A stretch of 64,000 bases of DNA. It comes from Yoonia vestfoldensis DSM 16212. Its GTDB lineage: Bacteria; Pseudomonadota; Alphaproteobacteria; Rhodobacterales; Rhodobacteraceae. Numbering within the stretch: the stretch's first letter is position 1; every line of letters starts with the position of its first letter. A model generated the notes under the pieces. The model worked only from the letters and a program-made list of their open reading frames with translations. It ran no database searches and was not told where the DNA came from. Both the position numbers and the translations under genes were made by a program. Shown here piece by piece: positions 1 through 64,000 of the stretch. Where the stretch lies: assembly GCF_000382265.1 (NCBI RefSeq), contig NZ_KB907975.1:62001-126000 (forward strand). The letters run 5' to 3'.

Positions 1-300
1 CTTTTCGCACAGGATCGGCAGGGGCCGCATCGCCACGATCTGCTGCAATTGCGGGACATGCAGGTAATTCGGGCTGACGATCACAACGGCATCCAGATCG
101 GGATAGGCCAGCAGCGCATCGAGGCTGTCCGCGACCTGCGCGCCACCCGCGAGCACCGCCCCCGCCTGTGCAAGTTCGGGCACCGGATCATAGACCACAG
201 ACACCCGCCCATGAGGCAACAGGTTGATATTCATGATATGTTCGCGGGCCATCATACCGCAGCCGACCAGCCCGTAGTTCACCATTTGCACGTCGTTCAC
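1..300 (-). CDS. Gfo/Idh/MocA-family oxidoreductase, N-terminal part (runs off the window)
   Basis: Only the first 100 codons are inside the window. They encode a Rossmann NAD(P)-binding N-terminus: the dinucleotide motif GLVGCGMMAREH lies near residues 10-21, followed by VSVVYDP, an acidic adenosine-ribose-binding end, and then the VVIVSPNYLHVPQ segment typical of Gfo/Idh/MocA enzymes. GTG at 300-298 overlaps the TGA of the upstream GntR gene as GTGA, which suggests translational coupling. An in-frame ATG at 285-283 is an alternative start. Relatives include sugar and inositol dehydrogenases and the NAD-dependent sulfoquinovosidases (GH188). The position beside an SsuD-like monooxygenase cluster makes a role in that pathway plausible, but the catalytic domain lies outside the window, so the substrate cannot be named. 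Confidence 0.8.
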   Translation of the reverse strand, partial: MNDVQMVNYGLVGCGMMAREHIMNINLLPHGRVSVVYDPVPELAQAGAVLAGGAQVADSLDALLAYPDLDAVVIVSPNYLHVPQLQQIVAMRPLPILCEK

Positions 301-1004
301 CCTTTTCCCATGCGCGAGATATATTGCGCCCTGTCCGCATCGAACCAGGTGCGCGAAAATTCGACAGGCACGCGGCCTGCCAGATATGAATTGCGTTCGA
401 TATAGCCAGCCATCGCGCCCGCCCGCAGATGGAACGGCGCGGGCGTCCAGTCGGGCAAAGGTGCGACCCCGATCCGGTCCTCAGCGGCGGCAATCACCAG
501 CCCGAGACGGTCGCGGTAGAACAGATACAGCGAATCGAGCAGATCGTCCGGCCCGATCGCAGGCGCATAGGCTCCGTCGAGCCAGATTTCCTCCAGCCCG
601 ACCAGAACCCCGCCCAGCCAGCGCAACCGCCTGATCCGGTGCCCCATCGCATCGGCCCCGAAGGGCTGTGCATCCGCAGGCTTGGGCAACAGATCGACCG
701 ACAGCACCCGCGCTGTGGGCAGACCGCCCCCGCGCTTCAGTTCCAGCCGGAAAAACGCATAGACGGAATCGACCGCCTCCAGCCTGCGGACGTAGTTGCC
801 CGACCCTTGCACACGCTGGAGCAGCCCCTTCGCCTCGACATCGGCCAGCGCCTTGCGCAGCGTGCCGACGGCGACGCCCAAAGTCTCTGCCATCTCGCGT
901 TCGGGGGGCAGGCGCGCGCCATCAGCCAGATGCCCGGCCGCGATTTCACGGATCAGCATTTCGCTGACCTGCACGAATTTCGGCAAGGCTGAGGTGGTCG
1001 CCAT
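297..1004 (-). CDS. GntR family (HutC/UTRA type) transcriptional regulator
   Basis: This 235-residue protein has an N-terminal winged-helix domain of the GntR type (about residues 5-70; RLPPEREMAETLGVAVGTLRKAL, with the recognition helix around VAVGTLRKAL). A UTRA-like ligand domain follows (about 85-230; LRWLGGVLVGLEEIWLDG and the ending FSRTWFDADRAQYI). UTRA domains usually bind small sugars, amino acids or other catabolites. The ATG at 1004-1002 has a strong GGGGAGGGG ribosome site just upstream and removes a spurious 13-residue extension. It is divergent from the monooxygenase operon starting at 1108 and is coupled to the oxidoreductase that follows, so it is the obvious candidate regulator of both transcripts. 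The effector is unknown. Confidence 0.9.
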   Translation of the reverse strand: MATTSALPKFVQVSEMLIREIAAGHLADGARLPPEREMAETLGVAVGTLRKALADVEAKGLLQRVQGSGNYVRRLEAVDSVYAFFRLELKRGGGLPTARVLSVDLLPKPADAQPFGADAMGHRIRRLRWLGGVLVGLEEIWLDGAYAPAIGPDDLLDSLYLFYRDRLGLVIAAAEDRIGVAPLPDWTPAPFHLRAGAMAGYIERNSYLAGRVPVEFSRTWFDADRAQYISRMGKG

Positions 1005-1107
1005 GGCCCTGCCCCTCCCCGGCGCGCCATCGAATTGATACACTATTGTTGCACATATCCGCCCGTGCTACGCAAGTGCAATCAGCAAGTCCTTGGGAGG
1101 GGAATCA
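1005..1107. promoter_or_regulatory. Divergent control region between gntR and the monooxygenase operon
   Basis: This 103-bp gap separates two outward-reading starts. It contains the inverted pair TTGCAC (1049-1054) and GTGCAA (1076-1081), whose centres are 27 bp apart, and the ribosome site GGGAGGGG at about 1096-1102 for the plus-strand gene. A GntR operator would be expected here. The inverted pair is visible, but that it is the operator is inference. No convincing -35/-10 pair stands out. Confidence 0.4.
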
Positions 1108-2265
1108 ATGACCGTCGTGCCCGTCACCAGCGCCGATCTGAATGCGGCAGAGGTGTCCTGGTTTTCCGCCCTGTGTTCGGATGACTACCAGTTTCTGGGC
1201 GTGCCGGATGGCGATCTGCGATCCTCGTGGGAGCATTGCCGCGACATTGCCCTGACCGCCGAGGCACAGGGGTTCCGCAACATTCTTGCACCGTCATCCT
1301 ATCAGGTGGGTCAGGATACCCTGTCTTTCGTCGCGGGCATGGCGCCCTTGACGGAAAAGATCAATTTTCTCGCCGCCATCCGCTGTGGCGAAGTCCAGCC
1401 CATCATGCTGGCGCGCACCATCGCGACGCTGGATCACATGCTCAAAGGGCGGCTGACGCTGAACGTCATCAGCTCCGATTTCCCCGGCGAAGTGGCCGAC
1501 AGCAAATACCGCTACAGACGCAGCCACGAGGTCGTGGAAATCCTGCGCAAATGCTGGACGCAGGACGAGGTCAGCCACGACGGCGAGATCTACCAGATCA
1601 GCAAGCTGACCACCGACCCTGCCCGCCCCTACCAGCAGAACGGCGGTCCCTTGCTGTATTTTGGCGGCTATTCGCCCGATGCCTTGGAACTTTGCGGGGC
1701 ACAATGCGATGTCTACCTGATGTGGCCCGAAACAACGGATGTTCTGGAACAGCGGATGAAGGATGTCCACGCAAGGGCCGCCGCCCATGGCCGCACGCTG
1801 GATTACGGCCTGCGCGTGCATATGATCGTGCGCGACACCGAAGCCGAGGCGAAAGATTATGCCGACTACATCGCCAGCAAACTTGACGACGAATACGGCA
1901 AGCTGATCCGCGACCGCGCGCATGACAGCATCAGCCTTGGCGTCGCGCACCAGTCGCGCGCGCGCGAATTGGCGGATCAGTTCGGCTATACCGAACCGGG
2001 GCTTTGGACGGGGATCGGCCGTGCGCGGTCGGGCTGTGGTGCGGCCCTTGTCGGGTCCACCGACCAGATCATGACCAAGATCGAAGCCTATCAAAAGATG
2101 GGCATCCGTGCTTTCATCTTTTCGGGCTATCCGCATATCGCAGAGGCCGAACATTTCGGATCGCGCGTCATGCCGCATCTGAAAACCTGCTCGCTGCCGC
2201 ATGCCTACGGGCGCGTGCCGACCGCAACACCAGCCACGCCCTTGGGCACAGGACCACGCCGCTAA
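1108..2265 (+). CDS. smoC: SsuD-like FMN-dependent sulfonate monooxygenase, candidate sulfoquinovose monooxygenase SmoC
   Basis: This 385-residue luciferase-like monooxygenase closely follows the alkanesulfonate monooxygenase SsuD over most of its length (LLYFGGYSPDALEL, YGLRVHMIVRDTEAEA, LWTGIGRARSGCGAALVG, FSGYPHIAEAEHFG). Trp206, Arg236, His238, Arg306 or Arg308, Tyr341 and His343 are present. Arg236, His238 and Tyr341 align with the SsuD active-site Arg226, His228 and Tyr331, while SsuD Cys54 is not conserved. The expected reaction uses FMNH2 and O2 to cleave a C-S bond, giving an aldehyde and sulfite. The ATG at 1108 sits 5 bp after GGGAGGGG. The stop overlaps the start of the next gene (TAATG). 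With the adjacent aldo/keto reductase and flavin reductase this matches the sulfo-SMO gene set. The sulfonate family is well supported; sulfoquinovose as substrate is inference from context. Confidence 0.72.
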   Translation: MTVVPVTSADLNAAEVSWFSALCSDDYQFLGVPDGDLRSSWEHCRDIALTAEAQGFRNILAPSSYQVGQDTLSFVAGMAPLTEKINFLAAIRCGEVQPIMLARTIATLDHMLKGRLTLNVISSDFPGEVADSKYRYRRSHEVVEILRKCWTQDEVSHDGEIYQISKLTTDPARPYQQNGGPLLYFGGYSPDALELCGAQCDVYLMWPETTDVLEQRMKDVHARAAAHGRTLDYGLRVHMIVRDTEAEAKDYADYIASKLDDEYGKLIRDRAHDSISLGVAHQSRARELADQFGYTEPGLWTGIGRARSGCGAALVGSTDQIMTKIEAYQKMGIRAFIFSGYPHIAEAEHFGSRVMPHLKTCSLPHAYGRVPTATPATPLGTGPRR

Positions 2266-3155
2266 TGCAACGTATCACCATCTCCGACGACCTTTCCTTC
2301 AGCCGCATCGTCTATGGCATGTGGCGGCTGGGCGATGACGCCGACACCAGCCCCAAACATGTGCAGGCCAAGATCGAGGCTTGCCTTGCCCAAGGCATCA
2401 CCACGATGGATCAGGCCGATATCTATGGCGGCTACATGGCCGAGGAAATACTGGGCGATGCCCTGCGGGCGGCCCCCGCACTCAAGGACCAGATCGAGAT
2501 CGTGACCAAATGCGATATCGTCGTGTCCGCCGGGCGCTATGCGGGTGCCAGCGTCAAGCATTACGATACCTCGGCTGCGCATATCAATGTTTCGGTCGAC
2601 CATTCGCTGCGGCTGATGGGGCTTGACCGGATCGACACGCTGCTGATCCACCGGCCCGACCCGCTGATGGACCATCACGAGACAGGCGCGGCGCTGGATG
2701 CCTTGGTCGCCGCAGGCAAAGTGCGCAGCGTCGGCGTGTCGAACTTCAAACTGCATGACTGGACCCTGCTGCAATCGGCGATGCAGACGCCGCTGATCAC
2801 CAACCAGATCGAATTGTCGCTGGCCGCGCATCAGGGTTTCACCAACGGCGATGTCGCCTATCTGCAGGAACGCGACGTGCCGATCATGGCCTGGTCGCCT
2901 TTGGGCGGCGGCGCGCTGATGACAGGCAAAGGCGCGATGCAGGATGCCCTGGCGGCGGTTGCTGCGGAACAGGGTGTGGACATGGGCGCCGTTGCCGTCG
3001 CATGGTTACTGGCACATCCCGCGCGGATCATGCCGGTCATGGGCACCAATACGATCGCCCGGATCAAGACGCTTTCTGACGCATTGAAAGTCACGATGGA
3101 CCGTGAGACCTGGTTCAAACTCTATACCGCAGCCCTTGGCCAGGAAGTTCCGTAA
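2265..3155 (+). CDS. smoB: Aldo/keto reductase, candidate 6-oxo-glucose reductase SmoB
   Basis: This 296-residue TIM-barrel aldo/keto reductase has the catalytic tetrad Asp49, Tyr54, Lys82 and His129 (motifs TTMDQADIYG, VTKCD, DTLLIHRPDP) and the NADPH-side motifs GVSNF and MAWSPLGGG. It resembles the YdhF/YcsN branch. The start overlaps the monooxygenase stop by one base, and its own stop overlaps the start of the flavin reductase in the same way, so the three genes form a translationally coupled unit. In the sulfo-SMO pathway the aldo/keto reductase converts the 6-oxo-glucose left after desulfonation to glucose. This enzyme is well placed for that step, but a general aldehyde reductase acting on another sulfonate product cannot be excluded. 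Confidence 0.7.
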   Translation: MQRITISDDLSFSRIVYGMWRLGDDADTSPKHVQAKIEACLAQGITTMDQADIYGGYMAEEILGDALRAAPALKDQIEIVTKCDIVVSAGRYAGASVKHYDTSAAHINVSVDHSLRLMGLDRIDTLLIHRPDPLMDHHETGAALDALVAAGKVRSVGVSNFKLHDWTLLQSAMQTPLITNQIELSLAAHQGFTNGDVAYLQERDVPIMAWSPLGGGALMTGKGAMQDALAAVAAEQGVDMGAVAVAWLLAHPARIMPVMGTNTIARIKTLSDALKVTMDRETWFKLYTAALGQEVP

Positions 3156-3664
3156 TGCTCCAGACATTCGACCCGCAAACCGACAGCGCCAGTTTCCGTG
3201 CAGCCCTCGGGGTGTTCACGACCGGCGTGACCGTCATCACCACCGACAGCCCGGACGGCCCCATCGGGATCGTCGCCAACAGCTTTGCCAGCGTCTCGCT
3301 CGACCCGCCGCTGGTGCTGTGGTCGCCGGCCAAATCGTCCAAGCGGTTTGCCTATTTCGCGGGCGCGCGGCGCTTTGCGATCCATGTGATGGCCGCCGAC
3401 CAGCGCGACATCTGCGCGGCCATCCTGGAATCGAAAACCGCCGTGCGATCGGTGCCTACCCATCTGTCGCATTGCGGCATGCCGATCATCGAAGGCGCGC
3501 TTGCCACTTTCGAATGCAATCTCGAGACCAGCCATGACGCGGGCGATCATGTCATCATCATCGGCCGTGTGACCAAGGCGCATTACACAGACGGCCACCC
3601 GCTGACCTTCCATGGCGGCCAGTACGGCACATTCGCACCACATCATCCACCATCTTCAGAATAA
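3155..3664 (+). CDS. smoA: Flavin reductase domain protein, candidate FMN reductase SmoA
   Basis: This 169-residue protein of the flavin-reductase-like split-barrel family has FRAALGVFTTGVTVIT at the N-terminus, GIVANSFASVSLDPPLVLW in the flavin-binding region, and a late GDHVIIIGRV strand. Such proteins supply reduced FMN from NAD(P)H to a partner monooxygenase, here almost certainly the SsuD-like enzyme two genes upstream. The start overlaps the preceding stop (TAATG). Oddly, the last codons (encoding HHPPSSE) lie inside a dispersed repeat found twice more in the window, so the C-terminus may have been reshaped by that element. Confidence 0.78.
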   Translation: MLQTFDPQTDSASFRAALGVFTTGVTVITTDSPDGPIGIVANSFASVSLDPPLVLWSPAKSSKRFAYFAGARRFAIHVMAADQRDICAAILESKTAVRSVPTHLSHCGMPIIEGALATFECNLETSHDAGDHVIIIGRVTKAHYTDGHPLTFHGGQYGTFAPHHPPSSE

Positions 3665-3700
3665 AAATATCCCGGGGGAATTGCCCCGCAGGGGCAAGGG
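3641..3700 (-). repeat. Dispersed intergenic element, copy A
   Basis: Read on the minus strand this stretch runs CCCCCGGGATATTTTTATTCTGAAGATGG, matching the core (TATTT...CTGAAGATG) of two other copies at about 30127-30165 and 56112-56155. The adjacent TTGCCCC-GCA-GGGGCAA hairpin (3679-3695) completes a terminator-like or REP-like structure between the flavin reductase and the TRAP genes. It overlaps the 3' end of the reductase gene. Confidence 0.6.
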
Positions 3701-3740
3701 GGCAGAGCCCCGAAAGCGCAACAAAACAGGGGAGGAGCCG

Positions 3741-4337
3741 ATGTCGGTCCTGTTTGGTATCTTGTGGCCGCTGGAGCGGTTCAACACAGCCGTGCTTGCC
3801 ATCGGCAAGCTGATCGCGGTGGCAGCGCTTGCCGTGATGGTGGCCTTGATCCTCGGACAGGTGTTTTTCCGCTACGTGCTCGACGATGCGCCGAACTGGA
3901 CCGAAGAAGGCGCGCGGTTCGGGATGCTCTGGATGACCGGGCTGATGGCGCCGCTGGCCTACCGGATGGGCGGGTTCGTGGCCATCGACATGCTGGAACG
4001 CGCACTGCCCCGCCTGCTCGCCGGGCTGTTGTCGCTGCTGCTGCTCGCCATCTCGCTCTGGGTGCTGGTGGTCGCCTGGGAACGCGGGCTGAACAACCAT
4101 GTCCTGACACTGTCGGGGCGCGGCTGTTCGTCCTCGCTGGAATGGCCCTTCGGGATCGAGATCGGGCGCTGCGGCGCGCGGTTCCAGAACAATTACCAAT
4201 ATGCCTCGCTCTGGGTCGGGGTCAGCCTGCTGATCGCGGTGAATATCGAACTGATCCTGCGGCAGGTCATCACCCTGCTGGGGCAAGGTGACCGTCTGAC
4301 GCAATTCCGGCAAGAAGAAATGGCGGGGGCTGAATAA
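3741..4337 (+). CDS. TRAP transporter small permease (DctQ-like)
   Basis: This 198-residue membrane protein has about four predicted helices (approximately residues 12-38, 52-72, 87-110 and 150-178). The first helix ends in ILGQVFFRYVLDDAPNWTEEGARF, a hallmark of the small membrane subunit of tripartite TRAP transporters. The ATG at 3741 follows GGGGAGGAGCCG. It is 76 bp after the flavin reductase, and its stop overlaps the large-permease start (TAATG). A segment containing two cysteines (GRGCSSSLEWPFGIEIGRCG) between the last helices is unusual and could form a periplasmic loop. It works with the large permease and binding protein that follow. Confidence 0.92.
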   Translation: MSVLFGILWPLERFNTAVLAIGKLIAVAALAVMVALILGQVFFRYVLDDAPNWTEEGARFGMLWMTGLMAPLAYRMGGFVAIDMLERALPRLLAGLLSLLLLAISLWVLVVAWERGLNNHVLTLSGRGCSSSLEWPFGIEIGRCGARFQNNYQYASLWVGVSLLIAVNIELILRQVITLLGQGDRLTQFRQEEMAGAE

Positions 4338-5905
4338 TGCTGATTCTGTTCCTGCCGCTGTTCCTGCTCCTGATCATGATCGGCCTGCCGGTGGTCTTTG
4401 CGCTGATGGCCTCGCCCTTTGCGATGATCATGGCCGAAGGCGACACACGCAACGTCGTCGCAGGTCTTTACCGCAACCTTTACAACGGGATGGACAGTTT
4501 CCCGCTGATGGCGCTGCCCTTCTTCATGCTGGCAGGCGAGATCATGAACCGTGGCGGCATCACGCTGCGGCTGGTGGAATTCGCACAAGCCTTCATGGGC
4601 CATCTGCGCGGCGGCCTTGCGCATGTGAACATCCTGTCCTCGATGCTGTTCGCGGGCCTGTCGGGGTCGGCCGTCGCCGATACATCCGCAATCGGGTCCA
4701 CGATGATCCCTGCGATGGAAAAGAACGGCTATACCCGCCGTTTCGCCGCCGCGATCACGGCAGCCAGTTCGGTCATCGGGCCGATCATCCCGCCCTCGGG
4801 CATCATGATCATCTATGCCTATGTGATGGGCGAAAGTGTCGCCTCGCTGTTTCTGGCAGGCATCGTGCCGGGGATACTCGTGGGTGTCGGGCTGATGGTC
4901 ATGGTCCGACTGATGGCCGACCGCTATGACCTGCCCAAAGCGGAACGGATCGTCAGCAAGGACCAGACGATCACGCCCGGTGAATACTGGGTGAGCTTCG
5001 TGCTGCTGCGGATCAACCTCGCGGGGCTATTGATCGCGCTCTACACGCTGATCGCGCGGCCTGTGGGGCTCGCAAGCCTCGATGAGGCGGGCGACACTAT
5101 ACATGCCCTGAACCTCTGGGTCGTGTTTGCGGCGCTTATTGTCGCAGCGCATTTCGTCCTGGTGGGCTATCGCAAGCGGGTGTCGTCCGATTTCCGCATC
5201 GTATGCAAAAAGGCCGTGGCCCCCCTGCAGACGCCGATCATCATTCTGGGCGGCATCCTTGTGGGCGTCTTCACCCCGACCGAAGCCTCGGCCGTGGCGG
5301 TCGCCTATGCGTTGATCGTGTCGTTCTTCGTGCTGCGGTCGATGAAACTGCGCGACCTGACAGGCGTGCTGACGCGTTCGGCCATCGCCACCTCTGCCGT
5401 GCTGCTGCTGGTCGGGGCCGCCGTCGCGTTCAAAACTGTCGTGGCCTTGTCATATGCGCCGCAGATACTTTCGGATTATATCCTGTCGCTGTCCGAAAAC
5501 CCGCTGATCCTGCTGTTCCTGATCAATATCCTGTTGTTCATCGTCGGCATGTTTCTGGATGCAGGTCCGGCGATCATCATTCTGGGGCCGATCCTTGGAC
5601 CAATCTTCGTCGACATGGGCGTGCATCCCGTGCATTTCGCCATCATCATGAGCGTGAACCTGACCGTGGGGTTGGCCACACCACCGATGGGGCTTGTGCT
5701 GTTTGTCGCCTCAACCGTATCGGGCGAACGGGTCGAAACCATCGCCAAGGCGATCCTGCCGTTTCTGGCGGTGGAGATCCTCGTGATTTTCCTGATCACC
5801 TATATCCCCGCCATTTCGATGACGGTGCCATACCTTGCAGGCTTTCTGGGCTGTGCCCCGGATGTCGGCTTTTCCGCCTGTATCAGCCCCGCGCCGATAC
5901 AGTAA
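4337..5905 (+). CDS. TRAP transporter large permease (DctM-like)
   Basis: This 522-residue polytopic membrane protein has typical DctM motifs: GLPVVFALMASPFAMI, GGLAHVNILSSMLFAGLSGSAVADTSAIGSTMIPAM, GPIIPPSGIMIIYAYVMGE and FTPTEASAVAVAYAL. It is about 90 residues longer than the usual 425-435. The extra length is a block at roughly residues 200-290 carrying two added membrane segments and the acidic stretch SLDEAGDTIHALN between them. It drives Na+-coupled uptake with the small permease and the periplasmic receptor. The start overlaps the dctQ stop, and the binding protein begins 26 bp downstream. Confidence 0.93.
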   Translation: MLILFLPLFLLLIMIGLPVVFALMASPFAMIMAEGDTRNVVAGLYRNLYNGMDSFPLMALPFFMLAGEIMNRGGITLRLVEFAQAFMGHLRGGLAHVNILSSMLFAGLSGSAVADTSAIGSTMIPAMEKNGYTRRFAAAITAASSVIGPIIPPSGIMIIYAYVMGESVASLFLAGIVPGILVGVGLMVMVRLMADRYDLPKAERIVSKDQTITPGEYWVSFVLLRINLAGLLIALYTLIARPVGLASLDEAGDTIHALNLWVVFAALIVAAHFVLVGYRKRVSSDFRIVCKKAVAPLQTPIIILGGILVGVFTPTEASAVAVAYALIVSFFVLRSMKLRDLTGVLTRSAIATSAVLLLVGAAVAFKTVVALSYAPQILSDYILSLSENPLILLFLINILLFIVGMFLDAGPAIIILGPILGPIFVDMGVHPVHFAIIMSVNLTVGLATPPMGLVLFVASTVSGERVETIAKAILPFLAVEILVIFLITYIPAISMTVPYLAGFLGCAPDVGFSACISPAPIQ

Positions 5906-5931
5906 TCCACAGCATCCACAGGGAGGATACC

Positions 5932-6987
5932 ATGCTGAAAAAACTGACCCAACTGGCCATGACCGCCGCCGTGCTTGTCACGCCGATGGCCTTGGCCGCA
6001 CAGGATTTCACGATCCGCGCGACGGCCAATTCCAACACTGAAGACGAAGACTATGACGGGCTGGTCGTATTCAAGGATTACGTCGAGGCTGCATCGAACG
6101 GGCGCATCGCGGTGGAATTGTTCATCGGCACCCAGCTTTGCGCCACCGGCGAGGAATGCCTTGAAGGTGTCTCCGAAGGCTCGATCGACGTCTATATCTC
6201 GACCTCTGGCGGGGCTGCGGGGATTTTCCCTTACGTGCAGGTGCTTGACCTGCCCTATCTGATGAGCAGCGACCGCGTGGCCGAGGCCGTGCTGCAGGGC
6301 GATTTCGTGCGCATCATGCGCGACCGCGCGCTGGAAGACAGCGGCAACACGATCCGCCTGATGACCATCGGCAACACCGGCGGCTGGCGCAACTTTGCCA
6401 ATACCGAACGCCGCGTGCAGACCCCCGCCGATCTGGAAGGGCTGAAGCTGCGCACCGTCGTGGCCGACCTGCCGATCCAACTGGTCGAGGCGATGGGCGC
6501 ATCCGCGACCCCGATCCAGTGGCCCGAATTGTTCACCTCGCTGCAGACCGGCGTTGTCGAAGGCACGGCGAACGGCATCACCGACATCATGAACATGAAG
6601 TTCCCCGATGCCGGCCTGCAATATCTGACGCTGGACGGCCATTCCTACATGGGGGCGCTGTGGTGGATGAACAACGACGCTTTCCTTGCGATGCCAGAGG
6701 ATCTGCGCCGCGTCGTGGTTGACGGCTTTGCAGCCCTGCAACAGGCGACCTTCGCCTCGCCCAAGCGCAAATCCATCGCCGCCTATGAGGCGTTTCTAGC
6801 CGGTGGCGGCAACCTCTATGTGCCGACGCCGGAAGAAAAGGCCATGTTCGCCGAAGCCGCCCAGCCGGTCTACGAATGGTTCGCCGCCAATGTCCAAGGC
6901 GGGCCAGAAATGCTGACCGCCCTGCAAGAGGCGGTGGCCGAGGTCGAGGCCGATCTGGCATCGGGATACGAGAGCGATTTGAACTGA
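5932..6987 (+). CDS. TRAP transporter substrate-binding protein (DctP family)
   Basis: This 351-residue periplasmic receptor has a cleavable signal peptide (residues 1-21, ending MALAAQ). DctP-family landmarks are GSIDVYISTSGGAAGIFPYVQVLDLPYLM, VQTPADLEGLKLRTV with the conserved ligand-binding Arg, TPIQWPELFTSLQTGVVEG, and a C-terminal helical region. The start follows AGGGAGGATACC. It defines the specificity of the TRAP system. The location next to an SsuD-like monooxygenase suggests a sulfonated sugar or another sulfonate, but this is inferred from position, and most characterised TRAP receptors bind carboxylates. Confidence 0.93.
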   Translation: MLKKLTQLAMTAAVLVTPMALAAQDFTIRATANSNTEDEDYDGLVVFKDYVEAASNGRIAVELFIGTQLCATGEECLEGVSEGSIDVYISTSGGAAGIFPYVQVLDLPYLMSSDRVAEAVLQGDFVRIMRDRALEDSGNTIRLMTIGNTGGWRNFANTERRVQTPADLEGLKLRTVVADLPIQLVEAMGASATPIQWPELFTSLQTGVVEGTANGITDIMNMKFPDAGLQYLTLDGHSYMGALWWMNNDAFLAMPEDLRRVVVDGFAALQQATFASPKRKSIAAYEAFLAGGGNLYVPTPEEKAMFAEAAQPVYEWFAANVQGGPEMLTALQEAVAEVEADLASGYESDLN

Positions 6988-7010
6988 TCGCGCTTCACGA
7001 ATGGTATGAA

Positions 7011-7041
7011 AATGGCCATCCCCAGCGGGTGGCCATTTTTG
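7011..7041 (+). terminator. Rho-independent terminator after the TRAP operon
   Basis: AAAATGGCCA (7009-7018) and TGGCCATTTT (7029-7038) pair perfectly around a short CC-rich loop, followed by T residues. It lies 22 bp after the dctP stop and is a clear end to the 1108-6987 transcript. Confidence 0.88.
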
Positions 7042-7145
7042 CATCAGTCAGGACGGCTGTGACTGCGCAAAATTATACACGGCACGGTTGCTTCGCTTTG
7101 GTGTTCAAGAGTATGCTGACAAAACTGAATCTCAGGAGCCAACGA

Positions 7146-7331
7146 ATGTTCAGAGCCAAGATACTGCCGACCTTGGGTGCGTTGATCGCGCTATTCGTTG
7201 TGATCGGCATTTTTCCACGACAGGTGCTGGATTCGTTGGGTGCATCCGACGCTGTCAAAGGAATCGTGGTCATCGTGGTTGCGATCGGCGTCGCATGGGT
7301 TGTCGAGCGACTTCTCAAGCCAAAAACCTGA
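7146..7331 (+). CDS. Small hydrophobic membrane protein, unknown function
   Basis: This 61-residue protein has two predicted helices (about residues 6-26 and 36-55; PTLGALIALFVVIGIF and GIVVIVVAIGVAWVVE) and a basic tail (ERLLKPKT). A good AGGAG ribosome site (7133-7137) precedes the ATG at 7146. An in-frame ATG at 7113 would add 11 residues. It lies between the TRAP terminator and the convergent SulP gene. I do not recognise a family, but length, membrane pattern and ribosome site support a real gene. Confidence 0.6.
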   Translation: MFRAKILPTLGALIALFVVIGIFPRQVLDSLGASDAVKGIVVIVVAIGVAWVVERLLKPKT

Positions 7332-7355
7332 ACTGGGGAGCGGGTGAACCCCGCC

Positions 7356-9068
7356 CTACGCCAGCACCCCCTGCACCGCGTCATATTGCGACAGGAACAC
7401 CTTGCCGGTCAGCTGGTGCAGGAAATGCTGTTCGGCCAGACGGTCCATCACGGGGCCTTTCACCTCTGACAGGTGCAGTTTCACATCCATCTCGCGCAGC
7501 CTTTCATTGATCGCCTCAAGCGATTCCAGCGCGCTGAAGTCGATCTCGTTGATGGCCGAACATTGCAGGATCACGTGCCGCACGTCCTTGTCCCCCGCGA
7601 CACGGGCTTGAATCCGGTCCTCCAGATAGCGGGCATTCGCGAAATAGAGGCTTTCATCCACCCGCAGGGTCACGATGCTGGGATGCGTGATGACCTTGTG
7701 GCGCAGGATATTGCGGAAATGTTCGGTGCCGGGCACCTGCCCCACCTCGGCGATATGTGGCTTGGACGAGCGGTAAAGATGCAGCAGCACCGACAGCAGG
7801 ACACCTGCGGAAATCCCCGCCTCGACGCCAAGGCCCAGCGTCAGCAGGATCGTGGTCGCGACGGCGGCGAAATCGGCGCGGTCATAGGCCCAGCTGCGTT
7901 TGAGGATCGAAAAATCCACAAGGCTGAGCACGGCGACGATGATCGTCGCGGCAAGGGTCGCGATCGGCAGGAAATAGATCAGCGGCGTCAGCGCGACAGC
8001 GGCAATCGCCAGCCCTACCGCGGTGAACGCCCCCGCAGCAGGCGTTGCGGCCCCTGCGTCAAAGTTCACGACAGACCGCGAAAAGCCCCCCGTCACCGGA
8101 AAACCGCCCGTCAGCGATGCGCCGATATTGGCGGCCCCCAGCCCGATCAGTTCCTGATCCGGGTCGATGCGCTGGCGTTTCTTGGCGGCGAGCGTTTGCG
8201 CCACAGAGATCGATTCCACAAAGCCGATGATCGAGATCAGAAAGGCCGGCAGCAGCAATTGTCCCAAAAGCGCAGGCGAGAAAGAGGGTAGCGTGAAAGG
8301 CGGCAGGCTCTGCGGCACAGCCCCCACGATGCGCACGCCGCGTGCGTCCAGCCCCCAGTACCAGACCGCCGCAGTGGTCGCGACGACCACTGCAATCGGC
8401 CCCAGTTTGACCAGAAACCCTGTCAGCCCGGCGCCGAGGCCCAGCTTGGTCAAAAGAGGCTTCAGCCCCTTGCGCACCCAGAACAGGAACCCCGTCGCCA
8501 GCACACCGATCAGCGCGGTGATCCAGTTGATCCCACCCAGATTACTGCCCAGCGACACGACGAGTTCGGCAAGGTTATGCCCGTCGGCACTGATCCCCAG
8601 AATATGTTTCAGCTGGCTGGCCGCGATGATGATGCCCGATGCGGTGATGAACCCCGCGATCACCGGATGCGACAGGAAATTCGCGACGAACCCCAGCCGG
8701 AACAACCCCATGGCAAGCAGAATGATCCCCGACAGCCCCGCCAGCGACAAGGCGGCCACGGCATAGCCCATCGTCCCCTGTTCGACGATATTGCTCAGCG
8801 CTGCCGCCGTCATCAGCGACACAACCGCAACCGGACCCACGGCAAGGCTGCGGCTGGTCCCGAACACCGCATAAAGCATGATCGGCACGATCGAGGCATA
8901 AAGCCCCGCCTCGGCCGGAAGCCCCGCCAGCAGCGCATAGGCCAAAGATTGCGGGATCAGCATGATCGTGACAATAAAAGCGGCGGTCAGGTCGTTGCCA
9001 AGGTCGGAACGGGTATAATCCCGCCCCCATGACAGGATGGGCAGGTAGCGGGTCAAACGGGTATTCAT
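7356..9068 (-). CDS. SulP family anion (sulfate) permease with STAS domain
   Basis: This 570-residue transporter has SulP motifs at the N-terminus (LPILSWGRDYTRSDLGND, IMLIPQSLAYALLAGLPAEAGLYASIVP, YAVFGTSRSLAVGPVAVVSLM), about 10-12 membrane segments, and a C-terminal STAS domain (about residues 440-550; ILQCSAINEIDFSALESLEAI, where Ser marks the regulatory position). SulP carriers move sulfate, bicarbonate or dicarboxylates by proton or sodium symport or exchange. It lies downstream of the YgaP-like and Crp/Fnr genes on the same strand and close to the sulfonate cluster, so sulfate or sulfite-related anion handling is reasonable but not shown. Confidence 0.92.
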   Translation of the reverse strand: MNTRLTRYLPILSWGRDYTRSDLGNDLTAAFIVTIMLIPQSLAYALLAGLPAEAGLYASIVPIMLYAVFGTSRSLAVGPVAVVSLMTAAALSNIVEQGTMGYAVAALSLAGLSGIILLAMGLFRLGFVANFLSHPVIAGFITASGIIIAASQLKHILGISADGHNLAELVVSLGSNLGGINWITALIGVLATGFLFWVRKGLKPLLTKLGLGAGLTGFLVKLGPIAVVVATTAAVWYWGLDARGVRIVGAVPQSLPPFTLPSFSPALLGQLLLPAFLISIIGFVESISVAQTLAAKKRQRIDPDQELIGLGAANIGASLTGGFPVTGGFSRSVVNFDAGAATPAAGAFTAVGLAIAAVALTPLIYFLPIATLAATIIVAVLSLVDFSILKRSWAYDRADFAAVATTILLTLGLGVEAGISAGVLLSVLLHLYRSSKPHIAEVGQVPGTEHFRNILRHKVITHPSIVTLRVDESLYFANARYLEDRIQARVAGDKDVRHVILQCSAINEIDFSALESLEAINERLREMDVKLHLSEVKGPVMDRLAEQHFLHQLTGKVFLSQYDAVQGVLA

Positions 9069-9127
9069 GAACTTCTGGCCAGTTATGCCGCTTGCAAGGC
9101 CTGCAAGCGGACGGTTTCAACGCAAGG

Positions 9128-9340
9128 TCACGCCTTGCTGGTGTGCACACCCAGAACGGAATAGATCGGGCAGGACCGCGTCGCCGCCACGCCCAGCATC
9201 ACCACGCCTAGCACAACCGAGATAACGGTGGCGAGCGTGCTGTTGAACAGCGCAAAGCCGCTGACGAACGGCAGCGCCAGCAGAACCAATCCCACGATTC
9301 CACGGATTATCCGGTCGATAGTGCCAACATTTACAGTCAT
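9128..9340 (-). CDS. YgaP-like DUF2892 small membrane protein
   Basis: This 70-residue protein begins MTVNVGTIDRIIRGIVGLVL, a clear DUF2892 (YgaP-like transmembrane) signature, and ends TRSCPIYSVLGVHTSKA, where the SCPIY motif is also typical. It has two membrane helices. AAGGAG lies 9 bp upstream of the ATG. DUF2892 proteins are often found with rhodanese, sulfide or persulfide genes, and here with a SulP carrier downstream and a Crp/Fnr gene upstream. The biochemical role is unknown. Confidence 0.85.
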   Translation of the reverse strand: MTVNVGTIDRIIRGIVGLVLLALPFVSGFALFNSTLATVISVVLGVVMLGVAATRSCPIYSVLGVHTSKA

Positions 9341-9397
9341 GTCTCATGCTCCTTCATAAAGCTGAGTCCTGTCTAACCCCATCGCGACGAACCTGAC

Positions 9398-9412
9398 GGT
9401 GACAATGTCACC
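9398..9412. promoter_or_regulatory. Perfect 15-bp palindrome upstream of the DUF2892-SulP genes
   Basis: GGTGACAATGTCACC is a perfect inverted repeat with one central base, 58-72 bp upstream of the DUF2892 start and just after the crp-like stop. The single-base loop makes a hairpin unlikely, so an operator is the better reading. Half-site spacing (TGA-N5-TCA) is one base shorter than CRP/FNR consensus sites, so binding by the neighbouring Crp-like protein is only a guess. Confidence 0.5.
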
Positions 9413-9420
9413 AAGGTGCC

Positions 9421-10086
9421 TCAGCCATGGTGTTTGGCCAGTTGTTCCAGCCCGGTCCGGTCGCTGATCATCACCGCCCCGCGCGCCTGTGCGATCCAGC
9501 CGCGCCGCTGGAATTCCTGCAACTGCCGCGACACGACCTCGCGCGCTGTGCCAAGTTCGATGGCCAGTTTCTGATGTGTCGTCGCGATGTGGTCATCGCC
9601 ATGCGACAGTTTCAAGAGCTTGTCGGCCAGTCGCACATCGATCCGCTGGAACGCGACCTCGTCGATCATCAAAAACAGGTCGGTGATCCGCTTGGAAAAG
9701 GCGGCAAAGACAAAGCTGCGGAATGACTTGGATTGCGCCACCAGATCGTCGAACACATCACGCGGGATCGCGGCGGCCTGGACGTCGGTTTCCGCGACCC
9801 CTTCGGCGGAATAATCGTCATAGGCCAGAAGGCAGGCGGTGGTCAGCACGCAGCTTTCGCCCGCCGTGATCCGGTAAAGCACGATCTCGTGCCCGGACTC
9901 GGACACCTGTTGCACACGCACGACCCCATCGAGCAGGAACAGCATGTTTTCCGGCGATTTGCCGGGGCCGAAGATCACGCTGCCTGCGGGTGCCGCGATG
10001 ATGGCGCTGCGCGCCAACAGCAGGTCGCGCACGGGCGGTTCCATGCTGGCCAGTCCGGTAAAGCGGTCAAGCCAGGTGTCAGTCAT
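9421..10086 (-). CDS. Crp/Fnr family transcriptional regulator
   Basis: This 221-residue protein has an N-terminal cyclic-nucleotide-like beta-barrel (about residues 20-130; GSVIFGPGKSPENMLFLLDGVVRVQQVSESGHEIVLYRI) and a C-terminal helix-turn-helix (TTHQKLAIELGTAREVVSRQLQEFQRRGWI). The HTH carries the E-x-x-S-R arrangement of FNR-type recognition helices. The cysteine pattern of iron-sulfur FNR is absent; only Cys79 is seen, in GESCVLTTACLL, with Cys84. The start overlaps the upstream kinase stop by 8 bp. It may act on the palindrome-bearing promoter that follows. The signal sensed is unknown. Confidence 0.88.
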   Translation of the reverse strand: MTDTWLDRFTGLASMEPPVRDLLLARSAIIAAPAGSVIFGPGKSPENMLFLLDGVVRVQQVSESGHEIVLYRITAGESCVLTTACLLAYDDYSAEGVAETDVQAAAIPRDVFDDLVAQSKSFRSFVFAAFSKRITDLFLMIDEVAFQRIDVRLADKLLKLSHGDDHIATTHQKLAIELGTAREVVSRQLQEFQRRGWIAQARGAVMISDRTGLEQLAKHHG

Positions 10087-11275
10087 GCGACCCGCCCCGG
10101 ATCAGCACGCCCAGATCGGCGACATTCGTGCCGGTGGCCCCTGTCATCAGCAGGCCACCCGCCTGCGCAAGCGCCGCATGGCTGTCATTGTTGGCAAGCA
10201 GCCCTGCCACGTCGTCGATCCGGGCCAGCGTGTCCTGATCGACGATCCCACCCGCAGCCTCCGTTGGCCCGTCGCGTCCGTCGCTGCCGCCTTGCAGGCA
10301 GGTCCAAGCCACCCAACCGCGCCGCGCCGCCTCGATCGCGATGCGCAACGCCAGTTCCTGATTGCGCCCGCCGCGGCCTTTGCCTTTGAGCACCACGGTC
10401 GTCTCGCCCCCCCAAAGCGTGATGCCGGGGCGCGCCTGATCGCAGATCAGTTGCGCGGCATCCGCCACGTCGCCTGTGACAGGTTCGGGGATGACAAAGG
10501 CCGCACCCGCCGCCTTCGCCATGGCGGCGACACTTTGCGCGTTCGATCCGATCAGGATGTTAAGCGCCGCAGGCAGGTCCGGCACGGGACGGGCCTGCCC
10601 CAGATGGTCGCGGACGGCAGGCGGCACGCGGTCCCAAAGGCCCGCGCTTTGCAACAGCGTCACCGCCTGCGCCGCAGTGCCAATGGGGCGCGCTGTCGGC
10701 CCGCTGGCAATCGCGCTCAGATCATTGCCCACCACATCGGACAGGATCAGCGCCGTGACAGGATGCGGGGCCGCATGCCGCAGCATGCCCCCGCCCTTGA
10801 GGTCGGACAGTTGCTGACGGATCAGGTTCATGTCGCGGATATCAAGGCCCGATCCCAGCAACAGCGTGTTGACCGCGATCTTGTCGGCCAGCGTCAGCGC
10901 GCCCGCAGGGGCAGGCAACAGCGCCGACCCGCCGCCCGAAATCAGCGCCAGCACCGGGCCTTTGGCTGCCTGCAAGGCCGCGATCACGGCCTTTGCGGCC
11001 TCTGCGCCATTGTCATCCGGCACCGGATGCCCTGCGGCAAGCACCTGCGCACCGTCAAGCGGCTGGGCATTTTCGTAATTGGTCACTACGATGGTCGGGA
11101 CACCCGCAAACCGCCCCAAGGCCGCCTGCGCCATCCCCCGCGCGGCCTTGCCCACGGCGATGGTGAGCGCGGGCGTCGCAATGTCGTCCAGATGCCGCGT
11201 CACCGCTGCCACGGGATCGGCGGCCATCACCCCCGCCGCGAAAATCCGCCGTGCCAGATCGCGCCTGTCATCCAT
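10079..11275 (-). CDS. Glycerate 2-kinase of the MOFRL family
   Basis: This 398-residue protein shows the DUF4147/MOFRL layout: an N-terminal kinase half (VAVGKAARGMAQAAL, VVTNYENAQ, AGHPVPDDNGAEAA, LALISGGGSALLPAP) and a C-terminal MOFRL half (LWGGETTVVLKGKGRGGRNQELAL, GSDGRDGPTEAAGGIVD). It phosphorylates D-glycerate to 2-phosphoglycerate; the family was formerly annotated as hydroxypyruvate reductase TtuD. It is in an overlapping series with the membrane protein upstream (8-bp overlap) and the Crp-like regulator downstream (8-bp overlap). Confidence 0.92.
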   Translation of the reverse strand: MDDRRDLARRIFAAGVMAADPVAAVTRHLDDIATPALTIAVGKAARGMAQAALGRFAGVPTIVVTNYENAQPLDGAQVLAAGHPVPDDNGAEAAKAVIAALQAAKGPVLALISGGGSALLPAPAGALTLADKIAVNTLLLGSGLDIRDMNLIRQQLSDLKGGGMLRHAAPHPVTALILSDVVGNDLSAIASGPTARPIGTAAQAVTLLQSAGLWDRVPPAVRDHLGQARPVPDLPAALNILIGSNAQSVAAMAKAAGAAFVIPEPVTGDVADAAQLICDQARPGITLWGGETTVVLKGKGRGGRNQELALRIAIEAARRGWVAWTCLQGGSDGRDGPTEAAGGIVDQDTLARIDDVAGLLANNDSHAALAQAGGLLMTGATGTNVADLGVLIRGGSHD

Positions 11276-12476
11276 CTCTCACCTCTTCGTTCCGCGCCAG
11301 CAGTGCCGCCATCCGCTGCACGACCTCCAATTCCAGTTCCGCCGCGGGCGATTGCCCCAAGGACGGCATCGAAAGCGCAATCAACACCCTCGGGCGCGGC
11401 ATGGCAAGGATGACATGGGTCGCGGCATAGCGTTCGAACAGCCACGCGATGTGATCGTCGGCCACCGGGCCAAGCGCGGGCGGATCGTTGCGCCGCAAAA
11501 CGGGCGCTGCCGCAAAGATCCTGTCCAGCACATCAGCCTGCAGACCGGATAGGCTCGCTTCGTTCACCACGACAGCGCCTTCGACCAGCGGATGGCTTTG
11601 CAGATCGCGCAGGAATGCCATCGGATCGTCGGTTTTCGCGGTGGCGAGATACCGCAAAAGCCCCAGGCTCTGGTCCTCTTGCCGCAAGGCGCGGGCATCA
11701 TTCAGGATCGCCACGACGAACAGCGTCGTCATGATCGCGGCAATGCACATCAGCGCGCCATCGCGCCCCAGTTCGCCCAGCACGGCGATCAGCCCGCCCA
11801 CGATGACAGCAGCGGCGACCATCACGCCCAGATGGGTCAGCGTGCCCGCATGCCCCTGCGACGATCGCCCAAGCCCAATAGCCAGCCAGCACAGGATCAG
11901 CACGCCGAGGGCCGAAAACTGGATCGGCAGCCCGATGTAAAGCAGCAGGAAATCCCCTGCCGCCAGCGGGATGAACAGCAAAAGCGACAGGCCCAGCCGC
12001 ACGACCATCGCGTTTTCGGATCGCGACAGCTGCGCAGTGTCGCGGGTCACGACCAGCCAGCCGGACAACACAAAGCCCAGCGTCTGGAACGCCAAGAGCG
12101 CGAACAGCCGCGCGGGGTCGATCGCGTCCGAATACCACAGCGACGATGCGCCAAACGCCGCCGCCCCGCCCCCGATCACCAGCTTGATCGCGGGAGGCGC
12201 ATGGCGGCGCAACAGACCTTCGGTCAGGATCAGCACCCCCAGCGGGATCAGCGCAGCACCCAGCAGGACCAGCACACGGAACGCCTCGATCCCGGTCAGG
12301 GCAACAAGGATGCGGCCCACGAACAACAACATCGTCACGCGGATGCCGAACAGGAACCGTCGGTTGATCGGGTCCCAGTGGTCGCGGCGCACCAGAACGC
12401 CTTGCAACACCGCAAGCCCCAGAACGGCGGCCGCCGACAGGAACAGCTGCATCAGGACGGTCGAGGCCGCGATCAC
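11268..12476 (-). CDS. Multi-pass membrane protein with cytoplasmic GAF-like tail, unknown function
   Basis: With the GTG at 12476-12474, which overlaps the upstream TGA as GTGA, the protein has 402 residues. A longer reading from ATG 12527 would overlap the upstream gene by 55 bp. About eight hydrophobic helices fill residues 5-265, followed by a soluble region of about 130 residues (LLRYLATAKTDDPMAFLRDL to the C-terminus). Its last part (VLIALSMPS...AAELELEVVQRMAALLAR) resembles the end of a GAF-type sensor fold. No kinase, cyclase or DNA-binding output is attached. It is translationally coupled to both neighbours. I do not recognise a named family. Confidence 0.75.
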   Translation of the reverse strand: MIAASTVLMQLFLSAAAVLGLAVLQGVLVRRDHWDPINRRFLFGIRVTMLLFVGRILVALTGIEAFRVLVLLGAALIPLGVLILTEGLLRRHAPPAIKLVIGGGAAAFGASSLWYSDAIDPARLFALLAFQTLGFVLSGWLVVTRDTAQLSRSENAMVVRLGLSLLLFIPLAAGDFLLLYIGLPIQFSALGVLILCWLAIGLGRSSQGHAGTLTHLGVMVAAAVIVGGLIAVLGELGRDGALMCIAAIMTTLFVVAILNDARALRQEDQSLGLLRYLATAKTDDPMAFLRDLQSHPLVEGAVVVNEASLSGLQADVLDRIFAAAPVLRRNDPPALGPVADDHIAWLFERYAATHVILAMPRPRVLIALSMPSLGQSPAAELELEVVQRMAALLARNEEVRDG

Positions 12477-13420
12477 GGGGCACGCCACGGGCGGAGCGTC
12501 GCCCAAGCCTTCGTGCTGTCGGACCAATGCACCAACGGCAGGATCACACGGCGCAGGCCTACGATGAACCCCGTGACCAGCAGACCGAAAACCGCCGATT
12601 TGGGCACTTCACGCGACAGGTAGGTCCGCATCGCGGCAAGGTCCATCCGCCCCAGTTGCAGCACGTCATCGCCACGGTCGTAATCCAGCATGGCGGCGCA
12701 AAAGGCGTTGTAGCTGTCGTCGCGGTGCTTGGGGGCGGCGTCCCATGTCTTTTTGAGATCGTCCGACCCGCCGGTATAGGCGTTCTCGATCACAAAGCGG
12801 TCCTCGTCGAACGATGCCTCGGGGCCGACGCCGAAAACGTGCCGCTGCCTGTCCATGATCTGACGCGCGAGCAGCAGATGGTTCAGCGTGCGCCTGCCCG
12901 CCTGCGGTCCGGGCCAGACATCGGAAAACATGCCGGATACCATGCCGACAACGGCAGGCACCTGCGTGACGTTGGATATCCAGACAGGCCGGAACTGGCG
13001 GCGGAAGAACACCAGAAAACAGGTCAGCCCATAAAGGACCCACGACAGGTTCTTCGACCGTTCGTCAGGGTCGACCATGACAAGGCCCAGATGCAGCACC
13101 TCGGTCAGGTGCGGGCCTGTGTCGAGCTGCATGATGGCCAGCGCGTTGAAGGCAATCGGCGTGCCATCCGCGCGGCAGACCAGCGTGATGATGACATCGC
13201 CCATGCGGGCCTTGTCGCCAGAAAACACGCCGTAAGTCAGCCCGCCCGCAGGCAGGGTGCGGGCGGCGATGCTGCGCAACTGGGCGGACAGATCGGCCAG
13301 CGCCGCATCCTCCATCCACCGCCCCGGCCGTTCTACGATTCGCACCACATGGCCCGCACCGCTGCGCAGGGACACATCCATGAAGCTGCGCCCAAGCGCC
13401 TTGAAAATCGTGCGGATCAT
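12473..13420 (-). CDS. Uncharacterised protein with a possible GNAT-like acyltransferase fold
   Basis: This 315-residue protein begins MIRTIFKALGRSFMDVSLRS. A central region (VIITLVCRADGTPIAFNAL, EVLHLGLVMVDPDERSKNLSWVLYGL) resembles the beta4-alpha3 acetyl-CoA-binding part of GNAT acyltransferases, followed by a stretch rich in aromatic residues (FLVFFRRQFRPVWISNVTQ). Near the C-terminus a hydrophobic segment (SAVFGLLVTGFIVGL) could anchor it to the membrane. It starts 62 bp after xylA on the same strand and is coupled to the membrane-sensor gene. The acyltransferase idea is a weak inference from pattern. Confidence 0.65.
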   Translation of the reverse strand: MIRTIFKALGRSFMDVSLRSGAGHVVRIVERPGRWMEDAALADLSAQLRSIAARTLPAGGLTYGVFSGDKARMGDVIITLVCRADGTPIAFNALAIMQLDTGPHLTEVLHLGLVMVDPDERSKNLSWVLYGLTCFLVFFRRQFRPVWISNVTQVPAVVGMVSGMFSDVWPGPQAGRRTLNHLLLARQIMDRQRHVFGVGPEASFDEDRFVIENAYTGGSDDLKKTWDAAPKHRDDSYNAFCAAMLDYDRGDDVLQLGRMDLAAMRTYLSREVPKSAVFGLLVTGFIVGLRRVILPLVHWSDSTKAWATLRPWRAP

Positions 13421-13482
13421 GCTGTTACGCCTGCAAGGGTGCCGCTGACACTAGCAGCACCCGAGCAAGGCGCACAAGGCAG

Positions 13483-14784
13483 TTACAGGTAGCGGTTGAC
13501 CAGATTTTCCAGTCGTTCCTGACGGCCAGACCGTGGTTCGGGGTTGATCCCTTCGGACTGGACCTTGGCGGTAATGGCATCAAGATCGCTGTTGAGCAGC
13601 GCGCGGCCTGCGTCGGTATCCCAACCGGCATAACGGGCGTTGCGTGCCTCTTCCAGCTTGCCATCCTCCAGCATCGCGGCGGCGGCGTTCAGGCCAGCGG
13701 CACAGGCATCCATGCCACCCACATGCGCAAGGATCAGATCCTCGGCATCAAGGCTCTGGCGGCGCAGTTTGGCGTCGAAATTGGTGCCGCCCGTGGTGAA
13801 CCCGCCTGCGCGCAGCACCTCGTAATAGGCCAGCGCCATTTCGGGCACGTTGTTGGGGAACTGGTCGGTGTCCCAGCCGGACTGGTAATCGTTGCGGTTC
13901 ATGTCGATGGACCCGAAAATCCCCAATTCGCGCGCCATCGCCAGCTCATGTTCGAACGAATGACCCGCCAGAATGGCGTGACCCTGTTCGATGTTCATCT
14001 TGACCTCACCTTCAAGGCCAAACTCTTTCAAGAACCCGTAGACGGTGGCGACATCATAGTCATACTGGTGCTTGGTCGGTTCCTGCGGCTTGGGTTCGAT
14101 CAGGATCGCGCCCTTGAAGCCCATCTTGTGCTTGTAATCGACGACCATCTGCAACATCCGCCCCGCCTGCGCGCGTTCGCGGCCCATGTCGGTGTTGAGC
14201 AGGGTTTCATAGCCTTCGCGCCCGCCCCAGAGGACATAGTTTTCGCCGCCCAGTTTCATGGTCGCATCCATGCAGGTCTTGATCGTGGCTGCCGAGAAGG
14301 CAAAGACATCCGGGTCAGGGTTCGTCGCCGCCCCCGCCATGAACCGGCGGTGCGAGAACAGGTTGGCGGTGCCCCAAAGCAGTTTGACGCCGGTCGCTTC
14401 CATCTTGGCCGCGAAGTAATCGACGATTTCTTCCAGATTGCGGGTGTTTTCTGCAAAGCTGTTTCCTTCGGGGCGCACATCGGCGTCGTGGAAACAGAAA
14501 TAGGGCACGTTCAGGATCTGGAACATCTCGAAGGCGGCATCGGCCTTCATCTTGGCCGCATCCATGCTGTCGTCGAACCACGGGCGGTCAAAGGTCTGCC
14601 CGCCGAACGGGTCACCGCCCGGCCAGGCGAAGGAATGCCAATAGGCGGCGGCGAAACGCAGGTGATCCTTCAGCGTCTTGCCCATGACCACTTCGTCGGG
14701 GTTGTAATGGCGGAAAGCGAAGTCGTTGTCGCTGTCCGGCCCCTCGTAGGTGATGGCGGGAATGCCTTTGAAGAAATCGGTCAT
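13483..14784 (-). CDS. xylA: Xylose isomerase
   Basis: This 433-residue enzyme interconverts D-xylose and D-xylulose. Family hallmarks are [27 protein letters not shown], the catalytic FCFHDADV segment, [31 protein letters not shown] (metal-binding Glu and the lid lysine), [15 protein letters not shown] and [20 protein letters not shown]. The length is that of the class II (long N-terminus) enzymes. Its ATG overlaps the xylB stop as ATGA, so it is the last gene of the xylF-xylH-ABC-xylB-xylA series. Confidence 0.97.
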
Positions 14785-16220
14785 GATAGTCCTTTCAGAG
14801 CGGTATAGCTCGCGCGATAGCGCGCATGGGCCTCGGCGAAGGCCGCGGTCAGTTTTGTGTCCGGGTCGATGGTGCGGGCGATCTCGGGGGCTGTTGCAAT
14901 CTCGGCCCCTGCCCCGGTCGCGGCCATCAGGCCAAGCCGGGCGGCACCAAAAGCCCCGCCGAAATCACCCGCGACAGGCAGTTCGATGGCCATGTCCAGC
15001 GATGTGGCAATTGCCTGCACCCAGTAATCGGACCGCGACCCACCGCCCACGGCGATCAGGCGGTTGATTTTCGTACCGGTGCTGGTCAGCGCATCGTGGC
15101 AATCGCGGATCGCGTGGGTCACGCCTTCCAGCACGGCCCGGGTCATGGCGGCGGTATCGGTCGCGTGATCCAGATGCAGGAAGGCACCACGGATGGTCGC
15201 GTCGTTATGCGGGGTCCGTTCGCCGCCCAGATAAGGCAGGAACAGCGGCTTGCCGGGGGCTTGCAACGCGCCCAGACTGCCGGTCAGCGTGGCGGCGGGT
15301 TTGTCCGCGACACGCGCAAACCAGTTCAGCGCATCGGCGGCGGCAAGGATCACGCCCATCTGGTGCCATGTATCGGGCAAGGCGTGGCAGAACGTATGCA
15401 CGGCACTCGCGGCGTCAGGATTGTAGGCGTCGCTTGCGGCGAAGAGCACACCGGACGTGCCAAGCGAGACGAACGCATCGCCCGCCTTGACCACACCCAC
15501 ACCCACGGCACTGGCGGCATTGTCGCCACCGCCGCCCGCGACCACGACGCCAAGCTTCAGGCCCCAGCGGGTGGCCAGCGCATCGCGGACCTGCCCCGAC
15601 ACTTCGGACCCTTCCACCAGACGCGGCATCTGCGCGCGGCTGAGGTTGGTCGCGGCCAGCAGGTCATCGGACCAGTCGCGTTTGGCGACATCGAGCCAGC
15701 TAGTGCCCGCGGCATCCGACATTTCCGCCACAGCCTCGCCCGTCAGCCACAGGCGCAGGTAATCCTTGGGTAACAGCACGCGGGCGACACGCGCAAAGAT
15801 CGCGGGTTCATACTTAGCCACCCAGGCAAGTTTCGGCGCGGTGAAGCCCGGAAACACGATATTGCCCGTCAGCGCGCGGAACCTTGGGTCCGCGTCCAGT
15901 GCAGCAGCCTCCACCGCAGAGCGGGTGTCGTTCCACAGGATGCAGGGCCGCAATACTTCGTCGTTGTCATCCAGCAAGGTCGCGCCGTGCATCTGGCCGG
16001 ACAGACCAATCGCCCTGACCCCCGCCAGCGGCACCCGCGCGCCAAGGTCGCGCATCACCGCGTCTGTCGCGTCAAGCCATGTGGCAGGCGCCTGTTCGGA
16101 CCAGCCGCTTTCGGGGCGCACAGCCTCCAGCGGGGCGGATGCCTCTGCCAGAATGGCCTGATCATCGTCGATCAGGATGCCTTTCAGGCCCGATGTCCCC
16201 AGATCAAGCCCGATATACAT
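14781..16220 (-). CDS. xylB: Xylulokinase
   Basis: This 479-residue FGGY-family kinase phosphorylates D-xylulose to xylulose 5-phosphate. The N-terminal phosphate loop is [18 protein letters not shown], the sugar-binding region [12 protein letters not shown], and the C-terminal nucleotide-binding region [24 protein letters not shown]. The ATG at 16220 overlaps the stop of the ABC gene by one base (TGATG); an upstream in-frame extension has no family similarity. It is coupled to xylA. Confidence 0.96.
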
Positions 16221-16969
16221 CAGGCCGCCTGTTTGGGGTTCTTGCCCAGAATGATCATCGACAGGATGTCGTCCTCGGTCACATCCTCGACCCGTTCGGT
16301 GCCGACGACCTGCCCGTTCTTCATCACGGACACTCGGTCGCACAATTCCATCATCTCGCGCGTGTCGTGGCTGATCAGGAAGATACCAAGGCCCTGGGCT
16401 TTCAGTTCCTTGATCAGATCGGCGACCATCTTGGTCTCATGCACGCCCAATGCGGCGGTCGGTTCATCCATGATCAAGATCTTGGCCTTGAAATAGACCG
16501 CCCGCGCAATGGCGACCGACTGGCGTTGGCCGCCCGACAGGGCCGACACGGGTTCTTTCAGCTTTTTGAAGTTCGGGTTGAGCCGCGCCATGATCTTGCG
16601 GGTCTCTGCCTCTTGCCGCCCGTCATCGACGAAACCGAAAGGGGTCGTCAACTCGCGCCCCAGAAACAGGTTCGAGGCGGCATCGAGGTTATCAGCCAGC
16701 GCCAGCGTCTGGTAGATCGTTTCGATATTGTGGTCGCGGCTGTCGCGCGGCGACTGGATATTGGCCTTTTTGCCATCGATCCAGATCTCGCCGCTGTCGG
16801 CCTTGTAGGCCCCCGACAGGATCTTGATCAGCGTCGATTTGCCCGCCCCGTTGTGGCCCAGAAGGCCCACGACTTCACCGGGGTAAAGGTCGATGCTGAC
16901 GTGATCCACCGCCTTGACCCCGCCAAACGAGATCGAGACATCTTTCATCTGCACAAGGGGTGTCATCAT
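16220..16969 (-). CDS. Sugar ABC transporter ATP-binding protein with a single nucleotide-binding domain
   Basis: This 249-residue ATPase has Walker A GHNGAGKST (about residues 38-46), signature LSGGQRQ, Walker B ILIMDEPTAALG and the H-loop LISHD. Most XylG/RbsA proteins of this transporter class carry two fused nucleotide-binding domains and about 500 residues. This one has a single domain, like the FrcA type of rhizobia. The ATG at 16969 overlaps the permease stop as ATGA. It energises uptake through the permease and binding protein upstream. Confidence 0.93.
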   Translation of the reverse strand: MMTPLVQMKDVSISFGGVKAVDHVSIDLYPGEVVGLLGHNGAGKSTLIKILSGAYKADSGEIWIDGKKANIQSPRDSRDHNIETIYQTLALADNLDAASNLFLGRELTTPFGFVDDGRQEAETRKIMARLNPNFKKLKEPVSALSGGQRQSVAIARAVYFKAKILIMDEPTAALGVHETKMVADLIKELKAQGLGIFLISHDTREMMELCDRVSVMKNGQVVGTERVEDVTEDDILSMIILGKNPKQAA

Positions 16970-18261
16970 TTCGCTCCTGAAAGTTTGCGGTACTGGATGT
17001 CGATCCAGACGGCGAGGACCAGCACAAGACCGACGACGATGTTCTGATACGGCGCATCGACTCCGACCATTGCCATGCCCGATTGCAGCGACTGCATGAT
17101 CAGCGCGCCGATGATCGCGCCGTAGATCGTGCCGATCCCGCCAGCGAGTGCGGTGCCGCCGATGACGGCCGCCGCGATGACGCGCAACTCGTCCAGCGTG
17201 CCGATATCGTTGGTGTGATACCCCAGACGGGCCGAGGCCACGATACCGCCCAGCGCGCAGAGCATGCCGACCATGGCGAAAATCTTGACCGTCAGAAGCT
17301 TGGTATTGATGCCCGACAGTTCCGCCGCATCAGGGTTGCCGCCCGTGGCAAAGATATAGCGGCCCAGACGTGTGCGCTGTGCGATCACAGTCATGACAAC
17401 AGCGACGGCAATCAGCAGCAGGACCGAATAGGGAATGCCATAGCCGGCGGTGCAGCCTTCGGCAGCGGCACAGCCCCAGCGTTCGAATTCGCGTTCGATC
17501 ACGCGCTCTGGCACCTCGTAGGCATTCAGCACGGCAACGAACCCCAGGATTGCGGCGACAACAGCACCGATCACCACCATTTCGGCCCACATCGGTTTCA
17601 CAGGAAAGCCGTGGCCCATCTTGGTGCGGCGTGCCAGCAGCAGGCCAGCGGCGGCCGCGGCGGCGGCAAGCAGGCCGACAACCCAGCTCCAGAAAATGCC
17701 CAGCGTGCCATTGATCCCGCCGAACAGCATGTAGGTCTGGTCCAGCGGCCCGATGGTCTGCCCGTCAGTCAGATACCAGGCGACGTTGCGCCAGATCAGC
17801 AGACCGCCCAGCGTGACGATAAAGGCGGGGATCAACTGATAGCCGACCAGATACCCTTGAAACGCACCGATCAGCGCACCGGTCAGAATGCCCGCGACAA
17901 TCGTGATCCAGGGGATCATGGGATGGCCGATTTCCAGCCCGAAGACCTGCGGCAATATCTGTGTCTGGGTGATCGCCATGACGGCGGTCGTCGTCGCCAG
18001 CAGCGCGCCGACCGACAGATCGATATGGCGGGTGACGATGACGAAGACCATGCCGGTCGCCATGATCGCCACCGACACGGTCTGGATCGACAGGTTGAAA
18101 ATGTTGCGCGGTGTCAGGAACCGCAGGTCCGACCAGATGTGGAACACGACCCAGATCAGGGCCAGCGCCCCGATCATGCCAAGCAGGCGGGTATCCACCT
18201 CGAGCGTTTTGAGCAGAGACCGGCGCGCAGCGGGCGCTTTGGTCGCGGTTTGATCAGACAT
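16966..18261 (-). CDS. xylH: Xylose-type ABC transporter permease
   Basis: This 431-residue membrane protein of the RbsC/XylH family has about 10-12 helices, the N-terminal block FLTPRNIFNLSIQTVSVAIMATGMVFVIVTRHIDLSVGALLA, and the coupling EAA-like segment RLGRYIFATGGNPDAAELSGINTK. It ends with QNIVVGLVLVLAVWIDIQYRKLSG. The ATG at 18261 has GGAG 8 bp upstream. It is separated from the binding-protein gene by 125 bp holding two strong hairpins and is coupled to the ATPase downstream. Xylose as substrate is inferred from xylA-xylB linkage and the XylF-like receptor. Confidence 0.93.
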   Translation of the reverse strand: MSDQTATKAPAARRSLLKTLEVDTRLLGMIGALALIWVVFHIWSDLRFLTPRNIFNLSIQTVSVAIMATGMVFVIVTRHIDLSVGALLATTTAVMAITQTQILPQVFGLEIGHPMIPWITIVAGILTGALIGAFQGYLVGYQLIPAFIVTLGGLLIWRNVAWYLTDGQTIGPLDQTYMLFGGINGTLGIFWSWVVGLLAAAAAAAGLLLARRTKMGHGFPVKPMWAEMVVIGAVVAAILGFVAVLNAYEVPERVIEREFERWGCAAAEGCTAGYGIPYSVLLLIAVAVVMTVIAQRTRLGRYIFATGGNPDAAELSGINTKLLTVKIFAMVGMLCALGGIVASARLGYHTNDIGTLDELRVIAAAVIGGTALAGGIGTIYGAIIGALIMQSLQSGMAMVGVDAPYQNIVVGLVLVLAVWIDIQYRKLSGAK

Positions 18262-18329
18262 AACTTTGCTCCATCGCAGCCAAATGCGCACGGTCAGCGG
18301 CCAACGGTTTGCATGAAAAGGAAAAATGC

Positions 18330-18380
18330 GGCCCCTGCATCAACGGCAGGGGCCAGAGGCGGCGGGACGCGCCCGCCGCC
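18330..18380 (-). terminator. Tandem hairpins between the binding-protein and permease genes
   Basis: Reading the minus strand from the xylF stop, GGCGGCGGG/CCCGCCGCC (18380-18358, loop 5 nt) is followed after 3 nt by GGCCCCTGC/GCAGGGGCC (18354-18330, loop 7 nt) and then by a T-run (complement of AAAAA at 18322-18326). The second hairpin has the form of a rho-independent terminator. As the permease follows on the same strand, it probably attenuates transcription and stabilises the xylF message. Confidence 0.78.
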
Positions 18381-18386
18381 ATGATC

Positions 18387-19415
18387 TTAGTTACAAGGTG
18401 CCGGACCTGCGGTCACACCCTGGCAAAGCGCCTCGACGGTGATCCAGCCCGCATCGGCCACGACCGACAGGTTGTCAGCGGTCACAGGCACGGGGGCCAG
18501 GAAGATCGCGGTCATCTCGGTGCCGGCTGGCGATGTCCAGGACTGGCTGCCTTCGACGGCCGACATGTCGCCATCACCCGACGCCAGCGCCACGGCGATT
18601 TCACCGGCCGCACGGCCCAGTTCACGGGCGTCTTTCCAGACCGACACGGTCTGCGTGCCAAGCGCGACACGGTTCAGCGCGGCATGGTCGCCGTCCTGAC
18701 CGGAGACGGGCAGACCTTCGAGGCCCTGTGCCGTCAGTGCCGCCACAACACCACCGGCAGTGCCGTCGTTCGATGCGACAACCGCGTCAACCGCGTTGTC
18801 GTTCGCTGTCAGGATCTGTTCCATGTTGCGCTGTGCGTTCGCTGGCAGCCAGCCATCGGTATAGGCTTCGGCCACGATGGTGATCGCGCCGCTGTCGATC
18901 GCTGCCTGCAGCACTTCCTGCTGGCCGCCACGCAGGAAATCTGCGTTCGGGTCGGTGGGCGAGCCCTTGATCATGACGTAGTTGCCGCTTGGCTGCTGTT
19001 CCAGCACGGCGCGGGCCTGCATCCGGCCGACTTCGACGTTGTCGAAGGTCAGATAGAATGCGCGGGGATCTTCGATCAGGCGGTCATAGGCGACGACAGG
19101 GATGCCTTCGTTGGCGGCAGCTTCGACAGCTGGCCCGATTGCGGCGCTGTCCTGTGCCAGAATGATCAGCGCGTCAACGCCTTGGGCGATCAGGCTTTCG
19201 ACGTCAGACAATTGCTTGGCCGAGGACGATTGCGCGTCCGCGGACACATAGGTCGCGCCTGCCGCTTCGAGCGCTGCGCGAATCGCGGCTTCGTCGGTCT
19301 TCCAGCGCTCTTCCTGAAAGTTGGACCAGCTGACGCCGACCGTCAGGTCCTGCGCCAGTGCGGCAGAGTTGAAGCCAGCGACAGCAATCGCGGCAGCGAT
19401 GATGGATTTATGCAT
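18387..19415 (-). CDS. xylF: Sugar ABC transporter substrate-binding protein, XylF-like
   Basis: This 342-residue periplasmic binding protein has a signal peptide (residues 1-21, cut near SAALAQ) and a type I fold: LTVGVSWSNFQEERWKTDEAAI, LSDVESLIAQGVDALIILAQD, IPVVAYDRLIED and DAVVASNDGTAGGVVAALTAQGL. These are typical of D-xylose receptors. The ribosome site GGGAGGA lies 5 bp before the ATG. It is the first gene of the xylose operon and faces a divergent ROK regulator. Confidence 0.95.
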   Translation of the reverse strand: MHKSIIAAAIAVAGFNSAALAQDLTVGVSWSNFQEERWKTDEAAIRAALEAAGATYVSADAQSSSAKQLSDVESLIAQGVDALIILAQDSAAIGPAVEAAANEGIPVVAYDRLIEDPRAFYLTFDNVEVGRMQARAVLEQQPSGNYVMIKGSPTDPNADFLRGGQQEVLQAAIDSGAITIVAEAYTDGWLPANAQRNMEQILTANDNAVDAVVASNDGTAGGVVAALTAQGLEGLPVSGQDGDHAALNRVALGTQTVSVWKDARELGRAAGEIAVALASGDGDMSAVEGSQSWTSPAGTEMTAIFLAPVPVTADNLSVVADAGWITVEALCQGVTAGPAPCN

Positions 19416-19626
19416 GTATTCCTCCCAGAAATGCGGCCCTCATGCAGTGAGGGTGTGGGTTCATGAACCCTACGGCATCCAAAATGCCATATTAAGTTCA
19501 GTTGTCAAAATAAAAATCGCACGGATTTTGAAAAAACAGGCTTGATACAGCGAAATAATCGGGCAGTCTGTGAAGACCCCGGGTTTTGGCGCGCCGATCG
19601 CCCGTTTATAATTCAAGGGCTGAACT
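19416..19626. promoter_or_regulatory. Divergent xylF / ROK-regulator control region with several palindromes
   Basis: This 211-bp gap holds three inverted repeats: a perfect 14-bp palindrome GGGTTCATGAACCC (19457-19470), GGCAT-N5-ATGCC (19474-19488), and TCAAAAT-N13-ATTTTGA (19505-19531). For the plus-strand regulator, TATAAT at 19607-19612 with TTTTGG 17 bp upstream (19584-19589) is a fair sigma-70 promoter, placing transcription start very near the ATG. One or more of the repeats are likely operators of the ROK protein. Confidence 0.6.
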
Positions 19627-20892
19627 ATGTATGATGAAATTTCGGCCAGCGGCGACGAATCGCCTTCTGTTTCAGGCTGCGGTCCATTGTTGCCGACGGC
19701 CAGCGCCTCTGCAAAGCCCCTGCGCCAGCAGATTTTTGAGCATGTGCGCGGCGCGGGTCGGGCCGCGCGGACAGACGTCACCCGTGCGCTTGGAATCAGT
19801 GCCGGGTCCGCGACGACGCTGACCGCCGAATTGATCGCCACAGGGCTTTTGCGCGAAGTCGAGGGGTTGCCCCGCGAAACCGGGCGCGGCCGCCCGCCTG
19901 TCGCCCTCGAAGTCGTATCAGAAGCCTGCCATGTGATCGGGATCAAGCTGTCGGACGAGGTCCATTCCGCTGTCCTGACCGATTTTTCGGGCCAGATGCT
20001 GGCGGATGCCAGCCTGCCCACGCCGCCCACCCGCAAGGGGCTGGACGATCTGCTCGATGAAATCGGCGTGCTGGTGGCGCTGGTCCTGAACGGCAGCGGC
20101 AAGGATATGTGCGACATCGCCGCCGTGGGAATCGGTTTGTCGGGGATCGTGGATCACCACACCGGCACGGTGCCGTGGTCACCCCTGCTGGCGGATCGCG
20201 ATATGGATGTGGCAACCGCCTTTGTCGCGCGGTTCGGCGTGCCGCTGTATCTCGACAACGATGCCAACGTGCTGACTCTGGCCGAGTTGTGGTTCGGCGC
20301 GGGCCGGTCGATGACCGATTTCGCGGTCGTGACCATCGAACATGGGGTGGGCATGGGGCTGGTGCTGGACAACCGGTTGTTTCGCGGATCGCGCGGGATG
20401 GGGTTGGAACTGGGCCACACCAAGGTGCAACTGGACGGTGCCTTGTGCCGGTGTGGCCAGCGCGGCTGTCTGGAGGCGTATCTGGCCGATTACGCCCTTG
20501 CGCGCGAAGCGGCGACCGCCCTGCACCGCAACCCGCGCAACCTGCAAAGCCCCAACGCCATGCTGGACGCGTTGTTCGCACAAGCCAAAGGCGGCAACGA
20601 GGCCGCGCGCACGATTTTCCGGCGCGCAGGGCGTTATCTGTCGGTGGGGCTTGCCAATGTGATCCAGCTCTTTGATCCCGAACTGATCATCCTGTCGGGT
20701 GAACGGATGCAATACGATTACCTTTATTCCGACGAGGTGCTGGCCGACATGCACAAGCTGACCCTGAACGACGGGCGCAAGGCCTGCCGGGTCGAAATTC
20801 ACGCCTGGGGCGATCTGGTCTGGGCGCGGGGCGCATCGGCGCTGGCACTGGCGGCGGTCACCGACAAGATCATGGGCGAGGCGCGGGCATGA
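19627..20892 (+). CDS. ROK family transcriptional regulator (XylR-like repressor)
   Basis: This 421-residue protein has an N-terminal winged HTH (about residues 35-90; LRQQIFEHVRGAGRAARTDVTRALGISAGSATTLTAELIATG) and a ROK sugar-kinase-like domain with VGIGLSGIVD, LDNDANVLTLAELWFGAG, the EHGVGMGLVLDNRLFRG loop and the zinc motif CRCGQRGC. Regulators of this architecture repress xylose genes until xylose binds. It is divergent from xylF. Its stop overlaps the start of the next gene as ATGA. No strong ribosome site precedes the ATG, and a downstream start is possible. Confidence 0.92.
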   Translation: MYDEISASGDESPSVSGCGPLLPTASASAKPLRQQIFEHVRGAGRAARTDVTRALGISAGSATTLTAELIATGLLREVEGLPRETGRGRPPVALEVVSEACHVIGIKLSDEVHSAVLTDFSGQMLADASLPTPPTRKGLDDLLDEIGVLVALVLNGSGKDMCDIAAVGIGLSGIVDHHTGTVPWSPLLADRDMDVATAFVARFGVPLYLDNDANVLTLAELWFGAGRSMTDFAVVTIEHGVGMGLVLDNRLFRGSRGMGLELGHTKVQLDGALCRCGQRGCLEAYLADYALAREAATALHRNPRNLQSPNAMLDALFAQAKGGNEAARTIFRRAGRYLSVGLANVIQLFDPELIILSGERMQYDYLYSDEVLADMHKLTLNDGRKACRVEIHAWGDLVWARGASALALAAVTDKIMGEARA

Positions 20893-22376
20893 TCCGTGCG
20901 CTGGTGCTGTGCCTGCTGGCGGGTCAAGCGGCAGCCGGCCCCGTCTTCGAGGATCGCTCGGACGGGCTGCCCGGGCATATCTATGCTGGCGGCTGGGAAC
21001 ATTTTGTCGGCGGCGGCGTGGCGGTGTTTGACTGCGATGGCAATGGTTTGCCGGACATATTTGCCGCTGGCGGTGAAAACCCTGCCATCCTGCTGCGCAA
21101 CACGGGTGACTTCACCTTCACCCCCGCGCCAGTCGCGGCGCTGACCGGCGTGACTGGCGCCTATCCTATTGACCTTGACGCCGATGGCGCGATGGACCTG
21201 TTCGTGATGCGCGTGGGTCCGAATGTCGTGCTGCGCGGCGACGGGGCCTGCGGCTTTACCGATGAAACTGCTGATTGGGCTGTGCCTGTGGGCGATCACT
21301 GGACCACCGCCTTCACCGCATGGTGGGACGGCGACGGCAGGCCGGTGATGGCTGTTGGCAATTACGTCGACCGGACCGACCCCGACGGCCCGTTCGAGGC
21401 CTGCGACGCCAACCAGATTCTGACGCCTGCGGCGGATGGTTACGTCAGCACCGATCTGACGCCGGGGTTCTGCCCGCTGTCGATGCTAGCCGCACAGGAC
21501 GCGCGCGGGCGGCTGACGCTGCGGCTGTCGAACGACAGGCATTACTATGTGCGCGGCGGGCACGAGCAGATGTGGGATATCGCTGACGGGCGTTTTCTGG
21601 GGGCCGAGGATGGCTGGCAGAACGTCTCGCTCTGGGGGATGGGCATCGCCAGCCGCGACCTGACGGGCGATGGCCGCGACGATGTGATGCTGACCTCGAT
21701 GGGCGACCAGTTGCTGCAACTGGCGCAAGAGGACGGCACCTATGCCAATGCGCCCTACAGCATCGGCACCTATGCCCAGCGCCCGCATACCGGCGATGAC
21801 GGGCGGCCTTCGACCGGCTGGCACGCGGAATTCGCCGATGTGGACAATGACGGCCGCGCCGATCTCTTCATCGCCAAAGGCAATGTCGACCAGATGCCGG
21901 GGCTCGCCATGGCGGACCCCAACAACCTTTTGATGCAAAAGCCGGATGGCACGTTCGTCGAGGCTGGCCAGACTGCCGGGATCGCGACTACCGCGCGGTC
22001 ACGGGGTGCGGCCTTGGCCGATTTCGACGGCGACGGGCGGCTGGATTTGATCGTCGTGAACCGCCGTGCCCCCTTGGAGATTTACCGCAACGTGACGGAC
22101 GGCACCGGCAACTGGCTGACCGTCGCACTGACCCAATCGGGTGGCAATCGCAACGCCATAGGCGCAGTCGTCACGGTCACAACCGACGGCGCGACGCAAA
22201 GCCAGCAGAACACCATCGGTGGCGGTCATGCAGGCGGCAAGGCGCTGCCGTTGCATTTCGGGCTGGGCGATGCGGACAACGCCACGGTGACCGTGACCTG
22301 GCCCGATGGCACGCAAAGCACGCATGAGGGTCAGGCGAACGCGCCCCTAACCCTCTGGCATCCGCGCGACCGCTAG
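20889..22376 (+). CDS. CRTAC1-like exported FG-GAP/VCBS repeat protein with ASPIC/UnbV domain
   Basis: This 495-residue protein has a signal peptide (residues 1-16, ending GQAAAG). At least four Asp-rich calcium-binding FG-GAP motifs follow (VFDCDGNGLPDIFAAG, DLDADGAMDLFVM, FADVDNDGRADLFIAKG, DFDGDGRLDLIVVN), and a C-terminal ASPIC/UnbV domain (about 410-485; GNRNAIGAVVTV, VTWPDGTQSTHEG). It is expected to be a secreted or periplasmic beta-propeller; its function in bacteria is poorly known. It is translationally coupled to the ROK regulator, and its 3' end overlaps the convergent peroxidase gene by 30 bp. Confidence 0.9.
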   Translation: MIRALVLCLLAGQAAAGPVFEDRSDGLPGHIYAGGWEHFVGGGVAVFDCDGNGLPDIFAAGGENPAILLRNTGDFTFTPAPVAALTGVTGAYPIDLDADGAMDLFVMRVGPNVVLRGDGACGFTDETADWAVPVGDHWTTAFTAWWDGDGRPVMAVGNYVDRTDPDGPFEACDANQILTPAADGYVSTDLTPGFCPLSMLAAQDARGRLTLRLSNDRHYYVRGGHEQMWDIADGRFLGAEDGWQNVSLWGMGIASRDLTGDGRDDVMLTSMGDQLLQLAQEDGTYANAPYSIGTYAQRPHTGDDGRPSTGWHAEFADVDNDGRADLFIAKGNVDQMPGLAMADPNNLLMQKPDGTFVEAGQTAGIATTARSRGAALADFDGDGRLDLIVVNRRAPLEIYRNVTDGTGNWLTVALTQSGGNRNAIGAVVTVTTDGATQSQQNTIGGGHAGGKALPLHFGLGDADNATVTVTWPDGTQSTHEGQANAPLTLWHPRDR

Positions 22377-23660
22377 GCCGCTTGGCACAGCGTCAGGGAC
22401 ACCCAGAACGCCAGTCTTTGCGTTCGGATCGGTCAGACTTTCCAGAAAGGCCAGCAAGGCATCGAGCCCGCCATCGTCAAGCGTCACCGGCGCAACCTCG
22501 ACCGCCGCCGCGATGGCCGCGGTATCGGCAAAGCCGCGCGTGTCGTCGACCGGCAGGTCAGGCAGCAGGGCCAGTTCAAGATCGTAAGCTGCCAGCGCCG
22601 CCACGGGATCAAGATGTGCGGTCAGGAAATCACGCAGATCGGCATAGGCGCCTGAATGGCCATAAGGCCCGGTCAGCGCCACATTGCGCAGGCTGGGCGT
22701 GCGAAAGGCGTAAAGATCCGCCGGATCACCCGTCACGCGGTAACGCCCCAGATCGCTGGCGTGGCTTTCGAACCGTTCGGCCTTGCCCGGCCCGATCTGC
22801 GGCACGCCCATCGCGTGAAACTGGTGGTCGGTCAGGAAAGGACCGGCATGGCAGGACACGCAGCCCGCCTCGCCATAAAACAGCGCCATGCCGGTCGCGG
22901 CGGGTTCGGGCAAGGTTGCCTCGCCGCGCAACACGGCGTCAAAGGGCGCGTTGTCGGACCGCCATTCCAGTTCCATGAATGCTGCGACCGCGTTGGATAT
23001 ATCGGTGAACCCGATCTGGTCGGGGCGGTCGATATGGTCATAGACCGCGATGAAACTATCGGCATAGGCCGGAATGTCCGCGACACGGTTGGCGATGATG
23101 TCCCAAGCGCCGCCTTCGCCGGTGATCGTGCCGCGCCGGACAGCTTGGGCCACGTCGTTTTCGCTGTAATGCCCTGCCATCTCGTCGGCGGAGAGCACCG
23201 GAAACATCGTCTGCGCCGACAGAAGCGAGGCAAAGCCCGTCACCATGTCGTCGGCCAGCGGTGTGCGCAGGCCACCGGGGCGGGCGGGGTCCACCTCGAT
23301 CCGGCCATCGTGGAACAGGACCGTGAATTCATGCGCGCCAAGATTGAACAGCGCGGGCGAATTGCGCGGGATGCGCTGTTCGGGCCGATTGGCAGGGTCG
23401 GCCACACGGTCAGGGCCCAACCCCGTGCCGCCGTCGCCCATGCCCAGCGACAGCCCGTCGCTGGTGCCAAGGGCAGGATGATGGCAGGTCGCGCAGGAGA
23501 CGTCGCGGTTCCCTGACAGGATCGGATCGAAGAACAAAAGCTGGCCGAGTTCGGCCTCGGCGCGGTCGACAGGCTTGAAATCCGCATCCGTCAAAGGCCG
23601 CGGCAAATCCTGCGCCGCTGCACTGCACGCCATGACGGCAAAACCTATAACCAGACGCAT
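22347..23660 (-). CDS. MauG/CcpA-like dihaem cytochrome c peroxidase
   Basis: This 437-residue periplasmic protein has a signal peptide (residues 1-16) and two haem c motifs, CATCH at 56-60 and CVSCH at 267-271. Family landmarks are LGQLLFFDPILSGNRDVSCATCHHP, FNLGAHEFTVLFHDGR and FRTPSLRNVALTGPYGHSG. Such enzymes reduce peroxide or carry out oxidative protein modification. The ATG at 23660 follows GGGGGG, and 14 upstream in-frame residues are rejected. It is convergent with the CRTAC1-like gene, an association between haem peroxidases and UnbV proteins that may be functional. Confidence 0.93.
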   Translation of the reverse strand: MRLVIGFAVMACSAAAQDLPRPLTDADFKPVDRAEAELGQLLFFDPILSGNRDVSCATCHHPALGTSDGLSLGMGDGGTGLGPDRVADPANRPEQRIPRNSPALFNLGAHEFTVLFHDGRIEVDPARPGGLRTPLADDMVTGFASLLSAQTMFPVLSADEMAGHYSENDVAQAVRRGTITGEGGAWDIIANRVADIPAYADSFIAVYDHIDRPDQIGFTDISNAVAAFMELEWRSDNAPFDAVLRGEATLPEPAATGMALFYGEAGCVSCHAGPFLTDHQFHAMGVPQIGPGKAERFESHASDLGRYRVTGDPADLYAFRTPSLRNVALTGPYGHSGAYADLRDFLTAHLDPVAALAAYDLELALLPDLPVDDTRGFADTAAIAAAVEVAPVTLDDGGLDALLAFLESLTDPNAKTGVLGVPDAVPSGLAVARMPEG

Positions 23661-23720
23661 GTGATCCCCCCTGTTTGCGAGGCGGATCGTATCACCTGCC
23701 AAAGGTCTGGCAAGACTGCT

Positions 23721-25001
23721 TCATTCCATCCGCTTGCGAATCCGGCTGACCAGCATCCAGACAAGCAACAAGACAATCGGTGTTGCGACCGCCGTCATGA
23801 TCGGTTTGGTGATCCCGAACGCCGCTTCCAGGGGTGCGGCCATGTAAAGCGCGAGATTGACGGCGTAGTAGCTGATCGCGACGACGGACAGCCCCTCGAC
23901 CGTGCGCTGCAGGCGCAGTTGCAGATCGGCGCGCTTGTCCATGCTGGTAAGCAGTTCCTGATTCTGCGCCGAGCGTTCGACATCGACCCGTGTGCGCAGC
24001 AGATCGCCCGCGCGCAACGCACGTTCGGACATGGCGAAAAGCCGCGCCTCGGTGGATTTGACGGTCCGCATCGCGGGATCAAACCGGCGCATCATGAATT
24101 CACCGAATGTCTGCCGCCCGCCGAACCGCTCTTCGCGCAGGACCGCGATGCGCTGGTTGACGATCGTCTCATAGGCCCCCGCCGCCCCGAACCGGAATGT
24201 TGTCTGGGCGATCGTATTTTCGATCTCTGCCGACACCTGCAGCAAGGATTGCAACACCTTGGCCTGATCGGCCACCGACATGCGCATGTCATCGAGCAGC
24301 CCTGTCAGCGTACGGTCGAATTCCGCCATCTTCGGCCCGAGAGAGCGCGCCTTGGACAAGGCCAGCATCGACATCGCCTTGTAGGTTTCGATCTCGCACA
24401 GGCGTTGCACGACGCGGCCAATGCGGCGGTCATCGACATGCGGGCGCGCGAAGACGGCAAAGCGCATGTGGCCCGCAGGATCGATACGGAAATCGCCCGA
24501 GATGATCAGATCATTTTCCACCACGCGGCTGATCGCAAGGCTTTCGGGGACGAACCAATCCTTCACCTTGTCGAGAATGCCGTCGTCGGCCTCGACAACC
24601 TCGATCCGGATCAGGGCCGATGTGACGCGCGTGCCGGGCGCCTTTGACAGCCAGTCGTCCGGAAACACCTCGAACGTCGCCGCGTCAAACGGGCGGGCGG
24701 CAAGTCCGTCGCCAAAGATCGTGTAGGTCACGAATTCGGTGTGGCTTTCCCATTTCAACTGATGCTTGCCGATGGTCCCGAAGTAATGCGTGGCATCGGG
24801 CTGCGGATGCTGCGCGCCGAACCGGTCGAGCAGGTCGATCAGATGCGCGCGGTCCGCCGCACGGTCGCGGCCCGCGGCATTGCTGGCGGGTTTGATCGCC
24901 AGATAGGCCGCACGGCTGGGCGCGCCTACAGCCGGAAAGGGCCGCGCATGCAGTTCGTTGGCAAGAGTATAGCGCAGAGGATGGTCGGCTATCGGCGGCA
25001 T
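23721..25001 (-). CDS. DUF3422 family membrane-anchored protein
   Basis: This 426-residue protein has the DUF3422 opening HPLRYTLANELHARPFPAV and a long helical middle region (about residues 190-370, likely coiled; AMSMLALSKARSLGPKMAEFDRTL, DMRMSVADQAKVLQSLLQVSAEIENTI). It ends in two membrane helices (SVVAISYYAVNLALYMAAPL and IMTAVATPIVLLLVWMLVSRI). The function of the family is not known. It reads on the same strand as the peroxidase, 60 bp upstream of its start, but the genes do not overlap. Confidence 0.88.
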   Translation of the reverse strand: MPPIADHPLRYTLANELHARPFPAVGAPSRAAYLAIKPASNAAGRDRAADRAHLIDLLDRFGAQHPQPDATHYFGTIGKHQLKWESHTEFVTYTIFGDGLAARPFDAATFEVFPDDWLSKAPGTRVTSALIRIEVVEADDGILDKVKDWFVPESLAISRVVENDLIISGDFRIDPAGHMRFAVFARPHVDDRRIGRVVQRLCEIETYKAMSMLALSKARSLGPKMAEFDRTLTGLLDDMRMSVADQAKVLQSLLQVSAEIENTIAQTTFRFGAAGAYETIVNQRIAVLREERFGGRQTFGEFMMRRFDPAMRTVKSTEARLFAMSERALRAGDLLRTRVDVERSAQNQELLTSMDKRADLQLRLQRTVEGLSVVAISYYAVNLALYMAAPLEAAFGITKPIMTAVATPIVLLLVWMLVSRIRKRME

Positions 25002-25145
25002 GGTCAGGCGCTTTCACATTCGGATCACACCTACACTAGCGCACCAATCCTTGCTGTAAACAATAAAAGCGTTGATTTATAATTACTTAGTCGCACACAA
25101 AGGTATACGGTGGACGGCAATGCCCGGCGCGGGCTAGAAAACGTC

Positions 25146-25697
25146 ATGCCGCGCACCCTGCTGTTCAACAAACCTTACGGCGTCCTGTCACAATTCACCG
25201 ACGCACGCAGCCCCTCGCCGCGCCCGACGCTGTCGGCCTATATTGATGTGCCCGGCGTCTATCCTGCTGGCCGCCTCGACCGTGACAGCGAAGGATTGCT
25301 GGTGTTGACCGACGATGGCGCCTTGCAGGCGCGCATCGCAGACCCGCGTCACAAGCTGCCGAAAACCTATCTGGTGCAGGTGGAAGGCGCGCCCGACGAC
25401 GCGGATCTTGCACCCCTGCGGCGCGGCGTGATGCTGAACGACGGGCCGACGCGGCCTGCGCAGATCCGGCTGATCGCGCCGCCCGCGCTGTGGGACCGCG
25501 ATCCGCCCGTACGGTTTCGCAAATCGGTGCCGGATCAATGGATCGAGATCACCCTACAGGAAGGCCGCAACCGGCAGGTGCGCCGGATGACCGCGCATAT
25601 CGGGTTTCCGACGCTGCGGCTGGTGCGCTGGCGGATCGGGGACTGGGATTTAGACGGGTCGTCGCCGGGCACCTGGCACGATGCACCGACCGGATAA
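25146..25697 (+). CDS. rluE: 23S rRNA pseudouridine synthase, RluE type
   Basis: This 183-residue enzyme of the RsuA/RluB/E/F family lacks an S4 domain. The catalytic Asp lies in the motif [18 protein letters not shown] (about residues 38-55), preceded by [13 protein letters not shown] and followed by [11 protein letters not shown] and [27 protein letters not shown]. RluE modifies U2457 of 23S rRNA in E. coli. The start at 25146 matches family N-termini. It is followed by a strong hairpin terminator. Confidence 0.93.
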
Positions 25698-25712
25698 TGC
25701 TGTGTGGGGGCA

Positions 25713-25747
25713 GCGCAAGGTTTTTCGGACGAAAAACCTTCGGAGCG
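25713..25747. terminator. Bidirectional hairpin terminator between rluE and tRNA-Leu
   Basis: AAGGTTTTTCG (25717-25727) and CGAAAAACCTT (25730-25740) form a perfect 11-bp stem with a 2-base centre, flanked by GCGC on both sides. It can end rluE on the plus strand and the tRNA transcript on the minus strand. Confidence 0.78.
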
Positions 25748-25767
25748 CAGCATCTGCCATCAGCGAG

Positions 25768-25854
25768 TGGTGCGGTCGGGGGGACTCGAACCCCCACGAA
25801 TGTTACTTCACAGCGACCTCAACGCTGCGCGTCTACCAATTCCGCCACGACCGC
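25768..25854 (-). tRNA. tRNA-Leu, anticodon GAG
   Basis: On the minus strand the acceptor stem GCGGTCG pairs with CGACCGC, followed by A and an encoded CCA. The D-loop region GGCGGAATTGGTAGACGC is typical of leucine tRNAs. The anticodon arm CAGCG-TTGAGGT-CGCTG gives anticodon GAG. A long class II variable arm (GTAACATTCGT region) and the T arm GGGGGTTCGAGTCCCCC complete the cloverleaf. It reads CUC and CUU codons. Confidence 0.97.
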
Positions 25855-25918
25855 ACGTCTCAGGCTGGCAAGTGCCGCTCTCATAGACGAGGGGATTTGC
25901 GATGCCAAGAGGGAAATC

Positions 25919-26623
25919 ATGTCCCTTTCCATCACCCTTTTGCCGGTTTATCCCGAAGCCATGGTAGAGTGGATCATCAGCGACGGGTTGACAGAGTACG
26001 AGACGGCGCTGGCCTTCATGGAGAACCGCGTCAACGCCATCGTCACGGGCCAGGCCGACGAATGTATCTGGCTGCTGGAACATCCCCCGCTCTACACCGC
26101 GGGCACATCGGCAAAGGCGGCGGACCTGATCGCGCCCGACCGTTTCCCGGTGCATGACGCGCGGCGCGGTGGTGAATACACCTATCACGGACCGGGGCAA
26201 CGGGTGGTCTATGTTATGCTTGATGTGGGCAAGCGCGGGCGTGATGTGCGGCGTTTCGTGCAGGATCTGGAACGTTGGGTGATCGGCACGCTTGATGCCT
26301 TCACCATCAGAGGCGAGATTCGACCGGGCCGCGTCGGTGTCTGGGTGCAGCGCCCCGACAAGCCGCGCAGCGCAGATGGGGCGCTGGCCGAGGCAAAGAT
26401 CGCCGCCATCGGGATTCGCATGCGCAAATGGGTGTCGTTCCACGGGCTGTCGATCAACGTCGACCCGGACCTGTCCCATTTCGATGGCATCGTGCCCTGC
26501 GGCATCCGCGACCACGGCGTGACGTCGCTGGTCGACCTCGGCCTGCCGGTCAGCATGGCCGATCTCGACCTCGCCCTGCGGCAGAGTTTTGAGCGCACCT
26601 TTACCCCCCCTGCGCCAATATAA
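25919..26623 (+). CDS. lipB: Octanoyl-[ACP]:protein N-octanoyltransferase
   Basis: This 234-residue enzyme transfers octanoate from acyl carrier protein to lipoyl domains, the first step of lipoate synthesis. LipB motifs are [36 protein letters not shown], a lysine in [19 protein letters not shown], and [17 protein letters not shown] with the catalytic Cys (PCGI). The ATG at 25919 has AGAGGG upstream; an internal ATG at 25961 (MVEWIISDG) is also close to family N-termini. Confidence 0.95.
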
Positions 26624-26743
26624 CCCAACGTGTCGCCCGCATGGGCAGTTGCCCCTTGCGGTGCAAGCGACTAGAACGCTGACCAACGACCGCCGTTCTT
26701 TGAATCGGCGGCGTCGATCTGTAGCCAATACGAGGAGAGCCAC

Positions 26744-28402
26744 ATGGCGGACGCAGCCATCCACGGCGATACACATCAGGACAACCGGAATTTCTTTACC
26801 CGGTGGTTCATGTCCACCAACCACAAGGACATCGGTATCCTGTACCTGTTCACCGCAGGCATCCTGGGGTTCGTGTCCGTGGCCTTCACCATGTACATGC
26901 GGCTGGAGCTTATGCATCCGGGCGTGCAATACATGTGCATGGAAGGGTTCATGACAGATCCCTGCACGCCCAACGGGCACCTTTGGAACGTCCTGATCAC
27001 CTACCACGGTGTGCTGATGATGTTCTTCGTCGTGATCCCGGCGCTTTTCGGTGGGTTCGGGAATTATCTCATGCCGTTGCAGATTGGTGCGCCCGACATG
27101 GCGTTTCCGCGGCTGAACAACCTGTCTTTCTGGATGTTCGTGGCCGGTGGCACGATGGGTGTGGCTTCCATGCTTGCGCCTGGCGGCAATGGCCAGCTTG
27201 GGTCGGGTGTGGGCTGGGTCATGTATCCGCCGCTGTCCACCAACGAGGCGGGCATGTCGATGGATCTTGCGATCTTTGCCGTCCACTTGTCGGGGGCGTC
27301 GTCGATCCTTGGAGCGATCAACATCATCACCACTTTCCTGAATATGCGCGCACCGGGCATGACGCTGCACAAGGTGCCGCTGTTTGCCTGGTCGATCTTT
27401 GTGACCGCCTGGATGATTCTGCTGGCGCTGCCGGTTCTGGCGGGTGCGATCACCATGCTGCTGACCGACCGCAATTTCGGCACGACCTTCTTCCAGCCTG
27501 AAGGTGGTGGCGATCCGGTCCTGTACCAGCACATCCTGTGGTTCTTCGGTCACCCCGAAGTCTATATCATCATCATCCCCGGCTTTGGCATCATCAGCCA
27601 CGTGATCGCCACTTTCAGCCGCAAGCCGATCTTCGGCTATCTGCCGATGGTCTATGCGATGGTCGCAATTGCGGTTCTGGGCTTCGTCGTCTGGGCGCAC
27701 CATATGTACACCGTTGGCATGTCGCTGACCCAGCAAAGCTATTTCATGCTGGCCACGATGGTCATCGCGGTGCCGACCGGCGTCAAGATTTTCTCTTGGA
27801 TCGCGACGATGTGGGGCGGGTCGATCGAGTTCAAGACACCGATGCTCTGGGCGTTCGGCTTCCTGTTCCTGTTCACCGTCGGTGGCGTCACCGGCATCGT
27901 GCTGAGCCAGGCGGCTGTGGACCGCGTGTACCACGACACCTATTATGTCGTCGCACACTTCCACTATGTGATGAGCCTTGGCGCGGTCTTCGCCATCTTT
28001 GCGGGGATCTATTTCTACCTGCCCAAGATGTCAGGCCGCATGTATCCCGAATGGGCCGGAAAGGTCCACTTCTTCACGATGTTCATCGGTTCGAACCTGA
28101 CCTTCTTCCCACAGCACTTTCTGGGTCGGCAGGGCATGCCACGCCGCTACATCGACTACCCCGATGCCTTTGCGCTATGGAATCTGGTGTCATCTTGGGG
28201 TGCATTCCTGTCCTTCGCGTCCTTCCTGTTCTTCATCGGTGTGATGGCCTGGACGCTGTTGCGCGGACGCCGTGTCACGGAAAACAACCCGTGGAACGAA
28301 TATGCCGACACGCTGGAATGGACCCTCCCCTGCCCGCCACCCGAACACACGTTCGAGACGCTGCCCAAGCGGGAAGACTGGGACAAGAAACACGCGCACT
28401 AG
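26744..28402 (+). CDS. ctaD: Cytochrome c oxidase subunit I (aa3 type)
   Basis: This 552-residue 12-helix haem-copper oxidase subunit has [12 protein letters not shown] at the N-terminus and the haem a ligand in [12 protein letters not shown]. The CuB and cross-linked His-Tyr site is in [17 protein letters not shown], further CuB histidines in WAHHMYTVG, and the haem ligands in [14 protein letters not shown]. It reduces O2 and pumps protons in the inner membrane. GAGGAG precedes the ATG at 26744. It stands apart from the ctaC-ctaB-ctaG-ctaE genes and is followed by a terminator. Confidence 0.98.
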
Positions 28403-28416
28403 CGGCGCAGAAGATC

Positions 28417-28444
28417 AAAAGCCCCCGCCATGCGGGGGCTTTTT
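28417..28444 (+). terminator. Rho-independent terminator after ctaD
   Basis: AAAAGCCCCCGC and GCGGGGGCTTTT pair perfectly around CAT, ending in a T-run, 14 bp after the ctaD stop. Confidence 0.95.
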
Positions 28445-28625
28445 GCGTTAGACGGTGGGCGGTTAACCTCTCTTGCGCGGGCGGCAAGGGTTTGCGGCGA
28501 TCAAATAGGCAGATTTGAGGACTGGAATGTCTGCAATGCGGACAGCCAGGCAGTTGCCGCTGAATAATAGGTGAGGATTTGATGGAGGACGATTCTGCGG
28601 AGACGCGGCGACCGATCTTGAAAGA

Positions 28626-28931
28626 TCAGTCTGGTGCGCAGAGTTCCAGGAACGGGTCTGTTGCGTCCAACACTCCTTTTGCCGCAGAAATAGCCAACTC
28701 ATTCGCTGCGCGTGTGTTTGGTAGAGACATTTGGGAACGGTTCTCAAAAATAGCTGTCCCCCATTCAAGCCCCAATACTGAGCCAAGGAGCTCAGCGTTT
28801 GCGAGCTTAAGGCGCTCGACGTCGGCGCAAAAGCTGTCGCGGCCCACTATAATCGTGTTACCTTCCGCGGCTGCAGCTTGCCCAAGCAACAGGATGGCGA
28901 GCGAGAAGATGAAAAACAGCTTTAGCTTCAT
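28626..28931 (-). CDS. Small secreted protein, unknown
   Basis: This 101-residue protein has an obvious signal peptide (residues 1-22, MKLKLFFIFSLAILLLGQAA then AAEGN). The mature part contains two cysteines (near residues 35 and 98) that could form a disulfide. No ribosome site is clear before the ATG, and I do not recognise a family. It lies in a locally less GC-rich, gene-poor stretch between ctaD and the DUF2244 gene, together with a DUF924 remnant. The signal peptide is the main reason to accept it. Confidence 0.5.
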   Translation of the reverse strand: MKLKLFFIFSLAILLLGQAAAAEGNTIIVGRDSFCADVERLKLANAELLGSVLGLEWGTAIFENRSQMSLPNTRAANELAISAAKGVLDATDPFLELCAPD

Positions 28932-29038
28932 TTAGGCAAAGTTACATCAATTCAGCGCCCGCGCAACTCGACTGTCGGTGCTGTCGGTCGAATTCGGACT
29001 AGTCTCAGTTTGCCCCAGATTGAGCTGCTGCCGGTTTC

Positions 29039-29383
29039 GTGGGTCGTTGGCGAGGTTATCAGGCAAATGGGCACTTTGCATACCTCCAGCCGTGGGAAAT
29101 GATGTTCTTTTACATTGCGATTGCACATTGCGAGGGCCCGGATCACTTGGCGCGAATGCATAAGCTGGAGGATGCAGTCGAACTGGTCATTAAAGAGCTC
29201 CCAGATCAACTTCGCGAAAGTGGTCCACGACTGCGGGCGCAACATCAAAAGGTCAAAAAGATCATTGCAACATACGCGAGGTACCCTCATCGCAATGACA
29301 TTCTTTCGCGACACTCGATCCCCGAAGAAGATCTTTATATTTCTGCAGGTAATTTTCTACATCGCGCCAACAGCGGACCTTGA
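29039..29383 (+). pseudogene. DUF924 family protein, C-terminal remnant
   Basis: The reading frame encodes the C-terminal half of a DUF924 protein: the block PWEMMFFYIAIAHCEGPDHLARMHKLEDAV matches the usual R-x-F-x-Y-M-P-x-x-H-S-E region. HQKVKKIIATYARYPHRNDILSRHSIPEEDLYI matches the conserved FGRFPHRN and TPEE segment. The N-terminal half (about 90 residues in normal members) is missing, and no credible start or ribosome site exists; the open frame begins at a GTG. It is best read as a decayed copy, though a short divergent gene is possible. Confidence 0.6.
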
Positions 29384-29589
29384 GGCGCCTTGCAGCATTG
29401 GTATCTGTGGGCTCAAAGCAGTCATCGCACCGCGATATCGCGTACTTGCGTCAATTGCTGCAAAAGGCTGACCGTTGTGGGCGCTTTTTGGGTTTGGTCC
29501 ACCATGACGGAGACAAAAGCCAGTGACAGTTTCACGCATGGCCCTATCTGTCGGGAAAGACGAGACTTTGCCGCGACGAGGTGAGACAC
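29384..29589. other. Gap without a recognisable gene upstream of the DUF2244 gene
   Basis: About 200 bp between the DUF924 remnant and the next gene. I see no convincing coding frame, RNA or repeat. GAGGTGA at 29577-29583 is the ribosome site of the next gene. The stretch may be debris from the same event that truncated the DUF924 gene. Confidence 0.4.
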
Positions 29590-30090
29590 ATGCCCTATCA
29601 ATGGACCCCAGACCATCCCGACACGCAGACAGACTGGCAACTGAGCCTGTGGCCCTACCGCTCGTTGTTGCGCAAGGATTTCGTGCTATTCATGGGGGCG
29701 ACGGCAGCACTGGTCGCCCTGCCCTTGATTTCGCTTCTGGGCACGGTGATCGTCTGGGCCTTGCTGCCGTTTTTTGGCGTAATGTTCTGGGGGCTCTGGA
29801 CCGCGATCAATATCAGCTACAAGCGCGGTGAGGTGCTGGAAGAACTGGTGGTCGATGAAACATCCGCCCATCTGATCCGCTACAATCCCAAGGGCGAGCG
29901 GCAGGAATGGCACGCGAACCGCTATTGGGTGACCGTGCATCTGCACCCAAGGGGCGGGCCGGTCGAAAACTATATCACCCTGCGCGGCGGCGACCGCGAG
30001 GTCGAGATCGGCGCGTTTCTGGACGTGTCCGAACGGCTGGCGCTTTACGGTGATCTCAAACGCGCGATCCGCGGGGACAGCCCGCGCTGA
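29590..30090 (+). CDS. DUF2244 family membrane protein
   Basis: This 166-residue protein has an N-terminal soluble stretch (WQLSLWPYRSLLRKDFVLFM), two adjacent membrane helices (about residues 33-75; LVALPLISLLGTVIVWALLPFFGVMFWGLW) and a C-terminal beta-rich domain (HLIRYNPKGERQEWHANRYWVTVHLHP). The ending EIGAFLDVSERLALYGDLKRAI is typical of DUF2244. The ATG at 29590 follows GAGGTGA. The family often lies near cytochrome oxidase genes in this group; its function is unknown. Confidence 0.9.
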   Translation: MPYQWTPDHPDTQTDWQLSLWPYRSLLRKDFVLFMGATAALVALPLISLLGTVIVWALLPFFGVMFWGLWTAINISYKRGEVLEELVVDETSAHLIRYNPKGERQEWHANRYWVTVHLHPRGGPVENYITLRGGDREVEIGAFLDVSERLALYGDLKRAIRGDSPR

Positions 30091-30126
30091 TCCAGCCTCC
30101 GTGTCGCCGTCAGAAAGGCTTTCTTG

Positions 30127-30170
30127 CCTCCGGCGGGGATATTTGGGCTCGGAAGATGATGAAGGAAACT
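30127..30170 (+). repeat. Dispersed intergenic element, copy B
   Basis: GCCTCCGGCGGGGATATTT continues into GGGCTCGGAAGATGATGAA. The core differs from copy C at 56117-56150 by only a few bases over about 35. It lies between two convergent 3' ends (stops at 30090 and 30169), the usual place for a REP-like or terminator-like element, and touches the YqeY-like stop codon. Confidence 0.65.
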
Positions 30171-30630
30171 AGCCCAGCCGCGCCTTGACCATGGGACCGG
30201 CCTTCGCGAAATCCATCTGGCCGGTGTAGCGCGCCTTGAGTTCAGCCATGACCTTGCCCATGTCGCGGATGTTCTGCGCACCCACGGCGGCGATGGCGGC
30301 GTCGACCGCGGCCTCTGCCTCGGTCTCTGACAGCTGGCGGGGCAAGAATTCCTCGATCACCTTGATCTCGGCCAGTTCCTTTTCCGCGAGTTCCAGCCTG
30401 CCGCCTTCTTCATAGGCGCGCGCGCTTTCCTGCCGTTGCTTGACCATCCGGCCCATGATCGCAAGGACATCGGCATCCGACAGACCGGCGGCCTCGTCGG
30501 CGGTGCCGCGCATGGCGATGTCGCGGTCCTTGATCGCGGCGTTGATCAGGCGCAGCGTGGACAGCCTGTCGGCTTCCTTCGCTCTCATCGCATCGGTCAA
30601 TGCGGTGGTGATCCGGTCGCGCAACTGCAT
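30169..30630 (-). CDS. GatB/YqeY domain-containing protein
   Basis: This 153-residue, mostly helical protein has YqeY-family features: MQLRDRITTALTDAMRAKEADRLSTLRLINAAIKDRDI at the N-terminus, MVKQRQESARAYEEGGR, and EFLPRQLSETEAEAAVDAAIAAVGAQNIRDMGKVMAEL. The fold matches the tRNA-binding tail of GatB, but the role of the stand-alone protein is unclear. The ATG at 30630 has AGGA upstream; about 70 in-frame upstream codons show no similarity. It is divergent from carA. Confidence 0.93.
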   Translation of the reverse strand: MQLRDRITTALTDAMRAKEADRLSTLRLINAAIKDRDIAMRGTADEAAGLSDADVLAIMGRMVKQRQESARAYEEGGRLELAEKELAEIKVIEEFLPRQLSETEAEAAVDAAIAAVGAQNIRDMGKVMAELKARYTGQMDFAKAGPMVKARLG

Positions 30631-30802
30631 GAAAAGTCCTGTTCCTGTCTCGACAAAGAACCTGCACCTTATCGCCTTGCCTGTGTTCTGACAAGCGGAG
30701 CTGACGCCACGGTATCCCTTGTTTGCAAGGCGGCACTCCGGCCTTGACCCTGTGGCCGCACCCCCGTAAACCCGCACCAATTTGACCAATGGAGATCGGC
30801 TC

Positions 30803-31951
30803 ATGACGCAGAAATTAACGGCCTGCCTTGCTCTGGCGGATGGCACGATCTTTTACGGCATGGGTTTTGGCGCGGCGGGCGAAACGGTTGCGGAACTCTG
30901 TTTCAACACCGCAATGACGGGCTATCAGGAAATCATGACAGACCCGTCCTATGCGGGGCAGGTCATCACATTCACATTTCCCCATATCGGGAACACGGGG
31001 GTAAATGCCGATGACGATGAAACCGCTGATCCGGTGGCAGCGGGCATGGTCGTCAAATGGGACCCGACCGAGCCGTCGAACTGGCGCGCCACCGGAGAAT
31101 TGAAAAGCTGGCTGGCCAGCCGCAACCGGATCGGGATGGGGGGTGTCGACACCCGCCGCCTGACCCGCGCGATCCGCCAGCAAGGCGCGCCGCATGTCGC
31201 CCTTGCCCATAACCCCGATGGCGTCTTTGATCTGGAGAAACTGGTCGCCAAGGCCCGTGCCTTTGCCGGTCTTGTCGGCCTCGACCTGGCCAAGGACGTG
31301 ACCTGCGCGCAATCCTATCAGTGGAACGAAATGCGCTGGGCCTGGCCCGAAGGCCACCAGCCGCAGACACAGGCCCGCCACAGGGTCGTTGCCGTGGATT
31401 ACGGCGCCAAGCGCAATATCCTGCGCTGTTTGGCGTCGGCTGGCTGTGACGTCACTGTCTTGCCCGCCTCTGCCACGGCCGAGGATGTGCTGGCGCTGAA
31501 CCCCGATGGCGTGTTCTTGTCCAACGGTCCGGGCGATCCGGCGGCCACGGGCGTTTACGCTGTGCCGATGATCAAGGGCGTGCTGGAAACCGATATTCCG
31601 GTCTTTGGCATCTGTCTGGGCCATCAGATGCTGGCGCTGGCCTTGGGCGCGCGCACGGTCAAGATGAACCACGGCCATCACGGCGCCAACCACCCCGTCA
31701 AGGACCGCGAAACCGGCAAGGTCGAGATTACTTCGATGAACCACGGCTTTACGGTGGACAGCCAGACCCTGCCCGTAGGCGTGATCGAAACACATATCTC
31801 GCTGTTTGACGGGTCCAATTGCGGGATCCGCGTCGATGGTCGCCCCGTGTTCAGCGTGCAATACCACCCAGAGGCCAGCCCCGGCCCGCAGGACAGCTAT
31901 TACCTGTTCGAACGCTTTGCCAATGCGATGGATTCCCGCGCCGCGCGCTGA
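30803..31951 (+). CDS. carA: Carbamoyl-phosphate synthase small subunit
   Basis: This 382-residue protein is the glutaminase subunit that feeds ammonia to CarB for arginine and pyrimidine synthesis. The N-terminal CPSase domain includes GFGAAGETVAELCFNTAMTGYQEIMTDPSYAGQ. The class I glutamine amidotransferase domain has the nucleophile in FGICLGHQ and the His-Glu pair in VQYHPEASPGP. The ATG at 30803 follows GGAG at 9 bp. carB is not in the window. Confidence 0.97.
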   Translation: MTQKLTACLALADGTIFYGMGFGAAGETVAELCFNTAMTGYQEIMTDPSYAGQVITFTFPHIGNTGVNADDDETADPVAAGMVVKWDPTEPSNWRATGELKSWLASRNRIGMGGVDTRRLTRAIRQQGAPHVALAHNPDGVFDLEKLVAKARAFAGLVGLDLAKDVTCAQSYQWNEMRWAWPEGHQPQTQARHRVVAVDYGAKRNILRCLASAGCDVTVLPASATAEDVLALNPDGVFLSNGPGDPAATGVYAVPMIKGVLETDIPVFGICLGHQMLALALGARTVKMNHGHHGANHPVKDRETGKVEITSMNHGFTVDSQTLPVGVIETHISLFDGSNCGIRVDGRPVFSVQYHPEASPGPQDSYYLFERFANAMDSRAAR

Positions 31952-32016
31952 GGCCGGTTAACACCATCTTAACCATCCGGCGCGATACCTGACCCGTTCA
32001 CGGGGCGGGGTGCCGC

Positions 32017-33918
32017 ATGCTTGACTTTATCACCGATTCCGCTCTGGTCCCGCGTTTGCCGGAGCGAGACACCGCGCTCTTGCAGTCCTTGCTGGCCAAG
32101 CGGACGCTGGATCAGACGCAGGCTGGCCGCGCTGTCGCGTCAGCGTTGCGTCTGGATGTGCCGCTGTCTGATGTCCTGCTGCGCGATTACGCCCTGCCCG
32201 CTGATCTCGTCGCGCGCCATCTGGCGAAGGCCCATGCAGTGCAGGTAATCGACCCTGTCCGCCATCCGCCGGATGCAGCCCTTGTGGCGCGATGGGGCGC
32301 GCGCGACTGCCTGCGCCTTGGCCTTCTGCCGTCGCGCGTCTCGCAAGGCACGGTGACTGTCCTGACCACCTGCCCTGCCCGCTTTGCACTGGCACGCGCG
32401 GATCTGGAACAATCCTTTGGCGCGGTCCGCATGGGCATCACGACCGAGGCGAAACTGACCGGGGCTGTCGCGACCCTACACGGACCGATCTTCGCGGCAG
32501 AGGCGGAAACCTGCGTTCCCGCCGCTGAAAGCTGCCGGAACTGGAACGCAAGGCGCGCGGCGGGGGTCGCAGTCGCGCTGCTGGCTGTGGTCTTGGCATG
32601 GGCGGCCGTCAATCCCTCCGGCCTGATCGTCGCCTTCTCGCTTTGGGCGACTGGCGTGCTGGCTGTCACGACGTTGCTGAAAGTGGCTGCCGCGATCAGC
32701 GGGCTGCGGGCCGCACCTGAAGCCTTGCGTCCCTTGGCCGAGGCTGACCTGCCCGTCATCACGATGCTGGTCCCGCTTTACCGCGAAAAGGCCATCGCCT
32801 CGCATCTGCTGGTCCGGCTTGCGGCGCTGCGGTATCCGCGCGCCTTGCTCGACGTGTGCCTTGTGCTGGAAGAGGATGACGCCACCACCCGCGCGACGCT
32901 GGCGCGCACCACCCTGCCCGGCTGGATCCGGGCCATCGTTGTGCCGCCCGGTCAGGTCAAGACCAAACCGCGCGCATTGAACTATGCCCTGCCCTTTGCG
33001 CGCGGCAGCATCATCGGCGTCTGGGATGCCGAGGATGCTCCCGCCCCCGACCAATTGCACGTGGTGGCCCGCCATTTCACACATGCCGCGCCCCATGTCG
33101 CCTGCCTGCAAGGGGTACTGGATTACTACAACACCGGCACCAACTGGCTGACGCGCTGTTTCACCATCGAATATGCCGCGTGGTTCCGTGTCGTGCTGCC
33201 GGGGCTGGCAAGGCTGGGCCTTGTGGTGCCATTGGGTGGGACGACATTGTTCTTCCAGCGTGCGGTGCTGGAGGACTTGGGCGCATGGGACGCGCATAAC
33301 GTCACCGAGGATGCCGATCTGGGCCTGCGGCTGGCGCGGCGCGGCTATACCACCGAACTGATCCCCACCGTAACCATGGAAGAGGCGAATGGCCGCGCCT
33401 GGCCTTGGGTCAAGCAACGCGCGCGCTGGCTGAAAGGCTATGCGATCACGTACGGCGTACATATGCGCAACCCTGCGCGGCTGCTGCGCGATCTGGGGCT
33501 GTGGCAGTTCATCGGGGTGCAGGTGCTGTTTCTGGGCACACTCAGCCTGTTTGCGCTGATGCCGCTGTTCTGGTCACTGTGGCTGATCCCACTTGGGGTT
33601 GCGCATCCGCTGCATGGCTGGTTGTCAGCGGGGGCGTTCTGGACCATGACCTATGCGTTCTTTGCCGCAGAGGTGCTGGCCTTGACGGTCAACCTGATCG
33701 GCCTGCACAAGGCGGGTAAGCTGCACCTGTGGGGCTGGGCGCTGACATTGCCTGTCTATTTTCCGCTGGGCGCGCTGGCGGCCTATCGTGGGCTGGCCGA
33801 ACTGGCCACGCGGCCGTTCTATTGGGACAAGACCACCCACGGCGTCGTGCTGACAGGATTGAAGCCGCAGATCATTCCGCCGCCTCAACCTTTGCCGCGT
33901 CCAGTTTCAACCGCGTGA
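32017..33918 (+). CDS. GspE-N domain / family 2 glycosyltransferase fusion, membrane-bound
   Basis: In this 633-residue protein, residues 1-160 resemble a GspE/MshE N-terminal domain (LLAKRTLDQTQAGRAVASALRLDVPLSDVLL; VIDPVRHPPDAAL). Two membrane helices follow (about 187-232), then a processive GT2 domain (about 245-470) with VITMLVPLYREK, the WDAEDAPAPDQL acidic motif, TEDADLGLRLARRGY and the QRARW pocket motif. Several C-terminal helices end the protein. It probably polymerises or transfers sugar across the membrane; GspE-N domains in such proteins suggest cyclic-di-GMP or partner control. The 3' end overlaps the convergent FCD regulator by 47 bp. Confidence 0.88.
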   Translation: MLDFITDSALVPRLPERDTALLQSLLAKRTLDQTQAGRAVASALRLDVPLSDVLLRDYALPADLVARHLAKAHAVQVIDPVRHPPDAALVARWGARDCLRLGLLPSRVSQGTVTVLTTCPARFALARADLEQSFGAVRMGITTEAKLTGAVATLHGPIFAAEAETCVPAAESCRNWNARRAAGVAVALLAVVLAWAAVNPSGLIVAFSLWATGVLAVTTLLKVAAAISGLRAAPEALRPLAEADLPVITMLVPLYREKAIASHLLVRLAALRYPRALLDVCLVLEEDDATTRATLARTTLPGWIRAIVVPPGQVKTKPRALNYALPFARGSIIGVWDAEDAPAPDQLHVVARHFTHAAPHVACLQGVLDYYNTGTNWLTRCFTIEYAAWFRVVLPGLARLGLVVPLGGTTLFFQRAVLEDLGAWDAHNVTEDADLGLRLARRGYTTELIPTVTMEEANGRAWPWVKQRARWLKGYAITYGVHMRNPARLLRDLGLWQFIGVQVLFLGTLSLFALMPLFWSLWLIPLGVAHPLHGWLSAGAFWTMTYAFFAAEVLALTVNLIGLHKAGKLHLWGWALTLPVYFPLGALAAYRGLAELATRPFYWDKTTHGVVLTGLKPQIIPPPQPLPRPVSTA

Positions 33919-34525
33919 CGAAAGCAGCAGAGATGTGATCGCGCAGTGCCTTATAGGCGGCATCGCCATCCCCTGCAGCAATCGCCGCCACAATATCGGC
34001 ATGTTCCTGCAAGGTCTGCGCCCCGCGCCCTTCAGCGGCCAGCGAGGTGGTCGCAAGCAGCGCCATCGACCGATGCACAAGGTCAAGCTGCTGCACCAGA
34101 AAGCGGTTGTGCGACGCCAGATGGATCTGTTTGTGAAACCGCCGGTTCGCCCGGCTGAGTGCTGCGGGATCGTTGATCAGCTTCTTGTCGGCCTCCAGCA
34201 TATCCTGCAGGACCTTCACCTCTTCAGGCGCGGCATGCCGAGCGGCCAGACGCGCGGCCAGCCCTTCCAACTCGCCGCGCACGACGTAAAGCTCCGACAA
34301 TTGCGAATGATCAAGCGAGGCCACGATCAGCGACCGCCCGTCGCGCGTCAGAAGCGACTGGGTTTCCAGCCGCTGCAACGCCTCGCGGATCGGGGTGCGC
34401 GACACGCCGAACCTTTCGGCCAGCTCGCTTTCGACCAGCCTGTCGCCCGGTTTATACAAGTGACTGTCGATCGCCTCCAATATCAGGGCATAGGCGTCTT
34501 TCTGGGATTGGCGGGGGTCTTGCAT
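33872..34525 (-). CDS. GntR family regulator, FCD (FadR/VanR) type
   Basis: This 217-residue protein has an N-terminal winged helix (LYKPGDRLVESELAERFGVSRTPIREALQRLETQSLL) and a helical FCD ligand domain (about residues 75-205). The metal-binding pattern includes NRRFHKQIHLASHN, LLATTSLAAEGRGAQTLQEHADIV and LRDHISAAF. FCD regulators sense small organic acids. The ATG at 34525 removes a 25-residue spurious extension. It is divergent from the nucleotidase gene and overlaps the glycosyltransferase tail on the opposite strand. Confidence 0.92.
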   Translation of the reverse strand: MQDPRQSQKDAYALILEAIDSHLYKPGDRLVESELAERFGVSRTPIREALQRLETQSLLTRDGRSLIVASLDHSQLSELYVVRGELEGLAARLAARHAAPEEVKVLQDMLEADKKLINDPAALSRANRRFHKQIHLASHNRFLVQQLDLVHRSMALLATTSLAAEGRGAQTLQEHADIVAAIAAGDGDAAYKALRDHISAAFVTRLKLDAAKVEAAE

Positions 34526-34619
34526 CACAAAGCCTGTCGTTGATCCCAAGACCTTACGCCGCATGTCCCATCGCAGGCAAGCAAAAGCGGTTGCACCCAC
34601 CTTTGCCCCATATTACCCA

Positions 34620-35273
34620 ATGCGCATGGTCACGCAGCATTTTGCACATGTCGATACATGGGTCTTTGACCTCGACAACACGCTTTACCACCCTTCGGCG
34701 GGGCTTTTCGCGCAGATGGATGTGCGTTTCGCGGCTTATGTCATGCGGATCACGGGGCTGGACCAGACGCGCGCGCTGCGGCTGGCGCATGACTATTGGA
34801 TCAGCCACGGGTCCACCTTGGCGGGGCTGATGGCCGAACATCACATCGACCCAGACGACTTTCTGGCCGAGGTCCATGACATCGACATCGCCCATCTGAC
34901 GCCCGATCCGGCACTGGGGGCGGCCATCGCGGGCCTGCAAGGGCGCAAGGTCGTCTATACCAACGGGTCGGAAAACCACGCCAAGCGCGTGCTGGCCGCG
35001 CGCGGGCTGACACGACATTTCGATGCGGTTTACGGGGTCGAACACGCGAACTATCGCCCCAAACCCACGGCCGAGGCTTTTGCCGCGATCTTTACCCGCG
35101 ACGGGATCACGCCCACCAAAGCCGCGATGTTCGAGGATGAGGCGCGCAATCTGGCCGTGCCGCATGATGTGGGGATGCGGACGGTGCATGTGCATGAAAC
35201 GCCCGAGAGCGCGCTGCACATCCACCACGGTGCGCCTGATCTTGCGGCTTTCTTGTCGCAGCTTGCGCGCTGA
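34620..35273 (+). CDS. Pyrimidine 5'-nucleotidase, HAD superfamily
   Basis: This 217-residue HAD phosphatase has motif I WVFDLDNTLYHP (nucleophile Asp in FDLDNT), motif II VVYTNGS, a motif III lysine in YRPKPTAEAF, and motif IV MFEDEARNL. This set is typical of the SDT1/PHM8 type pyrimidine nucleotidases of alphaproteobacteria, which dephosphorylate UMP or CMP. ATG at 34620 or 34626 fits family N-termini better than the upstream ATG at 34563; no good ribosome site distinguishes them. Confidence 0.88.
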   Translation: MRMVTQHFAHVDTWVFDLDNTLYHPSAGLFAQMDVRFAAYVMRITGLDQTRALRLAHDYWISHGSTLAGLMAEHHIDPDDFLAEVHDIDIAHLTPDPALGAAIAGLQGRKVVYTNGSENHAKRVLAARGLTRHFDAVYGVEHANYRPKPTAEAFAAIFTRDGITPTKAAMFEDEARNLAVPHDVGMRTVHVHETPESALHIHHGAPDLAAFLSQLAR

Positions 35274-35290
35274 TCCTTCTCAAGCCCTGC

Positions 35291-36502
35291 ATGGCGGACT
35301 ATGTCCTGCACATGGAACGCAAAAACGCTGATATTCTGATCGCAGGCGGCGGTGTCGCGGGGCTTGTCGCCGCAGCCGCCTTTGGCACGGCCGGTTTTTC
35401 GGTCGTGATCGTCGATCCCGCCCCGCCTGTCACCAATGCCCATAGCGACGGCGCCGATCTGCGCACCACAGCGTTCCTGCAACCCGCGCAGGCGTTTCTG
35501 GAAACGGCAGGTGTCTGGCCGCACCTTGCGGATCACGCGACCCCCTTGCAGATCATGCGCATCGTCGATGCCGCAGCCGACCCCCATGTCGTGCGCGACT
35601 TCGACGCGCGCGATATTTCAGACCAGCCCTTTGGCTGGAACCTGCCCAACTGGCTCCTCCGGCGCGAGATTGTCGCGCGCCTGCACGAACTGCCGAATGT
35701 CGATTTCCGCCCCGGTACGGGCTTTACAGGCATGGTGCCGCGGCTGAACGCGGCCTTGGTCAACCTAACCGATGGCACACAGGTCGCGGCCAAGCTGGTG
35801 ATCGCGGCTGACGGACGCAATTCCGCCGTTCGCCGTGCCTTGGGGATCAGCACCACCACCACGCGCTATGGGCAAAAGGCGGTGACCTTTGCCGTCACAC
35901 ATGACGCGCCGCACGACAATGTTTCGACCGAGATTCACCGCGCGGGCGGTCCTTTCACGCTGGTCCCGCTGCCGGATCACGACGGAAAGCCCTGTTCCGC
36001 CGTGGTCTGGATGGATCATGGCGCGGAATGCCTGCGGCGTGCGGCGCTGGATACTGAGGTTTTCGAGGCCGAGGCGAACGACCGCTCCGCCCTGCATTAC
36101 GGCCCGCTGAAGCTCGCATCCAAACGCATGGTCTGGCCGATCATCTCTCAGGTGGCTGACCAGATCACCGGCCCGCGCACAGCGCTGGTCGCCGAGGCCG
36201 CGCATGTCATGCCACCCATCGGCGCGCAGGGGCTGAACATGTCGTTGCGTGATCTGGCCTGCCTCTTGGACCTTACCACAGCCGATCCTGCGAACCTTGG
36301 CAGCCCTGCGATGCTCGACAGCTACGCCCGCCAGCGCCACCCCGATATCAAGCTGCGGGTCGCGGGCATCGACGCGCTGAACAAGGCCTCGATGCTGGGC
36401 AACAGCGTGGCGCAGGACCTACGCGCGCGCGGGATCGCAGCACTTTACGGGATCACCCCTGTCCGGCGCACATTGATGCAACTGGGGCTGGGCGCGCGTT
36501 AA
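35291..36502 (+). CDS. UbiH/UbiF/VisC family FAD-dependent monooxygenase
   Basis: This 403-residue flavoprotein has the dinucleotide-binding motif ILIAGGGVAGLVAAAAFGTAG at the N-terminus, the second FAD motif region VIAADGRNSAVRRALG (about residues 173-188), and the late FAD motif TALVAEAAHVMPPIGAQGLNMSLRDLACL. The last has AEAAH in place of the usual GDAAH. These hydroxylate the ubiquinone ring. An internal ATG at 35312 is an alternative start. It starts 17 bp after the nucleotidase. Its stop shares four bases (TTAA) with the convergent aminotransferase stop. Confidence 0.9.
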   Translation: MADYVLHMERKNADILIAGGGVAGLVAAAAFGTAGFSVVIVDPAPPVTNAHSDGADLRTTAFLQPAQAFLETAGVWPHLADHATPLQIMRIVDAAADPHVVRDFDARDISDQPFGWNLPNWLLRREIVARLHELPNVDFRPGTGFTGMVPRLNAALVNLTDGTQVAAKLVIAADGRNSAVRRALGISTTTTRYGQKAVTFAVTHDAPHDNVSTEIHRAGGPFTLVPLPDHDGKPCSAVVWMDHGAECLRRAALDTEVFEAEANDRSALHYGPLKLASKRMVWPIISQVADQITGPRTALVAEAAHVMPPIGAQGLNMSLRDLACLLDLTTADPANLGSPAMLDSYARQRHPDIKLRVAGIDALNKASMLGNSVAQDLRARGIAALYGITPVRRTLMQLGLGAR

Positions 36503-37626
36503 AGCACGCGGTCCAGCACCGGCACCAACCGCGCGAGCGTGCCTTGCACGTCGTAAAGCTTGTCCAACCCGAAGAGCCCCAGCCGGAAGGTGCGGAAATC
36601 CGCAGGCTCGTCGCATTGCAGCGGCACGCCAGCGGCGATCTGCATGCCTTCGGCCATGAATTTCGACCCATTCTGGATGGCCGGATCATCGGTATAGCTG
36701 ACGACAACACCCGGTGCGCCGAACCCCTCTGCCGCAACCGACCGCACGCCCTTGTCCGCAAGGACCTTGCGCACGGCGTTGCCCAATTCCCATTGCGCAG
36801 CCTTCAGCCGGTCGAACCCATAGTGCTTGGTTTCCAGCATCGTGTCGCGAAACGCGCGCAGCCCGTCTGTCGGCATGGTCGCATGATAGGCATGGCCGCC
36901 GTTTTCATAGGCCTGCATGATGCCGTGCCATTTCTTCAGATCGACGGCAAATGAATTGGACGTGGTCCCCGCCATCCGGTCCGCCGCACGCTGCGACAGC
37001 ATCACCAGCCCCGCCGACGGCGTGGAGGACCAGCCCTTTTGCGGTGCGGAAATCAGCACATCGACGCCCACAGCCTTCATATCGACCCAGACGCAGCCCG
37101 AAGCGATGCAATCAAGCACCATGATCGCCCCCACCTCATGCGCGGCCTCGGCCAGCGCTGTCAGGTAATCATCTGGCAGGATGATGCCTGCCGATGTTTC
37201 CACATGCGGCGCAAAGACGACATCGGGGCGCGCTGCACGGATTGCCGCGACCACATCGTCAATCGGCGCAGGCGCAAAAGGCGCGCGGCTGTCGTTGCCG
37301 GCCTGCCGTGCCTTCATCACCGTGGTCTGGGCGGTGAACTGGCCGGCATCGAAAATCTGGGACCAGCGATAGGAAAACCAGCCGTTGCGCACGACAAAGG
37401 CATGCGCGCCGCTGCCGAACTGGCGCGCCACGGCTTCCATGCCATAGGTCCCGCCGCCCGGAACGATGGCGACGTGATCGGCGGCATAGACCTCTTTGAG
37501 CATTGCCGAAATATCGGTCATCACGCCTTGGAACGCCTTGGACATATGGTTCAGCGACCGGTCGGTGAACACGACCGAAAATTCCATCAACCCATCAGGG
37601 TCCACACCACGCGCTGCACCGTCCAT
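36499..37626 (-). CDS. Class V aminotransferase (alanine-glyoxylate / serine-pyruvate type)
   Basis: This 375-residue PLP enzyme shows VVFTDRSLNHMSKAFQGVM near the N-terminus, the cofactor region VPGGGTYGMEAVAR and VVRNGWFSYRW, and the Schiff-base lysine in LISAPQKGWSSTPSAGLVML. The C-terminal RTFRLGLFGLD carries the substrate-binding Arg. It probably uses a small 2-oxo acid such as glyoxylate or pyruvate as acceptor; the donor cannot be settled from sequence. The ATG at 37626 follows GGAGGA, ruling out the longer reading. Confidence 0.88.
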   Translation of the reverse strand: MDGAARGVDPDGLMEFSVVFTDRSLNHMSKAFQGVMTDISAMLKEVYAADHVAIVPGGGTYGMEAVARQFGSGAHAFVVRNGWFSYRWSQIFDAGQFTAQTTVMKARQAGNDSRAPFAPAPIDDVVAAIRAARPDVVFAPHVETSAGIILPDDYLTALAEAAHEVGAIMVLDCIASGCVWVDMKAVGVDVLISAPQKGWSSTPSAGLVMLSQRAADRMAGTTSNSFAVDLKKWHGIMQAYENGGHAYHATMPTDGLRAFRDTMLETKHYGFDRLKAAQWELGNAVRKVLADKGVRSVAAEGFGAPGVVVSYTDDPAIQNGSKFMAEGMQIAAGVPLQCDEPADFRTFRLGLFGLDKLYDVQGTLARLVPVLDRVL

Positions 37627-37735
37627 CGTCGTCCTCCTCAACTCTTGCTCCACAGCTAAGACGCGGCTGGCCCGAAATCAAAGTCTATCTGGGCATACAT
37701 CGGCCATTTCGCCCGCCCCGCGTTTCCGATCAGCG

Positions 37736-38188
37736 TCAAAGCGGCCCCGGACGGCGCTCTTCGGACAACAGCACGTTGGCCTCGACATTGCCGACACCGG
37801 GCAGGGTCATCAGGCGGCGGCGCAGCACGCGTTCGAAATCCGCCAGATCACGGGCGACAACGCGCAGGCGGTAATCATAAAGCCCCAGCACATGATCGAC
37901 CGTCTGTACCTCGGGGATCGCCCCCACCGCGCGTTCAAAATCCTCCAGACTGACGCGGCCTTTGGTGGCGAGCTTCACCCCCAGAAACACCGTCACGCCA
38001 AATCCCGCCTTGGCGGCGTCCAACTGCAACTGCCGCCCCGCGATCACGCCCGCGTCCTGCAACCGCTTGATCCGGCGCCAGGTGGCAGGCTGGCTCAGCC
38101 CCAGCTTGGCCGCAAGCTGCGTGGTGGATTGATCTGCATTGGCCACCAGTGCGCGCAGGATCATACGGTCCAGATCATCAAGGCTCAT
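37736..38188 (-). CDS. Lrp/AsnC family regulator (second of a coupled pair)
   Basis: This 150-residue protein has an N-terminal HTH (MILRALVANADQSTTQLAAKLGLSQPATWRRIKRLQDAGVI) and a C-terminal RAM/AsnC ligand domain (FLGVKLATKGRVSLEDFERAV, VQTVDHVLGLYDYRLRVVARDLADFERVL). The start overlaps the stop of another Lrp-type gene as ATGA, so the two may form heteromers. It lies in the same divergent locus as ilvC, which fits amino-acid-responsive control. Confidence 0.92.
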   Translation of the reverse strand: MSLDDLDRMILRALVANADQSTTQLAAKLGLSQPATWRRIKRLQDAGVIAGRQLQLDAAKAGFGVTVFLGVKLATKGRVSLEDFERAVGAIPEVQTVDHVLGLYDYRLRVVARDLADFERVLRRRLMTLPGVGNVEANVLLSEERRPGPL

Positions 38189-38640
38189 AGCGGCAGGCTT
38201 TCGTCGCCCTTAACGGTGGCCACGGTCATCAGCGCCTCGATATCCGCGATATGCGGGAGCTCAAGAATAAGGTCACGATAGATCCGCTGGTAGTCCGCCA
38301 GATCGCGCGCGATCAGCGACAGGCGCACATCGACGCGGCCCAGAAAGGTCTGGATCTCGATCACCTCGGGCACCAGCCGCGCCGCTGCCAGAAACTCGTC
38401 GAACGCGCGCGATTGCGTCTTGTCAAGCGTGATGCGCAGACTGACCGCCACCGCATAGCCCAGGGCGCGCCAGTCGATCAGGGTCCGGCTGCCCGTGATC
38501 ACCCCCGTCTCGCGCAGGGCGTCCAACCGCCGCGCGACCCGCGCAGGCGTGCTGCCCGCCGCCTCGGCAAGGTCCGGCACCCCCCGGCCCGGGTCGGCCT
38601 GCAACAGGCGCAGCAAACGGCGATCAAAGTCATCCAACAT
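38185..38640 (-). CDS. Lrp/AsnC family regulator (first of a coupled pair)
   Basis: This 151-residue protein has an HTH (LDDFDRRLLRLLQADPGRGVPDLAEAAGSTPARVARRLDALRETGVI) and a RAM domain (VSLRITLDKTQSRAFDEFL, VIEIQTFLGRVDVRLSLIARDLADYQRIY). The ATG at 38640 gives a standard-length protein; 17 upstream in-frame residues are excluded. It is transcribed away from ilvC across a 128-bp gap and is coupled to the second regulator. The pair is the natural candidate for controlling ilvC. Confidence 0.92.
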   Translation of the reverse strand: MLDDFDRRLLRLLQADPGRGVPDLAEAAGSTPARVARRLDALRETGVITGSRTLIDWRALGYAVAVSLRITLDKTQSRAFDEFLAAARLVPEVIEIQTFLGRVDVRLSLIARDLADYQRIYRDLILELPHIADIEALMTVATVKGDESLPL

Positions 38641-39791
<1,151 letters not shown>

Positions 39792-39801
39792 GCGCCCGTC
39801 G

Positions 39802-39857
39802 GGCGGGGCTTGCCCCGCCACACCCGCACAAGGCCCGGACACGCTCCGGGCCTTTTT
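39802..39857 (+). terminator. Double hairpin terminator after ilvC
   Basis: GGCGGGGC-TT-GCCCCGCC (39802-39819) is followed by AAGGCCCGGA/TCCGGGCCTT (39830-39854, loop CACGC) and a T-run. The second hairpin is a canonical rho-independent terminator; the first may add stability. Confidence 0.92.
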
Positions 39858-39875
39858 GCCCTTTGGACAGCCCTC

Positions 39876-40781
39876 ATGCCACAGCAGCCCACGCCTTTGA
39901 ACTGGATCTCGATCGCCCTTCTGGGGCTGATCTGGGGGGCGACCTTCATGGTCGTGGCCACCGCCCTCGAAGGGTATGGCCCGCTGACCGTCGCCTGCGC
40001 GCGCACCAGTCTGGGGGCTGTGGCCATGCTGACGCTGATGGTCGTCTTGCGGCGGCCCTTGCCGGATTTCACGCCGCAGATGGGGGCCTATCTGCTGGCC
40101 ATCGGCATTTTCAACACCGCCGTGCCTTTCGCCCTGCTCAGCTGGGGGCAGCAATATGTCCCTTCGGCTTTGGCGGGCATTTCCATGGCGGCGCTGCCTT
40201 TGTTCGTGCTGCCGCTCGCGCATGTGTTTTCGGATGAAAAGCTGCGGTTGCGCAGCGCCGTCGGCGTCGTGATCGGCTTTTGCGGCGCGGTCGTGCTGAT
40301 CGGCCCCGGTGTTTTGCGGATCGGCACCGGATGGGAGCCCTTGGGCCAGTTGGCCTGCCTTGCCGCCGCCCTGTCCTATGCGGTGTCCAGCGTCATGACC
40401 CGCCGCTGCCCGCCCATCGACCCGATCACGATGACAGCGCTATTGCTCAGCGTCGGTGCCGCCGCCCTGATCCCCGCGATGCTGATCGTCGAAGGCATCC
40501 CCGGCGCTGCCGCCCCCCGCCCGATGCTGGCGATCATCTTTCTGGGGGTCGTCCCGACCGCGCTTGCCGCCTTGCTGCGGGTAGCGACCATCCGCAGCGC
40601 GGGGGCCGTTTTCATGACGCTCGTGAATTATCAGGTCCCGGTCTGGTCGATGCTCTTTGGCGTGCTGGTCCTGAACGAGGTCCTGCCTTTGCGGTTCTTC
40701 GCAGCGCTCGCGCTGATCCTGCTCGGCCTCGCGATCAGCCAATGGGCGAGTCTGCAACGGATTCTTGCACGTCATAGTTAA
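39876..40781 (+). CDS. EamA/DMT family transporter
   Basis: This 301-residue membrane protein has ten predicted helices in two repeated EamA halves: WISIALLGLIWGATFMVVATALEGYGPL...LGAVAMLTLMVVLRRPLP, then LGQLACLAAALSYAVSSVMTRR...YQVPVWSMLFGVLVLNE. It is probably an exporter of amino acids or other metabolites. The ATG at 39876 lies beyond the ilvC terminator; earlier in-frame codons are within the hairpins and are rejected. Confidence 0.93.
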   Translation: MPQQPTPLNWISIALLGLIWGATFMVVATALEGYGPLTVACARTSLGAVAMLTLMVVLRRPLPDFTPQMGAYLLAIGIFNTAVPFALLSWGQQYVPSALAGISMAALPLFVLPLAHVFSDEKLRLRSAVGVVIGFCGAVVLIGPGVLRIGTGWEPLGQLACLAAALSYAVSSVMTRRCPPIDPITMTALLLSVGAAALIPAMLIVEGIPGAAAPRPMLAIIFLGVVPTALAALLRVATIRSAGAVFMTLVNYQVPVWSMLFGVLVLNEVLPLRFFAALALILLGLAISQWASLQRILARHS

Positions 40782-40851
40782 GTAGAAATTCCGCCCAATT
40801 TAGACCACACTTGCTGTTCACGACTCCGTTATCGCAATTTCGGAGAACAGC

Positions 40852-41706
40852 ATGCGTCATCTCGTCACCGGCCTTTTCATGGCAATTCTTCTGACATCAC
40901 TGGTAACGCAGGCCGAGGCACGCAGCGGATCCGTGAGAGCCCAAGAGCTGCTTTTTGTAGCCCCGACCGAAATGACAAATGAGAACGGGCCTTTGGCGCT
41001 TTGCCATCTGGTCGAAACACGGTCGGCGATTTACGTGAACTATTGGCGCGCGATGCAAGGTTATGCGCTTGCGGCGAACAACTGCGATACCGACATGTAC
41101 CGGCCTCTCGACGCGGCAGACCTGAAGGTTATGCAAGACGCAGGCATGATCTCTGCCGATATCCCGTCGGTGCCAAAGATGTCGGTGCAATCATTGGTCG
41201 GCGGGTTCTGGGGCCTTGGCGTTTTCGGTGTTCTGGCGCTGTTGGCAGGCTTGAAGGTCTTGCAGACCCAAAAGCGCAGGGGCCAGCGCCTTGCGATGAT
41301 GGGTAACGCGACACCCGGTGCCCAAGCCATTCTGGATGCCATGTGTCATACCGCCAAGGCAGACGGCTATATCGCCCCGTCCGAAGTTGAGGTGATCAAG
41401 TTCGCCGCAGAAGAAATGACCGGTAAGACCTTTCCGCTCGCCCATGTCAAACAGATGGCGACGCTTGCGAAAACCGATCTGGTCAAGAACGACTACAAGC
41501 AATTGATCAAGGGCCGCAGCAAGATGGAACAACTGGACATCATGCGCGGTGTGCTGATGGTCGTCGCCGCCGATGGCAGGATGGAAGGCAAGGAAAAGAC
41601 CTTTGTCGGCAATCTGGCTCAGACCATGGGGATGGACGGCCTGACGCTCCAAAACCTGTTGGCCGACGTCGTCGCCGACACTACGCGAAATCCAAGTCCG
41701 GCCTGA
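40852..41706 (+). CDS. TerB-like domain membrane protein
   Basis: This 284-residue protein has a signal peptide (residues 1-24, ending TQAEARS), a periplasmic region of about 85 residues with two cysteines (LALCHLVE and NNCDTDMY), a single membrane helix (about 113-135, LVGGFWGLGVFGVLALLAGL), and a cytoplasmic TerB-like helical domain. The latter has AILDAMCHTAKADGYIAPSEVEVIKFAAEEM and MVVAADGRMEGKEKTFVGNL, repeating the acidic ADG motif. Function is unknown; TerB domains are linked to envelope stress and tellurite resistance. It stands alone between DMT and a convergent endonuclease-like gene. Confidence 0.8.
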   Translation: MRHLVTGLFMAILLTSLVTQAEARSGSVRAQELLFVAPTEMTNENGPLALCHLVETRSAIYVNYWRAMQGYALAANNCDTDMYRPLDAADLKVMQDAGMISADIPSVPKMSVQSLVGGFWGLGVFGVLALLAGLKVLQTQKRRGQRLAMMGNATPGAQAILDAMCHTAKADGYIAPSEVEVIKFAAEEMTGKTFPLAHVKQMATLAKTDLVKNDYKQLIKGRSKMEQLDIMRGVLMVVAADGRMEGKEKTFVGNLAQTMGMDGLTLQNLLADVVADTTRNPSPA

Positions 41707-41874
41707 CCGACAGGTTTGGACCTGGCCATGATCACGTCGACGACCTGCCCGCAAGGTGGGTCATCTTCGCGTCCGGCCATCCCCCAGACAAAAGACGGCC
41801 AGCACTTGCCTCCGCAATCCGCATACTATCCTGACGTGGCGACCAGTCAGCCGGGGCGCCGTCCGACACAGGCG

Positions 41875-42906
41875 CTAGGCCATTCCGACGTTTTCGGCCA
41901 ACATGACCGAAACGGGGAAATGGTCGGAATAGCCGTTCTGATCCACATTCGCCACATCACCCTTGGGCAGGCCGAACCGGATCGGGCCAAGGCTGACCGA
42001 GGGTGACACCATTTCGGGAAATACCTCGACCCGCGCGGTGCCATCGACCACACTGTAAGGGCCATCGCCTGTCACCAATGGCTTCCCGACGAGGATCTGG
42101 TCGAAAAGGTTTCCGTCACCACCAAAATAGAGCGTGCCGTTCAACATCCGCGTCTTGCCCCGCGTATCCGTCGCAGGAAAGGTCAGATATTCCCATGCCA
42201 GATTGTAGAATTGTGCCGACCGGCCGCGTTCTACATCGCCTCTTTCGCGCCAGGCCACAGCGTTGAACCGCAAGGATGGATCGAAAGGATCATCGTTGAA
42301 ATCGCCGAACGCCAGCACCGGCATGTCGGCGCCGACCTCCTCGCGGATGCGCTGGTGCCAATACCCAAGCGTTTCACCCGCCGTCGCGCGAAAGCCCGCA
42401 CTTTCGACCGTACCGCCAGACCGTGATGGCCAATGGTTGCAGAGCAGCACGATGTCATTGCCCGCCTGCGACCGGAACGTCGCCTGAAGGATGTCGCGCG
42501 TGCCCGTGCGGCGCAGAACGAAATGGTTGAAGATCAGCGCCGGATCAACGGTGAATGCGCCGCTGTCATAAATGAACGCGGTATCAATCCCGCGCAGATC
42601 ACGCGTGTTGTCCGCATGGACAACCGCATAGCGCCTGTCCGGCAGCGCGGCATTCAGCAGCCCGGCAAGATCGGCAAGCACAAAACCGTCCTCGACCTCG
42701 CAAACCCCCAGAATGTCGGGCCCTGCGCCGGATTTCATCTGCACGATGATGCGCGCGAGTTGCGCCAGCTTGCGGTCGTATAACGCACGCGTCCAGCCGC
42801 GCAGGTCGTTTTTCACCCTGTCCCTGATCCAGTCGATCCGGGGTGGATGGTCTTCGGGACCAAAAAGATTTTCGACGTTCCAAAAGGCAAGAAGATGCTG
42901 CGCCAT
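41875..42906 (-). CDS. Endonuclease/exonuclease/phosphatase family protein
   Basis: In this 343-residue protein, metal-binding and catalytic motifs run LLAFWNVENLFG (Asn), DILGVCEVEDGFVL (Glu), NHWPSRSGG (His-x-Pro-Ser-Arg), LAFGDFNDDPFDPSL (Asp-x-Asn) and YSDHFPVSVML (Asp-His). It is a Mg2+-dependent phosphoesterase of the EEP superfamily, cytoplasmic as no signal peptide is seen; substrate unknown. The ATG at 42906 follows GGGAGC. Confidence 0.9.
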   Translation of the reverse strand: MAQHLLAFWNVENLFGPEDHPPRIDWIRDRVKNDLRGWTRALYDRKLAQLARIIVQMKSGAGPDILGVCEVEDGFVLADLAGLLNAALPDRRYAVVHADNTRDLRGIDTAFIYDSGAFTVDPALIFNHFVLRRTGTRDILQATFRSQAGNDIVLLCNHWPSRSGGTVESAGFRATAGETLGYWHQRIREEVGADMPVLAFGDFNDDPFDPSLRFNAVAWRERGDVERGRSAQFYNLAWEYLTFPATDTRGKTRMLNGTLYFGGDGNLFDQILVGKPLVTGDGPYSVVDGTARVEVFPEMVSPSVSLGPIRFGLPKGDVANVDQNGYSDHFPVSVMLAENVGMA

Positions 42907-42956
42907 GTCAAAGCTCCCGCAACCTGTGGCGGAAGCATAACACGGCATGCGCGCAT

Positions 42957-44300
42957 TTATGTGACAGATTCAACCTCGGCGACGATCTGGTCCACGACCT
43001 GCGCCAGAAGCATGTCATCCTCGCATTCGGCCATGACGCGAATCAGTGGTTCGGTGCCGGATTTGCGGATCAAGAGGCGGCCTTTGCCGAACAGTTTGGT
43101 TTCGGCATCCGCGATGGAGGCGGCGACGCCTTTGGTCGCTAGAGGGTCAGTGCCTGCGGTGAAGCGCACGTTTTTCAAAAGCTGCGGCACGGTGTCGAAA
43201 TTGCGGGCCAGCACGCTCGCCTTATGCCCCGTGTCGATCATCGCGGCCAGAAATTGCAGCCCTGCCAGCAGACCGTCGCCTGTTGTGGCATAATCGGTCA
43301 TCACGATATGGCCCGATTGTTCGCCACCAAGGTTGAACCCGCCTGCGCGCATCGCCTCGACCACGTAGCGGTCGCCGACGGCGGTGCGTTTGAGGTGCAG
43401 GCCCTTGGCTCCAAGAAACCGTTCCAGCCCCAGATTTGACATGACCGTCGCGACCAAAGTGTCGCCTTGCAAACGTCCCTTCGCGGCCCAGCGCGCGGCC
43501 ATCAGCGCCATGATCTGGTCGCCATCGGCCACTGCCCCGGTTTCATCGAGGATTATCACCCGGTCCGCATCGCCATCGAGGCAAATACCCACATCGGCCC
43601 CTGTCTCGCGGATCACCTGCGCGGCGCGGTCGGGATGGGTCGATCCACATCCGTCATTGATGTTGAACCCGTCGGGGTCCACGCCGACCTTGATGACGGT
43701 GGCCCCGAGTTCCCAAAGGACCTCGGGGGCGACCTTGTATGCGGCACCGTTGGCGCAGTCGATCACGACCTTCAGACCGTTCAGCCGCATGCCCGCCGGA
43801 AAGGTGGATTTCAGCCGTTCGGCATAGCGGAACCGCCCGTCGTCGATCCGCTTGGCGCGCCCGATATTGGCGGCCTTGGCGGGTTCGATGTCCGCGGCGA
43901 TCAGCGCCTCGATCTGTTCTTCGGCGGCATCCGACAGTTTGAACCCGTCAGGGCCAAAGAACTTGATCCCGTTGTCATGGTGCGGGTTGTGGCTGGCGGA
44001 AATCATGATGCCGACATCGGCGCGCATTGAGGTGGTCAGCAAGCCAACCGCCGGGGTCGGCACCGGACCCAGCAGCAGCACGTTCATGCCGGTGCTGGTC
44101 AGCCCTGCCGTCAGCGCGCTTTCGAACATGTAGCCCGACAGGCGCGTGTCCTTGCCGATCACGACGCGATGTCCGTTCGATCCGTCATTGCGGAAATAGC
44201 GCCCTGCCGCAGCCCCGATGCGCAGCGCCATATCGGCGGTCATCGGATAGACGTTCGCCGTGCCGCGCACCCCGTCGGTGCCAAAGAACTTGCGTGTCAT
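42957..44300 (-). CDS. glmM: Phosphoglucosamine mutase
   Basis: This 447-residue enzyme converts glucosamine 6-phosphate to glucosamine 1-phosphate for peptidoglycan and LPS. It begins [16 protein letters not shown], has the phosphoserine loop ISASHNP (Ser103), the metal loop [12 protein letters not shown], the sugar loop GGEQSGHIV and the phosphate-binding [12 protein letters not shown]. The ATG at 44300 overlaps the folP stop as ATGA. Confidence 0.97.
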
Positions 44301-45304
44301 CTGCTGTCTGTCCCCTGTATCGCCGCCCAAAGCGCCAGCGCCTGTTGTGTGGCAAAGGTATCATGCACCCGCAGGATCTGCACCCCTTGCGATACGGCAT
44401 GAAGCGCCACCGCGACAGACCCCGCCACGCGGTCCTTGGCGTCCTGTCCGCCGCCAATCGTGCCGATGAACCGCTTGCGCGAGGCACCGAGCAGGATCGG
44501 GCAGCCAAGGGCATGAAACAGCGCCAGGTTCTTGAGCAGGGTCAGGTTATGGTCCTGCGTCTTGCCGAACCCGATACCGGGGTCGATCACGATGGCCTCG
44601 CGCGCAATGCCGGCCGCTTCGGCCAGCGCGATGCGGGCGGCGAGAAAGTCGTAAACATCCAGCAGCACATCGTCATAGCGCGGGTCGTTCTGCATCGTCG
44701 CGGGATCGCCCTGCGCATGCATCAGGCAGACAGGCAGGCCCGCATCCGCCGTGACCTGTGCCAAGGCGGGGTCATGGCTGAAGGCCGCGACATCATTGAC
44801 CATACTCGCCCCTGCCGCGATGGCCGCTTGCGCCACATCGGCCTTGCGCGTGTCGATCGAGATCGCGACAGCGGACTGCGCCCTGATCGCGGCGATCACA
44901 GGGGCGGTACGGCGGATTTCCTCGGCATTGGGTACGGTCACGGCACCGGGCCGCGTGCTTTCGCCGCCGATGTCGATGATCTCGGCCCCGTCGAACTGCA
45001 TCGCCAAGGCGCGGGCTGTGGCGCTGGCCGGATCGGCGTGATCGCCGCCGTCCGAGAAACTGTCAGGTGTGACGTTCAGGATCCCCATGATGCGCGGGCG
45101 GTCCATCGACAGCCCGGCAATGGGCGCGCGCGGGGCGGTCAGGCGGGCGAGGATGGTCGCGGGCACGTCGCTTGCAGGCACGATGCGGGACGACCGCCCC
45201 CGTTCAAGAACAGCGACATCGCGGAAATGGCACGGGCCCCCCGCCAGCGGCAGCGCATCACGGGCCGGTTCCGCCGTGACGAGCGGCCGGTAATAGAGCG
45301 TCAT
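44297..45304 (-). CDS. folP: Dihydropteroate synthase
   Basis: This 335-residue folate enzyme joins p-aminobenzoate and hydroxymethyl-dihydropterin pyrophosphate. Core motifs are [61 protein letters not shown] and [11 protein letters not shown]. An N-terminal extension of about 65 residues precedes the TIM barrel, longer than in E. coli but seen in related bacteria. It is coupled to glmM (4-bp overlap) and to folB upstream (4-bp overlap). Confidence 0.96.
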
Positions 45305-46221
45305 GCCAAAACCGCCTGATCAACCGGCAGGACCAGCACGGGCAGGGGCGTCGCGGGGGCTTCATGGCCTACGAATACCAGTTCGGCCGCCTGCATCTGG
45401 GCTGCGAACCATGCGACAAGCGCCGCGGCATCGGCAGGGCTGGCGGAGGGTCCGTCAACCGCATCGAGCACGATCTTGGACGGGGCCCAGACGCTGATCT
45501 GGCCGTTCTTCATCGCCCAGTCGAGTTCGGTCCGCGTCTGCACGACAACGCAGCGCATATCACGCACGGCCAAAGTCCAGGCGTTCTGTTCGATGGCCAG
45601 CAGGTCGATGCGGCGTTGCGCCAGTTTGTTGGGCACTTGCGGTGCCTTTGTATCACCCGCACCGACGCAGATGATGACGGGGGCTGGCATCGCGGCAAGC
45701 TGGTCGATCCACCCCCCCAGCAGGGGCGACGCGATGGCGGCATTCGACAGAAACACAACGCGCGGATGCGGTACGGGGATATGGGCCTGCCCGCCAGGGG
45801 CGTGCCCGTCGCGGGCGCGCACGATCTCGACGCCCAAGGCAAAGGGGCCGCGATCCAGCTTTTCGATCCGCACGAACACCCGCTGCGCCTGCGGTTCCAG
45901 CAAGATACGGTCGGCCACACGCGCAGCAAGGGTTTCAAGAAGGTTCAGCCGTTCGGCATGCAGTTCGATCCCGATGGCTTCGGTCACGCGGTCATAGGAC
46001 AGGATGCGATCGACATCGTCGTCGATCGGGCCGGACAGGCGGGGCACTTCGACCACGACGTTGAAGCGCACCCGCTGCAGGGTGCCGCGTTCCTGCTGGA
46101 ACGCGCCGATTTCCACGCTGACGACGTAATCGCGCAGGGAAATCCGGTCGCAGGGGGTGGTAGTGCTTGCCTCGGCCCTTTCGCTGGGATGGGCAAAGGC
46201 AAGGCGGATGTCATCGGTCAT
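45301..46221 (-). CDS. folB: Dihydroneopterin aldolase with long C-terminal extension
   Basis: In this 306-residue protein, residues 20-125 form the FolB aldolase (ISLRDYVVSVEIGAFQQERGTLQRVRFNVVVEV, LSYDRVTEAI, LNLLETLAARVADRIL, RVFVRIEKLDRGPFALGVEIVR). Residues 130-306 are an extra domain with Rossmann-like alternation (RVVFLSNAAIASPLLGGWIDQL, PVIICVGAGDT, ISVWAPSKIVLDAV) that I do not recognise. Normal FolB is about 120 residues. Its stop overlaps the folP start. Confidence 0.9.
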   Translation of the reverse strand: MTDDIRLAFAHPSERAEASTTTPCDRISLRDYVVSVEIGAFQQERGTLQRVRFNVVVEVPRLSGPIDDDVDRILSYDRVTEAIGIELHAERLNLLETLAARVADRILLEPQAQRVFVRIEKLDRGPFALGVEIVRARDGHAPGGQAHIPVPHPRVVFLSNAAIASPLLGGWIDQLAAMPAPVIICVGAGDTKAPQVPNKLAQRRIDLLAIEQNAWTLAVRDMRCVVVQTRTELDWAMKNGQISVWAPSKIVLDAVDGPSASPADAAALVAWFAAQMQAAELVFVGHEAPATPLPVLVLPVDQAVLA

Positions 46222-46319
46222 CAGGTCGTCCGGTCAACTGGCAGCATTGCCGCCAGCGATACCCCGCCCCTGTCCGCAGGACAAGGACGGGTACAGCAAG
46301 ACGGCGGATGGATGCGACC

Positions 46320-46988
46320 TCAGTTCGACGCGGTGCGGACAGGTTCGCGATAGAACAGATGCGCGCCGATCGTGGCCGTCTTGGTAAACCGGCGCGACCA
46401 GGACGGGCTGACAGCGTTGGTATGGAAATGCGTGGCACCGCCGGTCAAATCGCGCGATGTGCCGTCCAGCAGGATCGCCGCGATCTTGCCGACGCGTTCC
46501 CAGGCATCCTGTTCGCGGATCACATTGGCATTGCCGTCGCAGTTATAGCTGAACTGGCAGGCATGTTTGCGCCCCGTGCCCTGTGTCACGACCCCGCAAA
46601 GCGAGCGCGGATATGCGGCGCTGTCGACGCGGTTCAGGATCACTTCGCCCACGGCGAACTGGCCGCGCACGGATTCGCCACGCGCCTCGAAATACAGCGC
46701 CTCGGCCAGGCATTGCCATTGCTCATCACCCGAAGCAACGGGGAGAGCGTCAAGAAAATCGGTATCATAGATCACGACGGGTTCCGTCGGAATGCCCCGC
46801 TCACTTGCGGGGGGCAGGCTGGTCAATTGCGCCATACGCGCATCAGGGACCACGGCGAGCGCTGCACGCTCTTCGCCCAGAACGGCGGCCAACCGGCTGG
46901 CCATGTCTTCGTCTGCAAGGGCGGCACCGGCCCCAAGCGCCAGTTGTGTTGCCAGAAAAGCGGCGGCGATTTTTTTCAAAGGCGTCAT
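46320..46988 (-). CDS. Cell wall hydrolase, SleB family
   Basis: This 222-residue exported protein has a signal peptide (residues 1-25, ending GAALADE). The Hydrolase_2/SleB domain fills the C-terminal half: CLAEALYFEARGESVRGQFAVGEVILNRVDS, CGVVTQGTGRKHACQFSYNCDG and THFHTNAVSPSWSRRFTKTATIGAHLFYR. It is probably a lytic transglycosylase acting on peptidoglycan. The ATG at 46988 gives a normal signal peptide; the longer frame does not. Confidence 0.92.
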   Translation of the reverse strand: MTPLKKIAAAFLATQLALGAGAALADEDMASRLAAVLGEERAALAVVPDARMAQLTSLPPASERGIPTEPVVIYDTDFLDALPVASGDEQWQCLAEALYFEARGESVRGQFAVGEVILNRVDSAAYPRSLCGVVTQGTGRKHACQFSYNCDGNANVIREQDAWERVGKIAAILLDGTSRDLTGGATHFHTNAVSPSWSRRFTKTATIGAHLFYREPVRTASN

Positions 46989-47170
46989 TTTCAAACCAGA
47001 GCAACCACGCGGAAAGCCCCGCGGAGGCAACGCGGTGGTTAGGGCAATCCGGACCGCAGGTCTACCCCTAGTGGCCCCTACGGCGGAAGATCGCCCAGAT
47101 TCGGTAAAAATATGATAAAATCGCACCACATGGTGCCCGCAGCCAAAAGAGAGGCACTACATCTAGTATA

Positions 47171-49723
47171 TCACGGATTGGTGATACCGTCCTTCAAGGC
47201 CAGCTGCGCCGCCATCAGGCGCGCCCCCGGCACCCGGAAAGGCGAGCAGGAGACATAGTCGAACTTGTGATCCCGGCAGAATGCGATGGCACTGCGGCTG
47301 CCGCCATGTTCACCACAGATCGACAACACGACATCGGGTCGCCCGCGCCGCCCGCGTTCGGCACCCATCGCCACCAGCTCGCCGACACCTTCGATGTCGA
47401 GCGTGTGGAACGGGTCTTCGGCATAGACGCCCTGCTGCACGTAGGTCGACATGAACCGCCCCGCATCGTCGCGCGACAGACCATAGGTCATCTGGGTCAG
47501 GTCATTGGTACCGAACGACAAAAATTCCGCATGTGCGGCGATGTCCTGCGCGCGCAAAGCGGCCCGCGGGGTTTCCACCATGACGCCAAGCCGGTAATTC
47601 AACGTCGCATGCGCCCGCCCGGCCACCATGTTGGCCACGCGTTCGATGCGGGATTTCATCAGCTCGACCTCGCGCATGGCGGACACCAGCGGGATCATGA
47701 TATCGACGGCAGGCGCGATACCCTTGGCACCGACCGCGACCATCGCCTCGAAGATCGCCTGCGCCTGCATGTCATAAATTTCGGGAATCGCGATCCCCAG
47801 CCGCACGCCGCGCATCCCCAGCATCGGGTTGTATTCGCTGAGTGCGGCCACCCGTTCGGTCACCTCGGGCAAAGGCAGCGCCAGTTGTTCGGCCAGATCG
47901 CGCAGACCCGCCTTGTCCGAGGGCAGGAATTCGTGCAGCGGCGGGTCGAACAGGCGGACGCAGACGCTGCGCCCTTCCATGATGCTGAAAAGCTCTGCAA
48001 AATCCGCCCGCTGCATCGGCAACAGACGGTCCAGAACGGCGCGGCGGTCCTTGCTGCTTTCGGCAAAGATCATCTCGCGCATGACACCCAGACGGTCGCC
48101 TTCAAAGAACATGTGTTCCGTCCGGCACAGCCCGATGCCTTCGGCGGCGAAATTGCGCGCGGTCTGCGCGTCGGCGGGGGTATCGGCATTGGCGCGCACG
48201 CCGATATCGCGGAACGTGTCGGCCCATTCGAGCAGGGTTTGGAACGCACCGTCAAGCGACGCCTCCAGCATCGGCGGCGCACCGGCCAGCACCTGCCCCG
48301 TGGTGCCATCGACGGTGATGATGTCGCCAGCGGAAAAGGTCCGCCCGTCAGGGGCAACCACACGGCCCGACTTGCGATCAATCAGCAAATCGGATGCACC
48401 AACGACGCAGGGCACGCCAAGCCCGCGCCCGATCACGGCGGCATGGCTGGTGATGCCGCCGCGCATCGTCAGCACGGCAGAGGCGGCGTGCATCCCGCGG
48501 ATATCCTCGGGCGTGGTTTCGCGGCGGACCAGCACGCAGGGGTCACCGCGCGCGGCACTTGCCTGCGCTTCGTTCGCGGTCAGCACGATCCGGCCAGAGG
48601 CGGCACCGGGGCTGGCGGCGATGCCGGTCACCAGCACGTCACGCGGCGCGCGGGGGTCCACCTGCCGGTGCAGCAGTTCCGACAGCGCCACAGGTTCGAC
48701 GCGCAGAACGGCCTCTTGCCGCGTGATGACGCCATCCTCGGCCAAAGCCACGGCGATCCGCACCGAGGCCCGCGACGACCGCTGCACCCGCACGGCGTCA
48801 AGAATGAACAGCTTGCCCGCGTCGATCGTGAACTTGACCTGCATCTCTTCGCGCAGATGCTTGCGGCACAGCGCGCCGCATTCGACCAGCTGCGCAAAGG
48901 TTTCGGGGCAACGGTCCTGCAAGGACGCACCGCGCGGATCGCGTGTCAGGTAAAGCGCGCCTTCGGCATCGGTCTTGTCCATCTGCGGCACGTCCTGCGC
49001 GACATAGCGGCCGACGATCCGGGGCGCGCCGGTGGTGCTGTCGACGAATTGCACGGTGCCGGTGCCACATTCGCCCTGCCCCAGTCCCAGCGCCATCGCC
49101 TGCACGACCAGCCCCAGTCCCGCATCCGCGGGCGCGCCCTTGGCCTGCCGCAGCAGACGCGCACTGGTGCCGTCCCACGCGCGCGCCATGGACCGCAACA
49201 CCTCGGCCAGTTGCACGGCGGGGTCTTGGGGAAAGGGCGTGTCGGTTTCAGCCTCATAAGCCGCGAGCAGCCTGTAGAGACTGTCCGCGTCGGCCACATC
49301 GGGCAGATGGAATTCGTCGGGGTCCAGCCGCGCCACATGCACCGCGTAGGATTGCACAAAGCGCAGATACAGCCGCGCCGCTGCCGGTTCACCCATCGCC
49401 TGTGCCATGCTGACGAAACGGGCGTCATTCATGCCCACGTTCAGGATCGCGGATGGCCCGCCCCAATCGGCATTCTCGCTTGACGGGCGCACGGACAAGA
49501 GCGGTTGCGGCCCGAAAGGCGCCATCAGCCCGGCCATATCGGGCAGGTTGCCAAGGGCAGCGTCGCGCACCGCGTCAAAGGACAAGGCGACCGTGACAGG
49601 CACCGGCATGTCCAGCCGGATCAGCCGTTGCAGGCATTTCGCGCGGTCGCCATGGGCCGCGACCGACACCGGCGCGGTCGGCGTGATCAGCGTCACGCGG
49701 TCTTGGGTGATCTGTTGCTGCAC
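47171..49723 (-). CDS. ppdK: Pyruvate, phosphate dikinase (divergent, GTG start)
   Basis: In this 850-residue protein the central phosphohistidine loop is TMRGGITSHAAVIGRGLGVPCVVG. The C-terminal TIM barrel has GIGLCRTEHMFF, GMRGVRLGI, VMVETPRAAL, LSFGTNDLTQMTYGLSRDDA and the catalytic cysteine in SICGEHGG. The N-terminal ATP-grasp half is recognisable (LLSVRPSSENADWGGPSAILNVGMND; LGLGQGECGTGTVQF) but divergent, lacking the usual GxKGANLAEM opening. It interconverts pyruvate and phosphoenolpyruvate. The start is GTG at 49723. Its place after glyS is typical of this family of bacteria. Confidence 0.92.
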   Translation of the reverse strand: MQQQITQDRVTLITPTAPVSVAAHGDRAKCLQRLIRLDMPVPVTVALSFDAVRDAALGNLPDMAGLMAPFGPQPLLSVRPSSENADWGGPSAILNVGMNDARFVSMAQAMGEPAAARLYLRFVQSYAVHVARLDPDEFHLPDVADADSLYRLLAAYEAETDTPFPQDPAVQLAEVLRSMARAWDGTSARLLRQAKGAPADAGLGLVVQAMALGLGQGECGTGTVQFVDSTTGAPRIVGRYVAQDVPQMDKTDAEGALYLTRDPRGASLQDRCPETFAQLVECGALCRKHLREEMQVKFTIDAGKLFILDAVRVQRSSRASVRIAVALAEDGVITRQEAVLRVEPVALSELLHRQVDPRAPRDVLVTGIAASPGAASGRIVLTANEAQASAARGDPCVLVRRETTPEDIRGMHAASAVLTMRGGITSHAAVIGRGLGVPCVVGASDLLIDRKSGRVVAPDGRTFSAGDIITVDGTTGQVLAGAPPMLEASLDGAFQTLLEWADTFRDIGVRANADTPADAQTARNFAAEGIGLCRTEHMFFEGDRLGVMREMIFAESSKDRRAVLDRLLPMQRADFAELFSIMEGRSVCVRLFDPPLHEFLPSDKAGLRDLAEQLALPLPEVTERVAALSEYNPMLGMRGVRLGIAIPEIYDMQAQAIFEAMVAVGAKGIAPAVDIMIPLVSAMREVELMKSRIERVANMVAGRAHATLNYRLGVMVETPRAALRAQDIAAHAEFLSFGTNDLTQMTYGLSRDDAGRFMSTYVQQGVYAEDPFHTLDIEGVGELVAMGAERGRRGRPDVVLSICGEHGGSRSAIAFCRDHKFDYVSCSPFRVPGARLMAAQLALKDGITNP

Positions 49724-49802
49724 TGCGGCACCGCCCTATTGCGTAGGTGCAGCATAGAGCAGGAAATGGCCATGCGTAAAGCCAAGTTGACAGCCAAGAT
49801 GT

Positions 49803-51911
49803 CTAACCTTCGATTTTTGTCAGGTCAGCCACAGACAGACAGATTTTCCTGATGCGCGACAGAAGGTTAAGCCGGTTCCGGCGGATCACCTGCAGGTCGT
49901 CGTTGACCTGCACAGCGGTGAAAAAAGCGTCAATCGGCCCGCGAAGTGCCGCCATAGCGGTCATCGCGGTGCTGAAATCTTCGTCTTTCATCGCCGGCAT
50001 GATCTTTGCATCCGCAGCATCGAGGGCGGCAAACAGCGCCTTTTCGGCATCGTCTTCGGCGAATTTCAGGTCGGCGCCATAGGAATACTCGACGCCGTCC
50101 TTCTCCTCGGCCTGGGTGAGGATGTTGTTGGCGCGCTTGAACCCCTGAATCAGGTTTTCGCCGTCATCGGTGGCAAGCGTTTCCGCGAGCGCGTGGGCGC
50201 GTTTGACGAGCAGGGTCAGGTCGTCATTGCCCGGCATCGCGATACAGGCGTCGATGATATCGTAGCGGATGCCTTGGTCCTTGAGATAGACCTTGAGGCG
50301 GTCGTGGAAAAAGGCGAGCAGGCTGTCGTAATTTGCACCCGCATCATCTGGCACAGTTTCACCAGACTTGAACTCTTCAGGAATACGCATCTCGGCAGAT
50401 ACCCGAATATCACGCAAATTAATCCGCGCCCCATTCTCCAACACCAGCCGAATAACGCCCAGCGCCGCTCTACGCAGCGCAAAGGGGTCCTTGCTTCCGG
50501 TCGGCTTCTCGTCAATCGCCCAGAAGCCTGTCAGCGTGTCGATCTTGTCGGACAGCGCCACGGCCACCGATACGGGTGCGGTCGGCACAGCATCGGACGG
50601 TCCCAGCGGCGAATAATGGTCTTGGCAGGCGGCGGCCACCGCGGAATCCAATCCGGCGGCTGTCACATAATAGCGGCCCATCAGCCCCTGCAATTCGGGG
50701 AATTCATTCACCATTTCCGATTGCAGATCAGCCTTGGCAACCTTGGCCGCCTGTTCGGCCAGATCGGGGTCAGCGCCCACATGCGGCGCGATTTCGCGCG
50801 CGAGGGCTGCGATCCGCGCAATGCGGTCGCCTTGTGATCCCAGCTTGTTATGGAAGGTCACATTGGCGAGCCCCGCGCCCATGCCTTCCAACCCCTCGGC
50901 CTTGACCGTGCGCAGGTCGTTTTCCCAAAAGAATTTCGCATCCGACAACCGTGCCGCCAGCACCTTTTGATTGCCCGCCAGAATGGTGGCCCCGTCATCG
51001 GCGGTGGCCATGTTCGCGACGGTCACAAAGCGTTCGATCCGGCCTGTCTTGGGGTTGCGGACCGAAAAGAATTTCTGATGTTCCTTCATCGAGGTTTGCA
51101 GCACCTCCGGCGGCAGGCCCAGAAAGGCCTCGTCGATCCGACCCAGCAGGACGACAGGCCATTCGACCAGCCCTGAAACCTCGGCCAGAAGCCCGCGATC
51201 CTCGACCAGTTCCAGACCGGATGCAAAGGCCTGCTGCGTCGCGTCGTTCCAGATCACCTCGGCGCGCTCATCCGCGCGCAGGATGACATGGGCGCGTTTC
51301 AGCTTCGCCTCGTAATCGTCAAAGCCGTTCACGGTGAAGGTGTCTGGCGAAAGGAAACGGTGCCCCCGCGAGCTGCGCCCTGCGGTGATCCCGTCGATGG
51401 TCAGCGGCACGACCTCGGCCCCTGCCTCATCCGACAGCAGGCAGATGATGGATTGCAGGGGGCGCACCCATTTGAGCGACCCCGTGCCCCAACGCATCGA
51501 CTTGGGCCAGGGGAAATTGCGCACGGTGGCGTCCAGCACTTCCGCGATGATGTCGGCGGCCTTGCGCCCCGGCTTTTCGATCACGGCGAAATAGGTCTGG
51601 CCCTTCTTGTCGTCGCGGATTTCCAGCGCCTCGCAGGTGATCCCCGCGCCCCGCAGGAACCCGTCGATGGCGGCATCGGGTGCGCCGACCTTGGGGCCTT
51701 TGCGTTCCTCGCGCACGGCGCGGCTTTCGCCCGTCAGCCCGTCAATCGCCAGCGTCAACCGACGCGGCGTGGCAAAGGCGGCGGCACCGGCATAGGTCAG
51801 CCCCGCTTCGACCAGACCGTCGGTGACCAGCTTGCGCAGGTCATCGGCGGCACGCGCCTGCATCCGGGCCGGAATTTCCTCGGAGAAAAGTTCAATCAGA
51901 AGATCAGGCAT
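49803..51911 (-). CDS. glyS: Glycyl-tRNA synthetase beta subunit
   Basis: This 702-residue subunit of the heterotetrameric glycyl-tRNA synthetase begins PDLLIELFSEEIPARMQ. It carries TPRRLTLAIDGL, RGHRFLSPD, GLVEWPVVLLGRIDEAFLGLPPEVLQTSMKEHQKFF, PSDAVPTAPVSVAVALSDKIDTLTGFWAIDEKPTGSKDPFALRR and an anticodon-binding C-terminus (FFTAVQVNDDLQVIRRNRLNLLSRI). Its ATG overlaps the stop of the small DUF6446 gene by one base (TAATG). Confidence 0.97.
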   Translation of the reverse strand: MPDLLIELFSEEIPARMQARAADDLRKLVTDGLVEAGLTYAGAAAFATPRRLTLAIDGLTGESRAVREERKGPKVGAPDAAIDGFLRGAGITCEALEIRDDKKGQTYFAVIEKPGRKAADIIAEVLDATVRNFPWPKSMRWGTGSLKWVRPLQSIICLLSDEAGAEVVPLTIDGITAGRSSRGHRFLSPDTFTVNGFDDYEAKLKRAHVILRADERAEVIWNDATQQAFASGLELVEDRGLLAEVSGLVEWPVVLLGRIDEAFLGLPPEVLQTSMKEHQKFFSVRNPKTGRIERFVTVANMATADDGATILAGNQKVLAARLSDAKFFWENDLRTVKAEGLEGMGAGLANVTFHNKLGSQGDRIARIAALAREIAPHVGADPDLAEQAAKVAKADLQSEMVNEFPELQGLMGRYYVTAAGLDSAVAAACQDHYSPLGPSDAVPTAPVSVAVALSDKIDTLTGFWAIDEKPTGSKDPFALRRAALGVIRLVLENGARINLRDIRVSAEMRIPEEFKSGETVPDDAGANYDSLLAFFHDRLKVYLKDQGIRYDIIDACIAMPGNDDLTLLVKRAHALAETLATDDGENLIQGFKRANNILTQAEEKDGVEYSYGADLKFAEDDAEKALFAALDAADAKIMPAMKDEDFSTAMTAMAALRGPIDAFFTAVQVNDDLQVIRRNRLNLLSRIRKICLSVADLTKIEG

Positions 51912-52429
51912 TATTGCAGGCTTTCGGGTGCTGGGGGGCAAGTGTCAGGGGCGGGATAGCGGTTGAACACGGCTTCGCCGCAGGCGTTGATCTCGTGCCA
52001 GATATAGGCGCGCCCGTCGGGGTAGACCGCGATCACGCGGTCGATGCCGTATTGCACGTTCGCGGTACCAAGATAGGCCGTGGCAAGGCCGCTTTGCAGG
52101 TCGGCGCCGATCTCGCGGGCGTCGAAACAGTCAAACCAGCGCGGCGCGATGCGCGGTTCGGCAAAGGGCAGCGGCATTGCGGTGGCCAAGATCGCCGTGT
52201 CGATATCGGTCGTCAGGCAGCCACGATACCGCAGCGGGCTGGAAATCGCGTCGATACCGGTGAAGTCAGTGAACGGCAGGGTGATGGGATCGCCGTCTGC
52301 GGCGGTCAGCATGATGTCGCCTTCGGTGGCTGTGACATCCTCGTAATAGGCATAGACTTGCAGGTAATACATCGCCGCGCCGAACACGACAGCCAGCACC
52401 AGCATCCCCACGATCAGCAAGCGTGCCAT
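51911..52429 (-). CDS. DUF6446-like small membrane protein between glyQ and glyS
   Basis: This 172-residue protein has one N-terminal membrane helix (residues 4-26, LLIVGMLVLAVVFGAAMYYL) and a periplasmic domain of about 145 residues with four cysteines (YRGCLTTD, WFDCFDAREIG, NACGEAVF, PDTCPPAPE). Overlaps of one base at both ends (TGATG with glyQ, TAATG with glyS) make it part of the synthetase operon. I recognise it only as a conserved unknown of this neighbourhood; a link to glycyl-tRNA synthesis is not evident. Confidence 0.85.
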   Translation of the reverse strand: MARLLIVGMLVLAVVFGAAMYYLQVYAYYEDVTATEGDIMLTAADGDPITLPFTDFTGIDAISSPLRYRGCLTTDIDTAILATAMPLPFAEPRIAPRWFDCFDAREIGADLQSGLATAYLGTANVQYGIDRVIAVYPDGRAYIWHEINACGEAVFNRYPAPDTCPPAPESLQ

Positions 52430-53349
52430 CAGGCGGTGGCCCCCGCTGCTTCGGTCTGCACGAAAGCATCGGCACAGGCCTTGGCCAGCGCGCGCACCCG
52501 CCCGATATAGGCCTGCCGTTCGGTGACGGAAATCACGCCGCGCGCATCCAGCAGGTTGAACAGGTGGCTGGCCTTGATGCACTGGTCATAGGCGGGATGC
52601 GCCATGATGATCTGCATGTCCTTCTTGGGGTCATGCGCGGCGGTCGACAGGATGCGGTGGCATTCGGCCTCTGCGTCCTTGAAATGCTGCAGCAGCATGT
52701 CGGTATCGGCCACGTCGAAATTCCAGCGCGCATATTCCTGTTCAGTCTGGCGGAAGATGTCGCCATAGGTCAGCGGGATCGGCGCGTCCGGGTCGTTGAA
52801 GGGCATGTCCATCACATGATCCACGCCCAGCACATACATCGCCAACCGTTCCAGACCATAGGTCAATTCGCCCGATACAGGGCGGCAGTCATGCCCGCCG
52901 ACCTGCTGGAAGTAAGTGAACTGGCTGACTTCCATGCCGTCGCACCAGACCTCCCAACCAAGCCCCCATGCACCCAGGGTCGGGCTTTCCCAGTCATCTT
53001 CGACAAAGCGGATGTCATGCAGATGCGCGTCGATTCCGATCGCCGCCAATGACCCAAGATAAAGGTCCTGCAAATCCGGCGGGCTAGGTTTGATCAGCAC
53101 CTGATACTGGTAATAATGCTGCAAACGGTTCGGGTTCACGCCATAGCGCCCGTCGGTCGGGCGACGGGACGGTTGCACATAGGCCGCCGCCCAAGGTTTC
53201 GACCCCAGTGCGCGCAGGGTCGTGGCGGGGTGGAACGTGCCGGCGCCGACTTCCATGTCGTAGGGTTGCAGGATCGCACAGCCCTTGGCCGCCCAATAGG
53301 ACTGAAGCCGCAGGATGATTTCCTGAAAACTGCGCGGTTTGTCGGACAT
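52429..53349 (-). CDS. glyQ: Glycyl-tRNA synthetase alpha subunit
   Basis: This 306-residue class II synthetase subunit has [116 protein letters not shown] and [17 protein letters not shown]. The ATG at 53349 (MSDKPRSF) is preferred; an ATG 6 codons upstream is possible. It is first in the glyQ-DUF6446-glyS-ppdK series. Confidence 0.97.
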
Positions 53350-53405
53350 GGGCACCCTCGTTTGCATCTTGGGCGTCACATAGGCCCCGCCGCCCCAAGG
53401 GTCAA

Positions 53406-54854
53406 TCAGTTGCGCCAGAACCGGACCGAGATGATGGTCAGGACCACCATCACTTCGAGCCTGCCGACAAACATCGCGATCGCCAGAATCCATTTCGCGG
53501 GATCGTTGATATTCGCGTAATTCCCTGCCGGTCCGATCTCTGGCCCAAGGCCGGGGCCGATGTTGCCGATCGCGGTGGCGGCCCCCGAAATCGAGGTGAT
53601 GAAATCAAGCCCGGTCAGACCAAGAAGGACGGTGATAATCCCCAAAAGCGATACGAAAGCCACAAAGAACGCGATCACCGAGTTCATCACGTCGTCCCCG
53701 ATCGGGCGTCCTTCGTAGCGGGGTGCAAAAACGCCATGCGGGCTGTGTATCTGGCGGATCTGGCTTTTGATCGCGGCAAACAGGATCTGATAGCGGAACA
53801 CCTTGACCGAACAGGCGGTGGACCCGGCACAGCCGCCGATCAGGCCGATGAAGAAAAACGCGACAACCGGAAACGTGCCCCATTGCATGTAGTCCGCGCT
53901 GGCATAGCCGGTGCCGGACATGATCGAGACGATGTTGAACATGGCCTCCCGGAAGGCAAGTTCCGTCCATTCACCCTCACGTCCCCAAAGCCAGGCCGTC
54001 ATCAGCAGGATGAATAATGTCAGAAGGCCGAAGAACACCCTGACCTGACTGTCACGCCACAAAGGCTTGGCGGTGCCCGCCAGCAGCTGCACATACCGCA
54101 CGAAAGGCAGTGCGGCGAGGATCATGAACACGGCGGCCGTGTAATGGATACCGGCGTTGTATAACCCGAACGATGCGTCTGTCGTTGCCATGCCGCCGGT
54201 CGATACGGTCGTCATCGCGTGAACAAAGGCATCGAAAGGCGCCATGCCCAGCGCCGAATAGATCAGCCCGCAAGACACCGTCAGGACCACGTAGATCACC
54301 GAGATCTGGCTTGCGATCTGACCTGCACGCGGCAGGATTTTTCCCATCGTTTCAAAAGCTTCTGATCTGAAAATCTGCATGCCGCCGACCCGCAGTTCGG
54401 GCAGGAACACCATCGCCACGACGATGATCCCGATACCGCCCAGCCATTGCAGCACGCCGCGCCACAACAGTAAGCCAGCAGGCAAAGTTTCAAGCTGGGT
54501 AAAAGTCGTGGCCCCTGTCGTGGTCAGCGCGGACATGGACTCAAAGAACGCATCCGTCAGCGACGCATCGGTCGCACCAAGGATAAAGGGGATCGCCCCG
54601 AACAGCGGCAGCGTCAGCCAGACGAGCGATGTCAGAAGGAAGGTCTGGCGCAGCGTCAGCCCCGCCGTCACACCGTTGGAGCAGGCCAGCGCCAGCAAGC
54701 CGCCCGTCAGGATCGTCACCACGGCACTTTCGAAAAAGACGAACCAATGCGGATCGTCCGCCAGCAGGTCAGCCGCTAAAGGCACCAGCATCGTGACCCC
54801 CAGCGAGGCGACAAGCAGACCGATCACATATCCGACGGGGCGCAGATCAAACAT
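53406..54854 (-). CDS. trkH: TrkH family potassium uptake protein
   Basis: This 482-residue membrane protein of the Trk/Ktr superfamily has four selectivity-loop repeats, including [40 protein letters not shown] and [13 protein letters not shown]. It forms the K+ channel subunit, normally gated by TrkA, which is not in the window. The ATG at 54854 ([15 protein letters not shown]) starts directly before the first helix; an ATG 48 bp upstream would add a soluble leader. Confidence 0.94.
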
Positions 54855-54935
54855 GCGGCAGCGTTGGCCCGCCCCCGCGCCGCTGTCAAGAACGGGCGCC
54901 ATTGAAACCCGTCGGGCGCGGGTTAATTGGCACGC

Positions 54936-56099
54936 ATGTTCACTCCGACCAAAGACAGCGCGCTGGCGCGCCTTGCCGATTTCGTGCCGCGCGCAGGCCG
55001 CGATTATGCGACCCTGCGCAACCATGAGGACCTTGCCCATGTCTCGGTCCTGTCGCCCTATGTCCGCCACCGGATCATCACCGAGGAAGAGGTGCTGCGC
55101 GCCGTGCTGGCGAGACACAGCCCGCAGGCGGCGGAAAAATTCGTGCAAGAAGTGTTCTGGCGCACCTATTGGAAAGGCTGGCTGGAGATGCGCCCCACGA
55201 TCTGGGCCGATTACCGGCGTGATCTGGCGGGCGCGCTGAACGAGATCCAGACACAGGCGGGCCTGCGCCAAAGATGGGAAGCGGCCTGTCTGGGCCAGAC
55301 CGGCATCGACGGTTTCGACGATTGGGCCCGGCAATTGGTGGACACCGGCTATCTGCATAATCACGCGCGGATGTGGTTCGCCTCGATCTGGATCCACACA
55401 CTGCACCTGCCCTGGGTGCTGGGCGCGGATTTCTTTCTGCGGCATCTGCTGGATGGGGATGCGGCCTCGAATACGCTGTCATGGCGCTGGGTGGGGGGCA
55501 TCCAGACGCTGGGCAAGGCCTATCTGGCGCAGCCGGACAATATCGCGAAATACACCCAAGGCCGATTCCGGCCCGAGGGGCTGGCCCAGTCCGCGGCGTC
55601 CCTGCCCTGCCCCCCGCATCCGGCGCGCGGGCCGCTGCCCGTCAGCGGCACCATCGACCCCGGCCAGCGCACGGGTCTGGTTGTGACCGAGGATGACCTG
55701 TCGCCCGACTGGTTGCTGGACAAGATATCGCCCGTGGCCACGGCTTTTGTGCAAACAACAGACCGGCGCAGCCCGTTGCAGGTAGCCCCGATTGTGACGG
55801 ATTTCGTCGCAGGGGCGATGCGGGATTGCAATGACCGGTTCGCAGGCCAGCTTGGTCGCGTCAGTTTCATCAGTGCCGATGCTGTGGACGACTGGCGCAA
55901 GGCCGAAGGGCTGGAGCAGGTGGTAATGGCCTACCCGCCTGTCGGCCCTGCCGCCGATGCCTTGCGCCAGATCGATGCGGTGCGCATGCTGCGCACCTAT
56001 GATCTGGACGCCTGGCCCCATGCGACCCACGGGTTTTTCCGGTTCAAGGACGCGATCCCCAAACTGCTCGGGCGGATCAAGGGGCTGGCGGTACTCTGA
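54936..56099 (+). CDS. Cryptochrome/photolyase-like FAD-binding protein with domains in reversed order
   Basis: In this 387-residue protein, residues 1-215 correspond to the C-terminal FAD-binding domain of DNA photolyases: VSVLSPYVRHRIITEEEV (38-53), FVQEVFWRTYWKGWLE, TGYLHNHARMWFASIWI (137-153) and DGDAASNTLSWRWVGGIQTLGKAYLA (173-198). The N-terminal antenna-binding alpha/beta domain is absent. Instead residues 235-387 form an alpha/beta region (TGLVVTEDDLSPDWLL, GLEQVVMAYPPVGPAADALRQI, WPHATHGFFRFKDAIPKLL). DNA repair or photoreception is possible but unproven. ATG at 54936 is chosen over a TTG nine bases upstream. It is divergent from trkH. Confidence 0.85.
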   Translation: MFTPTKDSALARLADFVPRAGRDYATLRNHEDLAHVSVLSPYVRHRIITEEEVLRAVLARHSPQAAEKFVQEVFWRTYWKGWLEMRPTIWADYRRDLAGALNEIQTQAGLRQRWEAACLGQTGIDGFDDWARQLVDTGYLHNHARMWFASIWIHTLHLPWVLGADFFLRHLLDGDAASNTLSWRWVGGIQTLGKAYLAQPDNIAKYTQGRFRPEGLAQSAASLPCPPHPARGPLPVSGTIDPGQRTGLVVTEDDLSPDWLLDKISPVATAFVQTTDRRSPLQVAPIVTDFVAGAMRDCNDRFAGQLGRVSFISADAVDDWRKAEGLEQVVMAYPPVGPAADALRQIDAVRMLRTYDLDAWPHATHGFFRFKDAIPKLLGRIKGLAVL

Positions 56100-56155
56100 C
56101 CGCAGCGCGCTGCGGTCGCCTCCGGCGGAGGTATTTGGGCTCTGAAGATGCGGCA
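56100..56155 (+). repeat. Dispersed intergenic element, copy C
   Basis: A perfect 16-bp palindrome CCGCAGCGCGCTGCGG (56100-56115) is followed by GCCTCCGGCGGAGGTATTT and GGGCTCTGAAGATG. The second part is nearly identical to copy B (about 30127-30165) and similar to copy A. It begins right after the photolyase-like stop and precedes the molybdoenzyme operon. Confidence 0.65.
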
Positions 56156-56217
56156 GGCTTGCCGGAATCATACGGGGCGGCTAAACTAAACCGAATAGTT
56201 CAGAAAGAAGGCATGAC

Positions 56218-56682
56218 ATGGCGGTATCACTGACGATCAACGGCACGGCGCACAGCGTCGATCTTCCCGATGATGTGCCTCTGCTCTGGGTGCTGCGCGA
56301 TGAAATCGGGCTGACCGGCACGAAATTCGGCTGCGGGATCGCCGCCTGTGGCGCCTGCACCGTGCATATCGACGGACAGGCCGTGCGGTCCTGTCAGGTG
56401 GCGCTGGCCGATGTCTGGGGCCAGGTGACGACGATCGAAGGGCTGGGCCAGCCCGACAATCTGGCCGTGATCCAGCAGGCCTGGATCGACCATCAGGTCG
56501 CGCAATGCGGTTACTGCCAGTCCGGCCAGATCATGAATGCCGCGGCCTTGCTGGCCGAAACCCCTGCCCCCACAGATGACGATATCGACGCCGCCATGCA
56601 GGGCAACCTGTGCCGCTGCGGGACCTATCCGCGCATCCGGGCCGCGATCAAGGACGCGGCCCAGCGTCTGACAGAGGTGTAA
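56218..56682 (+). CDS. 2Fe-2S subunit of an IorA/CoxS-type molybdenum hydroxylase
   Basis: This 154-residue protein has a plant-ferredoxin [2Fe-2S] site (Cys39, Cys44, Cys47 and Cys59; [20 protein letters not shown] and RSCQ) and a second helical [2Fe-2S] site ([17 protein letters not shown] and [11 protein letters not shown]). This is the electron-transfer subunit of xanthine-oxidase-family enzymes, of the two-subunit isoquinoline 1-oxidoreductase type. The large subunit starts 2 bp downstream. It has no signal of its own and would be co-exported with its partner. Confidence 0.94.
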
Positions 56683-56684
56683 TC

Positions 56685-58919
56685 ATGGCCAGTTTTCGTA
56701 AGATCGCCCGCCGCACCTTTCTGATCGGGTCCGCCGCCATCGTGGGTGGCGTCGCTTTCGGTGTCTATCAGGTCCGCAAGGACGCCCCCAACCCGCTGGT
56801 CGCGCAGACCGGTGAAGCCGTGCTGACACCTTTTGTGTTGCTTAACCAAGACGGCGTAACCGTCATCGCGCCCCGTGCCGAAATGGGGCAAGGCGTGCAG
56901 ACCACGCTGGCCGCCCTTGTCGCCGAAGAGATGGATGTCGCATGGGAGGATATCACTGTCCTGCACGGCCCGCCCGCGCAGGCCTATTACAATCAGGCAC
57001 TTCTGGGCCTTGCCCTGCCGTTCCGCCATTATGCCGACACCGATTTCCGCCATAGCCTGCGTCAGGGGATCGGCGAGGTGGGCAAGCTGCTGCATCTGCA
57101 GGTGACGGGCGGGTCCACGTCCATGAAGGACGGGTATGAGCGGATGCGCCATGCCGGGGCCAGCGCCCGCGAGGCGCTGAAACTGGCGGCGGCGGCGCAA
57201 TTGGGCGTTGCGGCCAGCGAATTGCGGACCGCGGACAGCCATGTCATCGCCCCAGACGGCACCCGCATCGCCTATACCGCACTGGCCGAGGCAGTGCGTG
57301 ACATCGAATTGCCGGAAGTGGCGCTGCGGCCCAAATCTGAATGGAAATACCTCGGCAAATCCATGCCGCGCCTCGACATGATGGCCAAGACGACCGGCAC
57401 CGCGCAATTCGCAGGTGACGTGCAGCTTGACGGGATGAAGTTCGCCACCGTACGGATCAACCCCAAACGCGCGGGCATGGTGTCTTATGACGACACTGCC
57501 GCGCGCGCGATGGCGGGGATTGAGGCAGTGATCGATCTTGGCGATGGCATCGCCGTTGTTGCGTCGAACACCTGGCTGGCCATGCAGGCCGCCGAGGCGG
57601 TGGAGATTGTCTGGCAAGACGCGACCTATCCCGCCGATACCGCAGGCATGGTGGCAGCGATCACAGCGGCCTTTGACGCGGCCCCCGACAGCACCGTGCG
57701 CGACGATGGCGATGTGACGGCTGAGATTTCAGGGACCGAGGTAGTGGCGGAATATACTGTGCCCTTCCTCGCCCATGCTACGATGGAGCCGATGAATGCC
57801 ACCGCCCTTTTCTCCGGCGACAGGCTGGAAATTTGGACCGGCAATCAGGCCCCCGTGATGACGCGCGACAAATGCGCGGCAGCGGCGGGGATTGCCCCCG
57901 AAGCCGTCACCGTCCACACGACGCTGATGGGCGGCGGTTTCGGACGGCGGGGCGAGACCGATTATTCGGTGCAGGCCACGCGCATTGCAGCAGCCCTACC
58001 CGGCACGCCGATCCGCATGACCTGGACCCGGGAAGAGGACATGCGCCACGATTTCTATCGCCCCGCCGCGATGGCGCGGTTCCGGGGTGTGGTCGCGGAT
58101 GGTACCGCCCAACTGATCGACGGCAAGATCGCGGCCCCTTCGGTGTTCCGGCAATCCGCCTTGCGCCAGATGGGGCAGGTCCCCCCCGGCCCCGACCGCG
58201 CCCATGTCGAAGGGGCGGCAGACCAGCCTTACGGCGTGCCGAATTTCCGCATCACGGGGCATCTGGCCGATCTGAGCGTGCCTGTCGGGTTCTGGCGGTC
58301 GGTGGCGGCATCGTTCAACGGGTTCTTTCTGGATACCTTCATCGACGAAATGGCCCATGCGGCGGGCAGTGATCCGTTGCAATTCCGGCTGGCGCTGGCC
58401 GCGCGTGAACATGCGCCTTCGGCTGGCGTGATCCGTGCCGTGGGCGAGATGTGCAGCTGGACGGGCGAGACACCCGCCAACATCGGGCGCGGTGTGGCGT
58501 TCTGCCATTCCTTCGGCACCGCCACCGCACAGGTGGTCGAGGTCGAGGACACCGGGCGCGGAATCCGCATCAACCAGTGCTGGATCGCCTGTGATCCGGG
58601 TATCGCGCTCGACCCGTCGATCATCGAGGCGCAGATGGTGTCGGGTGCGATCTATGGCTTTTCAGCGGCGATGCAGGAAGAGGTGACATTCACCGACGGG
58701 GCCGCCGATCAGGGCAATTTCACCGATTACGATGCGCTGCGGATGCATACGACGCCACGGTTCGACGTGCGCATTCTGGAAACCAGCGCGCATCTGGGCG
58801 GGATTGGTGAACCGGGCACGCCAACCGCAATGCCAGCGCTTGGCAATGCTCTGTTCGATCTGACGGGCGTGCGGGCGCGGGAATTGCCGCTGATCAAAAC
58901 CTTTGATCTGATCCTGTGA
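56685..58919 (+). CDS. Molybdopterin-binding subunit, IorB-like, Tat-exported
   Basis: This 744-residue protein has a Tat signal (RRTFLIG at about residues 8-14, then a hydrophobic stretch). Molybdenum-cofactor aldehyde-oxidase-type motifs are PRAEMGQGVQTTLAALVAEEMDV, AHATMEPMNATALF, LMGGGFGRRGETDY and GGIGEPGTPTAMPALGNALFDLTG, where the late Glu (GEPG) is the expected catalytic base. IorB-type enzymes hydroxylate N-heterocycles or aldehydes, usually passing electrons to a membrane cytochrome. Cofactor maturation genes are not adjacent. A pair of AT-rich hairpins follows. Confidence 0.93.
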   Translation: MASFRKIARRTFLIGSAAIVGGVAFGVYQVRKDAPNPLVAQTGEAVLTPFVLLNQDGVTVIAPRAEMGQGVQTTLAALVAEEMDVAWEDITVLHGPPAQAYYNQALLGLALPFRHYADTDFRHSLRQGIGEVGKLLHLQVTGGSTSMKDGYERMRHAGASAREALKLAAAAQLGVAASELRTADSHVIAPDGTRIAYTALAEAVRDIELPEVALRPKSEWKYLGKSMPRLDMMAKTTGTAQFAGDVQLDGMKFATVRINPKRAGMVSYDDTAARAMAGIEAVIDLGDGIAVVASNTWLAMQAAEAVEIVWQDATYPADTAGMVAAITAAFDAAPDSTVRDDGDVTAEISGTEVVAEYTVPFLAHATMEPMNATALFSGDRLEIWTGNQAPVMTRDKCAAAAGIAPEAVTVHTTLMGGGFGRRGETDYSVQATRIAAALPGTPIRMTWTREEDMRHDFYRPAAMARFRGVVADGTAQLIDGKIAAPSVFRQSALRQMGQVPPGPDRAHVEGAADQPYGVPNFRITGHLADLSVPVGFWRSVAASFNGFFLDTFIDEMAHAAGSDPLQFRLALAAREHAPSAGVIRAVGEMCSWTGETPANIGRGVAFCHSFGTATAQVVEVEDTGRGIRINQCWIACDPGIALDPSIIEAQMVSGAIYGFSAAMQEEVTFTDGAADQGNFTDYDALRMHTTPRFDVRILETSAHLGGIGEPGTPTAMPALGNALFDLTGVRARELPLIKTFDLIL

Positions 58920-58932
58920 TGCCGTGACAGGC

Positions 58933-58986
58933 AAAAATTTTCGAGGAAAATTTTTGGCGCGCCGAAATTTTTTGACAAAAAATTTC
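58933..58986. terminator. Paired AT-rich hairpins between convergent genes
   Basis: AAAAATTTTC-GAG-GAAAATTTTT (58933-58955) and GAAATTTTTT-GAC-AAAAAATTTC (58964-58986) are two perfect 10-bp-stem hairpins separated by GGCGCGCC. They sit between the iorB stop (58919) and the opposing stop codon at 58986, which touches the last base. They probably act as a bidirectional terminator. Confidence 0.8.
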
Positions 58987-59681
58987 TACGCGGACAGCCA
59001 GTCCGCGTAGTCACTGACCAAAAGATGCGTCGGTACGACGTCCTCCTCGATCTGCGCAAAACGCCCGATCGGGTCGCGGAAGATGTTGTCGGTCTCGTCG
59101 TCGTTAACGGTCGAAACCTCGCCGATCAACACGTCGCCACCCTCGCCCCAAAAGGCGTGCCAGTCGCCGGGCATCAGGGTCACGCTTTCGCCGGGCGCAA
59201 GGCGCAGCTTGTCGCCGGGGGTGAAGGCCCGCGTGATCCCGTCGCACATGACCACGCCGCCTGCGGTTTCGTCGAAATGGCCAGCGGGGTCAGAGCCGTA
59301 GAGTTCCACAACCAACGTCGCACCGCCGCGATTGATGATATCCTCGGCCTTGATGACATGGGTATGCATCGGTGACAGCTGGTCCTGTTTGGAAATCAGC
59401 AGCTTTTCGGCATAGCACATGCCACCGCCGCGCTGCAGGTCAGACAGCCGCCCGTTGCGCAGGGTGAACAGGAACAGGCCCATGTCGTCATAGCGTCCTG
59501 CGCCGTAATCGGTGATATCCCATCCGCAGCGCGCGTCGATTACGGCTTTTGCATCTGCGGCACGCGCCTTGAACAGGTCCGGCGACCAATAGGCCCACGG
59601 CGGCAATCGAAAGCCGTAGGACCGGATCATCTGATCCGCTTCGGCCATGATATCATTGATGCGCGAGCGTTTCATGCGCAA
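58986..59681 (-). CDS. D-lyxose isomerase-like cupin (DUF1498 family)
   Basis: This 231-residue protein opens MKRSRINDIMAEADQMIRSYGFRLPPWAYW, typical of the D-lyxose/D-mannose ketol-isomerase family. The cupin metal site is in QLSPMHTHVIKAEDIINRGG (two His and a Glu) with a further ligand in MPGDWHAFWGEGGDVLIGEVSTVNDDETDN. It probably isomerises lyxose, mannose or a related aldose, but other sugars are possible. ATG at 59675 (two codons in) is an equally good start. It lies 12 bp after puuD on the same strand. Confidence 0.88.
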   Translation of the reverse strand: MRMKRSRINDIMAEADQMIRSYGFRLPPWAYWSPDLFKARAADAKAVIDARCGWDITDYGAGRYDDMGLFLFTLRNGRLSDLQRGGGMCYAEKLLISKQDQLSPMHTHVIKAEDIINRGGATLVVELYGSDPAGHFDETAGGVVMCDGITRAFTPGDKLRLAPGESVTLMPGDWHAFWGEGGDVLIGEVSTVNDDETDNIFRDPIGRFAQIEEDVVPTHLLVSDYADWLSA

Positions 59682-59693
59682 AGGCGTAATCGT

Positions 59694-60461
59694 CTACGAA
59701 ACCTTGCGCAAGGCCCCCGCTGCCCAGTCGCGGCACGCATCGCCAAAGGCGGTGAACAGCGGGCGCGACACCGGATCGGCATCGGCGTTCCATTCGGGAT
59801 GCCATTGCACCGACAGCGTGAAGCCCGGCGCATCGGCGATATAGATCGCCTCTGGCGTACCGTCGGGCGCGTGGCCGTCGACGATCACGCGGGGGCCGGG
59901 TTGCTTGATCCCCTGTCCGTGCAGCGTGTTGGTCATGACGCTGGGCGCCCCCATCAGGTGGTGGAAAACGCCACCCTGCCGGAAGGTCACGGTATGGCGC
60001 AGGGCGAATTTCTCTTCCAAACTGCCGTCGGGGGGCATCCGGTGGTTGTCACGCCCCGGCAGGTCGCGGATTTCCGGGAAGAGCGTGCCACCCATCGCGA
60101 CATTGACCTCCTGAAAGCCGCGGCAGATGCCAAGGATCGGCTGGCCGCGCGCCACGCAGGCGCGGATCAGCGGCAGGGTCAGGCGGTCGCGGTCGCGGTC
60201 GAATGTGCCGTGGGCGGGGGTTTCTTCCTCGCCGTATTCCTCGGGATGGACGTTCGCGCGCGCGCCGGGGAATACAAAACCGTCACAGATATCCAGCAAG
60301 GTCTCGATACAGACCAGCCCCGGATGCGACGGCACGATCAGCGGCTGACAGCCCGACACTTCGGCCAAGGCCTGCGCATTCATCGTGCCAGCGGCATGGG
60401 CGGGGTATTCGTCGTTGATCAGATAGCTGTTGCCGATGATCCCGATCACTGGTCGGCGCAT
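59694..60461 (-). CDS. puuD: Gamma-glutamyl-gamma-aminobutyrate hydrolase family protein (PuuD-like)
   Basis: This 255-residue class I glutamine amidotransferase-like hydrolase has its nucleophilic Cys in PILGICRGFQEVNVAMGGTL and the His in TLSVQWHPEWNADAD. The N-terminus RPVIGIIGNSYL and the GFVFPGARANVHPEEYG segment are typical of PuuD and related peptidase C26 enzymes. It cleaves gamma-glutamyl amides in putrescine breakdown in E. coli. No other puu gene is nearby, so the exact substrate is open. Confidence 0.88.
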   Translation of the reverse strand: MRRPVIGIIGNSYLINDEYPAHAAGTMNAQALAEVSGCQPLIVPSHPGLVCIETLLDICDGFVFPGARANVHPEEYGEEETPAHGTFDRDRDRLTLPLIRACVARGQPILGICRGFQEVNVAMGGTLFPEIRDLPGRDNHRMPPDGSLEEKFALRHTVTFRQGGVFHHLMGAPSVMTNTLHGQGIKQPGPRVIVDGHAPDGTPEAIYIADAPGFTLSVQWHPEWNADADPVSRPLFTAFGDACRDWAAGALRKVS

Positions 60462-60601
60462 GTCATTCTCCTGCAGGGTTGCACAGAGGATAGCCGCGCC
60501 GCGCCCAAAGCGGAAGGGATGTCAGACGCACAAGGGGGCATGCGCTGACGCACATGCCCATGAAAACGGCAGATCGCCGCACTGTCGCGGGGAAATCGGG
60601 C

Positions 60602-61030
60602 TTAGGCTTCGCCCGTCAGCCCTGCCGCTTCGATCCCTGCCATCGCGGCAATGACGTCATTGTCGGATGTATCGCCCGTCACGCCGACAGCACCGATGAC
60701 AGCACCTTTCTTGTCGCGCACCAGCACGCCGCCCGGGACAGGCACGACCTGCCCGCCATACACGCCATTGATCGCGGCCATGAAAAAGGGCTGCGCCTCG
60801 GCGCGGGCCATCTGCGCCTTGCCTGCCATACCCAGCATCACCGACCCATAAGCCTTGCCATGGGCGATGCCGAAGCGACCGGGCGATGCGCCGTCTTCGC
60901 GTTCGAACGCCTTCACATGGCCGCCCGCGTCCAGCACCACGACCGACAGCGGCTTCAGCTCCAGTTCGCGCCCTGTGGCCAGCGCCTTGCGGATGATCGT
61001 GCGGGCCTTCGTGATCGAAATCTCTGACAT
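60602..61030 (-). CDS. GlcG/HbpS family protein
   Basis: This 142-residue protein has ITKARTIIRKALATGRELELKPLSVVVLDAGGHVKAFEREDGA, ARAEAQPFFMAAINGVYGGQVVPVPGGVLVRDKKGAVIGAVGVTGDTSDNDV and no signal peptide. This fold is shared by GlcG, often encoded in glycolate operons, and haem-binding HbpS. It lies 28 bp downstream of malate synthase G on the same strand, which supports a link to glycolate/glyoxylate use. The ATG at 61030 follows GGAG. Confidence 0.92.
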   Translation of the reverse strand: MSEISITKARTIIRKALATGRELELKPLSVVVLDAGGHVKAFEREDGASPGRFGIAHGKAYGSVMLGMAGKAQMARAEAQPFFMAAINGVYGGQVVPVPGGVLVRDKKGAVIGAVGVTGDTSDNDVIAAMAGIEAAGLTGEA

Positions 61031-61058
61031 TCTCGTCTCCATCGCGGGGGTTGCCGCC

Positions 61059-63206
61059 TTAGTGGTTGCGTTGGGCTTTCAGTTCCAGACGGCGCTGGTG
61101 CAGCACGGGTTCGGTATAGCCCGAGGGCTGTTCGCGCCCTTTGAACACCAGATCACAGGCCGCCTGAAAGGCGATGCCGTTGAAATCGGGGGCCATGGGG
61201 CGATAGGCGGGGTCGCCTGCGTTCTGGTCATCCACGACGCGCGCCATCTTCTGCATCGCGTCCATCACCTGATCGCGGCCCACCACGTCATGATGCAGCC
61301 AGTTCGCCAGCGCCTGTGACGAGATCCGGCAGGTGGCGCGGTCTTCCATCAGGGCCACGTTATTGATGTCGGGGACCTTGGAACAGCCGACACCCTGATC
61401 GATCCAGCGGACGACATAGCCAAGGATGCCTTGCGCGTTGTTTTCGACCTCGCGCATTTTCTGCGCATCGGTCCAGCGCTGGTATTGCGCCAGCGGAATA
61501 TCAAGGATCGAGGACACATAGGCACGCCGCCCGCCTTTGCGCAGCCGCGCCTGCACCGCCATGACGTCGATCTTGTGGTAATGCAGCGCGTGCAGCGTCG
61601 CGGCTGTCGGGCTTGGCACCCAGGCGCAGTTCGCCCCCGATTGCGGATGGCCGATTTTCTGTTCCAACATCGCGGCCATCAGGTCGGGCATGGCCCACAT
61701 CCCCTTGCCGATCTGCGCGCGCCCCGAAAAGCCGCATTCCAGCCCGATATCGACGTTCTGATCCTCATAAGCGCCGATCCACTGCTTGCGCTTGATGAAA
61801 TCCTTGCGGCTGAAGGGGCCTGCCTCCATCGAGGTGTGGATTTCATCGCCGGTGCGGTCCAGAAAGCCCGTGTTGATGAAAGCCACACGCGATTTCGCGG
61901 CGCGGATACATTCCTTGAGGTTGACGGTCGTGCGCCGTTCCTCGTCCATGATGCCGATCTTGACGGTGTGGCGCGGCAGGCCCAGCGCATCCTCGACCGC
62001 GGCAAAAATGTCGTTGGTGAACGCGACTTCTTCCGGGCCGTGCATCTTGGGTTTGACGACATAGACAGAGCCATGCGCCGAATTGCCGCCCTCTTTCGCC
62101 AGATCATGCAGCGCGATCAGCATCGTGACCATCGCATCCATCAGCCCTTCGAACACCTCTGCGCCATCCGCGTCAAGGATCGCGGGATTGGTCATCAGAT
62201 GGCCCACGTTGCGAATCCAGAGGAGCGCGCGGCCTTTCAGCGTGACATTGCCGCCATTCGGCGTGGTATAGTCACGGTCGGCGGCCAGTTTGCGGGTCAT
62301 CGTCTTGCCGTTCTTGACCAGATCGGCGGTCAGGTCGCCCTTCATCAGGCCCAGCCAGTTGCTATAGGCAAGCACCTTGTCTTCGGCATCGACGCAGGCG
62401 ACCGAATCCTCGCAATCCATGATCGCGGAGACAGCGCTTTCCAGCCGGACATCGGCCAAAAGCGCCTGATCGCGGCTGCCGATGGGATGGGCGCGGTCGA
62501 ACACCAGTTCCACATGCAGGCCGTTGTTGACCAAAAGCACCGCATCGGGGGCCTTGGGGTTGCCGCGATACCCCGCGAATTTGGCTGGATCGCGCAAGGG
62601 TGCATCGTCGATCAGCAACTGGCCGTCTTGGACGTGATAGCGCGCGACATCGGCGTGGCTTTTGCCTTCGATGGGGAAAGCCTCGTCCAGGAACACGCGC
62701 ACACGGGCGACGACGCGCGCGCCATGGCCACGATCATAACCGCCGCTCGGAGGCTGCACACCCATCGCGTCGGTGCCATAGAACGCATCATACAGGCTGC
62801 CCCAGCGCGCGTTTGCGGCGTTCAGCGCAAAACGCGCGTTGGTGATCGGCACGACCAGTTGTGGGCCGGGGATTGTGGCGATTTCCGGGTCCACGTTGGC
62901 GGTGTCGATTTCGAAATCGTCGCCTTCGGGGACAAGATAGCCGATATCCTTGAGGAAATGTTCATAGGCGACGCGGTCATGTGGCTTGCCGCGCTGGCCG
63001 ACATGCCAGGCGTCGATAGCCGATTGCAGGTCGTCGCGTTTTTGCAGCAGCGCGCGATTGCGGGGCGTCATGCTGCCCACCAGACCCGCAAAACCCGACC
63101 AGAAAGCATCGGGGCTGATCCCGGTGCCGGGCAGAGCCTGCGTGTCGATAAACGCCGCCAGTTCGCTGGCGACCTGAAGCCCATGTTTTGCAACGCGATC
63201 GGTCAT
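61059..63206 (-). CDS. glcB: Malate synthase G
   Basis: This 715-residue single-chain malate synthase condenses glyoxylate and acetyl-CoA. Features are [27 protein letters not shown]-like N-terminal motifs, [93 protein letters not shown], and the late catalytic Asp region. AGGA lies about 10 bp before the ATG at 63206. It is upstream of the GlcG-like gene. Confidence 0.97.
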
Positions 63207-63304
63207 GGCTGTAATTCCTTCTATCCCGGCATGCGGCGGCATACCTGTGCCTTGCCGCACGAATTAGAACACAAGTTTCCGATAGGCAACACGGGCGGGC
63301 GGAA

Positions 63305-63448
63305 TCAGTTGCGCGTCCCGCGACACTTGTCTGAGCAATAGCGCACAGACTCCCAGACCTTGGCCCATTTTTTGCGCCAGGTGAACGGCCTGCCGCAGGT
63401 GGCGCAGGTCTTTTGGGGCAGATCAGATTTCTTGCGCATCTTGGGCAT
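63305..63448 (-). CDS. DUF2256 mini-protein with zinc-ribbon cysteines
   Basis: This 47-residue, strongly basic protein starts [18 protein letters not shown]. It has two cysteine pairs (CATCGRPF and YCSDKCRG) with [16 protein letters not shown] between, which is the DUF2256 signature. It is too short for many gene finders. The ATG is at 63448-63446 and TGA at 63307-63305. The likely role is metal binding, perhaps with nucleic acid. In several bacteria the family lies beside photolyase genes, but here it lies beside glcB. Confidence 0.9.
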
Positions 63449-63548
63449 GGGACGCAGCTAGGCTGGCGCGCCGTGAAATCCACTGTCAGGCAACCACAAT
63501 AAAACACACGCGAAACTTCGCTGATCCGGTGTCGCGCGCCGGGCCTTA

Positions 63549-63565
63549 TTTGCAATTTTTGCAAA
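63549..63565. promoter_or_regulatory. TTTGCAA inverted repeat upstream of the acyltransferase
   Basis: TTTGCAA (63549-63555) and TTGCAAA (63559-63565) form a perfect inverted repeat with a 3-base centre, 51 bp before the ATG at 63616 and about 100 bp upstream of the DUF2256 start. TTTGCAAA half-sites are known for RamB/PccR-type regulators of short-chain acyl and glyoxylate metabolism in related bacteria, but the spacing here is not the same. Confidence 0.4.
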
Positions 63566-63615
63566 AAAGTCCCAATGTCGTGGAACCGTTACACAATTCT
63601 GGTGTTTGAGAAGTT

Positions 63616-64000
63616 ATGGAAAAGCGTATCACGCCCTTGATCGCCGAGCGTGCGCCGTGGCTTTATGCGGACAGGCCCGGCACGCGTGTCGTGCGAGAGG
63701 CGCTGCACGCCATGCTGGGCTATGAAAAGACGCTTCAGATCGCGCGCAAGCTTGAACATGCCGAGCCGGCCCGGATCATGCAGGAGATGGCAGAGCGGCT
63801 GGCCCTGCTGGTCGACAGCAAGGGCCTTGGTCATTTGCCAGCCCATGGCCCTGCCTTGATCGTGGCAAACCATCCCACGGGAATCGCCGACGGGATCATC
63901 CTGAACCACCTGATCGCGCGCACCCGGCCTGACGCCTATTTCTTTGCCAACCGCGATATCCTGCGTGTGTTCCCGCAAATGGACACGATGATCGCACCTG
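63616..64000 (+). CDS. Lysophospholipid acyltransferase family protein, N-terminal part (runs off the window)
   Basis: The first 128 codons are visible. After a helical N-terminus (RITPLIAERAPWLYADRPGTR) comes PALIVANHPTGIADGIIL, an NHPTG variant of the NHX4D acyltransferase motif I, then DAYFFANRDILRVFPQMD. This pattern belongs to PlsC-like or hemolysin-type acyltransferases that acylate lyso-lipids or ornithine lipids. The catalytic second half lies outside the window. Confidence 0.85.
   Translation, partial: MEKRITPLIAERAPWLYADRPGTRVVREALHAMLGYEKTLQIARKLEHAEPARIMQEMAERLALLVDSKGLGHLPAHGPALIVANHPTGIADGIILNHLIARTRPDAYFFANRDILRVFPQMDTMIAP

Follow-up and report, generated by a model that had tools for sequence, protein, structure and literature searches.

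A probable CPD photolyase of the NewPHL class with inverted domains and a conserved RpoH-like promoter in Yoonia vestfoldensis

The gene at 54936..56099 (+) of the window, the 64,000-nucleotide stretch of Yoonia vestfoldensis DSM 16212 DNA that was analysed, very probably encodes a CPD photolyase of the NewPHL class with inverted domain order. This layout was already published in 2020 (Emmerich et al. 2020, NAR 48:12845, as cited in the excerpts consulted of PMC13274461 and PMC9426592), and the window protein serves well as an example of a type already known, not as a new invention. The sequence-only reading had correctly picked out an inverted photolyase from raw sequence, which is here placed in a published class; a new arrangement or a separate light-sensing invention is not supported, the NewPHL layout having been described before. 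The present analysis adds a high-confidence structure prediction for a class whose PDB sequence matches reach the FAD half only, a sequence bridge from the NewPHL C-terminal domain to ordinary antenna domains, and a strongly conserved RpoH-like promoter, which makes NewPHL regulation directly testable in Rhodobacterales.

Gene and domain order

The open reading frame comprises 387 codons plus a stop codon and is free of internal stops. An in-frame TAA is located at 54924-54926, upstream of the ATG, and therefore no in-frame antenna domain precedes the start codon. The N-terminal FAD/catalytic domain (residues 1-224; 54936..55607, +) was delimited by Pfam, structural superposition and residue conservation. 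The C-terminal Rossmann-like domain of antenna fold, the 'Z' domain (residues 246-381; 55671..56078, +), has five strands and is assigned from the predicted model, Foldseek, VIA and alignment. The Pfam family FAD_binding_7 matched residues 69-191 (E 2.4e-20), covering positions 1-121 of the 203 in the profile. No Pfam family matched the C-terminal 156 residues searched alone at E up to 10, and the N-terminal antenna family PF00875 was found neither in the whole protein (E up to 1) nor in the C-terminal domain alone (E up to 10). Matches to the NCBIfam photolyase models were limited to the first ~200 residues and lay far under the cut-offs, as with the CRY-DASH model TIGR02765 (59.1 bits against a curated cut-off of 317 bits). 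The 49 PDB sequences matched at E up to 1 are nearly all photolyases or cryptochromes aligned on their own FAD domains. None of these matches extends past residue 215; in the five best, residues 2-199 align with FAD domains from photolyases of classes I and III.

The full-length AlphaFold2 model is of high confidence (pLDDT 97.2, pTM 0.94). Residues 1-224 of the model superimpose on photolyase FAD domains, best on that of the Thermus thermophilus photolyase 1iqr (Z 16.5, 204 residues, 2.4 A), followed by 2j07 (Z 16.4, 209 residues, 2.4 A). A scan of the genome contigs (genome_contigs) returned at least 591 candidate stretches, 589 of which encode a relative, and the best 80 were kept. In all of these 80 relatives the match starts at residue 16 or earlier and ends at residue 374 or later, spanning both domains, with 49-67% identity to the window protein (alignment of 81). 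Given relatives that match over both domains, the intact reading frame and the fold, the layout is therefore due neither to chance nor to truncation. The permuted order, FAD domain first and alpha/beta domain second, is real: the reversal claimed from the letters alone is borne out by Pfam, the PDB matches, the AlphaFold2 model and the FAD-domain superposition. The accompanying claim of a complete, untruncated protein agrees with the intact frame, the upstream TAA and the span of the best 80 relatives.

Conserved residues

Alignment of the window protein to E. coli photolyase maps E72, W75, N142, R145, M146, W160, D173, D175, N179, W183 and W185 onto the identical residues E274, W277, N341, R344, M345, W359, D372, D374, N378, W382 and W384, respectively, the principal positions for CPD repair and FAD contact in E. 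coli. Ten of these eleven positions are identical in 81/81 aligned sequences and W160 in 80/81; R76 is also invariant (81/81). The main FAD contacts, on whose retention the assignment from the sequence depended, are kept, being identical to those of E. coli photolyase. Differences from the E. coli enzyme were mapped at R342 (H143 in the window protein), L351 (W152), A377 (S178), Q383 (R184) and A386 (G187). E. coli W306, the third tryptophan in the chain of that enzyme, corresponds to T106. Conservation is higher in the FAD half than in the C-terminal half, with mean column frequencies of 0.77 and 0.52 (82 sequences, paralogue included). At the end of the C-terminal domain a conserved motif is found around D356, W360-P361, A363-T364 and G366-F367-F368.

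Relatives and distribution

Among genomes drawn from the Rhodobacterales, NewPHL was found in 90 of 196 at E 1e-50, the window's own genome included. A phylum-wide draw with a threshold of E 1e-40 gave 13/299 genomes, among them G113, whose match is a split/inverted form and not NewPHL. Seven plasmid records match over 80% or more of the protein; in six of them the gene is named 'FAD-binding domain-containing protein' and in one it is unannotated. Five candidate stretches on viral contigs were obtained, none of which was confirmed as a relative. In the tree of FAD domains, which carries a long-branch warning, NewPHL (11 rows, support 100/100), the split/inverted forms (5 rows, 85/73) and class I photolyases (6 rows, 100/100) form separate groups.

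The CRY-DASH model matched in 177 of the 196 genomes at E 1e-50, yet in none of them above the curated cut-off, so that by this cut-off no DASH protein is recognised among the 196 genomes. The matches at the places compared (G000, G012 and G051) belong to class I photolyases. Some of the genomes also have a second antenna-first photolyase; three such proteins reached 155-176 bits with the DASH model, under its cut-off of 317.

Fold and origin of the C-terminal domain

In the full-length model residues 246-381 form an alpha/beta domain, and the C-terminal domain modelled alone (residues 232-387) reached a pLDDT of 94.7. With this domain as Foldseek query, ranks 1-6 were photolyase or cryptochrome chains, the best being CryB (3zxs; E 2.1e-3, TMq 0.58), and the first universal stress protein appeared at rank 7; no match reached E 0.001 or better. 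VIA-align likewise gave CryB as top match (3zxs residues 1-132; Z 9.2, 2.5 A, 109 residues), with Z 8.0-9.1 for (6-4) photolyases and about 7.1-7.6 for class II photolyases, the latter over about model residues 3-152. Universal stress protein E (3olq) is tied with 3zxs at Z 8.9, and for this model the VIA Z score by itself does not separate a photolyase antenna domain from a universal stress protein. Residues 246-381 are thus predicted to adopt the Rossmann-like antenna fold common to photolyases and universal stress proteins, the fold for which the sequence-only reading had proposed a test by structure prediction.

This shared fold leaves room for a different origin, in which the FAD domain acquired an unrelated nucleotide-binding domain like that of universal stress proteins, so that the antenna would have been re-invented and not moved. 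The tie in VIA Z speaks for it, as does the direct profile-profile comparison of the C-terminal domain (101 sequences) with class I antenna domains (31) and DPRP domains (21), which was not significant: E was 0.004, in the wrong register, and 0.09, and 3 of 100 column shuffles scored as high in each comparison. Against it stand the order of the Foldseek list, the alignment of class II photolyases over nearly the whole modelled domain and a near full-length bridge in the right register. The bridge set consists of only four alpha/beta domains of photolyases with the FAD half first: L173 and L174 from inverted fused proteins of Deinococcus, L172 from Deinococcus sp. QL22, where the photolyase is split over two genes and the second one matches PF00875 at E 2.3e-4, short of its cut-off, and L146 from an alphaproteobacterium, where it is the following reading frame in another frame and belongs to a split pair or reflects a frameshift. 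The profile of the C-terminal domain matched this set at E 3.7e-5 over 125 columns, and the set matched the class I antenna domain at E 8.5e-7 over 141 columns. Leaving out insert columns changed these values to 1.1e-4 and 6.2e-7, and none of 100 column shuffles reached either. The two-step path through this small set supports homology of the C-terminal domain with the antenna domain, and an unrelated fused domain is considered unlikely.

The split two-gene forms (L172 and perhaps L146) suggest that the FAD-first order came about when two halves encoded by separate genes were fused. Of the two origins put forward from the sequence, circular permutation or re-invention, the former term describes the order well, and the split forms suggest a fusion as the event behind it. 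In Deinococcus sp. QL22 (L172, 2899-4190) and in L146, the latter possibly through a frameshift, the photolyase lies in two adjoining frames with cysteines ending the FAD half. Fused FAD-first photolyases were also seen on other Deinococcus plasmids (L173, L174 and L176).

Comparison with known photolyases and proposed function

NewPHL of Dinoroseobacter shibae is described in the available parts of PMC13274461 and PMC9426592 as having the FAD domain first and a C-terminal 'Z-domain', and as repairing CPDs in single-stranded DNA; PMC9178010 and PMC9649867, likewise seen in excerpt, are further second-hand sources on NewPHL or short-photolyase-like proteins. Phr7 of Prochlorococcus is a NewPHL with an N-terminal FAD domain, a C-terminal Z-domain and no Fe-S cysteines, according to the same portion of PMC9426592. 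The window protein has the N-terminal FAD domain, the C-terminal alpha/beta Z-domain and the CPD active-site residues, is without Fe-S cysteines, and is alphaproteobacterial, D. shibae also belonging to the Rhodobacterales. No difference from NewPHL was found in a comparison that, for the characterised D. shibae and M. mesophilicum proteins, was by description only. The split and inverted forms (Phr4-Phr5, Phr6, and those of Deinococcus and alphaproteobacteria) share the FAD half first and the alpha/beta half second, but are encoded by two genes or are 456-457 aa long (L173/L174), carry cysteines where the FAD half ends and form a separate clade. Class I CPD photolyases (E. coli; L081) have the same FAD domain and main active-site residues, whereas their antenna domain comes first and they comprise 471 aa. 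The Fe-S bacterial cryptochromes and photolyases (CryB, 3zxs; DPRP-type L157) provide in their antenna domain the best structural match of the C-terminal domain, but are antenna-first and possess Fe-S cysteines.

If the window protein were an Fe-S bacterial (6-4) photolyase with its domains inverted, it would resemble the picocyanobacterial Phr4/5/6, which are inverted or split with the FAD half first (PMC9426592, in the part consulted), and split and inverted relatives with cysteines ending the FAD half were indeed found. The window protein has just three scattered cysteines (C118, C225 and C298), so that the four Fe-S cysteines of bacterial (6-4) photolyases are absent, and its clade stands apart in the tree with all 11 of 11 rows (100/100, with the long-branch warning), which makes such an enzyme extremely improbable. 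Slightly less remote, yet still very unlikely, is a cryptochrome-like light sensor devoid of repair activity. The photolyase family includes sensors, and CryB of Rhodobacter sphaeroides, the best structural match of the C-terminal domain, affects gene expression (PMC3320616, as far as excerpted). The key CPD and FAD positions are, however, those of E. coli photolyase and, apart from W160, are kept in every one of the 81 aligned sequences; moreover, characterised NewPHL relatives are reported to repair CPDs (PMC13274461 and PMC9426592, in the passages available). As function of the window protein we propose light-driven CPD repair, probably on single-stranded DNA, and not light sensing.

In the NewPHL-class photolyase proposed here, the N-terminal helical domain would bind FAD. 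The reduced FADH-, excited by blue or UV-A light, would transfer an electron to a cyclobutane pyrimidine dimer held beside W75 and W185, while E72, M146 and N179 occupy the positions of E. coli E274, M345 and N378; the dimer would then split and the electron return. The C-terminal domain, an antenna fold in permuted position, most likely serves as a lid on the FAD pocket and is not a proven antenna; in NewPHL it is said to seal the FAD site. The preferred substrate is probably single-stranded DNA.

A conserved RpoH-like promoter

Upstream of the gene lies an RpoH-type promoter conserved among Rhodobacterales NewPHL genes. Its -35-like element, TTGAAA (54902..54907, +), is followed by a -10-like element, TTAATT (54923..54928, +), ending 7 nt ahead of the ATG. 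The comparison took in the 110 bases preceding the gene at 78 of the 80 loci, with L065 and L070 omitted as their starts were not resolved and with the window as an extra sequence. The pattern TTG[AC]-N17-[CT]TA-NN-T was found in 49 of the 78 loci, and at other spacings from 8 to 25 in 0-3 of them. It was absent in 29 loci, for some of which the start is probably misassigned. Elsewhere in the same loci it occurred at 11 sites in 1.92 Mb on both strands, mostly in coding DNA and hence not a like-for-like comparison. A random-sequence control gave 44/79 real against at most 4/79 in 300 rounds, the significance of which is overstated as the relatives are not independent; the fixed 17-nt spacing is a stronger sign of a promoter than this control. 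Among the 51 sites listed under a slightly looser spacing, that of the window included, 31 have a -10 element whose end lies 7-9 nt ahead of the start codon. From this distance the start point is predicted at or next to the ATG, and the mRNA would probably be leaderless.

The pattern is consistent with the RpoH consensus of alphaproteobacteria, CTTGnn-N15-16-CCTATnT (Barnett 2012, quoted in the excerpt of PMC4843759). Its TTG and CTA elements match the RpoHI/RpoHII promoters of R. sphaeroides, where they are one base further apart in the portion of PMC3441632 consulted. A -35 CTTGAA leans to RpoH1 and a -10 CTAnCT to RpoH2 (PMC4843759, same excerpt); the promoter elements of the NewPHL genes do not separate RpoHI from RpoHII. 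RpoH control of NewPHL was not reported in the main texts covered by literature searches, which included parts of PMC3441632, PMC10673084 and PMC7074977. NewPHL is probably transcribed from an RpoH-type promoter, and the conserved sites with their fixed spacing suggest that its mRNA is induced by stress and probably leaderless. A wider picture is put forward tentatively, as possible but short of probable: both antenna-first and FAD-first photolyases would have been assembled from two separately encoded halves, with the split Deinococcus (perhaps also alphaproteobacterial) pairs as living intermediates, and the Rhodobacterales NewPHL would be a dedicated enzyme of the RpoH regulon (heat or singlet oxygen) made from leaderless mRNA.

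Other photolyases and gene neighbourhoods

The genome encodes a class I photolyase (L081), a DPRP-type photolyase (L157), the NewPHL of the window and a second NewPHL (L082; 889-2115 on contig C25 of G000). The second copy is 45% identical to the first over 383 columns and clusters with NewPHLs carried on plasmids of Ruegeria sp. TM1040 and Peteryoungia, together with copies in two other genomes (L130 and L141). The promoter pattern was not found upstream of it, the first ATG being taken as start. Two NewPHL copies are present in 4 of the 196 genomes.

A row of three photolyase genes on one strand, encoding a DPRP-type photolyase, NewPHL in the middle and the second antenna-first photolyase (504-510 codons), was found in three related genomes of the family (G030, G033 and G056) out of 32 NewPHL-bearing genomes searched. 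The clusters span L177 1318-6000, L178 1635-5976 and L179 1904-6300, and in each the antenna-first member falls short of the DASH cut-off. In G056 the stop of NewPHL and the start of the following gene overlap by 4 bases. This arrangement speaks for a repair role of NewPHL, and no report of such a cluster was found in literature searches of main texts. The NewPHL of the window lies outside this cluster, and no photolyase neighbour was found for it. In all three annotated plasmid regions that were opened, a gene for an AarF/ABC1/UbiB kinase adjoins NewPHL (L168, L171) or lies two genes off (L170); a fourth plasmid region, L169, carries no annotation. In L081, within 175-2901, the gene for the class I photolyase stands before one judged by eye to encode a cyclopropane-fatty-acid synthase, an arrangement which recalls the phrA/cfaS neighbours of R. 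sphaeroides, controlled by RpoE according to the excerpt of PMC7074977.
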